IMG/VR virus record: IMGVR_UViG_3300009425_000021
Coordinates: 1-52,991 of that record
Reading direction: 5' to 3' (one strand)
From: a virus
Length of the DNA: 52,991 nt
Notes under the pieces: generated by a model
Seen by the model: only the letters and a program-made list of their open reading frames with translations
The model's database searches: none
Told to the model about the DNA's origin: nothing
Made by a program: the position numbers and the translations under genes
Shown here: positions 1 through 52,991 of the stretch, piece after piece
Numbering within the stretch: position 1 is the stretch's first letter
How the letters are laid out: every line of letters begins with the position of its first letter

Positions 1-1
1 A

Positions 2-1249
2 AGTGCTTTAAGTGAAGGAACTAACTTATACTTTACAGATGCTAGGGCTAGATCATCAATTAGTGCTTCAGGCGATATTAGTTACAACAACTCAACTGGT
101 GTTATTAGTTACACTGATCCATCACCTAGAACTGATGCTACAATTAGAGGATTATTTAGTGCTTCAGGCGATATTAGTTACAACAACTCAACTGGTGTTA
201 TTAGTTACACTGATCCATCACCTAGAACTGATGCTACAATTAGAGGATTATTTAGTAGCGGTGGAGACATTGCATACAACAGTTCAACTGGCTTCTTTTC
301 ATATACTATGCCAGACTTGGCAGTTAGCGACTTTGCAGGCGCATCAATACAAACTGGATCAGAGGCTTTTGCAGACAGCGACTCAGTATTAATGACAGCG
401 GCGGCAGTACAAGATAAAATTACAAGTTATGGTTACTCAACTACAACAGGTGATATTACATCAGTAGGCGCAGGTTCTGGTTTAGCAGGCGGCGGCACAA
501 GTGGTGCTGTTACTTTAAACATTGGCGCAGGTACAGGTATTACTGTAAATGCAAATGATGTTGCTGTAGACATAAGTGCATTTAGTACTAGTGATTTAAG
601 TGAAGGAACAAACGATTATTATACAGTAACAAGAGCAAACTCAGCCATCGATGCAAGAGTTACTAATTCTTTTGTTGATGCATTGAATGTGGATGCCGAT
701 ACAGTTGATACTTTACATGCTAGTTCTTTCTTAAGAAGTGATGCCGCAGATACGCATACTCATACTATTACACCAAGTGCAGATAACAGTATTGACTTAG
801 GATCAACTTCATTGAGATATAATGAAGTACATGCAGTTACTTTCAAAGGTACAGCAACACAGGCTCAATATGCTGACTTGGCAGAGAACTATGTAGCAGA
901 TGCAGATTATCCACCAGGCACAGTATTAGTACTAGGCGGAGAACAAGAAGTAACAGTAACCAGCGAATCCAACAGTCCTAACGTGGCCGGAGTTGTTAGT
1001 ACAGATCCAGCATACTTAATGAACTCAGCTTTAGCAGGACAATTTGTTAAAGCAGTAGCACTTAGAGGACGAGTTCCTGTAAGAGTGCTTGGCATAGTTG
1101 CTAAAGGCGACATACTTATTACTAGTTCAACACCGGGTGTTGCAACAGTAGGCACTAACCCTCACTTTATAAGTGCGGCATGCATTATTGGTAAAGCAAT
1201 ATCCAATAAAGAACATGCAGGCGAAGGCATTGTAGAAGTACTAGTTTAA
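2..1249 (+). CDS. Tail fibre protein, C-terminal part (5' end outside window)
   Basis: The frame is open from base 2 with no start in the window, so the 415 visible residues are the C-terminal part of a longer protein. It begins with fibre repeats of the type SEGTNLYFTDAR, followed by a perfect duplication of a 32-residue unit. Low-complexity Gly/Ser/Thr-rich beta segments then lead to a globular C-terminal domain of about 130 residues beginning QYADLAENY. The same repeats and C-terminal domain recur in the next gene, so the two are paralogues. This layout is typical of long fibres or adhesins of T4-like marine phages. The C-terminal domain may be a trimerisation or self-processing chaperone (Peptidase_G2-like), but I see no defining catalytic motif. 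The gene ends TAATAA and the next gene follows 118 bases later behind a late promoter. Confidence 0.75.
   Translation, partial: SALSEGTNLYFTDARARSSISASGDISYNNSTGVISYTDPSPRTDATIRGLFSASGDISYNNSTGVISYTDPSPRTDATIRGLFSSGGDIAYNSSTGFFSYTMPDLAVSDFAGASIQTGSEAFADSDSVLMTAAAVQDKITSYGYSTTTGDITSVGAGSGLAGGGTSGAVTLNIGAGTGITVNANDVAVDISAFSTSDLSEGTNDYYTVTRANSAIDARVTNSFVDALNVDADTVDTLHASSFLRSDAADTHTHTITPSADNSIDLGSTSLRYNEVHAVTFKGTATQAQYADLAENYVADADYPPGTVLVLGGEQEVTVTSESNSPNVAGVVSTDPAYLMNSALAGQFVKAVALRGRVPVRVLGIVAKGDILITSSTPGVATVGTNPHFISAACIIGKAISNKEHAGEGIVEVLV
61..252 (+). repeat. Perfect 96-bp tandem duplication inside the fibre gene
   Basis: Bases 61-156 and 157-252 are identical by eye. The period of 96 bases is in frame and duplicates a 32-residue fibre unit. 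A third, diverged unit begins at 253. The absence of any silent difference means the duplication is recent or kept identical by recombination. Confidence 0.95.
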
Positions 1250-1282
1250 TAACTTGTAAACCAGTCTAAACTCCAACAAAAC

Positions 1283-1290
1283 GATAAATA
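1283..1290 (+). promoter_or_regulatory. T4-type late promoter GATAAATA for the second fibre gene
   Basis: GATAAATA matches the T4-family late core (TATAAATA). It lies 77 bases before the ATG at 1368 in the spacer between the two fibre genes, giving a leader of about 70 bases. Confidence 0.65.
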
Positions 1291-1315
1291 TGTGCAATAG
1301 GGAAAACCTTATTGA

Positions 1316-1332
1316 CTGACTTCGCGAGTCAG
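1316..1332 (+). promoter_or_regulatory. Hairpin in the leader of the second fibre gene
   Basis: CTGACT and AGTCAG form a 6-bp stem around TCGCG. It has no downstream T-run, so it is not a classic terminator. It lies between the late promoter and the AGGA ribosome site and may act as an mRNA stabiliser or processing site. Confidence 0.45.
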
Positions 1333-1367
1333 ACTATATAACATATAGACAACATAGGAATAATAAA

Positions 1368-4300
1368 ATGGCCACAGCAATTCAATGGAGACGAGGCACC
1401 ACTTCCCAACACAGTAGTTTTACTGGTTTGGCAGGTGAGATCACAGTCGATACAGATTTAAATACCGTTATTGTCCACGACGGTTCAACAGCAGGCGGAC
1501 ACAGAATAGCAAAATATACAGAAGTAACATCAGCGGCGGCGGGCGATATTAGCTCAGTTGTTGCAGGTGCAGGTTTAACTGGTGGAGCAACCACTGGTGA
1601 TGCAACAATTAACGTTATTGGTGGAAACGGTATTACTGTTTCAGCTGACGCAGTTATTACAGACGACACTTATATTAAAGCATTGTTTAGTGCTGGTGGA
1701 GACCTGTCATATAGTAACGGTGTATTCAGCTTTACTAATGACGCAGGTGATATTAGTAGTGTTGTTGCAGGTACTGGTTTAAGCGGCGGAGCAACAACCG
1801 GCGTGGCAACTTTAGCACTTGACACTTCTTCATCAACATTTACAACAGGTGTACAATCATTCTTAGCAGGTGGAACACTTGCAGGAAGCATTATACCATC
1901 AACAGACATTACTTACGATTTAGGTTCGAGCAGTAAGCAATGGCGTGATGTGTATGTTGGTCCAGGATCACTTTACATTAACGGACAACAAGTACTTCAA
2001 GACAATTCAGGTACAATCCAAGTTAGTGCTGATGCAAACCAAAACGTTGGGATAGTAACATCTGGTTCAGGTGATATCGAACTTAACGCATCTGGTTCAG
2101 GTGTAATTAATTTACAATCAGCAATTACTGTTGACTCAGGTCAAACATTAACTGGTACTGGCGGTTTAACAATGGCTAGTAACATTAACTTAAACAGTAA
2201 TTCAGTTAACAACTTACCAGCTCCTGCACAGGCAGGTGACGCTACCAACAAAACATACGTTGATGGTGCATCTTACCTAACAGGCGGAACTGGTATTACA
2301 AATAGTTCAGGTACATTGGCAATTGATGCTACAGTTGTTACAACTACTGGAACACAGACAATTGGGGGTGATAAAACATTCTCAGGAACAACTACAATTA
2401 GTGGTTCTTTAAATTCATCAGGCGGAACAGTACAATTTGCTGATAACCTATTAACATTAAACGCAGACGCAACTGGTACACCATCAGAAGACGTTGGTAT
2501 TATTGTTGAAAGAGGAGACTCAACTAACGTTCAGTTCAAATGGATTGAAGCCGCAGATGAGTGGTCATTCACAAACGACGGATCGGCTTACCAAGCTGTT
2601 ACTGGACATGCAGACTTTAGTGCTGTAACAAGTGGAGACGGAAGTCTTACTTATAACAGTTCAACAGGTGCTTATACATATACAGGTCCAAGTGCTACAG
2701 AAGTAAGAGCACATTTAACTGCTGGAACTGGAATGACAGTTAGTGGTGGTGTTTTTGCTACAACAATTACACAATACACTGATGCATTAGCCCAAGCGGC
2801 TATCACTGTTAATGATGCAGGCGGAGACGGAAGTTTAGCAATATCCAGCGGCGTAATTACTTATACAGGACCTAGTGCGGCTGAAGCCGAAGCACAAATT
2901 GATGCACATCTAAGCGGTGGAACAGGTATTAATTATTCAGGCGGTGTTATTACTACAGATGATACAGTAGTTAGCACATCTGGAACACAGTCAATTGGTG
3001 GTGCAAAAACATTCACTGATAACTTAATTCTAAGTGGTAATTTAACAGTTAACGGTACACAGACTATTGTTAATACTGAAACATTAACAATTGATGATAA
3101 CATGCTTGTTCTTAACAATAATGAAGCCGGCACTCCAAGTGAAGATTCAGGTATTGAAGTAGAACGTGGAACATCAACTAATGTTAAACTACAGTGGAAA
3201 GAATCTGCAGATGAGTGGCAAATATTTGATGGCACAAGTACATACACAATTGCTAGAACTACAGCAGACTTAACAGAACAAAGTAACCTTTACTATACAC
3301 AGGCTAGAGCAGACGCCAGAGTGGCGGCGGCAACAGGTGCCAACCTAGATTTAAGCAGTAAAGATACAGGTGATTTATCTGAAAGTGGTAACTTATACTA
3401 CACAGATGCAAGAGCAGATGCCAGAATAGCGGCGGCTGACACAGGCGATTTAAGTGAAGGATCAAACGAATACTTTACTACTGCAAGAGCTAGAGCATCG
3501 ATTAGTGAAGGATCAACTGAATTAGCATATAATAGTACAACAGGTGTATTAACATTTGCACAAGGTAGTACTTCAGGCGTAGCAGAAGGATCAAACCTTT
3601 ACTACACAGATGCTAGAGCAGATGCAAGAATTGCCAACGCAAGTACAAGTGATTTAAGTGAAGGAACTAACTTATACCACACAACTGAAAGAGTACAAGA
3701 TATTGCAGGCGCAATGTTTACAGCAAACACTGAATCAGGCATTACAGTAACATACGACGATGCTGACGGCACAATTGATTTAACAACAAGTATTGCAGGA
3801 TTTAGTACTAGTAATTTAAGTGAAGGATCAAATTTATACTTTACTACTGCTAGAGCAGACGCTAGAGTTGATTTACAAACTGGCGGCAACTTAGATTTAA
3901 GCAGTAAAGATACAGGTGATTTAACTGAAAGTGGTAACTTATACTACACTGATGCAAGAGCAAGAGCATCAATTAGTGCTTCAGGCGATATTAGTTACAA
4001 CAGTTCAACTGGTGTAATTAGTTTTACTAATGACGCAGGTGATATTGAAGGTGTTACAGCAGGTACTGGTTTAAGTGGAGGCGGCACTTCAGGTACTGTT
4101 ACACTTAATGTTAGTGGATTAACAGTTGCACAACTGGCTGGATCGGCATTACAATTAAGCTCAGAATCATTTGCTGATAACAATACTACATTGATGACAT
4201 CAGCGGCAGTACAAGATAAGATTGAATCTTATGGTTATTCAACAACAACAGGCGATATTACAGCCGTAACAGCAGGAGCAGGTTTAACTGGTGGCGCATC

Positions 4301-5036
4301 TAGCGGATCAGCTGACTTGGGTGTTGGAGCAGGTACTGGTATTACTGTAAATGCAAATGATGTTGCAGTTAACATGAGTGCATTTAGTACTAGTGATTTA
4401 AGTGAAGGCTCAAACCTTTACTATACTAGTGGTAGAGCAGATGCTAGAGTTAGTGCAGTAGCAACTAAGGCATTTATTGACGCACTAAACGTTGATTCAG
4501 ATACATTAGACGGCATTAGTAGTGCAAGTTTCATGAGAAGTGATGCTAACGATTCACACAGTGGAACGATTACTCCTTCCTCAAACAATGCGATTAACTT
4601 AGGATCAAGTGGACTTAAATATGCAAATGTTTACGCAACTACATTCCAAGGTAATGCAACTTCGGCACAGTATGCGGATTTGGCTGAGAAATACGAAAGT
4701 GATGCAGAACTAGAAGCAGGCACAGTTGTTATGTTTGGTGGTGATAAAGAAGTTACAGCATGTGATAGTGAAAACTGTCATGCAGTAGCAGGTGTTATCA
4801 GTACTGATCCAGCTTATATGATGAACGCAGGAGCAGAAGGTCAATTTGTAGCATTAACCGGAAGAGTACCTACTAAGGTTACTGGTCCAGTTGCTAAAGG
4901 TGACTTAATGGTTTCCGCAGGTAACGGTATGGCTAAGGCTAATAACGATGCACAGGCAGGAAGAATGATTGGTAAAGCAGTTGGTTCTTCAGAAGGCGGA
5001 GAAGCTGTTATAGAAGTACTTGTTAACTTGATGTAA
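1368..5036 (+). CDS. Long tail fibre / adhesin protein (1222 aa)
   Basis: A phage fibre gene with its own late promoter and an AGGA ribosome site. Residues 5-52 (IQWRRGTTSQH, then DTDLNTVIVHDGS) resemble the N-terminal virion-attachment domain of major tropism determinant / phage fibre proteins. Repeated beta segments (GDISSVVAGAGLTGG type) follow. About seven copies of a LSEGSNLYYTDARADARI-type repeat occupy roughly residues 633-868, with another near 1010. The C-terminal domain (about 1098-1222) begins QYADLAEKY and matches the end of the upstream fibre. The protein probably forms a trimeric fibre that recognises the host surface. No enzyme motif is seen. A strong terminator lies 15 bases after the stop. 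The fibre role is well supported by the repeats, but its place on the virion is inferred. Confidence 0.8.
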   Translation: MATAIQWRRGTTSQHSSFTGLAGEITVDTDLNTVIVHDGSTAGGHRIAKYTEVTSAAAGDISSVVAGAGLTGGATTGDATINVIGGNGITVSADAVITDDTYIKALFSAGGDLSYSNGVFSFTNDAGDISSVVAGTGLSGGATTGVATLALDTSSSTFTTGVQSFLAGGTLAGSIIPSTDITYDLGSSSKQWRDVYVGPGSLYINGQQVLQDNSGTIQVSADANQNVGIVTSGSGDIELNASGSGVINLQSAITVDSGQTLTGTGGLTMASNINLNSNSVNNLPAPAQAGDATNKTYVDGASYLTGGTGITNSSGTLAIDATVVTTTGTQTIGGDKTFSGTTTISGSLNSSGGTVQFADNLLTLNADATGTPSEDVGIIVERGDSTNVQFKWIEAADEWSFTNDGSAYQAVTGHADFSAVTSGDGSLTYNSSTGAYTYTGPSATEVRAHLTAGTGMTVSGGVFATTITQYTDALAQAAITVNDAGGDGSLAISSGVITYTGPSAAEAEAQIDAHLSGGTGINYSGGVITTDDTVVSTSGTQSIGGAKTFTDNLILSGNLTVNGTQTIVNTETLTIDDNMLVLNNNEAGTPSEDSGIEVERGTSTNVKLQWKESADEWQIFDGTSTYTIARTTADLTEQSNLYYTQARADARVAAATGANLDLSSKDTGDLSESGNLYYTDARADARIAAADTGDLSEGSNEYFTTARARASISEGSTELAYNSTTGVLTFAQGSTSGVAEGSNLYYTDARADARIANASTSDLSEGTNLYHTTERVQDIAGAMFTANTESGITVTYDDADGTIDLTTSIAGFSTSNLSEGSNLYFTTARADARVDLQTGGNLDLSSKDTGDLTESGNLYYTDARARASISASGDISYNSSTGVISFTNDAGDIEGVTAGTGLSGGGTSGTVTLNVSGLTVAQLAGSALQLSSESFADNNTTLMTSAAVQDKIESYGYSTTTGDITAVTAGAGLTGGASSGSADLGVGAGTGITVNANDVAVNMSAFSTSDLSEGSNLYYTSGRADARVSAVATKAFIDALNVDSDTLDGISSASFMRSDANDSHSGTITPSSNNAINLGSSGLKYANVYATTFQGNATSAQYADLAEKYESDAELEAGTVVMFGGDKEVTACDSENCHAVAGVISTDPAYMMNAGAEGQFVALTGRVPTKVTGPVAKGDLMVSAGNGMAKANNDAQAGRMIGKAVGSSEGGEAVIEVLVNLM

Positions 5037-5050
5037 GAGTTTACAAACAA

Positions 5051-5081
5051 TAAAAAAGGGAGTTTTTAACTCCCTTTTTTT
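5051..5081 (+). terminator. Intrinsic terminator after the fibre genes
   Basis: GGGAGTT and AACTCCC form a 7-bp stem with a TTT loop. A-rich sequence precedes it and seven T residues follow. It ends the fibre transcription unit and, because of the flanking A and T runs, could also work on the minus strand for the small gene at 5095-5223. Confidence 0.9.
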
Positions 5082-5094
5082 GTGATTTAAAAAT

Positions 5095-5223
5095 CTAACA
5101 AACTTCACGCATGATATTCGAGGGGTGACCCGATTTCATGATGATGTCAAATTTTCTAGAAAGATTGGTAACCGATGTTCCGAACTTGGATAACATGGCT
5201 ACTATTCCTTTTGGATTCGCCAT
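5095..5223 (-). CDS. Small basic protein, 42 aa, unknown
   Basis: A short minus-strand frame with an ATG at 5223 and a good ribosome site, AGGAGA, seven bases upstream. It encodes 42 residues beginning MANPKGIVAMLSKFG and ending REVC, and stops with TAG at 5095-5097. It is basic with an amphipathic middle (SVTNLSRKFDIIMKSG). It sits alone between the fibre terminator and the curli promoter region. I know no family for it. The strong Shine-Dalgarno sequence and clean termination next to the bidirectional terminator are the reasons to call it a gene. Confidence 0.55.
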   Translation of the reverse strand: MANPKGIVAMLSKFGTSVTNLSRKFDIIMKSGHPSNIMREVC

Positions 5224-5289
5224 ACTTTTCTCCTAAAATGTAATAACAAACTCTAACCCACTTGCTGTAACTTCATCCTTAATAGGAAC

Positions 5290-5394
5290 TGTTACAATCA
5301 ATCTACAAGTATGTTACAATTGTGTTACAGAATGTATTTATACAAACAAGTATTTTTACCAGGAAATATGTGATATTGCATAACAGATGTTACA
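5290..5394 (+). promoter_or_regulatory. Cluster of four TGTTACA boxes upstream of the curli operon
   Basis: TGTTACA occurs at 5290, 5312, 5323 and 5388, all in the same direction. The first three are spaced 22 and 11 bases apart, about two and one helical turns. They lie in the gene-free stretch 5224-5483, upstream of the late promoter at 5413. The arrangement looks like an array of protein-binding sites, but the binder is unknown. Confidence 0.45.
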
Positions 5395-5412
5395 CAGAAA
5401 CTAAACCCAAAC

Positions 5413-5420
5413 GATAAATA
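5413..5420 (+). promoter_or_regulatory. T4-type late promoter for the curli operon
   Basis: GATAAATA lies 63 bases before the ATG at 5484. It would start a transcript through the tightly packed genes 5484-10499. Confidence 0.65.
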
Positions 5421-5483
5421 GTAACTGTAGACAGTAACACAGACACACTTAAAGAAGCAACCCTTAAAAGGTGTGTACATAAT

Positions 5484-5780
5484 ATGGAAGAAATATTTGG
5501 ATTAATTACCGAAGTCGGTGCCCCGATTGCTGGAAGTGTAGTAATGGGATTTTTTATATTTGTAGTAATAAAGCAAATACTAGAAGGAGTAGTCGAACAA
5601 GTTAAAACCTTGACGATGTTTTGCTCCAGTTTGGAAGCCAGAGCAAGTACTATGAGCAACGAGATGCTTAAAATAGACTTGCTGGTTAGTAGTGCCCTAG
5701 ACCTCAGACCCGATATAGATAGAGTTTCAAGAGCAGACAATTTTGTCGAAGATGGCAAAGTCGATGCTAGGAGAGACTAA
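5484..5780 (+). CDS. Small membrane protein with coiled coil, 98 aa
   Basis: A single hydrophobic segment (about residues 11-32, GAPIAGSVVMGFFIFVVIKQ) is followed by a helical, probably coiled-coil tail. It is the first gene of the curli-type operon and its stop overlaps the ATG of the next gene (5780). That neighbour has the same plan (an I-x-x-x-G-x-P entry to the membrane helix, then a coil), so the pair looks like paralogues. The layout recalls small YvrJ/holin-like phage membrane proteins. A role in lysis or in assembling the secretion channel cannot be told apart from sequence. Confidence 0.7.
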   Translation: MEEIFGLITEVGAPIAGSVVMGFFIFVVIKQILEGVVEQVKTLTMFCSSLEARASTMSNEMLKIDLLVSSALDLRPDIDRVSRADNFVEDGKVDARRD

Positions 5781-6079
5781 TGGATATTGCACAGGCGATT
5801 AATGACTTTGGATTTCCAGTCGTGTTATGTGTTGGACTTGGTTATTTTATATATTATATATGGTGGTTTATTGGAGAAAAAATAGACCCCGCTCTTAGCG
5901 ATATGCATATAGCACTAATCAGAGTAATAGATAAAATGCGTAGATTAGACCAAGATTTAATTAGATTACAACAGAAAGTTGATGTTGTATTAGAATACAG
6001 AGCTAGACAACAAGTGCTAGACAATGCAGAACAAAAAACTGCATTAAAAACATTGAAACAAAAACAAACAGGAAAGTAG
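5780..6079 (+). CDS. Small membrane protein with coiled coil, 99 aa
   Basis: It has one membrane helix (about residues 10-33, FGFPVVLCVGLGYFIYYIWW) and a long charged coiled coil (about 36-99). A GGAG ribosome site lies just before the ATG, inside the end of the upstream gene. It resembles the preceding protein and, more loosely, YvrJ-type small phage membrane proteins. It is followed one base later by csgF, so it is probably translated with the secretion genes. Its function is unknown. A holin-like or channel-scaffold role would be a guess. Confidence 0.7.
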   Translation: MDIAQAINDFGFPVVLCVGLGYFIYYIWWFIGEKIDPALSDMHIALIRVIDKMRRLDQDLIRLQQKVDVVLEYRARQQVLDNAEQKTALKTLKQKQTGK

Positions 6080-6080
6080 A

Positions 6081-6596
6081 ATGAAAATTACAGGTACACA
6101 TTTAGGTATCTTGGTTATAGTCGGATTTTTTATAATGTCGCTGACTAATAATAATCTTTATGCTGATGAACTAAAGTTTAAGTTCAAGTCTCCGTCATTT
6201 TCTGGTAACGGAACAGGAGCACATTATTTAACCATTGAGAACCAAGAGAAGTCACGAAAAGATAAGATTAAAGAAGACATAGAATCTGCGTTAGCACGAG
6301 CAGAGCGTGACAATGATAATTCGACAATTAATAAATTTATTAGAAATTTGGAGAGTAGAATTTATTCACAAATTTCTAAAGGATTAGTCGACAGTATGTT
6401 TTGTGATCCAGCAGTAGTTGTTGCATGTACAAATTCAGATTCGGGTAGTTTCGAAATTGAAGGAAATACTGTTACATACATTAAAACTACTAATGCTGAC
6501 GGGCTATCTGTTATTAGAATGACTATTGTTGACCCCGACGGAACAATAACAACTATCGAGATTCCAATTGGAATCGGCAATATTGGCGGCGGTTAA
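6081..6596 (+). CDS. csgF: CsgF-like curli assembly protein
   Basis: The protein has a signal peptide (about residues 1-28). The mature start LKFKFKSPSFSGN closely resembles the N-terminal segment of CsgF, which in E. coli plugs into the CsgG pore (TMTFQFRNPNFGGNP). The later part (IRNLESRIYSQISKGLVD, then a beta-rich GNTVTYIKTT and TTIEIPIG end) also follows the CsgF plan. In known systems CsgF is exported through CsgG and couples secretion to fibre nucleation at the cell surface. At 171 residues it is longer than E. coli CsgF (138), with a charged insert after the N-terminal segment. Its stop overlaps the csgG start (6596). The csgF-csgG adjacency strongly supports the call. Confidence 0.88.
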   Translation: MKITGTHLGILVIVGFFIMSLTNNNLYADELKFKFKSPSFSGNGTGAHYLTIENQEKSRKDKIKEDIESALARAERDNDNSTINKFIRNLESRIYSQISKGLVDSMFCDPAVVVACTNSDSGSFEIEGNTVTYIKTTNADGLSVIRMTIVDPDGTITTIEIPIGIGNIGGG

Positions 6597-7606
6597 TGAA
6601 ACTGTCTAATTACATACTGTTCTTTATCGGCGCAATGTACTTAACTGGGTGTGCTAGTATATCTATACCTGGCGACACAGCATGTAATACGGACTTTCTC
6701 GAATGTGTAGAAGAGCCAAAGCAAATAGAATTACCCACATATCGAAAATTACGATATTTACCACCAAGCGAAACAATGCCAGTGGTAGCTGTTTATCAGT
6801 TTACTGATCAAACAGGACAACGAAAAAGTCAAGATGGTGTCGCTAGTTTTAGCACAGCGGTCACACAGGATCCGAAGAGCATATTGATTGACGCCTTGAA
6901 GGCGGCCGGTGCTCACGAAAACCCAAAAGGAACATGGTTCCGGGTTGTCGAACGGGGTCTTGGCTTAGATAACTTAGTGAGGGAAAGGCAGATAGTTCGT
7001 AGTACACGCGAACAATATCAAACTGAAGAAAAACCTCAACAAGCAGTACAACCATTGTTATTTGCTGGTATGATACTCGAAGGAGGTGTTGTAGGCTATG
7101 ACACTAACGTAGAGACCGGCGGTAATGGTGCAAGGTACTTAGGTATTGGCACTACAAACCAATACAGAAGAGATAGTGTTACTATATCACTTAGAGCAGT
7201 AAGTACGCTCACTGGTGAAGTAATACTGAATGTACAGACATACAAAACTATCCTTAGTACAGGAATGGCAGGAGACGTATTCAAATTTTTAGATATGGAT
7301 ACCCGATTGCTTGAATTAGAAAGTGGTATGACACAGAACGAAAGCGTAACCTATGCAGTACGGTCGGCAATTGAAGCCGCAGTATTGGCATTGATACAAC
7401 AAGGTGATGAAAGAGGATATTGGAAAATTGTGTATCCAGAGAATTGGGAAGAAACAGTAAACCAGCAAGAACGAGCTTACTGGATAAAAGTCAATAATCA
7501 GGAAATTCTGGATGCAGATGTAGACGACAAGCCTACGTCATCACAAAACACTTTTTGGAAAAAAATATTACTAAAAAGTGAACCCATTAATGGAGAAGAA
7601 AAATGA
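6596..7606 (+). CDS. csgG: CsgG-like outer-membrane curli secretion channel lipoprotein
   Basis: CsgG forms a nine-subunit outer-membrane pore that exports curli subunits (type VIII secretion). The lipobox is LTGC with Cys19 as the lipidated residue. Family landmarks are present in order: YRKLRYLPP, VYQFTDQTGQRK, ASFSTAVTQ, FRVVERGLGLDNLVRERQ, GARYLGIG, TLTGEVILNVQTYKTILS and SAIEAAVLALIQQG. These match E. coli CsgG across its length. At 336 residues it is longer than the E. coli protein (277), with a C-terminal tail after about residue 290. It overlaps csgF at the start and the next curlin gene by four bases. No CsgE or CsgC homologue is seen nearby. Confidence 0.93.
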   Translation: MKLSNYILFFIGAMYLTGCASISIPGDTACNTDFLECVEEPKQIELPTYRKLRYLPPSETMPVVAVYQFTDQTGQRKSQDGVASFSTAVTQDPKSILIDALKAAGAHENPKGTWFRVVERGLGLDNLVRERQIVRSTREQYQTEEKPQQAVQPLLFAGMILEGGVVGYDTNVETGGNGARYLGIGTTNQYRRDSVTISLRAVSTLTGEVILNVQTYKTILSTGMAGDVFKFLDMDTRLLELESGMTQNESVTYAVRSAIEAAVLALIQQGDERGYWKIVYPENWEETVNQQERAYWIKVNNQEILDADVDDKPTSSQNTFWKKILLKSEPINGEEK

Positions 7607-8433
7607 AGACAAACGTAATAAAGAAATTTACACTACAAGTCTTCGCTATAGTAAGTGTAATAATAGGAAGTCAGGCTCTAAGTGCAACGGATAACGAAGT
7701 ACTACTAGACCAGCAAGGTGACAACTTAGTATTAACAATATTACAAGCTGGTAACAGCAACAGAGTTTCTGGACAGGCCACAGGGTCAGGAGATTTAGTT
7801 GTAACTGGTAACAACTTGATAATTGATATCATACAAGACGGTAACACAAATAAGTTTTTTGGAGACTTAATATTTGACGGATCCGGTAGTTCAGTAATGG
7901 ACTTTTATCAATTAGGTGATAGTAACGTCTGGGATTTACAGATTGGTGCTAACTCTAATAGTGCAGATAATACAGACATGCTAGTAGACATACAGGGCGA
8001 CGGTAACATCTTTGATGTTAATATAGCTCATAATGCCGTAGCAGAAAGCACTAACTTTGATTTAGATATACTTGGCTCAAGGAACGATTTTACCACAAGT
8101 TTTTCAAACAATAAAGTTTGGGCAACCGCCTCTGGAACTAACAGTGTAGGTGGTATAATAAGTACTGGAACCGGAACTCAAACAATGAGTGGTATTACAA
8201 TTGATACGAGTAACGTTGTATGGAATATGGAGATTATAGGAGACGACAACGCATTTGCTACTAAGCAAAGTGGTAACGGTGGTCATTCCTTGACAGTAGT
8301 CCTAGACGGCAGTGATGGAGATTTTCAATTTATACAGGACATGACAGCAACATGTAGTCCAACGTGTGAAGGGATAATTAACATAAATCTAGATAGCGAA
8401 AATGCATCAGTTAGTATTAAACAGACTGATTAA
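7603..8433 (+). CDS. Curlin-repeat secreted protein (CsgA/CsgB-like) 1
   Basis: A signal peptide (cleavage likely after LSA, residue 28) is followed by curlin-type repeats in which Gln, Gly and Asn recur at fixed spacing: LDQQGDNLVLTILQAGNSN, DIIQDGNTN, DFYQLGDSN. Such repeats stack as beta-strands in curli amyloid fibres. The repeats are clearest in the first 120 residues and decay afterwards. The C-terminus has a Cys pair (CSPTC) followed by a strand ending VSIKQ. This pattern also ends the FecR protein and the second curlin. The gene begins within the end of csgG, so substrate and channel are probably made together. Whether it is the major subunit or the nucleator cannot be decided. Confidence 0.85.
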   Translation: MKTNVIKKFTLQVFAIVSVIIGSQALSATDNEVLLDQQGDNLVLTILQAGNSNRVSGQATGSGDLVVTGNNLIIDIIQDGNTNKFFGDLIFDGSGSSVMDFYQLGDSNVWDLQIGANSNSADNTDMLVDIQGDGNIFDVNIAHNAVAESTNFDLDILGSRNDFTTSFSNNKVWATASGTNSVGGIISTGTGTQTMSGITIDTSNVVWNMEIIGDDNAFATKQSGNGGHSLTVVLDGSDGDFQFIQDMTATCSPTCEGIININLDSENASVSIKQTD

Positions 8434-9574
8434 CATAACAGCAGTATTGGTACTGTTGCTTACACCAAATCTAAGTGCCGCTGAGAGCATCGGCGGCATT
8501 ATTGAACAAAGTGGAGCAACTGGAAGTATTGTGAGATTGTCAGGCGAAGAACTGGCGGCAAGTATTTCAGCTGATATTGTAAGTTATGATGAAGTGGAAA
8601 CAACAAATGGAAGACTAAAAATTGAGTTTCTTGACAAAACTCAGGTTAGTCTGACAGAACACACTTACATGGAAATAGACGAATATGTTTTCGATCCGGA
8701 TCCGAGTAAAAGTAAGATGGCATTAAATTTTGTACAAGGAACAGCCAGGTTTGCCACAGGCAGTTTAGGGCTTGTAGCAAAAGAGAACATAACAATCCAA
8801 ACTCCTACAGCAAGTATAGGGATTAGGGGAACAGATTTTACTACCACAGTCGATGAACTGGGTAGAAGTTTAGTAATATTATTACCAGACGAAGATTGCA
8901 CAGATAGAGTTGCATTAGAGGAAGGTTGTGCTCCAAGTGGCAGTATAACTGTAACTAATGAAGGCGGCACAGTAATATTAGATGAAGCCTACCAAGCAGT
9001 TATGGTAAGCACACTTGAAACAAGCCCAACTCAGCCTGTTGTACTACTAGATATAAATTTAAATATGATAGACAATATGTTTATTGTAGCAGAACCAAAA
9101 CAGATTACAGAAGCAAAAGAAGAACAAGTACAAGAATTAAAAGGCGACAACGGATTATTAGACTTTGATGGCTTAGATGCAAATGCAATTGAGCAAGATG
9201 TTTTAGCAGATACGACAGAAGATTTAGACTACACAGAATTAGATATAGATTTATTAAATGTAGACTTCCTAGTAGACTTGTTAGACATAGTAGAAAAAGC
9301 TAATTCTGGATTAGACGATGAAGGCGGAGACTCAGGCAGTGGCACAAATAAATTAATAGGTGCTGTATACGGAGTTAATCCTGGAAATCAATTTAATATT
9401 ATTCCAGATTTAGATGGCAAAGTATTTTTTCTTAGGCAAGTAAGCAATACAATTAGTATTAAATTACAAAAAGGATCCGTAGCACAGCTAGATATAAAAG
9501 ACGGCGATATAGGAGACACTATTATATGTTTAAGTAGTTGTGAAAACATATTAATAAGTATTACACAAGAATAA
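8402..9574 (+). CDS. FecR-domain secreted protein, 390 aa
   Basis: The signal peptide is about residues 1-27 (a hydrophobic run ending LSAAES). A FecR domain follows (roughly 45-200), with the family signature TPTASIGIRGTDF. FecR domains are periplasmic sensor or ligand-binding domains, and outside iron signalling are found with CHASE2 cyclases and secretion genes. The second half is acidic and Leu/Asp-rich. The C-terminus (CLSSCENILISITQE) shares the Cys-pair plus ISxTQ ending of the neighbouring curlins, which suggests it may be handled by the same export or assembly machinery. The start overlaps the upstream curlin by 32 bases. A start further downstream would lose the signal peptide, so the ATG at 8402 is kept. 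Confidence 0.85.
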   Translation: MHQLVLNRLINITAVLVLLLTPNLSAAESIGGIIEQSGATGSIVRLSGEELAASISADIVSYDEVETTNGRLKIEFLDKTQVSLTEHTYMEIDEYVFDPDPSKSKMALNFVQGTARFATGSLGLVAKENITIQTPTASIGIRGTDFTTTVDELGRSLVILLPDEDCTDRVALEEGCAPSGSITVTNEGGTVILDEAYQAVMVSTLETSPTQPVVLLDINLNMIDNMFIVAEPKQITEAKEEQVQELKGDNGLLDFDGLDANAIEQDVLADTTEDLDYTELDIDLLNVDFLVDLLDIVEKANSGLDDEGGDSGSGTNKLIGAVYGVNPGNQFNIIPDLDGKVFFLRQVSNTISIKLQKGSVAQLDIKDGDIGDTIICLSSCENILISITQE

Positions 9575-9575
9575 T

Positions 9576-10499
9576 ATGAATATAGATGAAAAATTAAATA
9601 ATATGAAACCAAAAGATACTCCTTTACTTGTAATAGGATATATTATACTGGGTATGTTTTTATTAATGCCTTTAACAGCAACAGCCACAGATAACGAAGT
9701 ACAATTGGATCAAAACGGCGATGATGTTATTATTGGTATAGGTCAAGAAGGTTTAAATAATAGTGTTGATGTTGATTTAGGATTAACCCACAGTGATAAT
9801 AATATTTTAAGAGCACACCAAGACGGTGATAACAACGATATATTTTTTAGCACAGACGGTGATAGCAACGAAATATCAATATTGCAAACTGGACGACTTA
9901 ACGAAATTGGCTGGACCAATGCGTGGGGATCAGGCATAAACTGGGGCGGAGACTTAGACGGCGATAACAATACTTTAGCCTTTCAGCAACGTTGTTCCCG
10001 TGGTGCCGCATGTGGCAAATCAGATATAGGATTTCACATTAAAGGAGACTCCAACACAGTTCGATACGGACAAGGAGTTTATATGGCAAGCTCAACCAAT
10101 ACCGCATTTTTATACGATACCGACGAGGGCGGAAACCATACAACAACGTTAGACATTCACGGCGACAACAACACTCTTACTGGATACCAACGTAATGGAT
10201 CCATAAATGCTTACAGTGGTCATACCGCAAATTTATACCTGTACGGAGATAATCAAACACTCCATGCCGTTCAAGAAACCGACGGAGCAAAGACACTAAA
10301 TTATACCAGTAACGTGGATGGAACAGTTGGCAACATTAGACAAACTCATCACGGAGCCCACACAGCCACAGTAGTGCTAAACGGCACTTACCCAACTAAT
10401 ATAACTTTACTTCAAAATTCAACAACAGCACAGTCATACTCGATAACACAAAATTGTGTAACAGCAGGCGGCTGTACTATTTCGGTTACACAAGAATAA
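9576..10499 (+). CDS. Curlin-repeat secreted protein (CsgA/CsgB-like) 2
   Basis: An N-terminal hydrophobic export signal ends near TATATDNE (about residue 38). Two starts are possible. ATG 9576 adds nine residues before a second ATG at 9603, which would give a more usual signal peptide. Curlin-like units follow: LDQNGDDVIIGIGQEG, AHQDGDNNDI, DGDSNEISILQTG, DGDNNTLAFQQ, HGDNNTLTGYQ, YGDNQTLHAVQE. The core G-D-N-N-x-L/I-x-x-x-Q is repeated more regularly than in the first curlin, so this is the better candidate for a fibre subunit. The C-terminus carries CVTAGGC and ends ISVTQE, like the FecR protein. It closes the curli operon and is followed by a sigma70 promoter. Confidence 0.87.
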   Translation: MNIDEKLNNMKPKDTPLLVIGYIILGMFLLMPLTATATDNEVQLDQNGDDVIIGIGQEGLNNSVDVDLGLTHSDNNILRAHQDGDNNDIFFSTDGDSNEISILQTGRLNEIGWTNAWGSGINWGGDLDGDNNTLAFQQRCSRGAACGKSDIGFHIKGDSNTVRYGQGVYMASSTNTAFLYDTDEGGNHTTTLDIHGDNNTLTGYQRNGSINAYSGHTANLYLYGDNQTLHAVQETDGAKTLNYTSNVDGTVGNIRQTHHGAHTATVVLNGTYPTNITLLQNSTTAQSYSITQNCVTAGGCTISVTQE

Positions 10500-10503
10500 T
10501 CGG

Positions 10504-10532
10504 TTGACATAGTACGATTTCTGTACTATAAT
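10504..10532 (+). promoter_or_regulatory. Sigma70-type promoter for 10540-11038
   Basis: TTGACA (10504-10509) and TATAAT (10527-10532) are both perfect and 17 bases apart. The expected start point, about 10539, falls on or next to the ATG at 10540. Confidence 0.85.
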
Positions 10533-10539
10533 ATAACTT

Positions 10540-10740
10540 ATGAAACACATGATCAAGTGGTTAAAAATATCTGCGGGTATAAATATATACCTTAGCTTCA
10601 TACTAACATTAGTCTTAGTAGCACTTATGGTGGATATTGGGCTAGATAGTTACTGGCACGGCGCAGACTTCAAGAATAGTATCATAGAAGAACTGCATAA
10701 CGCGGATGAACTAAAACGAAATGAGAACAACACAGGATAA
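10540..10740 (+). CDS. Small membrane protein, 66 aa
   Basis: One long hydrophobic helix (about residues 12-32) with a short basic N-terminus and an acidic, charged C-terminal tail. The perfect promoter just upstream puts the transcript start at or within a base or two of this ATG. The mRNA may therefore be leaderless, or translation may begin at the second ATG (10549). No clear Shine-Dalgarno sequence precedes either. The gene overlaps the next by 20 bases. No family is recognised. A small single-helix protein of this type could be a lysis accessory or an envelope modifier. Confidence 0.6.
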   Translation: MKHMIKWLKISAGINIYLSFILTLVLVALMVDIGLDSYWHGADFKNSIIEELHNADELKRNENNTG

Positions 10741-11038
10741 ACTTAATACTGCAATAGTTCAGTATAAGAGATCCATACAAGTGTTGTTGATACTTCCGCA
10801 TGGTGTACTATTCACAATACTTTTTCCCACTTTTGTATTTAATGTTATAGCCTGTACACTTATAATTATAATTTTCTGGATGTGGTGCGACTTAATTTAT
10901 TATATAGAAGAATCAAATAGAAATCAGATATTAGGCCTAATAGATACATGTACTAACGACCAAACCAAAGACATTTTGTGTTATGAATTATATTTGCATG
11001 ACCAAAATAGCATCTTTGGAGACCCACTAATTAGATAA
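10721..11038 (+). CDS. Two-helix membrane protein, 105 aa
   Basis: Two adjoining hydrophobic segments (about residues 19-38 and 41-62) with short polar ends suggest a hairpin in the inner membrane. A cytosolic-looking tail contains ESNRNQILGLID. It overlaps the previous gene by 20 bases in another frame, suggesting translational coupling. Size and topology fit a phage holin or superinfection-exclusion protein, but no family motif proves either. A late promoter motif lies across its end, for the lipoprotein gene downstream. Confidence 0.6.
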   Translation: MRTTQDKLNTAIVQYKRSIQVLLILPHGVLFTILFPTFVFNVIACTLIIIIFWMWCDLIYYIEESNRNQILGLIDTCTNDQTKDILCYELYLHDQNSIFGDPLIR

Positions 11039-11041
11039 ATA
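11034..11041 (+). promoter_or_regulatory. T4-type late promoter for the small lipoprotein gene
   Basis: GATAAATA overlaps the stop codon of the preceding gene and lies 53 bases before the ATG at 11095, which has its own AAGGAG ribosome site. Confidence 0.6.
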
Positions 11042-11094
11042 ATATATGTAATAATAGCAGATGGCTTTATTACCTTATATATAAGGAGACGGAT

Positions 11095-11373
11095 ATGAAC
11101 AATTTAGTATCTTTTTTCGGTTTAATTCTTTTATCAAGCATCGTAGGATGTGCCTCAGTTGGTGGCGCCTGGAATGCTGGTACAGAGATTGTCACAGGAA
11201 CAGTTGACTCTGTTGTGGGCGGAGCCGCCACAATGGCAGTAGCGATTACTGATGATGTTCGAAACATTGCAGACGTAACTATTGACACAGCACAAGGTGT
11301 TGTTAGAACAGTTGCAGAAAATGTTGATAAACAGACTGATGAATTACAAAAAGACAAAGAGCCGGGAAAGTAG
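11095..11373 (+). CDS. Small lipoprotein, 92 aa
   Basis: The N-terminus is a lipoprotein signal with lipobox IVGC (Cys19), followed by a Gly/Ala/Val-rich middle (TGTVDSVVGGAATMAVAI) and a charged helical end. A strong ribosome site (AAGGAG) precedes the ATG. The small, Ala/Val-rich lipoprotein recalls entericidin-like or spanin-like phage lipoproteins, but the resemblance is only general. The frame one base back stays open from 11340 to a TAA at 11496 and reads like protein, so either the sequence has a frameshift or the protein is extended by -1 frameshifting (see findings). Confidence 0.7.
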   Translation: MNNLVSFFGLILLSSIVGCASVGGAWNAGTEIVTGTVDSVVGGAATMAVAITDDVRNIADVTIDTAQGVVRTVAENVDKQTDELQKDKEPGK

Positions 11374-11502
11374 GTAACTTTTCTCTTTTCAGAAAAGAGA
11401 AGGAAAAGGAACTCACAGCACAGGAATTAGTTTTGCTTTTCAAACAGAACCAAGAAAAGTTAGAACAATACTGTACAGCTAACCCAACAGAATGTTAACA
11501 CT

Positions 11503-11534
11503 AAAGCACTCGCAAGAGTGCTTTTTTGTTTTTT
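11503..11534 (+). terminator. Intrinsic terminator after the lipoprotein gene
   Basis: AAAGCACTC and GAGTGCTTT form a 9-bp stem around GCAA, followed by a T-rich run. It separates the lipoprotein unit from the next late promoter at 11539. Confidence 0.92.
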
Positions 11535-11538
11535 AAAC

Positions 11539-11546
11539 GATAAATA
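11539..11546 (+). promoter_or_regulatory. T4-type late promoter for the Asn/Thr-repeat gene
   Basis: GATAAATA lies directly behind the terminator and 91 bases before the ATG at 11637. Together they form a clean boundary between transcription units. The leader 11552-11636 holds no gene I can support. Confidence 0.65.
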
Positions 11547-11636
11547 CTTGTACATAATAACACAGGGTTTACTTATAACACCACACAAACACACCTAAGC
11601 GAACCAACAAAAGCACAGTACCCTAAAGGAGAAAAA

Positions 11637-13070
11637 ATGAAGATAAGAATCTTATCAGCATTAGCCTTGATTGGGTTAATGACGACAACGGGTACATTAC
11701 AAGCCCAAGCCACTGGCACATGTACAGCAGGCACCCAGTATTGTGAAGCAAGTACAACGGATACTACAAGTACCACCACAACTACTGCAACTAATAATAA
11801 TACGAATACTTCGACCAATACAAATAATTCGACGAACACGAATACCAACGCAAACACAAACACGAATACTTCGACTAATACAAATAATTCAACTAACACG
11901 AATACTTCGACAAATAATAACACCAACGCAAATACGAACACGAATACCAACGCGAACACAAACACGAATACCAACACGAATACCAACGCGAACACAAACA
12001 CGAATACCAACACCAACAATAACACCAACAATAACACCAACGCAAACACAAACACGAATAATTCGACCAATACGAATAATTCGACCAACAGCAACACCAA
12101 TAATAATACTTCGACGAATAATAATACCAATAATAACACCAACAATAATAATAATACGTCGACAAGTACAAATAATAACGTGTCAAGCGGTGGAACGAAT
12201 AACACAAATGCTAACACGAATAACAACACCAATACCAACAATAGTACTTCGAACAATACTAACACCAATAATAACACCAGTGATAGCACGGTAAACAGTA
12301 CAAGTAATAATACGAATACTAACAACAGTAATATTGATCAAAATGTTAACTCGAATAGTACTAGTAACAATACTAACACCAATAATAACAATAACAATTC
12401 GACCAGTGAAAATACCAATAACAATAATAACACGTCGACTAGTGACAGTAATGTAACAACTGACAACACGTCAGAAAGCAACAATACTAACACCAACAAT
12501 AATACTAACAAAAACGAAAACATCAATAAGACTGACCAGACTATTAAACAAGAAATAACAACTAAGGCTCCACCTGCTAGTGCTATAGCACCAAGTATAG
12601 GTTCAAGTTACTCACAAGACTTATGTACAACTGGTATATCAGGTGCTTTCCAAGGACAGGTATTTGGACTAAGTGGCGGTAAGAGTGTAAGAGACATGAA
12701 CTGTGAACGTATCAAGTTAAGTAAAACAATATACGATATGGGTATGAAAGTTGCGGCAGTTAGTTTAATGTGTCAAGACGAACGTGTATTTAAAGCAATG
12801 GAAATGGCTGGAACGCCTTGTCCTTATATGGGATCAATTGGCGATGCGGCTACTAAGCAATGGGCAGAGAATAGCGATGAACGAGCAGATGCTAAACGTG
12901 GATGGTTCGGCAAAAAGAAAAGTAACAGGTCATCAGCTGAAGTAGACTCGAGTGTACTTAACTCAGGCGAAGACTTTGAAAAGTTCATGAAAAAATGTCG
13001 TAAGAAATCAGGCAAAGGCAAGAAGAAAAGTAAAGGCCAATGTGAGGCAGAGTGGGAATCAAACACTTAA
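11637..13070 (+). CDS. Secreted Asn/Thr-repeat protein, 477 aa
   Basis: The signal peptide runs to about residue 23 (LQAQA). A short Cys-containing segment (CTAGTQYC) follows, then roughly 250 residues made almost entirely of Asn, Thr and Ser (about 48-300). The C-terminal globular domain (about 315-477) contains LCTTGISGAFQGQVFGLSGG, MNCERIKLSKTIYDMGMKVA and VSLMCQDERVFKAM, and ends in a Lys-rich stretch. I recall similar Asn/Thr tracts joined to this domain in other marine phage hypothetical proteins, but no function. The linker is probably extended or amyloid-prone, and the conserved Cys residues suggest a disulfide-bonded extracytoplasmic domain. It starts from GGAG and overlaps the next gene by 19 bases. 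Confidence 0.85.
   Translation: MKIRILSALALIGLMTTTGTLQAQATGTCTAGTQYCEASTTDTTSTTTTTATNNNTNTSTNTNNSTNTNTNANTNTNTSTNTNNSTNTNTSTNNNTNANTNTNTNANTNTNTNTNTNANTNTNTNTNNNTNNNTNANTNTNNSTNTNNSTNSNTNNNTSTNNNTNNNTNNNNNTSTSTNNNVSSGGTNNTNANTNNNTNTNNSTSNNTNTNNNTSDSTVNSTSNNTNTNNSNIDQNVNSNSTSNNTNTNNNNNNSTSENTNNNNNTSTSDSNVTTDNTSESNNTNTNNNTNKNENINKTDQTIKQEITTKAPPASAIAPSIGSSYSQDLCTTGISGAFQGQVFGLSGGKSVRDMNCERIKLSKTIYDMGMKVAAVSLMCQDERVFKAMEMAGTPCPYMGSIGDAATKQWAENSDERADAKRGWFGKKKSNRSSAEVDSSVLNSGEDFEKFMKKCRKKSGKGKKKSKGQCEAEWESNT
11785..12525 (+). repeat. Degenerate AAY/ACN triplet repeat (Asn/Thr codons)
   Basis: About 740 bases built from AAT/AAC and ACN/TCG triplets with short recurring blocks such as ACGAATACCAAC. 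The frame is kept throughout. The opposite strand appears open only because the repeat lacks stop triplets on that side, so no gene is called there. Confidence 0.9.
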
Positions 13071-16000
13071 TAACAGCCCTTGCTGTAGGCATACTAACTT
13101 TATTTCCTACAGTATCTGAAGCCAACGGTGGATATACCAGTGGTGGGAATGATTATCCTCTGGTAAATCTTGTCGACAATTATTACAATGGTAATTCTAA
13201 CAACTCTATACTATGCCAAGGCGCCGCAGATGAAACAGGCTGTAATATCGCATTTGGTATTGGCTTTGACTTCGAATGGCACGGCGAAACATTTACCCAT
13301 GGATTAATGAGTACTAATGGTTGTTTAAAACTGTTGAAGTCAAGTGCGTTTAGCAGTAGTGATTACTGTAGTTATGATGTAAAGCATCTAAGTGCTTCTT
13401 CCGGAACAAACGATACACTATTCCCTTTCTGGAGTGACTTAGACTTAGGCACGATATACGATACTCAAGCACCTCATAACAGCACAATGCTCTTTAATAT
13501 TACAGGCAACTTTGCTACATTTGGTTGGTACTACATGCGTGAGTATGGTGTAACAGCAGATACAGATCAGTTTGATCCGCAGTATCCAAACGCACATAAT
13601 ACGTTTGAAGTAGTACTTTTAAATCAAAACTGTTCTGATTGCCCTGGTGATGAAACAGATGAAAATGATGACTATGCTTACATATACGGCAACTTAGAAA
13701 TAAACCATTCCAATGTTTTAATTGGAGAAAAGAAAAACGAGGACAACTTTAACGAAGCATACTTTTTCAGTGATAACAGTTATTGTGCTGATTGTGTTAA
13801 TCCAAATGATGGAACTTTAGGACGTTACTTGTTTATATGGGACGACTATGATAACGGAACATTAGAAGGTGGAGCCATATACAAAGATGGCAACGGAATA
13901 CAACCAACAGAATGCGAAAGCGACCCTCTTTATAGTACAGCATGTAGTTTATATAGTGTAACTTTTTTAGCACAACAATGCGGGTTCGATAGTTCATATA
14001 GTCCAGACTGTGTAGGATACTTTGTTGACTTAGAAGATATGTACGATGATCAAGAGGCATGTTATAACGATCCAAACTTACCACAATGTGCTGGATTAGG
14101 TATTTTTGATACTACCTCTCAATTTGATTATGCTACAGGAAACACAGGCCCTTATTATAATCCAAACGATTTTGGCAACATGGACGGTTACGATCCTAAC
14201 ACAGGATTAGTAACACAAAGCGATGGTTCACAAATTAGTATCCAAGGTGATTACTATTCAGACGGATACGATCCTAACGCGGATTACGACAGCATGAATT
14301 CAAATACTGGCGATGACTTTTATATGGACTCAACCGGTGTGTATACTCCTAATCAATATGACCCAATGGAAGATGATGATATACAGTACGAATATTTAAA
14401 TGAAGAACAAAAAATGTTAGTTGATCAAGGTTTAAGTCCGCAAGAAGCAACATTAATCACAATGGGTACGCAAGATATAATAGCACTAGGCCATGATCCG
14501 GACATACAGTTTAGCGGCAACAATCCAGGTGATTTCGTAATAGATAAACTGGGCGGATTAGAAAATTATGATTTAGAACTACATGATGACGCCATGCAGG
14601 CACAGGCAAACGCAAATGGATTTGAAGATAATTATATTGACAGTGATATCTGGGCAACAGAAGAATACATACTACAAGAAGAACAATGGGAAGCAGAGTT
14701 TGAAGCAGAGTTTGGTGTAGAAGCATACAGTTGGACATCAAAAGAATGGTATGATTATGATGTAAAAACTGCTGGGCAAGACCAAGTGGATGAGTGGTAC
14801 GGCAAAGATGTGGTATTTGACGAGCGTGGAGAAATGCAATGGGAATCATTTGATATGATGCTGGATGAAGATTATGCTTATGAAGTATATGAAGTTTATT
14901 CAGACGAAGAAGACCTAATGTATGAAAATATGTTAGCAGATGATATCCAACGAGAAAAATGCCCTACTTGTGAACTTGAAGAATTTTTTGACTTATCAGA
15001 AGATGAGTTAATAGCATTTGAGAACGAAAGAATGTATGAGGAAGAAGCATACTTTGACCTTGATCCAAAAGAGGCATTCGAAGCCTTTATTAAAGAAGAA
15101 GGATTAGAGGACATACTAAGTGTAGACGAATTAGACGAATTTAGAAATGAAGTGTATGCTGACATGGAACAACATGAAGAACAGCATACAGAACAGTATC
15201 AAGAAGGCCCGGGTGATTATCAGGTAGCAAACTCTTCCACACCAAAAGCACAAGAACAACGAAAAGAACAGCAACAAGAACAACAAAAAACAGACACGCA
15301 GTTTCTTAGTAATGCTGGTTCAGGTGTAATGAGTGTTAGTGTAGCAGAATTTAATTTAGACTTTAACAGTGGCGATGGCGGCAGTACACAGGAAGTAGTC
15401 GAAGAACTTATTGCTGATATTATAGATGATGGCTCGGGTAGTGTTGACGATGGCTCAGGTAGTGTTGACGATGGCTCCGGCAGTAGTGGCAACGACGGCA
15501 GTAGTAGTTATGCCCAAAGCAATGACGGTTCAGGCCAATCGCAAAATTCAGATGGTAGCCAAGACAGCGGACAAGGAATGTTAGCACAAGAAGATACAAG
15601 TGGTGATAGTTTCTTCCAAGAACAAATAGAGCAAAGCATGGGACAAGAAAGTTTTAGTGCTACAACAAGTGTAACAGAATCATTTGACACTGGTGCATTT
15701 TCAGTTGCTGAAAGTTCAGCAGATGCACAAACAGTACAACAAGAAGAGACACTACAGTTTGTAGAAAATTTCGACGATGGGACTAGTGGCATAAGTGGAG
15801 CAGACATACAGTTTGAAGATGAACTAACCACAGCATTAAGTAGTGGCACAGGATTAACAGAATTCCTAAGCCAGGCACCAGCAGATTACAGCAGGTTTGA
15901 AGTTGAAGCGCCTACGTTCCAAGAGCAAAGACAATCAGACGCAGTAGAAAGTTTAGCAGATACAATGGGAGCAACAGTTGCCGCGGCAAACCTACAAGCA

Positions 16001-16279
16001 GAATTAGACACAATACAAGCAGGCAATGAGGGCTCCAGTGAATATGGTGACCAAACTATTGCAGTTGCTTATATTGGTTATACAGCAGGCTTTAGTGAGT
16101 ACACTAGCCAAATACAATTAGCAGACCAACAAGCATGGTATGGTAGTTCGCAAGTGTACAAAGGACAAAAGAATGTTGATAACGTACAGAGTTTTTATAT
16201 GATGGCTGGAAATACTCAAGAAAAACTAAAAGCAATGATAATCAGCCAATACAAATTAAAAGAAAAACAGGAGAAATAA
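13052..16279 (+). CDS. Large secreted NIDO-like, acidic protein, 1075 aa
   Basis: The start is GTG at 13052, with GAGG upstream, inside the end of the preceding gene. A signal peptide (about 1-24, ending SEANGG) is followed by a roughly 250-residue domain with features of extracellular NIDO (nidogen-like) domains: IGFDFEWHGETFTHGLMSTN, LFPFWSDLDLG, ATFGWYYMREYG and TFEVVLLNQNC. Several Cys pairs (CSDCPGD, CADCVN) fit a disulfide-bonded secreted protein. The middle and C-terminal parts are very acidic and rich in Gln/Glu/Asp/Tyr, with a short repeat GSVDDGSGS. Such domains usually occur in adhesins or matrix proteins. With the preceding Asn/Thr protein it looks like part of an extracellular structure. 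I do not recognise a specific family beyond the NIDO resemblance. Confidence 0.75.
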   Translation: MGIKHLITALAVGILTLFPTVSEANGGYTSGGNDYPLVNLVDNYYNGNSNNSILCQGAADETGCNIAFGIGFDFEWHGETFTHGLMSTNGCLKLLKSSAFSSSDYCSYDVKHLSASSGTNDTLFPFWSDLDLGTIYDTQAPHNSTMLFNITGNFATFGWYYMREYGVTADTDQFDPQYPNAHNTFEVVLLNQNCSDCPGDETDENDDYAYIYGNLEINHSNVLIGEKKNEDNFNEAYFFSDNSYCADCVNPNDGTLGRYLFIWDDYDNGTLEGGAIYKDGNGIQPTECESDPLYSTACSLYSVTFLAQQCGFDSSYSPDCVGYFVDLEDMYDDQEACYNDPNLPQCAGLGIFDTTSQFDYATGNTGPYYNPNDFGNMDGYDPNTGLVTQSDGSQISIQGDYYSDGYDPNADYDSMNSNTGDDFYMDSTGVYTPNQYDPMEDDDIQYEYLNEEQKMLVDQGLSPQEATLITMGTQDIIALGHDPDIQFSGNNPGDFVIDKLGGLENYDLELHDDAMQAQANANGFEDNYIDSDIWATEEYILQEEQWEAEFEAEFGVEAYSWTSKEWYDYDVKTAGQDQVDEWYGKDVVFDERGEMQWESFDMMLDEDYAYEVYEVYSDEEDLMYENMLADDIQREKCPTCELEEFFDLSEDELIAFENERMYEEEAYFDLDPKEAFEAFIKEEGLEDILSVDELDEFRNEVYADMEQHEEQHTEQYQEGPGDYQVANSSTPKAQEQRKEQQQEQQKTDTQFLSNAGSGVMSVSVAEFNLDFNSGDGGSTQEVVEELIADIIDDGSGSVDDGSGSVDDGSGSSGNDGSSSYAQSNDGSGQSQNSDGSQDSGQGMLAQEDTSGDSFFQEQIEQSMGQESFSATTSVTESFDTGAFSVAESSADAQTVQQEETLQFVENFDDGTSGISGADIQFEDELTTALSSGTGLTEFLSQAPADYSRFEVEAPTFQEQRQSDAVESLADTMGATVAAANLQAELDTIQAGNEGSSEYGDQTIAVAYIGYTAGFSEYTSQIQLADQQAWYGSSQVYKGQKNVDNVQSFYMMAGNTQEKLKAMIISQYKLKEKQEK

Positions 16280-16280
16280 A

Positions 16281-16712
16281 ATGGCAGAAGTAGAATATGC
16301 AGGTGTAAAAATGAGTGGTTCAAAACTCATGATTATACTTCCTTTACTTGGTACTTTAATTGGTGGGCTATGGGGAGGCTTTGAACTCTACAGTAGACTA
16401 CTTGATGCTGAAGAAAAATTAGCAAACTTACAACCAGAAGCAATTCAGCAAGAGTTAGCAAATATTCGTGAACTTACTGATATTATCAAAACAGATTTAA
16501 GGGATGATATTACTATTGCAATGGATTTAGCAAGAGCAACAGATAAAACATCAGCTGAAACACAACGAGAAATTAGAAACGATGTGTATGCTATGGAACG
16601 TGACATGAATACACGTTTTAAAGACATGGATACAGAAACTAGAGAGCTAAGAAAAGAACTGGAAGAAAAGATAATGACTATACTTGAAAATCCACTCAAC
16701 GACACTGAATAA
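16281..16712 (+). CDS. Membrane-anchored coiled-coil protein, 143 aa
   Basis: One N-terminal membrane helix (about residues 14-36, KLMIILPLLGTLIGGLWGGF) is followed by a long coiled coil to the end (ELANIRELTDIIKTDLRDD, RELRKELEEKI). It is placed one base after the NIDO-like gene and has a good AGGAGA site. It has the same general plan as the two small proteins at the front of the curli operon (5484, 5780), so anchored coils bracket this island. Its function is unknown. It may tether an envelope complex. Confidence 0.7.
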   Translation: MAEVEYAGVKMSGSKLMIILPLLGTLIGGLWGGFELYSRLLDAEEKLANLQPEAIQQELANIRELTDIIKTDLRDDITIAMDLARATDKTSAETQREIRNDVYAMERDMNTRFKDMDTETRELRKELEEKIMTILENPLNDTE

Positions 16713-16714
16713 CA

Positions 16715-16722
16715 GCTAAATA
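16715..16722 (+). promoter_or_regulatory. Late promoter placing the start point on the cyclase ATG
   Basis: GCTAAATA ends five bases before the ATG at 16728. With T4 spacing, transcription would begin at the A of the ATG. No Shine-Dalgarno sequence is present. Confidence 0.65.
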
Positions 16723-16727
16723 CTGTT

Positions 16728-18824
16728 ATGAAATTTTTATATAGTGGTTATGCAGTACTGATATCTATTGTGTTGCTACTTGCATTGCGAGTAGCAGATC
16801 CAACGGCACTACAAAGTGTTAGAGGTCAAACATTTGATGCATATCAACAGTTAGATACAATTAAGCAAAGCCAGGATGTTGTACTATTAAACATCGGCGA
16901 AAAAAGTTTAGCAGTTAATGGTCAATACCCTTGGCCCAGACAATACTATGCACAAATGGTGATAGATGTTGCAGGCGCCGGAGGCGGTGTGCTAGGCTGG
17001 ACGATTATGTTTCCTGAAGCAGACAGGTTTTCTGGAGACGAAATATTTGCTAATTATTTGATGGAAAATAAGGTTAATGTGCAAGGAGCAAGACGTAATC
17101 CTATTAACTTTAATGTATTAAGTCAAGCAACTAGTACAAGAGGCATTAAAACATCAGGCCCACATATAGGAACAGGCACAATTGGCCCTGTGCCAGCAAA
17201 AGATTATTTACTAAAGTGGCCCAACTTAGTTACAAACATTCCGCTACTAGAAGCAGTAGCAAACGGCAAAGGCGTAACAGCGTCAGCACCACAGCCAGAT
17301 AACCAAACACGAACATACCCATTAGCAATTACAGTTGGCGATAGACTGTATCCTAGTTTTGCTATTGAAATGCTAAGGGTAAGTAAAGGTCAAAAAAGTT
17401 ATATGGTTAAGACTAGCGAATTGGGAATACAAGAAGTTGCTGTTAAAGGATACGACCCAATAGTAACGCAGTCAGACGGTACAGCATACATTCGCTTTAA
17501 CAACACATTCGAGGAAATTGAATACTTGGGAGCCGAAACTTTGGACCATCTTGCAGGCAAAATGGTTATAGTAGGTGTTACAGCAGAAGGTATTGCAAAT
17601 CCTGTGCCTACGCCAAGAGGTAATTTGTATCCACAGCAAATACATGCTCATATGCTACAGAACTTTATAGATAGCAGTAACATTACCAGGAATGAGTTAA
17701 GTGCTGTGTACGAGCTTCTGTGTGCGTTACTGGGCATGATATTAATAGGTTTAGCGATATATAAATCGCATATATGGGTAGGATTAGTAACTACAGTTAC
17801 TATTATAGGAGGAATTGTATACTACAGTATACATTCTTACACAGCAAACTTGGTATTATTTGATGCAACGTTTCCAGCAATAGCAAGTTTCTTAATATTT
17901 ACCCAGGCAAGTTTTAACAACTTCTGGATACAGTTTAAACTAAGAGCAGAGATACAAAAACAATTTGCCGGTTATGCCTCTCCTACTGTAGTGCGTATGT
18001 TACAAGAAAATCCAGAACTAATTAAGCAAGGTATGAAGAAAGAAGTAAGTATTTGCTTCTCAGATTTACGTGGATTTACACCTCTAGGTGAGAGCTTTGG
18101 GGACGATGTACAAGGTTTAACAAAGATAATGAATGGGTATATGGATGCTATTACACAACCTATACTTGATGCAGACGGCATGGTGATTAAATATATCGGC
18201 GATGCAAGTATGCACATACACAATGCTCCTATGGACGATCCAGACCATCCTAAGAGTGCGGTGCAAACAGGACTATTAATGCTTAGGGCAGTAGAGAAAT
18301 TCAATGATAAAATTGTTAAAGAAGGTAGACCACCCGTTGGTATGGGTGCTGGTATTAATACTGGGCTCGGTTATATTGGGGAAATGGGCTCCACTGCAAG
18401 ACACTCATATGACATACTCGGAGATGCAGTTAGTACCGCGGCAAGAATAGAAAGCAAATGTAAAGAGTACGGATGTTTACTCCTTGTGGGCGGTGATACA
18501 CATAAACATACTGCAAATGATTTCTTTTATTTAAAAGTAGATGACTTGGCAGTAAAAGGAAAAACAATTGGTATAGAAATATATACCGTACTTGATATTA
18601 AGAAAACTAAGTATGCTAAAGCAAAACAAATGCACGAAGACATGCACACACATTATCGCAATCAAGAATTTAAGAAAGCAATTAATCTATGTGAAAAGTT
18701 AGCAGATGCATTTGAAGGCAAGATGTCAAACTATTATACTATGTGGATTGAACGTTGTAAATTCCAAATGACTCAAACACTTCCTAAAGATTGGGACGGA
18801 GTATTTATTGCTACATCGAAGTAG
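16728..18824 (+). CDS. CHASE2-domain class III adenylate cyclase, 698 aa
   Basis: This is predicted to make cAMP from ATP at the inner membrane. An N-terminal membrane helix (about 4-22) leads into a periplasmic CHASE2 sensor domain (about 30-310). Membrane helices follow (about 325-400), then a class III cyclase catalytic domain (about 425-625). Catalytic features seen are the metal-binding Asp in FSDLRGFT (near 445), the second Asp in KYIGDAS (near 492) with its Lys, the Asp of YDILGDAV (near 561) and the Arg of STAAR (near 571). The Lys/Asp pair fits ATP rather than GTP. The usual transition-state Asn is replaced by Ser (VSTAAR). The gene closes the secreted-protein island and is convergent with 18825-19451. 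A full-length, apparently intact membrane cyclase is very unusual in a phage. Confidence 0.9.
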   Translation: MKFLYSGYAVLISIVLLLALRVADPTALQSVRGQTFDAYQQLDTIKQSQDVVLLNIGEKSLAVNGQYPWPRQYYAQMVIDVAGAGGGVLGWTIMFPEADRFSGDEIFANYLMENKVNVQGARRNPINFNVLSQATSTRGIKTSGPHIGTGTIGPVPAKDYLLKWPNLVTNIPLLEAVANGKGVTASAPQPDNQTRTYPLAITVGDRLYPSFAIEMLRVSKGQKSYMVKTSELGIQEVAVKGYDPIVTQSDGTAYIRFNNTFEEIEYLGAETLDHLAGKMVIVGVTAEGIANPVPTPRGNLYPQQIHAHMLQNFIDSSNITRNELSAVYELLCALLGMILIGLAIYKSHIWVGLVTTVTIIGGIVYYSIHSYTANLVLFDATFPAIASFLIFTQASFNNFWIQFKLRAEIQKQFAGYASPTVVRMLQENPELIKQGMKKEVSICFSDLRGFTPLGESFGDDVQGLTKIMNGYMDAITQPILDADGMVIKYIGDASMHIHNAPMDDPDHPKSAVQTGLLMLRAVEKFNDKIVKEGRPPVGMGAGINTGLGYIGEMGSTARHSYDILGDAVSTAARIESKCKEYGCLLLVGGDTHKHTANDFFYLKVDDLAVKGKTIGIEIYTVLDIKKTKYAKAKQMHEDMHTHYRNQEFKKAINLCEKLADAFEGKMSNYYTMWIERCKFQMTQTLPKDWDGVFIATSK

Positions 18825-19451
18825 TTAGTCATCCGGAGTCCATTGCTTGACAGCAGTAAATAGATTTGCATAGTCGAGCAAATCAGATCTCAGTGTTTTT
18901 AAATGTGTTAACTCAAGTGGAGCTTGTAGACCCGAAGCTTGGTATAGCGGAAGATAGAAGTTTATAATTTTATCAACACGTTGTCGGTCAGTTAAAATTG
19001 CTTTCATTACTCGTTGATGCCATTCGTTGCTAGACACAATATCAAATAGCCAACCATGATGTGGACTATGGCTGTTAAATTTCTTAACCATTTCTTTTGT
19101 TTCGTAGTACACTGCTCGAACAGGATTTATATTTACTCTGTATTTTTCCATCACGGCAGGGTACACCCACCAGTGTTCTCTACAACGTTGGTTTTTTAAG
19201 AATCCTCTATACTCGTTCACCATGCTCTTTTCTAAACCATCTGCACTTTCCCTAATTTGCACATCGTAAACGTCCATTAAATTGTCTGCTATTTTTTTAT
19301 GTTTAGCAGAAAAGTCTTCGTAGTTCTCCTTAAGGTCAAGAATCGAGAACGTACCGTCTAAAAATGTGTTGGGGATTGTATTGTGTAGTTTGAATTTATT
19401 GAGCTCAGTAGTCAAACGTATAGAGTCAAAATTTATAATATCCTTTGACAT
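18825..19451 (-). CDS. Unknown protein, 208 aa
   Basis: Read from the ATG at 19451. The frame could extend to a GTG 15 bases upstream, but that extension lies inside the promoter-like motif TAAGTA (19457-19462), which stands exactly five bases before the ATG as at several late genes here. The protein is mixed alpha-helical and soluble, with Trp/His-rich stretches (RCREHWWVYPAVMEKYRV, HSPHHGWLF, NEWHQRVM). I do not recognise a family. It is the last gene of the minus-strand block and converges on the cyclase, the two stop codons being adjacent. Confidence 0.65.
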   Translation of the reverse strand: MSKDIINFDSIRLTTELNKFKLHNTIPNTFLDGTFSILDLKENYEDFSAKHKKIADNLMDVYDVQIRESADGLEKSMVNEYRGFLKNQRCREHWWVYPAVMEKYRVNINPVRAVYYETKEMVKKFNSHSPHHGWLFDIVSSNEWHQRVMKAILTDRQRVDKIINFYLPLYQASGLQAPLELTHLKTLRSDLLDYANLFTAVKQWTPDD

Positions 19452-19456
19452 GCTAT

Positions 19457-19462
19457 TACTTA
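19457..19462 (-). promoter_or_regulatory. Variant late promoter core TAAGTA
   Basis: On the minus strand TAAGTA-ATAGC-ATG has the same geometry as the TAAATA-N5-ATG sites elsewhere in the window, with one core mismatch. Confidence 0.4.
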
Positions 19463-19476
19463 TCACATATTGATGG

Positions 19477-20178
19477 TTAGGGAGTACCTAGCACAAATTC
19501 TACAAAAAGGATCTCACCCCAATCCTTCATCGCCGCACCTTTCCGATCTCTTGCATAATGATCCGGCCCGGACATCGCGAAGTGTTTATTTTTTACTGCA
19601 AACCCACATTCCTGTGCAACCTGAGCGATACTGTTAATGGAAGCAGAATTTTCTGTAAGCAAAATTACGCAATCTGGCGCCATCTTATTTTTTATATTTG
19701 TAAAAAACTCTCTATGTGCATTCCAGTTTTTATCTATGGCCAATCTTATCCAATCTTCTTTTGAGTTAAACTGGACGTCTCCGGTTGGTAAATAATGGTA
19801 TTGCCTGAATTGTGGAGGATTCCCAATTATTAAGTCGTAGTTGTCTTTTAAAATGGCTACGTTATCATTATGCACAGCAGTAGCATTATCGATATTATTG
19901 TCTTTAATGGTTTTGTGCATGAGATCGCATGCCGGCTCAAATTTTTCTAATAATGTTATATGATTGCATACATCACATGCTAACATTCCAAGCCCTAAAA
20001 AGCCTACACCTGAACACCAATCTAATGCATGATTAAAAGTTTTGTTTGGATGATATTTTTTAAAATAATCGAAGTAGGCCTGGATATATTGCGTCCCGCC
20101 ACCATTAGTTTCTTTCGACCAGTAAATATGTGTGTCGTTGACTTTGTATGTCCAATTTATATCTAAAAACTGTTTCAT
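19477..20178 (-). CDS. SAM-dependent methyltransferase, 233 aa
   Basis: A Rossmann-type methyltransferase with SAM-binding motif I DWCSGVGFLG (residues 53-62), an acidic strand end LLEKFEP (77-82) and the catalytic-type motif NPPQ (120-123). NPPY/NPPQ motifs are typical of enzymes that methylate planar nitrogens (bases or Gln side chains) in HemK/RsmC-like families. There is no clear target-recognition domain, so a DNA modification enzyme is possible but not shown. It overlaps the Nudix gene by four bases, suggesting coupled translation. Confidence 0.8.
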   Translation of the reverse strand: MKQFLDINWTYKVNDTHIYWSKETNGGGTQYIQAYFDYFKKYHPNKTFNHALDWCSGVGFLGLGMLACDVCNHITLLEKFEPACDLMHKTIKDNNIDNATAVHNDNVAILKDNYDLIIGNPPQFRQYHYLPTGDVQFNSKEDWIRLAIDKNWNAHREFFTNIKNKMAPDCVILLTENSASINSIAQVAQECGFAVKNKHFAMSGPDHYARDRKGAAMKDWGEILFVEFVLGTP

Positions 20179-20669
20179 ATTGTATTGATGCCAAGAATAG
20201 TGTGCAGTTTATCTGTGCCCTTATTTCTGCCTAAAGTAGATCTTGCACCATCGTGTAATGGCTTAGGCCACCTACCAATGTCGACCCATGCATAACCAGA
20301 ACTCTCGTCATTTAACGTAGGAATGAACTCACTTGGTACAACAGCAACGAAACTGTAATACATAAAGTTTTTGTTTCTACTTTGATAAACATCTATAGGA
20401 TTTAATTTTTGTAGTTCTGGAACGAACCCAATCTCTTCTTCTAACTCTCGTTGTATACATTCAAACGGAGTCTCACCACTATCAATCATACCACCCCAAA
20501 AACCCCAAGTATTTTTATGACGCTTGTCACTGTTCCTTAGTTGAAACAGGCATCGCCCAGTGTCTTTAGCAAGAAACAAAACTCCTGCCCCGGCAATCCC
20601 TTCGAATGTTTTTACAGGTTCAGTTTCCAATATCCTGGGTTGTACTGGCCTTCGTGTGTGCTTGTCCAT
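20175..20669 (-). CDS. Nudix hydrolase, 164 aa
   Basis: The Nudix box is complete: G60, E66, then RELEEEIGF (74-82), spaced as in the G-x5-E-x7-REUxEExGU consensus. The fold start (GAGVLFLAKDTGRCLFQLRN) and the GFWGG lead-in are also typical. Nudix enzymes hydrolyse nucleoside diphosphates linked to other groups. The layout, with an Arg-rich entry and Trp-Gly lead, resembles ADP-ribose, mutator-type or GDP-mannose members, and the substrate is unclear. The gene starts inside the end of gp15 (58-base overlap) and lacks a clear ribosome site. Confidence 0.85.
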   Translation of the reverse strand: MDKHTRRPVQPRILETEPVKTFEGIAGAGVLFLAKDTGRCLFQLRNSDKRHKNTWGFWGGMIDSGETPFECIQRELEEEIGFVPELQKLNPIDVYQSRNKNFMYYSFVAVVPSEFIPTLNDESSGYAWVDIGRWPKPLHDGARSTLGRNKGTDKLHTILGINTI

Positions 20670-22048
20670 GCGGCGTTCTCGTATTTGTATTGTTTGTTTG
20701 TGTATAAGTTTTTAATGTATTGTACGGTAGTTTGAGTACTAGCATCAAGCGATACAATCCATTTAGCACCATCATATTCTATTATATCGTGAACATCTGC
20801 GTTAAAGATGCCCCAGTTGTCTCCAACAATTTCGTTAGTAAGTAAGTATCGTTGTCCAGTTGCAACTGCACTTAATGTGCCGTCTCCTGGATAATTTTCT
20901 AGAGGATTTACAATTCTTGTTATATCAGTTTGTGTTGTACTAGGTAATGTATCATTGTCTAATGTGAACACTAACTTAGCAGTATCAGTTACCGACCTAA
21001 CAATAGTTCCTGTAATTAACGAGGCATATTCAATGTCGTTATTGATATTTAATTGTAGTGTACTTCCAGCTGTTAACGGAATGTCTGCAATGTTTACAGC
21101 ATTTGAGCCAGCAGATCCACTGCTAGTTTGAGGTGCTAACACTTCTAATAAGTCATTCCAATTTGCTTTAACTGTAGTTCCATCATCGTAAACACTTTGT
21201 GCCGGTGTACCAGTCGGAGCACTCTTAAATAGTGTTGCTTCAGCACCATCTATACTTACCCAATAGTTATTTGGTGTGATAGTTTGAATTTCCATGTTAC
21301 CGTCTATAGTTCTAAAGAAGTCGTAAATATCTGAATCGTACCCTAAATCACCAGTGCTGTCTGTCTTGTATACATTAGCAGTAATAGAGTTAATAATTTT
21401 TTGACGTTTAACTGCCGCCGGCGGACTTAGCCATATAGGCATAACAAATGTCAGTGTAGCAACATCAAGGGTTTCATCGACACCAGCTGGAATACTTCTA
21501 TTGCTCCATTGTATGTCAGTTAATTCGACTTCGAATATATTAGCCCAATCTAACGGATTTGAGTTTTGTTGTAACTGTAAACTTGGATTGAATAATATTA
21601 AAATTTGTTCTAACAACTGTAGTTTCTGGTCAGTATTACTACTCCATACATCTACTTGCATTGTTAAGTTATAAGGTACAGGCATTATTCTATCTGTACT
21701 GTATAAGTTTCCTTTACCAGTGCCGTATGTTGAAGTATTGGAATTGTATGCCCTTTCAGCCACTTGCACTTTAGAAACTAGTGTTGGATCTTGTGTTCTG
21801 TCTCTAGCAATTAATAAACTTTGTATACTACATGCAATAAATGGAGTGCTGTTAATCATGTTCTCACCGCCTTTAGTAAGGATGTGAGCAACCATTCGAC
21901 TCATGTCTGAATATCTAACAGGAGCCTTGTTGTAATATGTAACACCGCCACGTTTACCTTCTGAAACTTTAAATTCACCAAAGATCCGCATGAACTGTAG
22001 TAAGTATCTTCTTACCTGTGCGTCATAAAAATAATCCATATTTGCCAT
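20612..22048 (-). CDS. gp15: Tail sheath stabiliser / completion protein, gp15-like
   Basis: The N-terminus (MDYFYDAQVRRYLLQFMRIFG) matches the start of T4 gp15, which caps the contractile tail below the neck. The middle (TYYNKAPVRYSDMSRMVAHI, then NLTMQVDVWSSNTDQKLQ) fits the family as kept in marine T4-like phages. At 478 residues it is much longer than T4 gp15 (272). The extra C-terminal part contains beta modules with W-x-x-x-D and EYDGAKWIV / YENAAWTST elements, like those inserted in the sheath and gp14. It follows gp14 with a one-base gap. The call rests on motif resemblance and on the gp14 neighbour. Confidence 0.75.
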   Translation of the reverse strand: MANMDYFYDAQVRRYLLQFMRIFGEFKVSEGKRGGVTYYNKAPVRYSDMSRMVAHILTKGGENMINSTPFIACSIQSLLIARDRTQDPTLVSKVQVAERAYNSNTSTYGTGKGNLYSTDRIMPVPYNLTMQVDVWSSNTDQKLQLLEQILILFNPSLQLQQNSNPLDWANIFEVELTDIQWSNRSIPAGVDETLDVATLTFVMPIWLSPPAAVKRQKIINSITANVYKTDSTGDLGYDSDIYDFFRTIDGNMEIQTITPNNYWVSIDGAEATLFKSAPTGTPAQSVYDDGTTVKANWNDLLEVLAPQTSSGSAGSNAVNIADIPLTAGSTLQLNINNDIEYASLITGTIVRSVTDTAKLVFTLDNDTLPSTTQTDITRIVNPLENYPGDGTLSAVATGQRYLLTNEIVGDNWGIFNADVHDIIEYDGAKWIVSLDASTQTTVQYIKNLYTNKQYKYENAAWTSTHEGQYNPGYWKLNL

Positions 22049-22049
22049 A

Positions 22050-23072
22050 CTAGTCTGCCTTCGGTTTCACTATTTTACTGAGATTAGTTTTAACTGCATC
22101 AGTTGTACCATCAGTATTAATTCTTTGGTCATCGTTGTTAACAAACGAAGTAAGTATCTTATTAGCCGCTGACCATGCCGCTGTCTTATCATCACTAACC
22201 TTACGCCAAACACTCAAGTTCTTTAAGAATAATCTGTGTGGAGCAAAGTCTGTTCTTAGGAAGTAATCGCCTTCGTTTGCATCTACCGGGAATGTTGTGC
22301 CACTACCAACTATAGTTGCTCCGTTCGGAGGAGTACCATCGACATTAGGAAGATAAACTCCAGGCGTGTCACCTTCTACATACAAATGACCACCAGCTAC
22401 ATAGTCTGCATCATACGGTGTTTCTGACGCCGCCAATGCTTGAACTTTATCTGATATAGCAATCTCTGTGCTGTAAGTACTTAATATATTTCTTAAATCA
22501 TCAGCACTTTCACCAGTGCCAAGTATGTCTCTGTACTCTGGACTATCTGTTATGTTAGTTAGTTTAACTCTCCACAAGTGGGGCCACCATCTTGCATCGT
22601 AGCCTTCTGCTGGTCTGCCTGCATCACTAACAACAAAATATCTGTTAACGGCTTCACCGCCACCAAGTAACAAGTCATCTCGTAAATGAGGTAGCTCAAC
22701 GACATCACCTGCCATTAAACGTCTACCTAATAAACTAGCACATGTATTCATATGGAAAGTCATAAACAATGAGTCATTGTTAACAAACATACCAAATTGT
22801 GTTAAGTCAAAGTCTGGATCTCCGGGAGTATAACTGCCACGTAATTCGTAAATATCAGTATCATACTTCCTGTCTCGGTTTTCTAAAAACAGTACATCTT
22901 GTATATACAAGTCACCTGTTCCAGTACTTGCAGTGGTGTCATCAGTGTATGTTCCTATGTATTTGTGTACATAGACTCCTGTTCCACCCGCATTGATATT
23001 CTCGGCAATGATTCTATCTTGAAAATCATAGTCGTTTGTTTTGTTCTTGTTCCATAAACTTAATCTAGGCAT
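22050..23072 (-). CDS. gp14: Neck protein, gp14-like
   Basis: Read from the ATG at 23072 (340 residues). An upstream GTG would place the start inside the late promoter. The pattern DRIIAENINAGGTGVYVHKYIG, then LTQFGMFVNNDSLFMTFHMN, then LMAGDVVELPH follows T4 gp14, a neck protein joining head and tail. It is longer than T4 gp14 (256 residues). The added C-terminal region includes HLYVEGDTPGVYLPN and GDYFLRTDFAPHRLFLKN, resembling surface modules also seen in sheath and gp15. It is the first gene of the minus-strand block and is transcribed from a late promoter that abuts its ATG. Confidence 0.75.
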   Translation of the reverse strand: MPRLSLWNKNKTNDYDFQDRIIAENINAGGTGVYVHKYIGTYTDDTTASTGTGDLYIQDVLFLENRDRKYDTDIYELRGSYTPGDPDFDLTQFGMFVNNDSLFMTFHMNTCASLLGRRLMAGDVVELPHLRDDLLLGGGEAVNRYFVVSDAGRPAEGYDARWWPHLWRVKLTNITDSPEYRDILGTGESADDLRNILSTYSTEIAISDKVQALAASETPYDADYVAGGHLYVEGDTPGVYLPNVDGTPPNGATIVGSGTTFPVDANEGDYFLRTDFAPHRLFLKNLSVWRKVSDDKTAAWSAANKILTSFVNNDDQRINTDGTTDAVKTNLSKIVKPKAD

Positions 23073-23077
23073 AGCAG

Positions 23078-23085
23078 TATTTATC
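23078..23085 (-). promoter_or_regulatory. Late promoter GATAAATA for gp14 (minus strand)
   Basis: On the minus strand GATAAATA-CTGCT-ATG places the predicted start point on the A of the gp14 ATG. It lies back-to-back with the sigma70 promoter of tRNA-Ser on the plus strand. Confidence 0.7.
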
Positions 23086-23099
23086 ACTTTCTAAAGTTC

Positions 23100-23128
23100 T
23101 TGACACAAGACGTGATAACTACTATAAT
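23100..23128 (+). promoter_or_regulatory. Sigma70-type promoter for tRNA-Ser
   Basis: TTGACA (23100-23105) and TATAAT (23123-23128), spacing 17. The tRNA begins about 11 bases after the -10 element, so very little 5' trimming is needed. Confidence 0.85.
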
Positions 23129-23138
23129 GTGTACATAC

Positions 23139-23228
23139 GGAGAGTTGGCTGAGTGGTCGAAAGCGCCTCCCTGCTAAGGAGGTATATGGGTAACTGTATC
23201 GAGGGTTCGAATCCCTCACTCTCCGCCA
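23139..23228 (+). tRNA. tRNA-Ser (anticodon GCT), CCA encoded
   Basis: The seven-base acceptor GGAGAGT pairs with ACTCTCC, followed by discriminator G and CCA. The anticodon loop CTGCTAA sits on the stem CTCC/GGAG. A long variable arm (typical of serine tRNAs) precedes the T arm GAGGGTTCGAATCCCTC. It reads AGC/AGT codons, which this phage uses heavily (AGT above all). Confidence 0.93.
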
Positions 23229-23248
23229 CAATTACTGACAAAAAAAGG

Positions 23249-23276
23249 TTGACTTACCCGTAAAATACTGTATAAT
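23249..23276 (+). promoter_or_regulatory. Sigma70-type promoter for 23311-23589
   Basis: AAAAAAGGTTGACT with TATAAT at 23271-23276, spacing 16. It shares the AAAAGGTTGAC upstream block with the replication-gene promoters near 47139, 50555, 51383 and 51469. Confidence 0.8.
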
Positions 23277-23310
23277 AGTACACATATTAACGCAAAGAGG
23301 CAGTAGTAAC

Positions 23311-23589
23311 ATGGCATATTACACTCATACAGCAGATCCAATAGGCGTTTTCACTGAAAAAGAACACGGAAATTACTTTGAATTTAGTAATAATCCAGAT
23401 AATTTTGCATTTTGCGAAGACCACCCACATGTTATATGGGTAGGATCTCATGGCGTTGCCGGAGACAGCGGACGCCGTTATGCAACTGTTAAGAAAACAG
23501 TTGCGTATGTGGTAGTTGATGAAGACGAGTTTGGACTTCCTGTTGTTGAAAAGTGGAATATCAAACAGCGTAAAGATTACTTCGTATAA
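23311..23589 (+). CDS. Unknown small protein, 92 aa
   Basis: A soluble, aromatic-rich protein (MAYYTHTADPIGVFTEK) preceded by AGAGG and driven by its own strong promoter, so probably expressed early. It contains a beta-rich middle (RRYATVKKTVAYVVVDEDEFG) and a basic end. No family is recognised. Its place between two tRNA genes and its early-type promoter suggest a host-takeover or regulatory role, but that is inference. Confidence 0.6.
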   Translation: MAYYTHTADPIGVFTEKEHGNYFEFSNNPDNFAFCEDHPHVIWVGSHGVAGDSGRRYATVKKTVAYVVVDEDEFGLPVVEKWNIKQRKDYFV

Positions 23590-23771
23590 CAGACAAGCAC
23601 ATTAACCTTGTGCTAGTAGTAAGTTGTTCCTTCTATGATAGAACTTAGGGTAGTTCCTGAGAATTGGAACACGATGACAGTAGTCCGTACACTTGGGTAC
23701 GATAGTTTGAAACGGTGGAGAACTGAAGATCTCGGTTCTGAGAAGCTGTTAAGACACCAATACTATTTAAA
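23590..23771 (+). other. Gene-poor spacer with successive short hairpins
   Basis: Between the small gene and tRNA-Trp I see four small inverted repeats: AGCACA/TGTGCT (near 23595), GTTCC/GGAAC (near 23654), CGTAC/GTACG (near 23686) and AGAAC/GTTCT (near 23719). A 47-codon frame from ATG 23635 also runs to a TAG at 23778, inside the tRNA, with no ribosome site. The stretch could be a structured RNA or tRNA-precursor leader. No further tRNA is found in it. Confidence 0.35.
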
Positions 23772-23846
23772 GAGTTAGTGTTCTAATGGTAAGATGCAGG
23801 TCTCCAACACCTTGCGATTGGGGTTCGAATCCTTACTAGCTCGCCA
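23772..23846 (+). tRNA. tRNA-Trp (anticodon CCA), CCA encoded
   Basis: Acceptor GAGTTAG pairs with CTAGCTC (one G-U), with discriminator G and CCA. The anticodon loop is CTCCAAC, with CCA at 23804-23806. The T arm is TGGGGTTCGAATCCTTA, with G-U pairs. The anticodon stem CAGGT/ACCTT has a C-U mismatch at its first pair, and the D stem is short. It is somewhat degenerate but complete. Confidence 0.8.
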
Positions 23847-23868
23847 AATAACCAGAAGGAATCAGACA

Positions 23869-24252
23869 GTGGCAGATACTAATTATAGTATGATATGCAA
23901 TGCACTACGAACACCAGACGGCACAATACTACAGAGCCGGCATAGACATGATTTTAAAACTTATAAAGATGCTAATGGCAAAGAGTATATGATTGATGGT
24001 GGACTAGACTATGTTCGTGCTAGTGCTAATGGTGACGAAGAAATGATCGTAGTCACACTTGCAGAACCGCATGAACAAGTTAGAGAAGCATGTGATTGGG
24101 GAACATACGGTATTAACGGAGACCAACCACTGTCATATATTACATTGAGTAATATGACTACTGATCACATTGAAGCAGTCCTAAAAAATGTGTCGTCAAT
24201 CAATCCAGCAATTAAAATTGCAATGCAAAACGAGTTGGAGCATCGCAAATGA
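23869..24252 (+). CDS. Unknown phage protein, 127 aa
   Basis: The GTG at 23869 is chosen because AGAAGGA lies eight bases upstream. The same frame extends upstream only into the tRNA-Trp gene. The protein (start VADTNYSMICNALRTPDGT, read as Met) has a small beta-rich front (LQSRHRHDFKTYKDANGKEY, MIDGGLDYVRASAN) and a helical end. It resembles small conserved proteins of marine T4-like phages of unknown function. It is followed ten bases later by another small gene. Confidence 0.65.
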   Translation: MADTNYSMICNALRTPDGTILQSRHRHDFKTYKDANGKEYMIDGGLDYVRASANGDEEMIVVTLAEPHEQVREACDWGTYGINGDQPLSYITLSNMTTDHIEAVLKNVSSINPAIKIAMQNELEHRK

Positions 24253-24262
24253 GTAAACTAGT

Positions 24263-24511
24263 ATGACAATGCCTAATGAAAGAAGGAATGCTGTTAACTT
24301 TACTCGGCAGTTCCTAGTAGACTTAATGAATCCTAAGAAGACACCCAGGGTTCCGAGTGCTATAAGGAAAGAAGCATATCGTTGCCTAAAGCATTACCCA
24401 GGTGAATACTACATGGAAGAAGCCGCTGAACAGGCACCAAGTATATTCGGTGAGTGGGACTCAACTAAACCAGTTGATTCTAGTCCATATGAACATAACC
24501 GAGGAAGATAA
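24263..24511 (+). CDS. BPSL0761-like small protein, 82 aa
   Basis: The pattern NFTRQFLVDLMNPKKTPRVP, then IRKEAYRCLKHYPGEYYME and a Phe-Gly end, matches a small helical family found in bacteria and phages and named after BPSL0761. It has no known activity. It lies between two other small phage genes with short gaps, so it is probably co-transcribed. Confidence 0.65.
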   Translation: MTMPNERRNAVNFTRQFLVDLMNPKKTPRVPSAIRKEAYRCLKHYPGEYYMEEAAEQAPSIFGEWDSTKPVDSSPYEHNRGR

Positions 24512-24513
24512 CA

Positions 24514-25062
24514 ATGAGAGTAAATATTGGCCCGTATCCAGCACATCGTTGGTACCATAATTTTTTATACCGTTTAGGAATTAAAAACGAACCTAAAATA
24601 TCTGTGCATATAGATGACTTTGATACTTGGAGTATGGATCATACGTTAGTGTATATCATTGAGCCAATGCTCAAGCAACTCAAACTTACCAAGCATGGTG
24701 CTCCTTATGTGTACCCTGAAGATGTCCCGGCAGAGTTGCGTCCTACTAAGAAAGAACTAACGGCATACACTAAAAATGGTGAGACTGATAGCAAGTTCTT
24801 TGAGAGGTGGGACTGGGTGATGGACGAAATGATCTTTGCCTTTGAGAGCAAACATACAGATTGGGAAGAACAGTTTCAATCAGGCGAACATGACATCCAT
24901 TGGATCAAACTAACTGAAGGTGAGCATAAAGGCATGAGCGAAATGGTCAAAGGTCCTAACGACACGTATGAAGTTGATTGGGAAGGGCGTAAGGCATACC
25001 AAGAGCGTATCACAAACGGATTTACAATGTTTGGCAAGTACTACGAAAATTTATGGGACTAA
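24514..25062 (+). CDS. Conserved marine phage protein, 182 aa
   Basis: The pattern ISVHIDDFDTWSMDHTLVYI, then EPMLKQLKLTKHGAPYVYPEDVP, is one I associate with a conserved hypothetical of marine T4-like phages. The second half is acidic (WEEQFQSGEHDIHWIKLTEG) and ends FTMFGKYYENLWD. No enzyme motif is clear. It starts two bases after the preceding stop, with GGAAGA upstream. The function is unknown, and conservation across phages suggests a core role. Confidence 0.7.
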   Translation: MRVNIGPYPAHRWYHNFLYRLGIKNEPKISVHIDDFDTWSMDHTLVYIIEPMLKQLKLTKHGAPYVYPEDVPAELRPTKKELTAYTKNGETDSKFFERWDWVMDEMIFAFESKHTDWEEQFQSGEHDIHWIKLTEGEHKGMSEMVKGPNDTYEVDWEGRKAYQERITNGFTMFGKYYENLWD

Positions 25063-25074
25063 TCAGTATGTAAA

Positions 25075-25082
25075 GGTAAATA
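25075..25082 (+). promoter_or_regulatory. T4-type late promoter (GGTAAATA)
   Basis: The TAAATA core at 25077-25082 is 71 bases before the ATG at 25154. The leader is AT-rich. Confidence 0.45.
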
Positions 25083-25153
25083 ACAGTGCTGTAATACAAA
25101 ACATATATTGATAATAATATATTACACATACACAAGTATTGCACGGAGAAAAA

Positions 25154-25378
25154 ATGACAAAAGCAAAAGCAGTCGAGTCAATTAATAAATTTGGCCCGCA
25201 AAAAGATTCAAAAGGACACTACTGGTTCGAATATGTTGGTAAAAACGTACAAGCGAATGCAGAACAAATTAGTAAAAACATTAGAAAAAATGCAGAGCAA
25301 ATCAGTGCTAATATCCAAGCAAACGCTCAAAGCGTTGGCGACAACATGAAAGCATACTTAAATAGAAAACTTAAATAA
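25154..25378 (+). CDS. Small helical repeat protein, 74 aa
   Basis: The start is the ATG at 25154 behind ACGGAGAAA. The C-terminal two thirds form an amphipathic helix with near-repeats of eleven residues: NVQANAEQISK, NIRKNAEQISA, NIQANAQSVGD. Such 11-mer repeats occur in coiled coils and membrane-surface helices. It is followed by a terminator and tRNA-Ala. No family is recognised. Confidence 0.65.
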   Translation: MTKAKAVESINKFGPQKDSKGHYWFEYVGKNVQANAEQISKNIRKNAEQISANIQANAQSVGDNMKAYLNRKLK

Positions 25379-25406
25379 GAATCTATATAAGTAATTAAAT
25401 ATTTAC

Positions 25407-25434
25407 AAAGAGCTCATTGTATGGGCTCTTTTAA
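25407..25434 (+). terminator. Intrinsic terminator before tRNA-Ala
   Basis: AAAGAGCTC and GGGCTCTTT pair over nine positions (one U-G) around a seven-base loop and are followed by T residues. Confidence 0.8.
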
Positions 25435-25439
25435 TTTCT

Positions 25440-25515
25440 GGGGATGTAGCTCAGTTGGGAGAGCGGTTCCCTTGCACGGAACAGGTCGTAGGTTCGATCC
25501 CTATCATCTCCACCA
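25440..25515 (+). tRNA. tRNA-Ala (anticodon TGC), CCA encoded
   Basis: Acceptor GGGGATG pairs with CATCTCC, including the G3-U70 pair that defines alanine identity. Discriminator A and CCA follow. The anticodon stem GTTCC/GGAAC holds the loop CTTGCAC. The T arm is GTAGGTTCGATCCCTAT. It lies six bases after a terminator, so its own promoter is unclear. Readthrough is possible. Confidence 0.95.
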
Positions 25516-25526
25516 GGATTGTATTA

Positions 25527-26825
25527 ATGAAAAACAAGTTTACTGACAACCAAAAAATTATCCATTTAGATGCATGGGCAGACGCCCCACTTACTATGCC
25601 TAGCATATTTGATATTTGTTTAAAGAACACAGACACACATATTATAGTTGACTGCTGTAAAGAAAGTGAACTAATTTCTGGATTTCACCATGCCCGGAAC
25701 TCGACACTAGGGGTTAATGAAGACGCATTAATGCAAAAGAAAACAAAGTTGTGGAACGCAGAACACAACAATCGATTAAGTCTAATACATGGCAACTATA
25801 AACTTATACCAGAAGATCCCATTAATGTTTATGACATATTGTGCTTTACCGGTGACACCGGTGAACGAATAGATAATTCTGCTTTTAATTTTACATCCGG
25901 AATATCTTCTGCAATAACTACTGGCTTTTTTGATGATGTTGAAGTATGGCCCACATACTTTATAGTATGGCACGGTGCAAAGATTGCCATAACAGCATTA
26001 CAGAACACTGTAAAATGGAAAGACACAAGAAGCATTGATACAATGTTTATGATTAAAAACAGAGTACCTAAGCCCCATAGAATGCTATTGCTTGATGAGT
26101 TATCAAAACGAGATGTCTTAGAAGATAATATGTACAGCCAGTACGAACAATTCCCCGGAGAAATTGCTTCTACAATGAAAGAAATAGGTGCAACACACTA
26201 TCATGGAAAGACTCGCTCAATTGACGCTACACCATTACAAGATCACGAAGATTGGTATGCTACTCCGCCGGCGGCGCAAGATAACGCATTAATTGAAGTT
26301 GTTTCTGAAACCCATATTGACCGACCATTCTATACTGAAAAAACAGTTTGGCCTTTAGTATACATGAAACCGTTTATGATACTAGGTTCTCATTTAACGA
26401 ACCATAATTTAACAAAGTATGGATTTAAATTATATGACGAGTTTATTGATTACAGTTTTGATAAAATAGAAAGTCCTAAAGAACGTATAATAGCAATGGC
26501 AGACGAATTAGCGAGACTGAGCAATCTTAAATTAAGTAACAAAGAGTACCATGAACTAAATGAAAAACTAAGACCTAAGATAGAGCATAACTTAGCAGTA
26601 TACTTAGAAATGGTATTCGACGACCCGTACTTACCTAAAATAATTAGAGATCTAGGAAATAACGAAAAATTAATATCACAACAGGCGGATGACCGCAGGG
26701 CTTTAATCCATCATATGAACGGCACATGGAAAACATACACAGATAGAAGAGGCGGCAACGGAGTGCTAATGGATATAGTTAGATGTAATCCGTACTTGCA
26801 GAAATTAATGGGTCGAGTACTATAA
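25527..26825 (+). CDS. Glycosyltransferase-like protein, 432 aa
   Basis: The start is the ATG at 25527. The longer frame upstream runs through tRNA-Ala. The C-terminal half has VVSETHIDRPFYTEKTVWPL, then KPFMILGS, then YGFKLYDEFIDYSFD. This resembles nucleotide-sugar-binding ends of glycosyltransferases (fucosyltransferase-like) seen in marine phages. The N-terminal half has HLDAWADAPLTMPSIFD and HIIVDCCKES and no clear catalytic motif. If correct, it would modify surface glycans or phage DNA or virion components. The AGGA before the ATG is formed partly by the tRNA CCA end. Confidence 0.5.
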   Translation: MKNKFTDNQKIIHLDAWADAPLTMPSIFDICLKNTDTHIIVDCCKESELISGFHHARNSTLGVNEDALMQKKTKLWNAEHNNRLSLIHGNYKLIPEDPINVYDILCFTGDTGERIDNSAFNFTSGISSAITTGFFDDVEVWPTYFIVWHGAKIAITALQNTVKWKDTRSIDTMFMIKNRVPKPHRMLLLDELSKRDVLEDNMYSQYEQFPGEIASTMKEIGATHYHGKTRSIDATPLQDHEDWYATPPAAQDNALIEVVSETHIDRPFYTEKTVWPLVYMKPFMILGSHLTNHNLTKYGFKLYDEFIDYSFDKIESPKERIIAMADELARLSNLKLSNKEYHELNEKLRPKIEHNLAVYLEMVFDDPYLPKIIRDLGNNEKLISQQADDRRALIHHMNGTWKTYTDRRGGNGVLMDIVRCNPYLQKLMGRVL

Positions 26826-26828
26826 ATA
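26821..26828 (+). promoter_or_regulatory. Perfect T4-type late promoter TATAAATA
   Basis: An exact T4 consensus that overlaps the stop codon of the upstream gene. The predicted start point, 26834, is one base before an ATG (26835) that opens a six-codon frame ending at the TTG start of the reductase gene. Confidence 0.75.
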
Positions 26829-26851
26829 TACATAATGAGGACGACTAAACA

Positions 26852-27577
26852 TTGAACATAGAAACAGTAACATGGGTTCATCACTGGACAGACAAGACTT
26901 TTAGTTTTAAGACCACAAGAAGTCAAACTTTTCGTTTTATAAACGGCGAGTTTGCTATGATTGGATTAAAAGGAGAAGAGGAAGGATCACGACCTTTAAT
27001 TAGAGCATACAGTATTGCAAGTGCAAACTATGAAGACGAGTTAGAGTTCCTTAGTATTAAGGTGCCAGACGGACCTCTTACAAGCCGTCTACAGCATTTA
27101 AAAGTTGGAGACGAAATAGTAGTAATGCCTAAGACAACCGGCACACTAACGATTGATAACATAACTAAAGCAAAGAATTTAATTTTACTTTCAACTGGAA
27201 CAGGAATTGCACCGTTCCTAAGTATAATTAGAGACCCTGATACATATGATAAGTTTGAAAATGTTACATTGGTACATACCACACGAACACATTCAGAGCA
27301 TACTTATACTGACTTAATGAAAGAATTAGCAGAAACATTTCCACTTAAATACTACGACACTTGTACGCAAGAAGAATATGTACGTTCAGGACGCTTTTGG
27401 GAACATGTAGATAATTTTACAGACGGTGGATTTAATAAAGACACTGACAGAGTTATGGTATGCGGCGGTCCAGAAATGAATTACGAATGTAGGGACTTTC
27501 TCGAAGAGCATAATTTTCAAGAAGGAAATTTAGGCGAGCCAGGCGACTTTGTTCTAGAACGTGCATTCGTAGACTGA
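26852..27577 (+). CDS. fpr: Ferredoxin/flavodoxin-NADP+ reductase, 241 aa
   Basis: An FAD enzyme that passes electrons between NADPH and ferredoxin or flavodoxin. FAD-binding RAYSIAS (about 51-57), the nucleotide-binding GTGIAPF (about 115-121) and VCGGPEM (about 202-208), and the C-terminal FVLERAFVD are all present. The last is typical of the bacterial subclass IA (Rhodobacter/Azotobacter type). Length and motif order are complete. The TTG start at 26852 is favoured by GAGGA upstream and overlaps the stop of a six-codon leader frame. It directly precedes a radical SAM gene, an enzyme class that needs reduced flavodoxin or ferredoxin, so the pair may work together. Confidence 0.92.
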   Translation: MNIETVTWVHHWTDKTFSFKTTRSQTFRFINGEFAMIGLKGEEEGSRPLIRAYSIASANYEDELEFLSIKVPDGPLTSRLQHLKVGDEIVVMPKTTGTLTIDNITKAKNLILLSTGTGIAPFLSIIRDPDTYDKFENVTLVHTTRTHSEHTYTDLMKELAETFPLKYYDTCTQEEYVRSGRFWEHVDNFTDGGFNKDTDRVMVCGGPEMNYECRDFLEEHNFQEGNLGEPGDFVLERAFVD

Positions 27578-27583
27578 TAAATA
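27576..27583 (+). promoter_or_regulatory. Late promoter abutting the radical SAM start
   Basis: GATAAATA-TACAT-ATG places the predicted start point on the A of the ATG at 27589. The core overlaps the TGA/TAA end of the reductase gene. Confidence 0.7.
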
Positions 27584-27588
27584 TACAT

Positions 27589-29562
27589 ATGACACTTTCC
27601 TACCAATCAGCACAGTTTATAAATAGTAGTATGCCAAAAGCACAAGAACATGTACCGGATCTAACTTATAAAGATTTTACATTAGAGTTGTATAAGCAAT
27701 TCCATAAACAGTCTAGTTTAGTGAATCCTTTTAAAAACATTGAAGTAACACATACACCTGTACAGGTTTTATTATTCACAGACTCACCCGGCTGGGGAAA
27801 TCAACATCCATTATCCGCGATGGGCGAAACTACAGTAGACCATCACGGTATAAAACGTGATAGTTTAACTCAAGCAACAGGTGTAAATGATGTAGACAAA
27901 TGGAAAGACGGTAGGTATGACCGAACAAATTTTAATACAAGTAGAGCAATGGGTGTGTATAAACTAGCACACGAATGCAGAGAGCATGGCTTTACAGTTC
28001 AAGTTATAGATAACATGTTTCATTTAGACATTGAAACAACAAAACGAATTATAGACAAGTTTGTAGGTAAAGAAACATTAATGCTTGGAGTTAGTAGCAC
28101 CTTTAGAAGTTTTCAATTACTATCACAACGACCATCCATATCAAACTTTGATCCGTTTGAAGGATTTGACCAAGAAGAAAAAAACGAATGGATAGCTGAT
28201 TTAACAGTTACTCGCAAACATTTCTTTTCAACCGGTAAAAAGGGCGATGAGGTGTTAGGCAAGTACATACATGATATAAATCCTAATGTAAAATACATAA
28301 TCGGCGGAGCAAATGTTACTGCACAATATTCGCATCCGGATCCTGACGAAAAAGGGTTAATGGACTATGTGAATTTAGGATTTGGCGATGTAACGTTCCC
28401 ACAAATATTACAACATCTTAAAGATGGCGGCAAAGCAGACCATCTTCCCACAAATAAACATAAGGTAATGGTAACGTCTGACGGCGAAAGTAAGTTAGAC
28501 ATAAAACATTCAACTCAAGTGTGGCAACCAGAAGATTTAGTCCAACGTGGCGAAATATTACCCTTGGAAGTTGCTCGAGGTTGTATATTTAGGTGTAGTT
28601 TTTGTTCCTTTCCATTGAACGGAAAAGGAAAAGGTGAAGCAGTAAGAGATTTTAGTTATATTAGAGAAGAACTAATAGAGAATTACGAAAAGTATGGCAT
28701 AGAAGATTATTGGTTAACAGATGACACGTTTAATGATGACCATCAAAAAATGATTGACTGGCATGCAATGACGCAGACACTTCCATTTAAATTAAAGTGG
28801 AGTTCGTACATTAGATTGGATTTAGTATACATAAACCGTAAACAGAATCCGCCACAAGCACAATTAATTGCAGAAAGTGGTTGCAGACTAACAAACTTAG
28901 GCATTGAAACAACTGACCCTGAATGTGCTAAAGATATTGGCAAAGGACTCCATCCTGATATACAATTTTCATATTTAAGAGAATTAGCAGACGGGTATTG
29001 GAAAGGCATGACATTTATGAGCGGTATGATAGCCGGTCTACCGAGTGATACTAGAAAAACTCTTAACAAGATGAGTAAGTTTTTGCTTTCAAAGGAGAAT
29101 CCTTTGCATACTATTAACATGAATCCGTTATATATTAGAAAAACTGATGACGATGCTCATTATTTTACTGAACTTAGTATAAGTGAATTTAGTGCTAACT
29201 GGAAAGAGCATGGATATGAATTTACCGAGTTTGATAAAAACGGTGAAGAAATACCAGTGGATGCTAGAGGCACACTAATGAAAAGTAACGTGTCCTGGAA
29301 AAACAGAAATGGTTTAACATTTTACGATATAGTAAAGTATGCTTTGAAGTTTAACACTAGGCTAGCAGAATCTAACAAGCATGTAGCAAGTCCATTATTT
29401 CTTGCACACGGATTACCGTATCACGATGAAAGATTAGCCGCCCCAGGCGAGCTATACGATGAAAGAAACAACTTTTATTTCAATTATAAAGAGTATTGCA
29501 AAGTAAACGACTACTTTTACAAATTATTTACGGAAAATCACACTCACTACTCTAGGAAATAG
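27589..29562 (+). CDS. Radical SAM protein with cobalamin-binding-like N-terminus, 657 aa
   Basis: The radical SAM cluster motif is C-x3-C-x2-C in RGCIFRCSFCSF (about residue 331 on), preceded by LPLEVA as in B12-dependent members. The N-terminal 300 residues have the shape of a cobalamin-binding Rossmann domain (LLFTDSPGWG near 62, then YIIGGANVTA near 240), although a clear DxHxxG motif is not seen. The middle (SSYIRLDLVY, then ESGCRLTNLGIETTDPE) is typical of the TIM-barrel part. The substrate is unknown. The upstream reductase could supply electrons. Similar large radical SAM proteins occur in other marine phages. No Shine-Dalgarno sequence precedes the ATG. Confidence 0.85.
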   Translation: MTLSYQSAQFINSSMPKAQEHVPDLTYKDFTLELYKQFHKQSSLVNPFKNIEVTHTPVQVLLFTDSPGWGNQHPLSAMGETTVDHHGIKRDSLTQATGVNDVDKWKDGRYDRTNFNTSRAMGVYKLAHECREHGFTVQVIDNMFHLDIETTKRIIDKFVGKETLMLGVSSTFRSFQLLSQRPSISNFDPFEGFDQEEKNEWIADLTVTRKHFFSTGKKGDEVLGKYIHDINPNVKYIIGGANVTAQYSHPDPDEKGLMDYVNLGFGDVTFPQILQHLKDGGKADHLPTNKHKVMVTSDGESKLDIKHSTQVWQPEDLVQRGEILPLEVARGCIFRCSFCSFPLNGKGKGEAVRDFSYIREELIENYEKYGIEDYWLTDDTFNDDHQKMIDWHAMTQTLPFKLKWSSYIRLDLVYINRKQNPPQAQLIAESGCRLTNLGIETTDPECAKDIGKGLHPDIQFSYLRELADGYWKGMTFMSGMIAGLPSDTRKTLNKMSKFLLSKENPLHTINMNPLYIRKTDDDAHYFTELSISEFSANWKEHGYEFTEFDKNGEEIPVDARGTLMKSNVSWKNRNGLTFYDIVKYALKFNTRLAESNKHVASPLFLAHGLPYHDERLAAPGELYDERNNFYFNYKEYCKVNDYFYKLFTENHTHYSRK

Positions 29563-29569
29563 TTAAATA
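29562..29569 (+). promoter_or_regulatory. Late promoter abutting the FabZ-like gene
   Basis: AGTTAAATA-CTGGT-ATG. The core TAAATA (29564-29569) ends five bases before the ATG at 29575, within two bases of the upstream stop codon. Confidence 0.65.
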
Positions 29570-29574
29570 CTGGT

Positions 29575-29997
29575 ATGGAACTACCACATAGACACCCAAT
29601 AGCATTAATAGACTCGCATGATGTACTAGATGACGAGAATATTGTTGCAACATATACTATCCAAGCAGACCATCCGGTTCTAGAAGGACACTTCCCCCAC
29701 ATTAAAATATGGCCCGGGGTATATCTCATTGAAGGCATGAACCAATGTGCCGGATTACATGCATTACATTTAGCAAAAGACAAAATTAGCGAAGTTGGAC
29801 ATAGTGGATATGTTACTTTTGTTACCAGTGTAGATAGAGCAAAATTTAGAACTCCAGTATTCCCCGGAGACCAATTAACACTTACTGCCAAACTTATTAA
29901 ACGTAGAAGAGATCATATTTTCTACTCTTGTGAGGTCTGGAAAAACGATAAAGTGTGTGCAAGTGCCACGATTGGGCTCACAGCCAAGCAACTTTAG
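29575..29997 (+). CDS. fabZ: 3-hydroxyacyl-ACP dehydratase, FabZ-like, 140 aa
   Basis: A hot-dog fold dehydratase. LPHRHPIALID (3-13) is the classic FabZ start, GHFP (38-41) holds the catalytic His39, and LIEGMNQ (51-57) holds the catalytic Glu53. The later RAKFRTPVFPGDQLTL and KRRRDHIF also match. FabZ removes water from 3-hydroxyacyl-ACP in fatty-acid synthesis. Length is normal and no key residue is missing, so an active enzyme is expected. It lies last in the reductase-radical SAM-dehydratase group. A phage copy could alter host membrane lipids or lipid A supply during infection. The specific acyl substrate cannot be read from sequence. Confidence 0.9.
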   Translation: MELPHRHPIALIDSHDVLDDENIVATYTIQADHPVLEGHFPHIKIWPGVYLIEGMNQCAGLHALHLAKDKISEVGHSGYVTFVTSVDRAKFRTPVFPGDQLTLTAKLIKRRRDHIFYSCEVWKNDKVCASATIGLTAKQL

Positions 29998-30019
29998 TAA
30001 ATGACGTCAAAATAACCTA

Positions 30020-30048
30020 TTGACATTCCTTTTTTGTGGTGCTATACT
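30020..30048 (+). promoter_or_regulatory. Sigma70-type promoter with upstream palindrome
   Basis: TTGACA (30020-30025) and TATACT (30043-30048), spacing 17. The palindrome TGACGTCA (30002-30009) ends ten bases before the -35. Confidence 0.75.
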
Positions 30049-30074
30049 AACTACCAATTAAGAAGGAGATAAAA

Positions 30075-30308
30075 ATGTCAACAGAAATGATGATTATAAT
30101 TGGGTTGTTTATTGTAGCAAATTCATATTTTAGTTATAAAGCAGGATTTAAAGAAGGTCAATTCATAGGAATTGCCGGACTTGCAATTACACTAAAAACT
30201 CACAATATTCTAAAAGACAAATCTACTATACATAACTATGAACTGTTACCGACAGCTATTAAGCAAGTGTTGGAAAATCCAGAAGCAGTATTAACAGAGA
30301 GTAAATAA
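30075..30308 (+). CDS. Small membrane protein, 77 aa
   Basis: A strong AGAAGGAGA ribosome site and its own sigma70 promoter mark this as an early-type gene. The N-terminus is a membrane helix (about 5-20, MMIIIGLFIVANSYFSYKAG). A second weakly hydrophobic stretch (GQFIGIAGLAITL) and a soluble tail follow. The pattern YKAGFKEGQ recalls small phage membrane proteins of unknown role. It is followed two bases later by a longer gene. Confidence 0.65.
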   Translation: MSTEMMIIIGLFIVANSYFSYKAGFKEGQFIGIAGLAITLKTHNILKDKSTIHNYELLPTAIKQVLENPEAVLTESK

Positions 30309-30310
30309 TT

Positions 30311-31474
30311 TTGGCAAAGAGAAAAGCAAAAAACGTATACTTTACACCTGAACCCGATTGGAAGAAATATGCTGGCACAGTCAGTCCCGAAGAACAATTA
30401 AAATGTTTTAGAGACTGCGAGTATTTTGCTAGGACTGAAATCGCAGACAAGAAAAAAGTAGAGCTAACTCGACTTTGGATTAAAGAACAATCCGATTGGG
30501 CCGAGGCAGATATTAAAGCAATCCTTAAAAACCCAGATTGGGTATTTGGAGCTTCTGCAACTAACTTTTATATTGCCCATAAGATAGGGTTTATGCCAGA
30601 AGCCGTGTTAGTGCATATTAATACGAGACGAGTTGATTGGATAGAAGCCGGCAACAAGATTATTGAAGAGAAAAAAGAAGCAACTGCTGAAGCAAAGCTA
30701 AAGCCTGTTATTTCTATACAACAACGAATGAGAGAGCAAGTAGAAAACTTGCAAGGTGATTGGGAAGGTAAATTAGATGACTTTATAGCCGGTACCCAAA
30801 CACTACCAGACTTTGACCCTTATCAAGATATGCTAGTGTATGCTGGAGGAGTAGTTAAGCCAGCTCATGCAAAAATTATTAGAGATAGTGTTGAGCCCCA
30901 AATAGCTGAAGCACATGAAATCATTGCTTGGGATTGTGAACAAATTAAAGAAGGCTATTCATTTATGACACCTAAGTTTCGTAAAGAATACCTCAAATGG
31001 TTTCAAAAGATTCAAACAGCATGTGATACATTAATCGAAACAGGCAAAACAACTCGCAAGCCTAGAAAGAAACGTTCAGTAAGCAAAGAAAAAATGGTTA
31101 CTAAACTAAAGTTTCAGGTAAACGAAAGCACATTAGGAATTGCAAGTATATCTGCAGAAGAAGTAGTGTATGCTAATGAAGTTTGGGTATATAATACTAA
31201 GTCTAGAAAGATAGGAGTATACAAAGCAAGTCATCCGGATCCTAAAAATATGAAAAGAGAAGGCGCTGGCTTAAAAGTTAAAGGTACTACGATCATTGAC
31301 TTTGATGTAAAGACTAGCGTACAAAAAACATTACGCAAACCAGCAGACCAAATGCCTATATTTAAATCGAGTGCGAAGACTAAATGTCAAAAGTTCTTTG
31401 AGGAAATTAAAGCAGTGGAAACATCACTAACCGGACGCCTAAACGATACTACAATCATTCTTAAAGCCTTTTAA
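30311..31474 (+). CDS. Conserved phage protein, 387 aa, unknown
   Basis: The start is TTG at 30311, two bases after the preceding stop. A basic N-terminus (AKRKAKNVYFTPEPDW) leads to a helical middle (KKEATAEAKLKPVISIQQRM) and a basic C-terminal half with KTTRKPRKKRSVSKEKMV followed by a beta-rich domain (KLKFQVNESTLGIASISAEE). I recall similar long hypotheticals in marine T4-like phages, with no known function. The Lys/Arg-rich linker suggests nucleic-acid binding. Confidence 0.65.
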   Translation: MAKRKAKNVYFTPEPDWKKYAGTVSPEEQLKCFRDCEYFARTEIADKKKVELTRLWIKEQSDWAEADIKAILKNPDWVFGASATNFYIAHKIGFMPEAVLVHINTRRVDWIEAGNKIIEEKKEATAEAKLKPVISIQQRMREQVENLQGDWEGKLDDFIAGTQTLPDFDPYQDMLVYAGGVVKPAHAKIIRDSVEPQIAEAHEIIAWDCEQIKEGYSFMTPKFRKEYLKWFQKIQTACDTLIETGKTTRKPRKKRSVSKEKMVTKLKFQVNESTLGIASISAEEVVYANEVWVYNTKSRKIGVYKASHPDPKNMKREGAGLKVKGTTIIDFDVKTSVQKTLRKPADQMPIFKSSAKTKCQKFFEEIKAVETSLTGRLNDTTIILKAF

Positions 31475-31485
31475 TAGTAAAAAGT

Positions 31486-31493
31486 GATAAATA
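31486..31493 (+). promoter_or_regulatory. Late promoter abutting gp13
   Basis: GATAAATA-GTTGT-ATG (wider context GTGATAAATAGTTGTATG) puts the predicted start point on the A of the ATG at 31499. A GTG inside the motif extends the frame but is unlikely to be the start. Confidence 0.7.
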
Positions 31494-31498
31494 GTTGT

Positions 31499-32266
31499 AT
31501 GGCAACTAGAATCGATCAAATAGGTTACAACGACAGACAAGAAATTATTGAAGAGATATCTTTAAGACTTGCTGACGGCATGGTGGACGTTGAATTAGAC
31601 AGAGCCCATTACGACATAGCAATTAATAAAGCACTTCAAAAATATCGTCAACTGAGCAGTGGTAGTGTAGAAGAAGCAGTTATTTTTATACAAACTACAG
31701 CAGGTGTAGTAGAATACACTCTTCCAGATGAAGTAATTGACGTCAAACGATTATACAGACGTGGTATAGGTACAAACAGCGGAGGCGGAACAAACTTTGA
31801 TCCGTTTGATGTTGCGTTTAATAACATGTACATGCTACAAGCAGGACAAATAGGCGGACTAGCAGTGTTTGATGCCTTTGCACAGTATAAAGAAACAATT
31901 GGACGAATCTTTGGTAGCGAATATAACTTTACCTTTAATAGAAATAGTAAGCAACTTACTATATTACGAAATGTTAACCATGCAGAAGATATTGCAGTAG
32001 GTGTAAATAATTTTATACCTGAAAGTGTGCTAATCAAAGATGTATATGCAAGTGATTGGTTAAGCAACTATGCACTAGCACAATCTAAACTAATGTTAGG
32101 TGAAGCTAGAAGTAAGTTTACAGGCGGACTACCAGGCCCAGGCGGAGCAATACAGTTGAACGGTGATGCTCTTAAAAACGAAGCACTTTCAGAACTAGAG
32201 CAATTAGTAGCCGGCATCCATAATATGGAAGAAGGAAATTCTCCTCTAGGTTTTGTAATGGGCTAA
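31499..32266 (+). CDS. gp13: Neck protein, gp13-like, 255 aa
   Basis: The protein has the usual gp13 layout of T4-like phages: an N-terminal helical part ending in INKALQKYRQLSSGSVEEAV, a beta part beginning VVEYTLPDEVIDVKRLYRRG, then FDAFAQYKETIGRIFGSEYN and a C-terminal helix. Gp13 sits in the neck between the head portal and the tail. It is separated from its usual partners gp14 and gp15, which lie on the other strand about 8 kb away. The start is chosen from promoter geometry. Confidence 0.75.
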   Translation: MATRIDQIGYNDRQEIIEEISLRLADGMVDVELDRAHYDIAINKALQKYRQLSSGSVEEAVIFIQTTAGVVEYTLPDEVIDVKRLYRRGIGTNSGGGTNFDPFDVAFNNMYMLQAGQIGGLAVFDAFAQYKETIGRIFGSEYNFTFNRNSKQLTILRNVNHAEDIAVGVNNFIPESVLIKDVYASDWLSNYALAQSKLMLGEARSKFTGGLPGPGGAIQLNGDALKNEALSELEQLVAGIHNMEEGNSPLGFVMG

Positions 32267-32297
32267 GCCACAGCCGCACACCATACAGGAGGACTCC

Positions 32298-33161
32298 ATG
32301 AGCGACCACCACATTCAATTACCTTCTACAGAATTAGATCAAATTTTTACATTTGCCAAAGAATGTTTTCTTCGCAGTATGGAGCGTTTCACCGGTGATG
32401 TAACTGCATTCAATCGAAATGGAAATAACGATTTCTTTATAACCGAACATACTATGGGCTACATATATTTGTGGAAAACTGGCGTAGTAAATAAGATGAT
32501 TAAAGACATTCAACAGAAGGTGACAATCCCGGTAGACGAATTCATTATTTTAAATACACCAGCACACGGACAATATCCGTGGCATAACGAAGGAATGGAA
32601 CATACAGAACATACAACAGAGCAATATAGAAAAGCTGTCCGAGAAACAAGAAGATCAGTTGCAATTAACTACCCAATCGATAATGCAGATTTAACTAAGA
32701 GCAGACTTCAATGGGCCCAAGGCAGTGACAAAGTTACAGAATTATTAATAGACGGATACAGTAAAATAGCAAATAAAGAATTAAATCCTCTACAATCAAT
32801 GGTAGAAAGTCGTGTACCACAGGCGACGATAGAAAGCCACATAAGATTACGTTCTGCCACAATGCCAGATTCTGAGGTGGCTGACATGGCTGAAATGTTA
32901 TACATATCGTACGATAGTGGTGAAGGAGTAAAAATTAAATCAGGTCACAGCATCGTATATGATAAACATGATGAATTACTTACTAAAGTAGATGAATATT
33001 ACGGAATGCCAGTACCTACACTAATAAGAACCAACCAATGGCACATGATAGATAACACCCAAGTAGAGGAAGACAGAAACATGGGATCAATAAGTTTTGA
33101 TCCAGCATATTCTTACTTCGATATTAAGAAGTTAATTATGAACAACGAGTTTATAAAATGA
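32298..33161 (+). CDS. Oxygenase-like (double-stranded beta-helix) protein, copy 1
   Basis: First of three tandem paralogues. The core YPWHNEG (93-99) and the distal WH near residue 248, followed ten or so residues later by Arg in EDRNMGSISFD, fit the His-x-acidic ... His ... Arg pattern of 2-oxoglutarate/Fe(II)-type beta-helix enzymes. The lead-in PVPTLIRTNQWH is also typical. SVAINYPIDNADLTKSRLQWA is shared by all three copies. The substrate is unknown. The stop overlaps the next ATG (ATGA). A strong GGAGGA site precedes this copy only, so the other two are probably translated by coupling. Confidence 0.6.
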   Translation: MSDHHIQLPSTELDQIFTFAKECFLRSMERFTGDVTAFNRNGNNDFFITEHTMGYIYLWKTGVVNKMIKDIQQKVTIPVDEFIILNTPAHGQYPWHNEGMEHTEHTTEQYRKAVRETRRSVAINYPIDNADLTKSRLQWAQGSDKVTELLIDGYSKIANKELNPLQSMVESRVPQATIESHIRLRSATMPDSEVADMAEMLYISYDSGEGVKIKSGHSIVYDKHDELLTKVDEYYGMPVPTLIRTNQWHMIDNTQVEEDRNMGSISFDPAYSYFDIKKLIMNNEFIK

Positions 33162-34090
33162 GTGATAGCTACTTACAACTGCATAGCCCGGAACTAACGC
33201 CTATATTTCAATTTGCTAAAGATTGCTTTGTTCGTAGCATAGAACGTTTTACCGGAGACATCGACGAGTTTAATCGAAATGGGCACAATGATCTGTTTAT
33301 AGCTAAAAGAGATTTATATAACAACACCGCCAGTGTTGGTTACATGTATGTGTGGAAAACTGGTGTAATAAACAAGATGATTAGAGATCTTGAACACAAG
33401 TTGACAGTCCCAGTACACGATATTGCAATTTTAAGTACGCCAGCACATGAACAATATCCGTGGCATTTTGAAGGAATGGAATACACCGAACATGCCCCGA
33501 AGAACTTCGGCAGAGTCATTAGACATCTCAGAAGATCAGTTGGACTTAATTACCCAGTTGATAATGCAGACCTGTCTAAAAGTAAAATTGAATGGGCAAC
33601 ACCTAGTAACAAACTCACAGAATTATTAATAGACGGATACAGTGATATAATGCATGGTCACGGGAAGATTTCAGAAAATAATGCACAAACAGACGCTCAT
33701 GTAAAATTACATGCACTGGCAGATAATAGTCATCATGCAGGATACCTAGCATTTAATGAGAGCCATGCCGGAACAAACATTCCCGGTACAGCTAATTATA
33801 TCGGCCCTGAAGAAATTGCTGATTTAGTAAGTATTACACATGACGGTGGAGAAGGTGTAAGAATTATGCCCGGACACAATATGGTATACGATAAACATGA
33901 TGAATTACTTACTAAAGTAGACGAGTATTATGGAATGCCTGTGCCTACATTAATAAGAACCAACCAATGGCATAGCATTATTAATATTGATACCCAAGAA
34001 GACAGAAACATGGGATCAATAAGTTTTGATCCAGCATATTCATACGATGATATTAAGAAACTGATTATGAACAACGAGTTTATAAAATGA
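33158..34090 (+). CDS. Oxygenase-like protein, copy 2
   Basis: A paralogue of the preceding gene, 310 residues, with the same YPWHFEG and TNQWH elements and an identical C-terminal block ending KKLIMNNEFIK. It carries an extra stretch in the middle (about 175-215, rich in His/Ala/Asn: HVKLHALADNSHHAGYLAFN) absent from the other copies. It begins at the ATGA overlap with copy 1 and ends at an ATGA overlap with copy 3. The near-identical 3' ends of the three genes at DNA level point to recent duplication or gene conversion. Confidence 0.6.
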   Translation: MSDSYLQLHSPELTPIFQFAKDCFVRSIERFTGDIDEFNRNGHNDLFIAKRDLYNNTASVGYMYVWKTGVINKMIRDLEHKLTVPVHDIAILSTPAHEQYPWHFEGMEYTEHAPKNFGRVIRHLRRSVGLNYPVDNADLSKSKIEWATPSNKLTELLIDGYSDIMHGHGKISENNAQTDAHVKLHALADNSHHAGYLAFNESHAGTNIPGTANYIGPEEIADLVSITHDGGEGVRIMPGHNMVYDKHDELLTKVDEYYGMPVPTLIRTNQWHSIINIDTQEDRNMGSISFDPAYSYDDIKKLIMNNEFIK

Positions 34091-34926
34091 GTGATAATCA
34101 TTACCAATTAGTATCTTCGGAACTAACGCCTATATTTCAATTTGCTAAAGATTGCTTTGTTCGTAGCATAGAACGTTTTACCGGAGACATCGACGAGTTT
34201 AATCGAAATGGGCATAATGACTTATACATAAATAAGACTAATCTAGGTTACATATATTTGTGGAAAACAGGTGTAATAAATAAGTTTAGAAACGATTTCC
34301 AAAAAAAGTTGACAATACCTATACATGACGTTATAATTTTACATACACCAGCACACGGACAATACCAGTGGCATAACGAAGGAATGGAATATACAGAACA
34401 TGCAACAGAGCAATATAGAAAAGTGGTTAGATTAACAAGAAGATCAGTTGCACTTAATTATCCAGTTGATAATGCAGACCTATCTAACAGTAAAATCGAA
34501 TGGGCCCAAGGCAGTAACAGAGTGAATGAGTTGTTAATAGACGGATACAGCAATGTAATGAGTAGTGTAGGAAAGAATCCACCACAAGCAATGGTAGAAA
34601 GCCATATAAAATTACGTTCTGCCACAATGCCAGATACTATAATACCTGGCATGACGGATATACTATATACTACACATGACAGTGGAGAAGGTGTAAGAAT
34701 AAAATCAGGACACAATATGGTATATGATAAACATGATGAATTACTTACTAAAGTAGATGAATATTACGGAATGCCAGTACCTACATTAATAAGAACTAGT
34801 CAGTGGCATAGGATAGATAACACCCAAGTAGAGGAAGATAGGAATATGGGGTCAATAAGTTTTGATCCAGATTATTCTTACTTCGATATTAAAAAATTAA
34901 TTATGAATAACGAGTTTATAAAATGA
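34087..34926 (+). CDS. Oxygenase-like protein, copy 3
   Basis: The third paralogue, 279 residues, with YQWHNEG in place of YPWHNEG and TSQWH in place of TNQWH. Its first 45 codons are almost the same as copy 2 (LTPIFQFAKDCFVRSIERFT), while its middle resembles copy 1 (VESHIKLRSATMPD). It is therefore a mosaic of the two. Its stop overlaps the ATG of the dNMP kinase gene, extending the chain of coupled genes. Confidence 0.6.
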   Translation: MSDNHYQLVSSELTPIFQFAKDCFVRSIERFTGDIDEFNRNGHNDLYINKTNLGYIYLWKTGVINKFRNDFQKKLTIPIHDVIILHTPAHGQYQWHNEGMEYTEHATEQYRKVVRLTRRSVALNYPVDNADLSNSKIEWAQGSNRVNELLIDGYSNVMSSVGKNPPQAMVESHIKLRSATMPDTIIPGMTDILYTTHDSGEGVRIKSGHNMVYDKHDELLTKVDEYYGMPVPTLIRTSQWHRIDNTQVEEDRNMGSISFDPDYSYFDIKKLIMNNEFIK

Positions 34927-35576
34927 TAATCGGAATAACAGGACTAATAGGATCTGGTAAAGATACTGTTGCAAGTTGTTTTGTTAACAGAGGTTGTTTA
35001 CAGGATAGTTTTGCGGCACCACTTAAAGATGTGTGTGCGTCTATATTCGGATGGAAAAGATCAGACCTAGAAGGAGACACAACCGATAGTAGAGACTTCA
35101 GGGAAACAGCTGATATGTTTTGGACTCGAAAACTAGGCATAGATAATTTTACTCCTAGATTAGCATTACAATTAATGGGAACAGAAGTACTTCGTACTCA
35201 TTTCCATAAAGATATATGGATCGATAGTTTAGAGTACAGAATGCGTAGAGCAGAAATAGACCACCCATGTGTTGTTATTAGTGATACTAGATTTACAAAC
35301 GAGCTAGATTTAATTAAACGTCTAGGCGGAGTTGTAATTAATGTTGAACGTGGTGACAAACCCGAGTGGTATGAAACGGCAACCAAAGCCAACAATGGGC
35401 ATGTACCATCTCAGCACACAATGAACACAAAATTTAAACAGGTACACCTCAGCGAATGGAATTGGATAGGGTATGACTTTGACCATGTGCTTACAAACAA
35501 CGATACGTTAGATGCGTTACAAACAGGTGTAGATTCCTTGCACGAACTAATCACAGAAAACGATTTAAAAAAATAA
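34923..35576 (+). CDS. gp1: Deoxynucleoside monophosphate kinase, gp1-like
   Basis: A P-loop kinase with GLIGSGKDT (residues 7-15), followed by FAAPLKDVCASIFGW and the LID-like region TRKLGIDNFTPRLALQLMG. VVISDTRFTNELDLIKRLGG is the conserved central strand of phage dNMP kinases. In T4, gp1 phosphorylates dNMPs, including modified dCMP, to feed DNA synthesis. The 217-residue length is near that of T4 gp1 (241). The gene starts inside the end of the third oxygenase-like gene. Confidence 0.85.
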   Translation: MIIGITGLIGSGKDTVASCFVNRGCLQDSFAAPLKDVCASIFGWKRSDLEGDTTDSRDFRETADMFWTRKLGIDNFTPRLALQLMGTEVLRTHFHKDIWIDSLEYRMRRAEIDHPCVVISDTRFTNELDLIKRLGGVVINVERGDKPEWYETATKANNGHVPSQHTMNTKFKQVHLSEWNWIGYDFDHVLTNNDTLDALQTGVDSLHELITENDLKK

Positions 35577-35646
35577 ATCGTATTTATCAAAACCTTCCAG
35601 ATTCCTTGCACCCCACTCCGTAATAATACCTTTTCTACGCTTTTTT

Positions 35647-35654
35647 GATAAATA
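35647..35654 (+). promoter_or_regulatory. T4-type late promoter for the tail sheath
   Basis: GATAAATA lies 39 bases before the sheath ATG. The leader carries a strong AAGGAGA ribosome site. Confidence 0.75.
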
Positions 35655-35693
35655 TTCGTATAATTAGATTCATATACCAAAGGAGAATATAAT

Positions 35694-38474
35694 ATGGCTA
35701 CATTAGTATCACCAGGTGTTTCCATTAGTGTATCAGACGAATCGTTCTATGCCGCGGCAGGAACAGGATCAGTACCGTTAATAATTATAGCGACTGCACA
35801 GGACAAAAAAACTCCTGACGGTTTAAGTACTGCGTCAAATACTACTAAGTTAGGAGCTGGAAAATTAAAACTTATTACTAGTCAACGAGAATTGCTACAA
35901 ACATATGGTAACCCATTGTTTCATACAAGTGGTTCAGTTGCACTAAACGGATATGATCTCAACGAATACGGATTATTAGCCGCACACAGTTTCTTAGGAC
36001 TTGCCAACAGAGCATACGTTTTAAGAGCTGACATTGACTTAGGCGACCTTAAAGCAGACAGCAAGGCACCAACTGGCGCAATCGCAGACGGTACTTACTG
36101 GCTTGACACTACAAGTTCTTTATTAGGACTTAGAGAATGGTCAGGTACAGCATGGGTTAAGAAATCAGTATCAGTTGTAGATTCAACACAAATAGATTCC
36201 GGAACAGCAGGACCTAAAAGGTCATATGGCTTAAATGGCGATTATGCCGTTGTAGCTAATACAGCCGCTGGCGGAACAGCAACAGACGTAAAATATTACG
36301 AAAAATACAGTAATGACTGGTACCAAGTTGGTACTGCAAGTTGGGTTTCTAGTACATCTAGTGACTTCCAATTTAAGAGTCATTTAGCTGTGCCTACATT
36401 ACAGTCAGACGGAGTTACATCTCTTTCTACTGGCGATGTTTTCATTCAAACTACTACACCAAACACTGGTGCAAGTTTAAGTGTTAAGAGCTACAGCACA
36501 TCAACTAAAACTTTCAGTACAGTAAGTGCTCCATTGTACGCTTCAACAGACGCGGCATATACCGATATTGGTATGGCTAACGTTGCTGTTGGAAGTCTTA
36601 TAGGTATTACAGGCGGAACTGAAGCAGAAGTTGAATTAAAAAGACATAACGGAACTAAAACTGTTACTGCAACCTCAACAGCCATAGCGGCTTTAGACGT
36701 TTCAGGTAACTCTAGCTTTGATATTGTTTACAACGGCACAACTGTTGTTGTAACATTAGCTGGTACTATTTCAGGAACTCCTGCAACTTCAACAGCCGAT
36801 GATGCTATTTTTGACATCAACGCGGCATTGGCGGCGGCAAGTGTATCTGAGGTAATAGCAAGTTCAGGTACAGTTGCTAATACAGTTGTACTAACTTCAA
36901 GCACAGGTAGAGACATTGTATTAAATAGTAACCATTCAGACTTTGGACCAAGTTCAGTAGGATTTGGATCAGCGGCTGTTACTGTAAGTGCTAAATACTC
37001 AAACTTTGCGGTACTAAGTTATCAAGCAAGTAAAACTACATTAACTGGTACATTAGCAGACGGTACATATTGGTACAATGCTACAGTTTCTAACACTTCA
37101 ATTGACATGTTAGAGCATAACGGCTCAACTTGGGTAACTTTAACAAAAGACTTCCAAGCTAAAGCAACTGCTCCAACATTGCAATCAGACGCAACAGCAC
37201 TAGTGGCTGGTGATGTATGGTTAGATTCAGATGATACTGAAAACTTCCCTTCCCTGAACAAATGGTCAGGAACAGCTTGGGTGGCAATAGATGGATCAGA
37301 TCAAGTAACAGCAGATGGTGTTATATTTGGTGACTTCAGACAGTCAACAGCAGGTTCTTTAGATGCAGACGCTCCGGCGGCTAGCAAATACCCAAGCGGA
37401 ATTTTAGCTTGGAACAAAAGAGCTTCAGCTGGTAACGTAAAAGAGTACAAACTCAATTACACACCTGCTTCAACAAACATTGGTAATGTTTGGGTTGATG
37501 CTTCTGGAAACAAAGCAGACGGTAACATGTTAGGACTAAGAAAAGCAGTACATAACTTAGTTAAAACTAAAATGCAAGGCGCAATAGCATCTAATGATGA
37601 TATTAGATCAGAAGTTAATGCGTTTAATATTATAGCGGCTCCAGGTTATCCTGAAATGCTAGACGAGATGATTACACTAAGCACAGACAGAAGAAATACT
37701 GCCTTTGTAATTGGTGATAGTCCTTTCAGACTTAAAGCAGACGCAACTAGTACTACTAACTGGGCAACCAACGTTGGTAAGGCAAGTGAAAACGGCGAAG
37801 ACGGACTTGTTTCAAGTTCACCTTACGCGGCTATTTACTACCCTAGTGCATTAACAACTAATCTAGACGGAACTAACGTAGTTGTTCCTTCAAGTCATGT
37901 TGCTTTAAGAACTATTGCATATAACGATAACGTTTCTTATCCTTGGTTTGCACCAGCTGGCTTCCAAAGAGGACTAGTAAATAACGCAACTAGCGTTGGT
38001 TATGTAGATCCTACTTCAGGCGAGTATGTTAGTGTAACACTTAATGAAGGGCAAAGAGATACTTTATATCAAAACAAAATTAACCCTATTGCTTCTTTCC
38101 CAGGAAGAGGACTTGCAGTATTTGGTCAGAAAACTCTGAACCCAAGTGCTAGTGCATTAGATAGAGTTAACGTTGCTAGACTTATGGTTTACATCAGAGA
38201 AAGACTTGATGATATCGTTAAACCTTTCTTGTTTGAACCGAATGATTCAGTTGTAAGAGCAAATGCTAAAAATACTGTTGATAGACTATTATCACAGTTA
38301 ATCACACAGCGTGGTTTAGTTGACTTTATCACAGTTTGTGATAGCTCAAACAATACAGCGGCTAGAATAGACAGAAACGAACTTTACATTGACATTGCAG
38401 TACAGCCAATGAAAGCAGTTGAGTTTATTTACATTCCGATTAGAATCCAGAACACTTTGGGATCTACAGCGTAA
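35694..38474 (+). CDS. gp18: Tail sheath protein, gp18-like, 926 aa
   Basis: The contractile sheath subunit. The N-terminus VSPGVSISVSDESFY and GSVPLIIIATAQDKKTPDG, and the C-terminal part (LNEGQRDTLYQNKINPIASFP, then FEPNDSVVRANAKNTVDRLL), are characteristic of T4-like gp18. It is much longer than T4 gp18 (659). Roughly residues 115-600 carry inserted surface modules with repeats of the form ADGTYWLD...W-x-G-T-A-W and APTLQSD...GDVWLD. These lie in the outer protrusion region and probably decorate the tail surface. Expressed from a late promoter with a strong ribosome site, and followed by two terminators. Confidence 0.92.
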   Translation: MATLVSPGVSISVSDESFYAAAGTGSVPLIIIATAQDKKTPDGLSTASNTTKLGAGKLKLITSQRELLQTYGNPLFHTSGSVALNGYDLNEYGLLAAHSFLGLANRAYVLRADIDLGDLKADSKAPTGAIADGTYWLDTTSSLLGLREWSGTAWVKKSVSVVDSTQIDSGTAGPKRSYGLNGDYAVVANTAAGGTATDVKYYEKYSNDWYQVGTASWVSSTSSDFQFKSHLAVPTLQSDGVTSLSTGDVFIQTTTPNTGASLSVKSYSTSTKTFSTVSAPLYASTDAAYTDIGMANVAVGSLIGITGGTEAEVELKRHNGTKTVTATSTAIAALDVSGNSSFDIVYNGTTVVVTLAGTISGTPATSTADDAIFDINAALAAASVSEVIASSGTVANTVVLTSSTGRDIVLNSNHSDFGPSSVGFGSAAVTVSAKYSNFAVLSYQASKTTLTGTLADGTYWYNATVSNTSIDMLEHNGSTWVTLTKDFQAKATAPTLQSDATALVAGDVWLDSDDTENFPSLNKWSGTAWVAIDGSDQVTADGVIFGDFRQSTAGSLDADAPAASKYPSGILAWNKRASAGNVKEYKLNYTPASTNIGNVWVDASGNKADGNMLGLRKAVHNLVKTKMQGAIASNDDIRSEVNAFNIIAAPGYPEMLDEMITLSTDRRNTAFVIGDSPFRLKADATSTTNWATNVGKASENGEDGLVSSSPYAAIYYPSALTTNLDGTNVVVPSSHVALRTIAYNDNVSYPWFAPAGFQRGLVNNATSVGYVDPTSGEYVSVTLNEGQRDTLYQNKINPIASFPGRGLAVFGQKTLNPSASALDRVNVARLMVYIRERLDDIVKPFLFEPNDSVVRANAKNTVDRLLSQLITQRGLVDFITVCDSSNNTAARIDRNELYIDIAVQPMKAVEFIYIPIRIQNTLGSTA

Positions 38475-38489
38475 GACATTAGAAATACT

Positions 38490-38519
38490 AAAGAAAGGGC
38501 TTAATTGCCCTTTCTTTTT
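38490..38519 (+). terminator. Intrinsic terminator after the sheath gene
   Basis: AAAGAAAGGGC and GCCCTTTCTTT form an 11-bp stem around TTAATT, followed by T residues. Confidence 0.93.
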
Positions 38520-38523
38520 GGGC

Positions 38524-38549
38524 ATATTAAACTACTGTTTAATATTTTT
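38524..38549 (+). terminator. Second, AT-rich terminator-like hairpin
   Basis: ATATTAAAC and GTTTAATAT form a perfect 9-bp stem around TACT followed by four T residues. It is a backup to the terminator just upstream. Confidence 0.65.
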
Positions 38550-38560
38550 GGAACGAATAT

Positions 38561-38568
38561 GATAAATA
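38561..38568 (+). promoter_or_regulatory. T4-type late promoter for the tail tube
   Basis: GATAAATA lies 59 bases before the ATG at 38628. The leader contains a small ATCCTA/TAGGAT hairpin and a TTAGGAG ribosome site. Confidence 0.7.
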
Positions 38569-38627
38569 AGTATTAACAATAATCCTATTAATTATATTTA
38601 GGATATATGGTTTAGGAGAATAAACAA

Positions 38628-39266
38628 ATGGCAATACAAAACAAAACACTAGATAAATTTGGTGTACCAACAACTGGATCAACCGGCACCGGCATTTTGA
38701 TGCCTAAACTCAAGTTTAGATTTAGGGTGATGTTCCGTGCAGGATTTGGTAATGGCGCAGATACATTATCCATTACACAAAATGTGCAAAACGTTACTAG
38801 ACCTAAAGTTGCGTATGAGGAAGTAATGATCGATAGTTACAATTCAAAAGTATATGTTCAAGGCAAACATGCTTGGGAACCTATTACTCTTGTAATTAGA
38901 GATGACATTAGAAATACAGTAGCTAAGGCAGTCGGCGAGCAAAACAACAGACAGTTAAATCACTTTAATCAAGCGGCGGCGGTTTCCGGTGCAGATTATA
39001 AATTTGATATGGAAATCCAAGTGCTAGACGGTCAGTCAGCTGACGAAACAGAATCTTGGTCACTAGAAGGATGCTTTATTACTCAAACAGATTACAGTGA
39101 TTCAGACTACTCAACTAATGAGCCAGTACAGATTACTATGACAATCAGATTTGATAATGCAATTCATCAAGATGGTTCAGCAAATACTATTACTGATAAC
39201 AGTCAGGGTATTGGCGGACTAAGTAGCGACTCGACTACATATACCAACGCTACAACTGGTATTTAA
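38628..39266 (+). CDS. gp19: Tail tube protein, gp19-like, 212 aa
   Basis: The tube subunit inside the contractile sheath. LKFRFRVMFRAGFG, ITQNVQNVTRPKVAYEEVMI, AWEPITLVIRDDIRNTVAKA and VQITMTIRFDNA follow the T4 gp19 fold order, and the gene sits right after the sheath as in T4. The length is slightly above T4 gp19 (163), with a Ser/Thr-rich C-terminal tail. It is separately transcribed from the sheath by terminators and its own promoter, which fits the very high dosage both proteins need. Confidence 0.85.
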   Translation: MAIQNKTLDKFGVPTTGSTGTGILMPKLKFRFRVMFRAGFGNGADTLSITQNVQNVTRPKVAYEEVMIDSYNSKVYVQGKHAWEPITLVIRDDIRNTVAKAVGEQNNRQLNHFNQAAAVSGADYKFDMEIQVLDGQSADETESWSLEGCFITQTDYSDSDYSTNEPVQITMTIRFDNAIHQDGSANTITDNSQGIGGLSSDSTTYTNATTGI

Positions 39267-39309
39267 AATATTTAATTTTGTGAGGTTAGGCAACTAGCCT
39301 CACACATTA

Positions 39310-39317
39310 TTTAAATA
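39310..39317 (+). promoter_or_regulatory. T4-type late promoter for 39339
   Basis: A TAAATA core at 39312-39317, 21 bases before the ATG. An AGAGGA ribosome site lies between. Confidence 0.6.
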
Positions 39318-39338
39318 CTAGACTCAAAAGAGGATTTC

Positions 39339-40415
39339 ATGCCAACAATTAATGATTTCATAAAAGACACTCTCGGTAACAGAGTTACCGATATTGCCCG
39401 CGACTCTCTCGGCATGAGCCAAATGTTTAATGGGTATGCAGGATTCAAAGGTTATGACCAAGATGACTCGAGACCATCACAATACTTTTTAAAAGCACCA
39501 CAAGAAGCTGACCAATTTAAACCGTCGAACACTCCAGTGAGACAAAAGTTTAATGGCTATGTTAACTTTGTTTTTAACGATGCATTATATAATAAAACTG
39601 GTATAACCCAGACTTCAGATTTTACAAATAAATTAAGTAGTTTAGTAAGAACGGCTACTATGCCTACAGCAGAATTTGCCACAGCAGTACAAAACCAATA
39701 TAATAGAAAACGTATAACAGTTTCAGCTGTTGACTTCAAGCCTGTACAGGTTGCCGTTTTTGACACAGTAGATAGTATGTGGGTTACTATGTTAATGAGA
39801 ATGTATGCACATTTATTCACTAACCCTACTAATATGTATAACAATGATACAAAAACACCTATCAAGAATGATATTGTTCCGGAATCAGTTGCCTCAGGTA
39901 GCACAGCAGGAACATCGGGTAGTTTTAATAGACCATTTAACAGTAACACCGCAGGTTTAAATTTACAGCCAGCAGACGAACGTAACTTTATTACTAGTAT
40001 TGACATTGTACAGTATCATGGACAACGAGCAATTAAGTACACATTATTTAATCCTATAATAACATCATTTGAAATCGACGGGATAGATTATAGCGAATCA
40101 TCTGCTAACCAGATTAATTTAAATATTGAATATGAAAATTTCACTATAGATCCTAATGTAAATGCATTTATAGATCAAGACGATTTAAAGAGATTTTCAG
40201 ATTTTAATAAGAACGAATGGCAAGCAGTAAGAGATGGGAATGCTCAATCATTACCTTCAGTTGGTAATAACTATGTGTATCCATTAGATTTACAAGAACG
40301 AAAAGCTGAGTTTTTAAATGGAGCAACTAGAAGAGAACAAGTAACATTTTTAGATTCGTTTGCATCCGGTGACGATGCAAACAATACTACAGCTGGCACT
40401 GGCGGCGCAGGATAA
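39339..40415 (+). CDS. Tail-tube-like / baseplate tube initiator protein, 358 aa
   Basis: It shares the tube-type pattern with gp19 (GYVNFVFNDAL, LVRTATMPTAEFATAVQNQYNRK reduced here to its outline, FKPVQVAVFDTVDSMWVTML) and has a long C-terminal part. T4 has two such extra tube-fold proteins, gp48 and gp54, which start the tube on the baseplate. Position after gp19 and length favour a gp54-type role, but sequence alone does not decide. The stop codon overlaps the next ATG. Confidence 0.6.
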   Translation: MPTINDFIKDTLGNRVTDIARDSLGMSQMFNGYAGFKGYDQDDSRPSQYFLKAPQEADQFKPSNTPVRQKFNGYVNFVFNDALYNKTGITQTSDFTNKLSSLVRTATMPTAEFATAVQNQYNRKRITVSAVDFKPVQVAVFDTVDSMWVTMLMRMYAHLFTNPTNMYNNDTKTPIKNDIVPESVASGSTAGTSGSFNRPFNSNTAGLNLQPADERNFITSIDIVQYHGQRAIKYTLFNPIITSFEIDGIDYSESSANQINLNIEYENFTIDPNVNAFIDQDDLKRFSDFNKNEWQAVRDGNAQSLPSVGNNYVYPLDLQERKAEFLNGATRREQVTFLDSFASGDDANNTTAGTGGAG

Positions 40416-40849
40416 TGTCGACTAGTTTATATGAAACATTTGGTAACGAAGTAAATTACGAAGTTCGTAAAGATAAACTTGTTAAGTTTTTAGAAAACTC
40501 TACTATAGCATTTCCAATACCAGAAGCAAGTGTGGAAATACTAACAACGATGTTAGGACAACAAACCCCTGGAATGAATGGCGATGAAATCGACTTAGTG
40601 TATAACAGACTTACTAGCATTGGCTTTAACGAAGCAACAGGTAAAACACTTGCAGTTGCACTAATACAAATTGCTAAACAGCAAGGTGTACATCCAATGG
40701 AGTACTTTGAAATAAATGAATCTTCTATTAAGTTAGCAGAATCTACATACAAAGCCATAAATAAAATTAGACCAAAAGGCAATCTTATTGGTTTAACAGT
40801 TTCTAAATCAAACAGACAGAGTAAACTAGCAAACGTAATCAGGCCTTAA
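40415..40849 (+). CDS. Unknown virion-region protein, 144 aa
   Basis: Starts in the stop of the preceding gene behind GCAGGA. Helical and soluble, with FLENSTIAFPIPEASVEILT and EATGKTLAVALIQIAKQQGV, and a basic C-terminus (SKSNRQSKLANVIRP). Position between a tail-tube-like gene and gp4 suggests a head-tail or baseplate assembly role. No family is recognised. Confidence 0.6.
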   Translation: MSTSLYETFGNEVNYEVRKDKLVKFLENSTIAFPIPEASVEILTTMLGQQTPGMNGDEIDLVYNRLTSIGFNEATGKTLAVALIQIAKQQGVHPMEYFEINESSIKLAESTYKAINKIRPKGNLIGLTVSKSNRQSKLANVIRP

Positions 40850-40851
40850 CA

Positions 40852-41319
40852 ATGACATCTCGTTATTCCCAAGGGCTATACACACCCCAGAATCCAGAAA
40901 AATATATAGGACCTAAAAAGCCTTTTGCACGAAGTAGTTGGGAAACTGCTTTTATGAGATTTTGTGATGGACATCCTAACATATTAAAATGGGCTAGTGA
41001 GAATGTAAAAATTCCTTACAGGCATCCTTTAACAGGAAAGATAACAAACTATGTACCTGACTTTATGGTGCAGTACCAAGACAAGAACGGAAAAACATTA
41101 GTAGAACTTATAGAAATCAAGCCTAAGAGCCAAACAGTGATAGAAAATGCTAAAGGCAGAGGCGATAAAATGGCGACTATAATAAATGCCGCCAAGTGGA
41201 CAGCCGCACAGCAATGGTCAGAAGCAAAGGGTATACGATTTAAAGTAATAACAGAAGATCAGATATTTAGAAATAATCCTAAGAAACGAACTACTCCAAA
41301 ACGCCAGCGTAGAAAATAA
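40852..41319 (+). CDS. gp4: Head completion protein, gp4-like nuclease fold
   Basis: The pattern PFARSSWETAFMRFCDGHPN, then WASENVKIPYRHPLTGK, matches the T4 gp4 (gp50/65) head completion family. YVPDFMVQY followed by LVELIEIKPK fits a PD-(D/E)xK nuclease core (Asp of PDF, Glu and Lys of EIK). In T4, gp4 finishes DNA-filled heads before tails join, probably by trimming DNA at the portal. The length of 155 residues is normal. A basic C-terminus (KKRTTPKRQRRK) fits DNA contact. Confidence 0.88.
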   Translation: MTSRYSQGLYTPQNPEKYIGPKKPFARSSWETAFMRFCDGHPNILKWASENVKIPYRHPLTGKITNYVPDFMVQYQDKNGKTLVELIEIKPKSQTVIENAKGRGDKMATIINAAKWTAAQQWSEAKGIRFKVITEDQIFRNNPKKRTTPKRQRRK

Positions 41320-41326
41320 CACAGCA

Positions 41327-41334
41327 GGTAAATA
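41327..41334 (+). promoter_or_regulatory. Late promoter abutting the small terminase
   Basis: GGTAAATA-GTGTT-ATG. The core ends five bases before the ATG at 41340, so the predicted transcript is leaderless. Confidence 0.65.
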
Positions 41335-41339
41335 GTGTT

Positions 41340-41858
41340 ATGACAAAGAAATTAGAAGAAGAATTTAACTTACCACCCATAGACGACAATTATAAAAGTA
41401 TACCAGAGTCTCAACCTCAAAAAGAGATAAATGACCAGCAAATAACAGAATTTGAAACTATTGATGTGGAAGATATTCAAACAGCATTAACTACAGCAGA
41501 AAAAATTGATAACGCTTTACAAAATGTAAAGGGTCTTGAGGAGCATGATTTAGAAATGGATAGTATTGCTCAACAGGCAGTTGACAGTTACACGCAGTTA
41601 ATGAACTTGGGTATGAATGTTGGAGATAGGGAAGCTGGCAGTATATTTGATAGTGCCGCAAAAATGTTAAAGACTGCCTTAGAAGCAAAAGACAGCAAAG
41701 TTAATTCAAAACTAAAACAAATCGATATGATGATTAAGAAAGCAAGACTTGATAGTAATGCTGGTAATTATGATGATGGGTCACCGGCTACTGCTGTAAT
41801 GGATCGTAACGAACTATTAAAAATAATTAATACTAAAGCAGATGACGTTATTGACTAG
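41340..41858 (+). CDS. gp16: Small terminase subunit, gp16-like
   Basis: An acidic N-terminus, a central long helix pair (DLEMDSIAQQAVDSYTQLMN, then IFDSAAKMLKTALEAKDSKV and LKQIDMMIKKARLD) and a disordered end give the layout of T4 gp16. That protein forms rings that regulate packaging by gp17. At 172 residues it is close to T4 gp16 (164). It lies 1.5 kb before the large terminase, with two unknown genes between. No Shine-Dalgarno sequence is present. It overlaps a tiny convergent minus-strand gene by 11 bases. Confidence 0.7.
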   Translation: MTKKLEEEFNLPPIDDNYKSIPESQPQKEINDQQITEFETIDVEDIQTALTTAEKIDNALQNVKGLEEHDLEMDSIAQQAVDSYTQLMNLGMNVGDREAGSIFDSAAKMLKTALEAKDSKVNSKLKQIDMMIKKARLDSNAGNYDDGSPATAVMDRNELLKIINTKADDVID

Positions 41859-41961
41859 GAATAGTCCACTCGCCATTTTTAAAAACTACCACAGTACCAT
41901 CGTTTGCCAATGAATATTCGCCTTCTTCAGGATTTTGAGGTTCTTTAACTTTAATGGTCAT
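41848..41961 (-). CDS. Tiny protein, 37 aa, leaderless minus-strand gene
   Basis: A minus-strand frame from the ATG at 41961 to the TAA at 41848. It starts MTIKVKEPQNPEEGEY and ends VVVFKNGEWTIPSQ. The late motif TATAAATA lies just upstream, with its core exactly five bases before the ATG, the same geometry as at seven larger genes here. That is strong support for a real gene. The C-terminal part, VFKNGEWTIP, looks like a small beta hairpin. It is antisense to the end of the small terminase. No family is known to me. Confidence 0.6.
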   Translation of the reverse strand: MTIKVKEPQNPEEGEYSLANDGTVVVFKNGEWTIPSQ

Positions 41962-41966
41962 GCTTA

Positions 41967-41974
41967 TATTTATA
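41967..41974 (-). promoter_or_regulatory. Late promoter TATAAATA for the 37-aa gene
   Basis: A perfect T4 consensus on the minus strand, followed by TAAGC and the ATG. It lies eight bases from the tandem plus-strand late promoters at 41982-41998, forming a divergent pair. Confidence 0.7.
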
Positions 41975-41981
41975 AAAAATT

Positions 41982-41998
41982 GATAAATATGATAAATA
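41982..41998 (+). promoter_or_regulatory. Two tandem late promoters
   Basis: GATAAATA occurs twice, with cores at 41984-41989 and 41993-41998, nine bases apart. The ATG at 42022 follows with a CAGGAG ribosome site. Confidence 0.7.
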
Positions 41999-42021
41999 AG
42001 TGTAACAGGAGTTTATAATAA

Positions 42022-42723
42022 ATGAAAAACTTAAAAGAACTAATTAACGAATCTTTTAGCAAAGAGTACGGCTATAGAATTAAGTTAGCGAGAGATTGTA
42101 GCCCAGATGACTTATCTAAACTGGAAGGTGTCCTTGCAAAGTATAACTTAGTTAGTGCTACTCCTTGGAAAAGATTACCAATTCAAGAAAATCCAATGGA
42201 ATTTCAAAGACTAAAAGGTGTAAATGTTACATCAGAAGTATGTAGTACAGATGTTGTACTTAAATACCCAGTCAACCAAAGAATACTAGAGGTATTAATT
42301 TGTGTTGAAATGAATATGGATCACGACCATGTATTATGTTACGGTGTTAACGATCCAAGAAAAGTAGAATCAGAACAGGCAGAGCAAAGACTTGCTGATG
42401 ACCTAGACAGAAGTGTTGAGACACCAGAAGCACAATTAGACGAAGTTGATTCAACTGAAGAACAAGACCATTACACTGCACAGAACGAAGATTTAGACTT
42501 AGCAGTATTTGGTGAAGAGTATAACAGTAAGTTCTTAGCAGAGCTAGAAAGAATTAAAGCAGAGAAAGGTGCAGATTACTTTAAGAATTACCCCACAAAA
42601 GATGAACTAATGGGCGACAACTTAAGAGCAATGCACGATTCCATAACTGGATTAGCACATGGCGGACTAGCACCTGAATCTAAGATGGCAGACGTTATAT
42701 CACAAAGCTCAAGAAGAAACTAA
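42022..42723 (+). CDS. Conserved phage protein, 233 aa, unknown
   Basis: The N-terminal 110 residues form a compact mixed domain (YRIKLARDCSPDDLSKLEGV, VNVTSEVCSTDVVLKYPVNQ). The rest is acidic and helical (SEQAEQRLADDLDRSVETPE, KFLAELERIKAEKG). I associate this layout with hypothetical virion-region proteins of marine T4-like phages. Two promoters precede it, so it may be abundant. It is followed one base after its stop by the next gene. Confidence 0.65.
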   Translation: MKNLKELINESFSKEYGYRIKLARDCSPDDLSKLEGVLAKYNLVSATPWKRLPIQENPMEFQRLKGVNVTSEVCSTDVVLKYPVNQRILEVLICVEMNMDHDHVLCYGVNDPRKVESEQAEQRLADDLDRSVETPEAQLDEVDSTEEQDHYTAQNEDLDLAVFGEEYNSKFLAELERIKAEKGADYFKNYPTKDELMGDNLRAMHDSITGLAHGGLAPESKMADVISQSSRRN

Positions 42724-42724
42724 A

Positions 42725-43333
42725 ATGATAAATGACCACGACCTAAACAAAAGATTAATGGAACTGTTTGCAGAAGTAGAAGAAGCTCCAGCACAGGAAT
42801 CTTATTCACCTGGTGATGAGTACGAAGAAGGCATGGTAAGCAATTGTTGTGGCGCTCCTATTATTGGCGTTGTCGACGGCACCGGCAGATGTAGTGAATG
42901 TAAAGAAATGGCATCAGCTGAAGTTGAAACAGATGAAGCAATTGAAATAGAACCAGAAACAAGTGAAGCGCCATGTGGAATGGAGCCAGAACTTGAACTT
43001 GCTCCAGATACAGAACAAACTGGTGGTTCAGTTACATTTAGACAAGAAAAGAACACTGATAAAGGTTCAGTAAGCATAGAAGCAAGTGCTGACGATATGC
43101 AAGAACTAGCAAAAGTATTAAAACTTGCAGGAATAACACTTCCGCAAGGTATAAACCCAGAACAACCAGAACAACCAGAAGCAGAAGTTGAAGTAGACGC
43201 TGATGACGGTAGTCACCCAACTATGAACTTCCCACATACAAACGTTGATGCTAATATGTCCACCGACAAAGCAGTATTAACTAGTGTTATTAGAGATAAA
43301 CTTAGAGATTATCTTAAAAACAGCCGTTCCTAG
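42725..43333 (+). CDS. Acidic zinc-ribbon protein, 202 aa
   Basis: A four-Cys zinc-ribbon-like element, CCGAPIIGVVDGTGRCSECK (about 39-58), sits in an otherwise acidic, Glu/Pro-rich protein. A central segment (SVTFRQEKNTDKGSVSIEAS) and a C-terminal helix with DKAVLTSVIRDKLRDYLKNS follow. It starts one base after the preceding stop. Its acidic low-complexity regions recall scaffolding or DNA-mimic proteins. Function is unknown. Confidence 0.6.
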   Translation: MINDHDLNKRLMELFAEVEEAPAQESYSPGDEYEEGMVSNCCGAPIIGVVDGTGRCSECKEMASAEVETDEAIEIEPETSEAPCGMEPELELAPDTEQTGGSVTFRQEKNTDKGSVSIEASADDMQELAKVLKLAGITLPQGINPEQPEQPEAEVEVDADDGSHPTMNFPHTNVDANMSTDKAVLTSVIRDKLRDYLKNSRS

Positions 43334-43354
43334 TAAACAATCCCTCAAAACTCA

Positions 43355-43362
43355 CATAAATA
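43355..43362 (+). promoter_or_regulatory. Late promoter for the large terminase
   Basis: CATAAATA ends six bases before the ATG at 43369, one base more than the exact leaderless spacing. The predicted leader is one base long. Confidence 0.65.
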
Positions 43363-43368
43363 CTTACT

Positions 43369-44964
43369 ATGCCTAAAGGAACAGTAAACACCGAGCTGGT
43401 TAAACCAGCATATCAAAAACTACAGTATGACCAAGAGATGCTCAGAGAGTTTCAATTGTGTTGTGACCCGGTTGACGGGGCATTATACTTCATGGAAAAA
43501 TTTGTTAAGATTCAGCATCCTACTAAGGGCGGAATTGACTTTGTTCCGTTTGATTACCAGAAAGATTTAATAGCAAACTACAACAAATTTAGATATAGTA
43601 TTAACATGCTGGGCAGACAGATGGGTAAAACTACTGTAGCGGCGGCATACTTATTATGGTTTGCTATGTTTAAGCCAGATAGCACGATACTTGTAGCGGC
43701 CCACAAAGCGGCAGGCTCACAAGAAATTATGCAACGTATTAGATATGCATACGAAGGTATTCCAGATCATATTAGAGCCGGAGTTTCAGAATATAACAAG
43801 ACTAGTTTAACATTTGACAATGGATCACGTATAGTAAGTAGTACAACTACCGAGAATACTGGTCGTGGTATGTCGTTAACACTAGTTTACTTAGATGAGT
43901 TTGCATTTGTTCCACCTAGAATAGCCGCAGAATTTTGGACAGCATTGTCTCCCACATTAAGTACGGGCGGTAAGTGTATTATGACCTCAACACCTAACAG
44001 TGATGAAGACACTTTCGCTAGTATTTGGAATCAAGCAACTAAAACTGTCGACGAATACGGTAATCCAAGTGTCACCGGGGTTAACGGCTTTAAAGGTTAC
44101 ATGGCAAAGTGGGATCAACATCCAGATAGAACGGCAGAGTGGGCAGATGAAGAACGCAGTAGAATTGGTGAAGAGAGATTTAGACGAGAACATGAATGTG
44201 AATTTATTATTTACAATGAAACACTCATTGACCCTTTAAAACTTGCCACTATGCATGCCACAGACGCCCTGTACAAGATGGGACAAGTACGTTGGTATAA
44301 GAGGCCCAGTGCAGATAAGATGTATGTAGTGAGTTTAGACCCAAGTGCAGGTACCGGAGGCGACAATGCCGCACTACAAGTAATAGAACTACCTAGCATG
44401 AATCAAGTTGCAGAATGGTGTCATAACAAAACTCCTATTGAGGGGCAAGTTAGGACTATGATGGAAATTCTAGAAGAAATACAAAACTATGGTGCTAAAG
44501 AAATTTACTGGTCTGTTGAAAACAACAGTATTGGTGAAGCGGCACTAGTTGTAATTAGAGATACCGGTGAAGAAGCTTTCCCTGGAACGTTCTTACATGA
44601 TCCTGTTAAAGTACAAGGGCGTAAAGGACGTAAAGGATTCCACACTAGCAGTAAAACAAAAATTGAAGGCTGTATCCAAATTAAACGATACATAGAACAA
44701 GATAAGTTAGGTATATGTAGTAAAGCATTAATTGGAGAGCTAAAAACATTTGTAGCAAGAGGCAATAGCTTTGCTGGACAACCAGGTGAGAGTGATGATT
44801 TGGTTATGGCTATGGTTGTCGCTTGTAGAATGGTTTCATATATTGCTACATTTGAAGATGATGTTTTCACTGTAGTAAATTCTACAATAGGAATAGAAAA
44901 ATCAGATAGAGATTCCGGCCCATATGATGAATATGATGAGCCTATGCCAATTGGATTCTTGTAA
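43369..44964 (+). CDS. terL: Large terminase subunit, gp17-like
   Basis: The packaging motor ATPase and headful nuclease. Walker A is GRQMGKTT (near residue 83), Walker B is LVYLDEFAF (near 172), and a coupling motif follows in GGKCIMTSTPNS. The nuclease domain begins VSLDPSAGTGGDNAALQVIE (near 320), with its first catalytic Asp. The LDPSAG start and the DDLVMAMVVACRM ending match T4-like gp17. At 531 residues it is shorter than T4 gp17 (610), as in marine T4-like relatives. Its stop overlaps the sulfotransferase start. Confidence 0.95.
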   Translation: MPKGTVNTELVKPAYQKLQYDQEMLREFQLCCDPVDGALYFMEKFVKIQHPTKGGIDFVPFDYQKDLIANYNKFRYSINMLGRQMGKTTVAAAYLLWFAMFKPDSTILVAAHKAAGSQEIMQRIRYAYEGIPDHIRAGVSEYNKTSLTFDNGSRIVSSTTTENTGRGMSLTLVYLDEFAFVPPRIAAEFWTALSPTLSTGGKCIMTSTPNSDEDTFASIWNQATKTVDEYGNPSVTGVNGFKGYMAKWDQHPDRTAEWADEERSRIGEERFRREHECEFIIYNETLIDPLKLATMHATDALYKMGQVRWYKRPSADKMYVVSLDPSAGTGGDNAALQVIELPSMNQVAEWCHNKTPIEGQVRTMMEILEEIQNYGAKEIYWSVENNSIGEAALVVIRDTGEEAFPGTFLHDPVKVQGRKGRKGFHTSSKTKIEGCIQIKRYIEQDKLGICSKALIGELKTFVARGNSFAGQPGESDDLVMAMVVACRMVSYIATFEDDVFTVVNSTIGIEKSDRDSGPYDEYDEPMPIGFL

Positions 44965-45764
44965 TGTCTAAAGAATTATTGTTGTGTGTCGGGCCAGCTC
45001 GAACAGGCACTACATGGCTTTGGGAAAACTTAAAAAAAACGCATAATTCATACGATTTAAAAGAAACATACATATGGTGTGAAAAGCCATTCCCCGATTT
45101 TCCATTACGATATAAAGGCAAGCCTTTTGAAAAAACATTAAATGAATACTACACTACTATAGAACAATCTGAAAAACCTTGGATGGACTTTTCATTAGGA
45201 TGGTACCAACCTCAGCGAAGTGTATTGCCTATCAATGAATTAAACAAGCGTTTTGACTTAACTGTTTACTTGTGGATTAGAGACCCATACGAAACATGGA
45301 TTAGTATGATTAACCATACTAGTTGGTGGACACATGTTAGAACTACAATGGGCGAAGTGTTTGATAGAGAAGCAAAATTATTTAATACGCCACAAGGTGT
45401 TGACATACTTAAACGTAAAGTACAGCAACATGCAACTAGAAAAATAGAGACAGCTGATAAATTAATGTATGCACAGAACAAATATAGCGATATAATACCA
45501 AGTTGGCAAGACACAGGTGTTAACTTAGTACTACTAGACTTTAACAAAATAGGCGATTCAGCGTACTTTAATCGTAAATTAGGCATAGAGTGTGAATGGG
45601 ACCACACAACACGTTATGCTATGGGAGGATTAGATTATGCAGAGCAAAAAAAGAATGTTATAGTTACAGATGAAACCGTTGACCCGGGCGTAAGAGACAT
45701 GATTAAAGAAATGTATAAAAACGATTATGAATACTTAAACGACATAAAAGATAAATACAAGTAG
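44964..45764 (+). CDS. Sulfotransferase-like protein, 266 aa
   Basis: The N-terminal CVGPARTGTTWLWENLK (7-23) is the PAPS-binding loop of the sulfotransferase family (x-G-T-T-W-L). LWIRDPYETWISMINH (near 100-115) fits the second, 3'-phosphate-binding motif with its Arg and Ser. These enzymes move sulfate from PAPS to sugars, proteins or lipids. The gene begins inside the stop of the large terminase with no intergenic space, an unusual neighbour. A role in sulfating virion or host-surface glycans is inference. The acceptor is unknown. Confidence 0.75.
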   Translation: MSKELLLCVGPARTGTTWLWENLKKTHNSYDLKETYIWCEKPFPDFPLRYKGKPFEKTLNEYYTTIEQSEKPWMDFSLGWYQPQRSVLPINELNKRFDLTVYLWIRDPYETWISMINHTSWWTHVRTTMGEVFDREAKLFNTPQGVDILKRKVQQHATRKIETADKLMYAQNKYSDIIPSWQDTGVNLVLLDFNKIGDSAYFNRKLGIECEWDHTTRYAMGGLDYAEQKKNVIVTDETVDPGVRDMIKEMYKNDYEYLNDIKDKYK

Positions 45765-45776
45765 GAGATATATTAA

Positions 45777-47060
45777 ATGGCGATTTCAGTTAAAACAGTA
45801 GCAGACAAAGTATTCAACTTATTAAAAGGATATGGTTTTGCTGTTGACACTTACGATAAAGAAGGCGTTACAGTAGGCGATCCTGCAGATGCAGTACGTT
45901 TTTACGTTGAAGATCCAGACTTACTAGTTACACTTAATGTACCTCAAGAAGAAATTAAGTTTAGTGTTAGTGCAAATACAGAAGAAACTGACATTTTACG
46001 ACAGCAACTCAAACAGTTATCCCAAAGTTACTTGATGAACTTAGACTTCAGAGTATTTGGGAAAACACTTAAACCAATAAGCGATGCAATAAGTGTTGCA
46101 AAAGCATCTAAAGAGACAGGTATGGAATCAGTAACAGAAGCAAATTTAGGACCGGTAAGCGGTTCAGTAAAAACTAGTTATCAACCACTAGACAACGTTA
46201 AGATTATTGTTAAGCACAGTAAAGACGTTAATGAAGAAGTACGTGGTTCGAGAAGCAGAAACATTAATAAGATTTTTATTCAAGCGAACGAAGAACGTCA
46301 TTTGTTCCCAAGTAAAAACTTACATGGTGCAAGAGCAATGGCTAGGCACATACACAATGGTGGCACAATGCACGACACAGTCGCTGAAAGCATTATTGGA
46401 ATGTGTAAAGACTTTGGTTCTATCAAAGAGTTTGTTGGGTATGTTACTAAGAAAGGGTTGGTTAATGAGACTAATGGCGAGTATGTCTCACTTGCTAAAG
46501 AACATATTGAAAACATTAGAACTACATTTAAGAAACTTAGCGGTGTAAAAACTTATGCAAATGCTGTTGAAAGTTTAGCAGAATTTAATAACGTTGAAAT
46601 AGTTAATGAAGTAAACTTAGAAGATCACTTCACTGAAACACATTTTGACGAAAAAGTAGGAAATGCACATAATACATTAAGTAGATTAGTTAATAAGCAG
46701 TCCGCTTTTGAAAGTTACATAATGGATACTATCCAAACTGAAGCATTTAAGAATGCTAAAACACTTATGCAAGAAAGTGATGTAATGCAGTTTGATACAC
46801 CTAATGCACAATTAGGATATAGAGTATCACAACTAGGGCAATCTGCAACTAGCGAGAAGTTAGGCGGATACTTAAATGGTATAGGTAGCAAGTTATCTGG
46901 AGGAGGCAATATGTCTCAGTTTGAATACAGAGCGGTTAAGGCATCATTGCTTTCAGCACAGAATTCAGCACCAGTTATGGCAGAAAGTACAGACGATTTA
47001 GGTAAGTATGAATCCTTCCTAGACACGTTTACTAGTACTGATAAGCCTTTTGCTCAATAA
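45777..47060 (+). CDS. Conserved virion-region protein, 427 aa
   Basis: A clear AGGAG site precedes the ATG. The N-terminal domain (TVADKVFNLLKGYGFAVDTY, VRFYVEDPDLLVTLNVPQEE) is compact and mixed. The rest is largely helical with repeated Ser/Asn-rich stretches (VEEVRGSRSRNINKIFIQAN, NAHNTLSRLVNKQSAFESYI). I recall similar proteins in marine T4-like phages between packaging and replication genes, called only hypothetical or structural. No enzymatic motif is seen. Confidence 0.65.
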   Translation: MAISVKTVADKVFNLLKGYGFAVDTYDKEGVTVGDPADAVRFYVEDPDLLVTLNVPQEEIKFSVSANTEETDILRQQLKQLSQSYLMNLDFRVFGKTLKPISDAISVAKASKETGMESVTEANLGPVSGSVKTSYQPLDNVKIIVKHSKDVNEEVRGSRSRNINKIFIQANEERHLFPSKNLHGARAMARHIHNGGTMHDTVAESIIGMCKDFGSIKEFVGYVTKKGLVNETNGEYVSLAKEHIENIRTTFKKLSGVKTYANAVESLAEFNNVEIVNEVNLEDHFTETHFDEKVGNAHNTLSRLVNKQSAFESYIMDTIQTEAFKNAKTLMQESDVMQFDTPNAQLGYRVSQLGQSATSEKLGGYLNGIGSKLSGGGNMSQFEYRAVKASLLSAQNSAPVMAESTDDLGKYESFLDTFTSTDKPFAQ

Positions 47061-47085
47061 AAAGACGGTTTAAAGTGCCGTAAGG

Positions 47086-47093
47086 CATAAATA
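47086..47093 (+). promoter_or_regulatory. Late promoter upstream of gene 32
   Basis: CATAAATA, 135 bases before the gene 32 ATG. It would allow late as well as early expression together with the sigma70 promoter at 47139. Confidence 0.55.
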
Positions 47094-47117
47094 CTATTAC
47101 AATAAAGACAACGATTG

Positions 47118-47131
47118 CTATCACGTGATAG
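47118..47131 (+). promoter_or_regulatory. Perfect 14-bp palindrome, possible operator
   Basis: CTATCACGTGATAG is perfectly symmetric and ends seven bases before the -35 of the gene 32 promoter. It is well placed for a dimeric regulator. Confidence 0.5.
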
Positions 47132-47138
47132 AAAAAGG

Positions 47139-47167
47139 TTGACAACATGGCAAAGATATATTATAAT
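47139..47167 (+). promoter_or_regulatory. Sigma70-type promoter for gene 32 / uvsX
   Basis: TTGACA (47139-47144) and TATAAT (47162-47167), spacing 17, behind AAAAAGG. The leader (about 47174-47228) contains a 7-bp hairpin (47176-47182 with 47195-47201) before the GGAG site. Confidence 0.85.
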
Positions 47168-47228
47168 AACCCAAGTTAGGACACAAACACAGAAGTCCTG
47201 ACACACATGGCACATATGGAGAAATAAC

Positions 47229-48269
47229 ATGGCATCTTTACAAGAAATTAGAGCTAAACTGGCCTCTATGGAATCTAATTCCAAACCAAACAGTTCATCA
47301 AACGGCGGCGACAACGCCATTTACCCCCACTGGAATATCGACGAGAACACTAGTACAACACTAAGGTTTTTGCCTGATAGCGATCCCGACAACACTTTTT
47401 TCTGGGTAGAAAGACAAATGATTCGTCTTACTTTCCCTGGAGTAAAAGGTGGAGACATGAAACCAGTAACAGTACAAGTACCTTGTGCAGAAATGTACGG
47501 CGACACTTGTCCAGTATTAACTGAAGTACGTCCTTGGTTTAAGGATGCATCTTTAGAAGACCTAGGTCGTAAATATTGGAAAAAACGTAGTTACATCTTT
47601 AACGGATTTGTAACTGAAAATCCACTAAGCGAAACAGCACCTGAAAATCCAGTAAGGCGTTTTGTAATCTCACCACAAATCTTTAACATTATTAAATCAG
47701 CACTAATGGACCCAGATATGGAAAACATTCCAACTGACTATACTGCTGGAACAGATTTTAGAGTTACTAAAACAACTAAAGGACAGTATGCTGATTACAG
47801 TACTTCAAAATGGGCTCGTAAAGAGCGTGGCTTGGATGAAACTGAACTAGCGGCGATTGACGCAAATGGCTTATTTACACTTTCAGACTTTTTACCTAAA
47901 AGACCTGGACAAGACGAACTTAACGCAATTAGCGAAATGTTCCAAGCATCGGTTGACGGTGAGTTGTATGATCCAGAGCGTTGGGCAATGTTCTACAAGC
48001 CTTATGGCGTAGAAACACCTAAGTCAGCAACACAACCTACTACAGCACCTGTGCAAACAGCGGCACCGGTAGCGGCTCCAGTAGCGGCTCCAGTTGCAGA
48101 AGCGACAGCAGACATTCCGTTTGATGTTACGCCAACAGCGGCACCAGTAGTAGCAACTGCACCAGCACCAGCACCAGTGGCACCAGTTGCCCCGGCGGCT
48201 CCTGCGGCAGAAAGTGATGCAAAACCTAGTGCAGATGACATTCTGAACATGATTAGAAACCGTTCTTAA
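47229..48269 (+). CDS. gp32: Single-stranded DNA-binding protein, gp32-like
   Basis: The T4-like replication ssDNA-binding protein. A basic N-terminus (SLQEIRAKLASMES) is followed by the OB-fold core with YPHWNIDENTSTTLRFLPD, FWVERQMIRLTFPGV and the zinc-region equivalents C and H in VPCAEMYGDTCPV. Part of the T4 Cys/His set is visible. A Pro/Ala-rich linker and the acidic-basic end SADDILNMIRNRS replace the T4 acidic tail. At 346 residues it exceeds T4 gp32 (301) because of the Ala/Pro repeat (PVAAPVAAPVAE). It lies directly before uvsX. Promoter, palindrome and leader hairpin suggest tight control. Confidence 0.92.
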   Translation: MASLQEIRAKLASMESNSKPNSSSNGGDNAIYPHWNIDENTSTTLRFLPDSDPDNTFFWVERQMIRLTFPGVKGGDMKPVTVQVPCAEMYGDTCPVLTEVRPWFKDASLEDLGRKYWKKRSYIFNGFVTENPLSETAPENPVRRFVISPQIFNIIKSALMDPDMENIPTDYTAGTDFRVTKTTKGQYADYSTSKWARKERGLDETELAAIDANGLFTLSDFLPKRPGQDELNAISEMFQASVDGELYDPERWAMFYKPYGVETPKSATQPTTAPVQTAAPVAAPVAAPVAEATADIPFDVTPTAAPVVATAPAPAPVAPVAPAAPAAESDAKPSADDILNMIRNRS

Positions 48270-48279
48270 GGAGTACAAC

Positions 48280-49398
48280 ATGCAGAAACCATTTGACTTA
48301 ACAAAGTTCCGAACAGGAATCACGAAAAGTATCGCTGGCATCAGTGCTGGCTTTCATGATCCACAGGATTGGATATCAACTGGTAACTACACTCTTAACT
48401 ACCTAATTAGTGGGGACTTCCAAAAGGGAGTTCCTCTAGGTAAAGTAAGTGTATTTGCAGGAGAGTCTGGTTCAGGTAAATCGTTTATCTGTTCAGGTAA
48501 CTTAGTGCGTAATGCACAACAACAAGGCTGTCAAGTAGTATTATTTGATAGTGAGAATGCACTAGATGAAGATTGGCTACAAGCATTAGGCGTTGATACA
48601 ACACCTGAGAAATTATTGAAGATTGGCGTCTCAATGATTGATGATGTAGCAAAAACAATTAGTGACTTTGTAAAAGACTATAAGTCTAACTATGGTGACC
48701 TACCATATGCAGAGCAACCTAAATTACTATTCGTAGTGGATAGTTTAGGAATGTTGCTTACACCTACCGATGTTGCACAGTTTGAAAAAGGCGACATGAA
48801 AGGTGATATGGGTAGAAAGCCTAAGGCATTAACAGCCCTAGTTAGAAATACAGTTAACCAACTAGCACCACATCCAATCGGACTTGTTGCAACTAACCAT
48901 ACATACGCATCGCAAGATATGTTTGACCCTGATGATAAGATATCAGGTGGACAAGGATTTGTATATGCTTCAAGTATTGTAGTAGCAATGAAGAAGTTGA
49001 AACTTAAAGAAGACGAAGACGGAAATAAAGTATCGACAGTACAAGGTATTAGAGCGGCATGTAAAGTAGTGAAAACACGTTACAGCAAACCGTTTGAAAG
49101 TGTACAGATTAAAATTCCGTATGAATCAGGCATGAATCCTTACTCAGGTATTTTAGAATTACTTGAGCAAAAAGGAATCGTTGTAAAAACTGGTAATAAA
49201 CTAGAATATACATCACCTGTTACAGGCGAAGTTATTAAAGAGTTTAGAAAGCAGTGGACTGAAGAGAGACTTCAAATAGTAATGGATGAATGGAATCAAA
49301 TACCTGATGCAAACTATCATGATGATTTTAGTGATTTAGTTGACGATGAGACTTTAGTAGATGAACCTACTGTAGAGGAGTTGGCAAATGAATCCTGA
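48280..49398 (+). CDS. uvsX: RecA-like recombinase UvsX
   Basis: A strand-exchange ATPase. Walker A is GESGSGKS (near residue 60) and Walker B is LLFVVDSLGMLL (near 150). GLVATNHTYASQDMFDP and the DNA-binding loop region KISGGQGFVYASS follow the UvsX/RecA order. At 372 residues it is close to T4 UvsX (391). A strong AAGGAG site precedes the ATG. The acidic C-terminus (DDETLVDEPTVEELANES) is UvsX-like. The stop overlaps the next gene by 11 bases. It works with gp32 and UvsY in recombination-dependent replication. Confidence 0.94.
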   Translation: MQKPFDLTKFRTGITKSIAGISAGFHDPQDWISTGNYTLNYLISGDFQKGVPLGKVSVFAGESGSGKSFICSGNLVRNAQQQGCQVVLFDSENALDEDWLQALGVDTTPEKLLKIGVSMIDDVAKTISDFVKDYKSNYGDLPYAEQPKLLFVVDSLGMLLTPTDVAQFEKGDMKGDMGRKPKALTALVRNTVNQLAPHPIGLVATNHTYASQDMFDPDDKISGGQGFVYASSIVVAMKKLKLKEDEDGNKVSTVQGIRAACKVVKTRYSKPFESVQIKIPYESGMNPYSGILELLEQKGIVVKTGNKLEYTSPVTGEVIKEFRKQWTEERLQIVMDEWNQIPDANYHDDFSDLVDDETLVDEPTVEELANES

Positions 49399-49618
49399 TT
49401 TAGATTTTCTAGTAGAAATTTGGGACGGTATGAAAAATTACATTACCAAGAAAGACAGGCTACAGGCGGCAGAACAAATCATTACTATTTTTGATGAGAA
49501 TGCCGACCTTGCTGATATTCAAGCAAATATCAACATGTTTGACTCGGCTATGAAAAATGCAATTATTGGGCATTTTGGTCTAGACGAAGATGAAGATGAC
49601 GCAGACTGGGAAGAATAG
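49388..49618 (+). CDS. Small acidic protein after uvsX, 76 aa
   Basis: A helical, very acidic protein (FLVEIWDGMKNYITKKDRLQ, ending EDEDDADWEE). Marine T4-like phages often carry such a gene just after uvsX, which fits its place here (overlapping uvsX by 11 bases and followed three bases later by uvsY). Function unknown. Its acidic tail could mimic DNA or bind a replication protein. Confidence 0.7.
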   Translation: MNPDLDFLVEIWDGMKNYITKKDRLQAAEQIITIFDENADLADIQANINMFDSAMKNAIIGHFGLDEDEDDADWEE

Positions 49619-49620
49619 AC

Positions 49621-50082
49621 ATGGCAGGGTGGTTTAATTCAGTTGTCGAGGATCTAAGCAAAATTGTAGGATCCATAGACTATTTTGAGAAAGAACTCCA
49701 AGAAGCAAAATACGAATGTACCATTAAAGGGAGCCTCGAGAAATTGAGTGCCTCCCTCCCTGGTATTACTGAGCATCGCTTTAATCAGTTACAAGAGATT
49801 GAAGCAATTCTCGAACACTTAAATATAGAACTTCGTAGAGAACGTTCTAAAGTATTCCGCAAGTACTTTGAAAGTTATAACAGAACACTTACTAGTAGAG
49901 ATGCTGAAAAGTTTGTTGATGGTGAGGAAAGTGTAATTAACTTACAGCACCTTTGCAACCAATACAGTCTTTTACGCAATAAGTACCTAGGCATTATGAA
50001 AGGCTTAGATACAAAGCAATGGCAAATCGGACATATTACACGGTTAAGAACTGCTGGTATGGAAGATATTTCAATAGGTTAG
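49621..50082 (+). CDS. uvsY: Recombination mediator UvsY-like
   Basis: A helical protein of 153 residues, near T4 UvsY (137). It follows uvsX and ends in WQIGHITRLRTAGMED, which resembles the UvsY C-terminus (FAIKHIQDMRAFEAG). The central RRERSKVFRKYFESYNRTLT and SVINLQHLCNQYSLLRNKYL also fit. UvsY loads UvsX onto ssDNA coated by gp32. Context and C-terminal pattern make the call likely. Confidence 0.75.
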   Translation: MAGWFNSVVEDLSKIVGSIDYFEKELQEAKYECTIKGSLEKLSASLPGITEHRFNQLQEIEAILEHLNIELRRERSKVFRKYFESYNRTLTSRDAEKFVDGEESVINLQHLCNQYSLLRNKYLGIMKGLDTKQWQIGHITRLRTAGMEDISIG

Positions 50083-50116
50083 CGAAATGCAAGATGCTGG
50101 ATGTAGGAACCAGGAT

Positions 50117-50548
50117 ATGATCCACGTCCAAGTTATAGGACAAATCAGAAACAAACAATTAATAGAACGAGTCAGTGAATTATTACTCGAGAATATTATC
50201 ACTACAAAATTAAGACGCCCAATAGATATTACAGTCAATATATTAACCGTTTGCGATGAACAAGCTGGCGGCTATTGTTGGGGCGATAGATCAACAGTTG
50301 AAATAGAAATAGCTAGAACGTCAAACGAACATAATTACTCACGTGAAAAAATGCTAACTAATTTAACACACGAATTAATCCATGCAAAACAGTTTATAAT
50401 GGGAGAGATTACTCCTACTATGAACATGTGGAAACAGCAGGAAATAAATCGTGCTAAAGTTCCTTACAGTCATCAACCCTGGGAGCGAGAAGCATATCGT
50501 TGGGAAAAACGTTTATATGAAAATTACTTCCAAAAATTAAGGGTATAA
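50117..50548 (+). CDS. Zinc metallopeptidase-like protein (HExxH)
   Basis: The motif LTHELIHAKQF (HExxH near residue 85) and a downstream Glu in PWEREAYRWE fit a SprT/WLM-like zinc peptidase core. I choose the ATG at 50117, which has AGGA eight bases upstream, over an in-frame ATG at 50087. The gene follows uvsY by a few bases in the replication cluster. SprT-like proteases act on DNA-protein crosslinks, which would fit this context, but that is inference. No signal peptide is present. Confidence 0.7.
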   Translation: MIHVQVIGQIRNKQLIERVSELLLENIITTKLRRPIDITVNILTVCDEQAGGYCWGDRSTVEIEIARTSNEHNYSREKMLTNLTHELIHAKQFIMGEITPTMNMWKQQEINRAKVPYSHQPWEREAYRWEKRLYENYFQKLRV

Positions 50549-50554
50549 AAAAGG

Positions 50555-50583
50555 TTGACATAAGGTACCCTTTTTAGTATAAT
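50555..50583 (+). promoter_or_regulatory. Sigma70-type promoter inside a terminator-like hairpin
   Basis: TTGACA (50555-50560) and TATAAT (50578-50583), spacing 17. AAGGGTA (50539-50545) and TACCCTT (50566-50572) enclose the -35 and are followed by T residues, so the same DNA could form a weak terminator for the gene upstream. Confidence 0.8.
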
Positions 50584-50614
50584 AGTTAGTACAAAGCAAA
50601 ACTAGGTGCATAAT

Positions 50615-50809
50615 ATGAGTAATGAAAAAGTAACTATCCAGACTGAATCGGGATTTGAGTTTAAATATGACAGGGAATTAAGTTACCTGCAAAACTACCA
50701 AAAGTGGCGTGTTCTTAATCAACAAGAACGTAGTGCGTATAATGAGACACATTTGTCCGCTGAAGAAGCCGAGCAATCATTTTCACAACAATATGGAAAC
50801 TTTAAATAA
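50615..50809 (+). CDS. Unknown small protein, 64 aa
   Basis: The ATG at 50615 follows AGG closely. An in-frame GTG nine bases upstream is possible. The protein is soluble and aromatic/Gln-rich (YDRELSYLQNYQKWRVLNQQ). It directly precedes the exonuclease gene with no gap and shares its promoter. No family is recognised. Confidence 0.6.
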   Translation: MSNEKVTIQTESGFEFKYDRELSYLQNYQKWRVLNQQERSAYNETHLSAEEAEQSFSQQYGNFK

Positions 50810-51358
50810 ATGACAACTCATGCAATGATTGATATTGAAACATTGGCTACTAAGCCTAATGCTGTAGTATTAACTGTTGGCGGAGTTAAGTTTAATCCGT
50901 ATAGTGCAGAAGAGCCACATACCCCATTTAGTGTAAGATTAGACATCGATGAACAAACTGCTAAAGGCAGAGTTATTGATCCTAATACTATTGACTGGTG
51001 GGGAAAGCAAGATAAAGCAATCCAGGCTGAAGCGTTCTCAGATGAGGACAGAGTTTCAGTAACGGACTTTATTGCAGACCTTAACAAATGGCTAAATGGC
51101 ACTGAACTTAAATGGGCTCAAGGATCTAGGTTTGATTATGGTATCCTTGAAGACCTAATTGAGAATAGTTTTGAACAACACAAAAATTGGTTCTTTTGGC
51201 AAGAAGCTGATAGTAGAACACTAGGACAACTGGTTCCAAAGGATCTGCGTAAAGACGATTCGGGCAATCAAAAAGACCTTCACTCAGCACTCGCTGACGC
51301 ATACAACCAAGCAAAAGCAGTACAGAAAGCATATTTGCACTTAAATATCACTGAATAA
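50810..51358 (+). CDS. dexA: DEDD 3'-5' exonuclease, DexA-like
   Basis: An exonuclease of the DnaQ-like fold. The first acidic motif is MIDIETLA (Asp8 and Glu10). Asp in GSRFDYGILEDL gives the second, and HSALADAYNQA (near 158) gives the third, with its His and Asp. The order fits T4 DexA and the related phage/bacterial Rv2179c-like enzymes. It probably degrades ssDNA or RNA ends during replication or host DNA breakdown. Its ATG directly follows the stop of the preceding gene. Confidence 0.85.
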   Translation: MTTHAMIDIETLATKPNAVVLTVGGVKFNPYSAEEPHTPFSVRLDIDEQTAKGRVIDPNTIDWWGKQDKAIQAEAFSDEDRVSVTDFIADLNKWLNGTELKWAQGSRFDYGILEDLIENSFEQHKNWFFWQEADSRTLGQLVPKDLRKDDSGNQKDLHSALADAYNQAKAVQKAYLHLNITE

Positions 51359-51379
51359 TTTACCACTATTTGTGGTAAA
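51359..51379 (+). promoter_or_regulatory. Inverted repeat before the -35 of the AAA+ gene promoter
   Basis: TTTACCAC and GTGGTAAA form a perfect 8-bp inverted repeat around TATTT, ending three bases before TTGACA. It could be an operator or, on the minus strand, a terminator. Confidence 0.5.
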
Positions 51380-51382
51380 AGG

Positions 51383-51411
51383 TTGACATCACCCCTAAAA
51401 GGTAGTATAAT
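51383..51411 (+). promoter_or_regulatory. Upstream sigma70-type promoter of the AAA+ gene
   Basis: GGTAAAAGGTTGACAT, TATAAT at 51406-51411, spacing 17. A purine-rich ribosome-site-like stretch (about 51430-51442) follows with no start codon behind it. Confidence 0.85.
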
Positions 51412-51468
51412 ATATACTTATTAGACAATAAAGGAAAGGAAGAAAAAGCCAATAAAAGCGGTAAAAGG

Positions 51469-51497
51469 TTGACATTGGTCCTAGAATTTAGTATAAT
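51469..51497 (+). promoter_or_regulatory. Downstream sigma70-type promoter of the AAA+ gene
   Basis: GGTAAAAGGTTGACAT again, with TATAAT at 51492-51497, spacing 17, 86 bases from its near copy. The predicted RNA begins with the hairpin TTAATAAG/CTTATTAA (51507-51527) holding AAGGG in its loop. Confidence 0.87.
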
Positions 51498-51538
51498 ATA
51501 CATAAGTTAATAAGAAGGGCTTATTAATAATAATCATA

Positions 51539-52606
51539 ATGTCGGGGATGACTAATATGACAAACATGAAGAAAAATAAACTAAACTATGTAAAGATTAA
51601 GGCTGGTACTTACCGTAAAAACGATATCGTTGATACAGTATTTCCGATTATTAAGCCACTTAACATAGGTAAGAAAGGTGCGTTTATTACTGTAGACGGT
51701 AGTGAAGTAATGGGAGACCTGTTCGCTAGTATTAGAGTACTTATAGAAGATCCAACACAGGATCTAGAATATGTAACTCCTAGCGTTTATGCAGAGCAAC
51801 CAAAAATTGACCTGAAGCCTAAGAAAGAAGAGAATGACGAAGAAGCTATTGAGCGTATCAGAGAACGTTTTGATATCCTTGATAGAATGACACATGCTGT
51901 AGCAGAAGGTACAGTACGTGGTATGATTGTTAGTGGTCCTCCAGGAGTTGGTAAATCTTATGGTGTAGAAACTGTACTAGAAGATTACGATATGCTTACT
52001 GAGGTTGCTGGCAAGCCTGCAAGAACTGAAGTTGTAAAAGGTTCAGTTACCCCAATTGGTTTATTCCAAACACTATATAACAATTCAGAAGCAGGTAACA
52101 TACTTGTATTTGATGACTGTGATAGTGTGTTGTTTGATGAAGTATGTTTGAACATGCTTAAAGCAACTTTGGACTCAGGTAAGAAAAGAACTATTACTTG
52201 GAAGTCAGAATCACAAGCACTTCGTAGAGAAGGTATCCCAGATAGATTTGAATTCAAAGGTGGTTGTATCTTTATTACTAACGTAGACTTTGAAAACGTT
52301 CGTTCTAAAAAGATTAAGGATCACTTAGCGGCACTTATGTCAAGATGTCACTACTTGGATCTTACAATGAACTCTATTAGAGATAAGTTCCTTAGGATTA
52401 ACCAGATTGTTAAAGATGGTATGCTTGAAGAATACAAGTTTGGTGTAGATGGTGACCAAGAAATAATTAACTTTATGACCACTAACCAAGAAGCTCTTAG
52501 AGAGATATCGTTGAGAATGGTTTTGAAGATATCGGATCTTAGAAAAATGGATCCTGCTAATTGGGAAAAACTTGCAAGAACTACTTGCATGAAAGGAACA
52601 ATTTAA
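51539..52606 (+). CDS. AAA+ ATPase, 355 aa
   Basis: A P-loop ATPase. Walker A is GPPGVGKS (near 133) and Walker B is LVFDDCDSVLF (near 190). A sensor region GGCIFITNVDFENVRSKK follows and a helical C-terminal domain completes it. Proteins of this type occur in many marine T4-like phages, with no proven role. The start is uncertain: ATGs at 51539, 51548 and 51557 are in frame. The last has GGGGA at a good distance. Two strong tandem promoters and a leader hairpin suggest high early expression. A role in DNA replication or in remodelling host proteins is possible. Confidence 0.85.
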   Translation: MSGMTNMTNMKKNKLNYVKIKAGTYRKNDIVDTVFPIIKPLNIGKKGAFITVDGSEVMGDLFASIRVLIEDPTQDLEYVTPSVYAEQPKIDLKPKKEENDEEAIERIRERFDILDRMTHAVAEGTVRGMIVSGPPGVGKSYGVETVLEDYDMLTEVAGKPARTEVVKGSVTPIGLFQTLYNNSEAGNILVFDDCDSVLFDEVCLNMLKATLDSGKKRTITWKSESQALRREGIPDRFEFKGGCIFITNVDFENVRSKKIKDHLAALMSRCHYLDLTMNSIRDKFLRINQIVKDGMLEEYKFGVDGDQEIINFMTTNQEALREISLRMVLKISDLRKMDPANWEKLARTTCMKGTI

Positions 52607-52631
52607 TAAGAAAAGAACTAACAGTTCCCCC

Positions 52632-52695
52632 GGTGCTCGATTGTTAGTCATCCCCTAAATGGAGCACCACGAAGCCCGGATCCCCTCCGGGCTTC
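52632..52695 (+). terminator. Two successive 3' hairpins after the AAA+ gene
   Basis: GGTGCTC (52632-52638) pairs with GAGCACC (52662-52668), and GAAGCCCGGA (52671-52680) pairs perfectly with TCCGGGCTTC (52686-52695). The second is very stable and GC-rich but has no T-run. They may end the transcript or protect its 3' end. Confidence 0.6.
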
Positions 52696-52726
52696 ACCTT
52701 ATGTGTAATTAAGTACTAGAAATTAC

Positions 52727-52754
52727 TTGACTTTGGCACAGTAAAGTGTATAAT
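52727..52754 (+). promoter_or_regulatory. Sigma70-type promoter for the last gene
   Basis: TTGACT (52727-52732) and TATAAT (52749-52754), spacing 16. A GTAATT/AATTAC inverted repeat (52705-52726) abuts the -35. Confidence 0.75.
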
Positions 52755-52802
52755 TACTTATTGTTGAAAGACAAAAATAATAACATTTAAAAAAGGAGAA
52801 GT

Positions 52803-52991
52803 ATGAACAAGATGTTTACTTTTGCCGCCATAATGCTATTTGCATTCCAGGCCCAGGCAGAGAATATAGAAGAAGTCGTAGTATATGCCCAAGAGGTTAA
52901 AACTACAAAAGCAAGTCCATTAACAAGTACAACTTTATTTGAGGCAATAATGCCTGAGAAGACTTGGATGGCAGGTGGTTACGGAGCAAGT
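52803..52991 (+). CDS. Secreted protein with TonB-box-like N-terminus (3' end outside window)
   Basis: Only the first 63 residues are visible. A signal peptide (about 1-19, ending AQA) is followed by ENIEEVVVYAQEVKTT. This resembles the mature N-termini and TonB boxes of outer-membrane TonB-dependent receptors (EEVVVTA type). Ribosome site AAGGAG and a strong promoter precede it, suggesting early expression. If the rest is a receptor plug or barrel it would be an outer-membrane protein made by the phage. The visible part cannot prove this, and other exported proteins begin similarly. Confidence 0.6.
   Translation, partial: MNKMFTFAAIMLFAFQAQAENIEEVVVYAQEVKTTKASPLTSTTLFEAIMPEKTWMAGGYGAS

Follow-up and report, generated by a model that had tools for sequence, protein, structure and literature searches.

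A candidate PhoB-type operator at a putative late promoter of a small gene in uncultured marine phages

The four TGTTACA boxes that an initial annotation had assigned to a curli operon are real, but on the evidence of sequence comparison they appear to belong with a small phage gene on the opposite strand rather than with the curli genes. Read on that strand, a late promoter, a TGTAACA-N4-TGTAACA pair, a leader and a small open reading frame (ORF) follow one another, and this unit seems to be conserved in viral contigs without being tied to curli. The pair also looks like the PhoB-type box word found ahead of pst genes in some genomes of SAR11, and its orientation, the same as at the pst genes, would point toward the small gene. 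On balance we favour reading the boxes as a Pho box, a PhoB-type operator that overlies the start of a late promoter of the T4 type, which would drive the small gene from the minus strand. The window, i.e., the whole analysed stretch of 52,991 bases of the IMG/VR record IMGVR_UViG_3300009425_000021, carries the genes of a T4-like phage with gp15 and tail-sheath homologues and with a curli operon that encodes CsgF, CsgG, FecR, and two proteins with sub-threshold matches to the curlin repeat. The features around the boxes are listed in Table 1.

Table 1. Features of the region between the small gene and the curli operon (positions in the window).
Feature	Position	Strand	Basis or remark
Late-promoter-like GATAAATA, phrog_18771/csg operon	5413..5420	+	
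Isolated fourth TGTTACA	5388..5394	+	Upstream of the minus-strand promoter
Late-promoter-like TATAAATA of the small gene	5335..5342	-	Octamer match
Box 1, TGTAACA, unit 1 of the 11-base array	5323..5329	-	Top SAR11-profile match starts here
Box 2, TGTAACA, unit 2	5312..5318	-	Word match, leader comparison
Degenerate unit 3, TGTAGAT	5301..5307	-	Leader comparison
Unit 4, TGTAACA; doubles as 5' arm of the inner hairpin	5290..5296	-	
Inner hairpin, two helices	5267..5295	-	Two-sided changes in relatives
Extended leader hairpin (predicted), boxes 1-2 strand with pre-ribosome-site strand	5243..5328	-	z -2.86
Shine-Dalgarno AGGAGA	5229..5234	-	
Small ORF of 42 aa, MANPKGIVAMLSKFG..., new family	5095..5223	-	
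Terminator-like two-way hairpin, tail-fibre gene / small gene junction	5052..5080		

All four same-direction boxes were found on the plus strand, starting at 5290, 5312, 5323, and 5388, and the claimed steps of 22 and 11 bases among the first three were borne out; the third step is 65 bases. The single word TGTTACA shows no enrichment over the window, with 22 matches on the two strands where 16.9 would be expected and with 12 of 100 shuffles reaching 22, and it is the clustering that is unusual: three same-strand boxes within 40 bases, or four within 110, appeared in 0 of 400 Markov windows, as did any same-strand pair 11 bases apart (0/400). The exact TGTTACA-N4-TGTTACA occurs once in the whole record. 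On the minus strand the units read TGTAACA, TGTAACA, TGTAGAT, and TGTAACA, with CAAT, TACT, and TGAT between them, directly after TATAAATA. The suggestion that the phasing reflects a single regulator suits this array, which consists of phased direct repeats of the type bound side by side; it does not extend to the box at 5388, which lies outside the array and whose exact word recurs at that position, among 73 phrog_18771 loci, only in the near-identical L082, L083, L084, and L145. The stretch described as gene-free holds the minus-strand ORF of 42 aa with its AGGAGA ribosome site, which reads toward the terminator-like hairpin, while the late promoter reported downstream of the boxes is indeed present as a late-promoter-like sequence on the plus strand.

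Late promoters of the T4 type need gp55, gp33, and the sliding clamp, and their transcripts start about 6 bases after the octamer. Similar octamers are a feature of the window, where 16 of the 22 [TGC]ATAAATA sites lie no more than 150 bases upstream of a same-strand gene, in a gene list that we picked from the ORF table and with the small gene among the 16; the corresponding mean was 1.64 and the maximum 4 in 50 simulations. The TATAAATA octamer upstream of the small gene is a credible late promoter judged by this comparison, and three of the four boxes would therefore stand at and immediately below the point where a divergent transcript begins. What differs from the T4 type is that an operator-like array begins here 2-6 bases after the octamer. 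The leaders that follow two late-type promoters (5413-5450 and 11539-11600) share a TAACACAG...CACAC-like sequence, which L085 and L095, too, have near the csg promoter. In the accessible part of the work on pelagimyophages, late promoters are said to have resisted prediction (PMC7029224).

The reading first proposed, in which the boxes are operators of the curli operon, draws on their place in the window, where they end 19 to 117 bases ahead of the csg late-type octamer. Two samples of relatives bear on it, one of 73 loci with a relative of the curli operon's first gene (phrog_18771), the other of 80 loci found with CsgG, 73 of which were kept because they had at least 1.8 kb upstream. In the phrog_18771 sample seven loci, four of them near-identical, have the pair along with the small ORF, 66 have neither, and none has one without the other; csgF or csgG is present in 69 of these loci, and 62 of the 69 are without pair and small ORF. 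The csgG sample gave 15 loci with both, 58 with neither, and again none with one alone. In these counts, as in that of the 83 loci discussed below, related and near-identical loci are each counted singly. Cultured phages HTVC008M and Melnitz likewise carry csg operons, with no pair within 12.8 kb around csgG. Most csg-linked loci of the two samples thus do without the boxes, none of them has the boxes without the small gene, and the SAR11 profile described below is oriented the opposite way, toward the small gene; we ruled out the curli operators, which we consider extremely improbable. The seven csgG records of cultured phages comprise four from Methylophilales, two from Pelagibacter (one phage twice), and one short Salmonella phage record. 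A gene with CHASE2 and adenylate/guanylate cyclase domains lies near the curli region of the window (16728-18824), and HTVC008M and Melnitz likewise have cyclase genes after csg.

The unit itself is found in many marine viral contigs. A scan for the pair plus TATTTAT returned 76 viral loci, with the same order of parts in nearly all of them; L181, L205, and L222 show no visible unit and look like chance matches. A second pattern, built on the coding start, returned 66 viral loci, 59 of which are shared with the 76; having been derived from loci found by their boxes, it contains no box letters but does not sample the family independently. It gave 0 matches in genome_contigs. When the two sets are combined, 18 of the 83 loci carry csgF, csgG, or p18771a and 65 do not, where absence refers to the stretch examined, which is often short. 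The 65 include the three probable chance matches. In L207, which is also one of the 65, fecR and curlB are matched at a distance of about 2.7 kb, and csgG is found elsewhere on the contigs of L207, L233, and L236. Of 15 large records, 14 have a single copy of the exact pair, and the fifteenth has a variant. ORFs were called on both sides of the unit in 22 of the 30 non-redundant loci outside the curli setting, and in 18 of the 22 the unit opposes the direction of both neighbour genes. The flanking genes are varied (UDP-glucose dehydrogenase, exonuclease, glycosyltransferase), and no common partner gene was found among 52 flanking proteins.

Sixty-six complete leaders, i.e., the window and 65 loci, were compared at a fixed 11-base step; L235, which is cut before the promoter, was excluded. 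The exact TGTAACA-N4-TGTAACA is present in 60 of them, the other six match 11 to 13 of the 14 letters, and every one of the 66 has ATAAATA directly ahead of box 1. The distance from ATAAATA to the start of box 1 is 4 bases in 54 of the 76 loci and 2, 3, 5, or 6 bases in the others. Units 3 and 4 are weaker than boxes 1-2 across the 66 leaders. A comparison of the leader with cultured phages matched only three Bacillus phage records, over 24 bases at E 0.8. Triple arrays of TGTAACA exist in other viral settings as well (129 arrays in 119 loci, seven inside ORFs), none of them with ATAAATA just upstream. By eye, several of the triple arrays in L357-L475 seem to adjoin tRNA genes or terminators and have the flank gaaattgttacacaat. 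Subsets of the loci L155-L230 share further repeats 30 bases ahead of the late promoter, either TTAATGAT (at steps of about 11 bases) or TTGTCAA.

The Pho box of E. coli consists of 7-base half-sites arranged as direct repeats at 11-base steps, and Pho box promoters have a -10 hexamer about 10 bases past the second half-site. The phage unit resembles it in its 7-base direct half-sites, 11-base steps, and AT-rich linkers, and its word is identical to that before some SAR11 pst genes; it differs in lying directly below a phage late promoter, probably within the transcribed leader, and in showing no clear -10 at the usual place, where SAR11 pstS has no clear peak either. Bacterial genomes contain at least 119 loci with three TGTAACA at 11-base steps, and 113 of these 119 arrays, among the matches listed, lie outside any ORF longer than 150 aa. 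The commonest Pfam families in 69 downstream proteins of the matches listed were PBP_like_2 (7) and the PHO4 phosphate transporter (7), followed by methyltransferases (at most 6 each), PhoU (2), and the phosphate-selective porin Porin_O_P (2); proteins of 110-760 aa were profiled, and those shorter or longer were left out.

In SAR11 the exact pair is rare, being present in 18 of 197 genomes of the family. Nine of the 18 loci lie inside one conserved ORF, which is a coding coincidence, and the other nine are intergenic. Eight of the intergenic pairs precede pst genes, one PstS-like and seven PstC-like, of which the PstS-like and one PstC-like protein were profiled and six were assigned to PstC by visible N-terminal likeness. 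The PstS-like protein matches PBP_like_2 and scores 143 with the NCBIfam PstS model, below the cut-off of 207, while the profiled PstC-like protein is above the PstC cut-off. The ninth intergenic locus, L482, has no clear target gene. Its triple array (also L305, about 2854-2882) lies beside genes that by eye are arsenate reductase- and aquaporin-like, with no clear downstream gene, and the sequence after the array resembles the pstS leader of L496.

A pstS match was found in 116 of 194 genomes, and 30 pstS upstream regions were read. All 30 contain a pair at the 11-base step that matches 11 to 14 of 14 letters at -78 to -98; the mean for 16 non-redundant upstreams is 12.25 of 14 against 9.04 in simulated sequence, and among spacings of 8 to 14 only 11 stands out. 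A SAR11 profile made of 16 pstS-promoter sites, picked for their likeness to TGTAACA / the phage word, was run on both strands of the window, whose host may not be SAR11, and ranked the minus-strand site at 5329 first with 19.4 bits; the next site has 13.4 bits, the best of 20 simulated Markov windows 16.5 bits, and the same site on the plus strand only 8.0 bits. Over the 66 leaders the profile scores range from 9.3 to 29.0 bits (median 17.2) against up to 16.5 in the simulated windows, and some leaders would therefore not stand out by profile alone.

The same orientation would also suit an activator. In that case PhoB would switch on the small gene early in phosphate-starved cells, with boxes 1-2 in place of the sigma-70 -35 element, a weak -10 in unit 3, and the late promoter as a second start; cyanophage genes under host PhoBR are known, according to the accessible part of the source (PMC10976474). 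Against this stand the 39 phage leaders in which no -10 peak was found at spacer 10 after unit 2 (2.28 matches to TATAAT), and the covariation described below, which suggests that boxes 1-2 are transcribed. In SAR11, the pstC promoters have 3.43 matches at spacer 10 (n=7) and also 3.43 at spacer 8, and 22 pstS promoters show no clear peak either, so that the missing -10 of the phages argues only weakly against activation. We regard activation as rather unlikely but as the main alternative to the preferred blocking operator at the late start.

Comparison of the leaders points to a structured RNA. Two-sided changes were found in eight of the nine pairs of the inner hairpin (37 leaders), and the covariation score of the whole given structure, box helix included, was reached by 0 of 500 shuffles (kinship ignored); L207 and L220 were left out of the alignment A2, and L207 out of the strand- and linker-exchange tests. 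Folding of three full leaders gives a single long hairpin (z -2.86, -2.70, and -3.69 against shuffles), with z -1.12 for the inner 58-base piece alone. In the long hairpin the strand made up of box 1, linker, and box 2 is paired with the one ahead of the ribosome site; this pairing replaced a self-helix of box 1 with box 2, which was rejected as having no two-sided change. Cognate strands pair at -11.9 kcal/mol against -9.9 kcal/mol for exchanged ones (38 leaders, 0/2000 permutations, kinship ignored), and only 2 of 38 leaders have their cognate 3' strand as the top-ranking partner. In 34 of 38 leaders the own 4-base linker pairs better than swapped linkers do on average (0/1000 permutations, kinship ignored), and it is best or tied in 10 of 38; in the window's leader 6 of 12 swapped linkers pair better, and the own linker has no advantage. 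As the leader RNA appears to covary with boxes 1-2 included, the boxes are probably transcribed from the late promoter, which would therefore be a working start. Searches with Rfam 15 put only three tRNAs of the window above the gathering score, and none of 10 matches (up to E 10) over 5050-5500 reached it.

Such a leader raises the question of whether the boxes act in RNA only, either as UGUAACA repeats bound by an RNA-binding protein or just as the 5' strand of the hairpin. The folding of the three whole leaders and the linker preference are in line with this reading. It has to contend, however, with box letters that barely vary while the linkers drift, with the short leaders L158, L189, L194, L207, and L227, in which the inner hairpin is absent and boxes and spacing are retained, and with the same pair preceding SAR11 pst genes. 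We judge a role in RNA only to be quite improbable and keep to the PhoB-type operator in DNA.

The small gene represents a family with short forms of about 40 aa and long forms of 99-124 aa (12 long forms, alignment A6). The long forms have a signal-peptide-like start and two invariant cysteines. A start like MA(N/K)(P/S)LGIVA is common to the short forms and nine of the 12 long forms, and L189, L194, and L227 start with MIKV. In nine long forms (L164, L173, L180, L189, L194, L207, L210, L227, and L232) the stop codon shares an ATGA with the start of a second ORF, which has 22-27 codons and contains an MKSGR-like motif, the same as at the end of the short forms. The short gene, that of the window included, resembles the long and the second ORF fused in frame. 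Five family members had no match in Pfam or PHROG at E<=0.001 (best E 0.11 and 0.054), and the long protein found one weak match only (E 3) in cultured phages. The predicted fold is helical for the short form (pLDDT 65) and mostly beta for the long form (pLDDT 78), for which Foldseek gave no match at E<=0.001 in PDB and BFVD. Tentatively, and with less than even confidence, we propose a two-layer leader whose first ~20 transcribed bases would serve at once in DNA as an operator for host PhoB and in RNA as one strand of a covarying hairpin, typically in one copy per uncultured marine phage. The gene it controls would be a phosphate-gated, late, modular one encoding a secreted protein and a coupled peptide of ~22-27 aa, or a fusion of ~40 aa.

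Genes controlled by host PhoB have been described in cyanophages, i.e., in S-PM2d and, as cited there, pstS of P-SSM2, and the accessible part of the same article warns that the prediction of Pho boxes in phage genomes is unreliable without binding tests (PMC10976474). The likeness lies in phage genes being read by the host phosphate regulator, whereas the cyanophage consensus is PyTTAAPyPyT/A and the candidate site reported here has another word and lies at the late start of a small gene. In the excerpts accessible to us, a consensus search for cyanophage Pho boxes is reported (PMC3037559) and PhoB/U is mentioned in a SAR11 isolate (PMC12421899). The csgF and csgG genes of the window resemble the pelagimyophage curli operon, located in a variable region of SAR11 myophages; the accessible part of that work contains no mention of the unit (PMC7029224), and no description of it was found in the accessible portions of the open-licence literature on Pho box/PhoB, Pelagibacter, and marine phages.

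We hypothesize that boxes 1-2, or perhaps units 1-4, are the binding site of phosphorylated host PhoB. With the start position taken from T4, a regulator on boxes 1-2 would cover about -1 to +18 of the late start and would therefore clash with the polymerase there. The effect we tentatively favour is that in a phosphate-starved host active PhoB would block or delay late transcription, which ample phosphate would release, and the leader hairpin could then set the stability or translation of the message. If this is true, phages of abundant non-cyanobacterial ocean bacteria would read the phosphate stress of their hosts, and would do so at a late promoter. The unit would offer a concrete Pho-box word for SAR11, a new family of small genes, and a site at which the relation between phosphate state and infection may be addressed.
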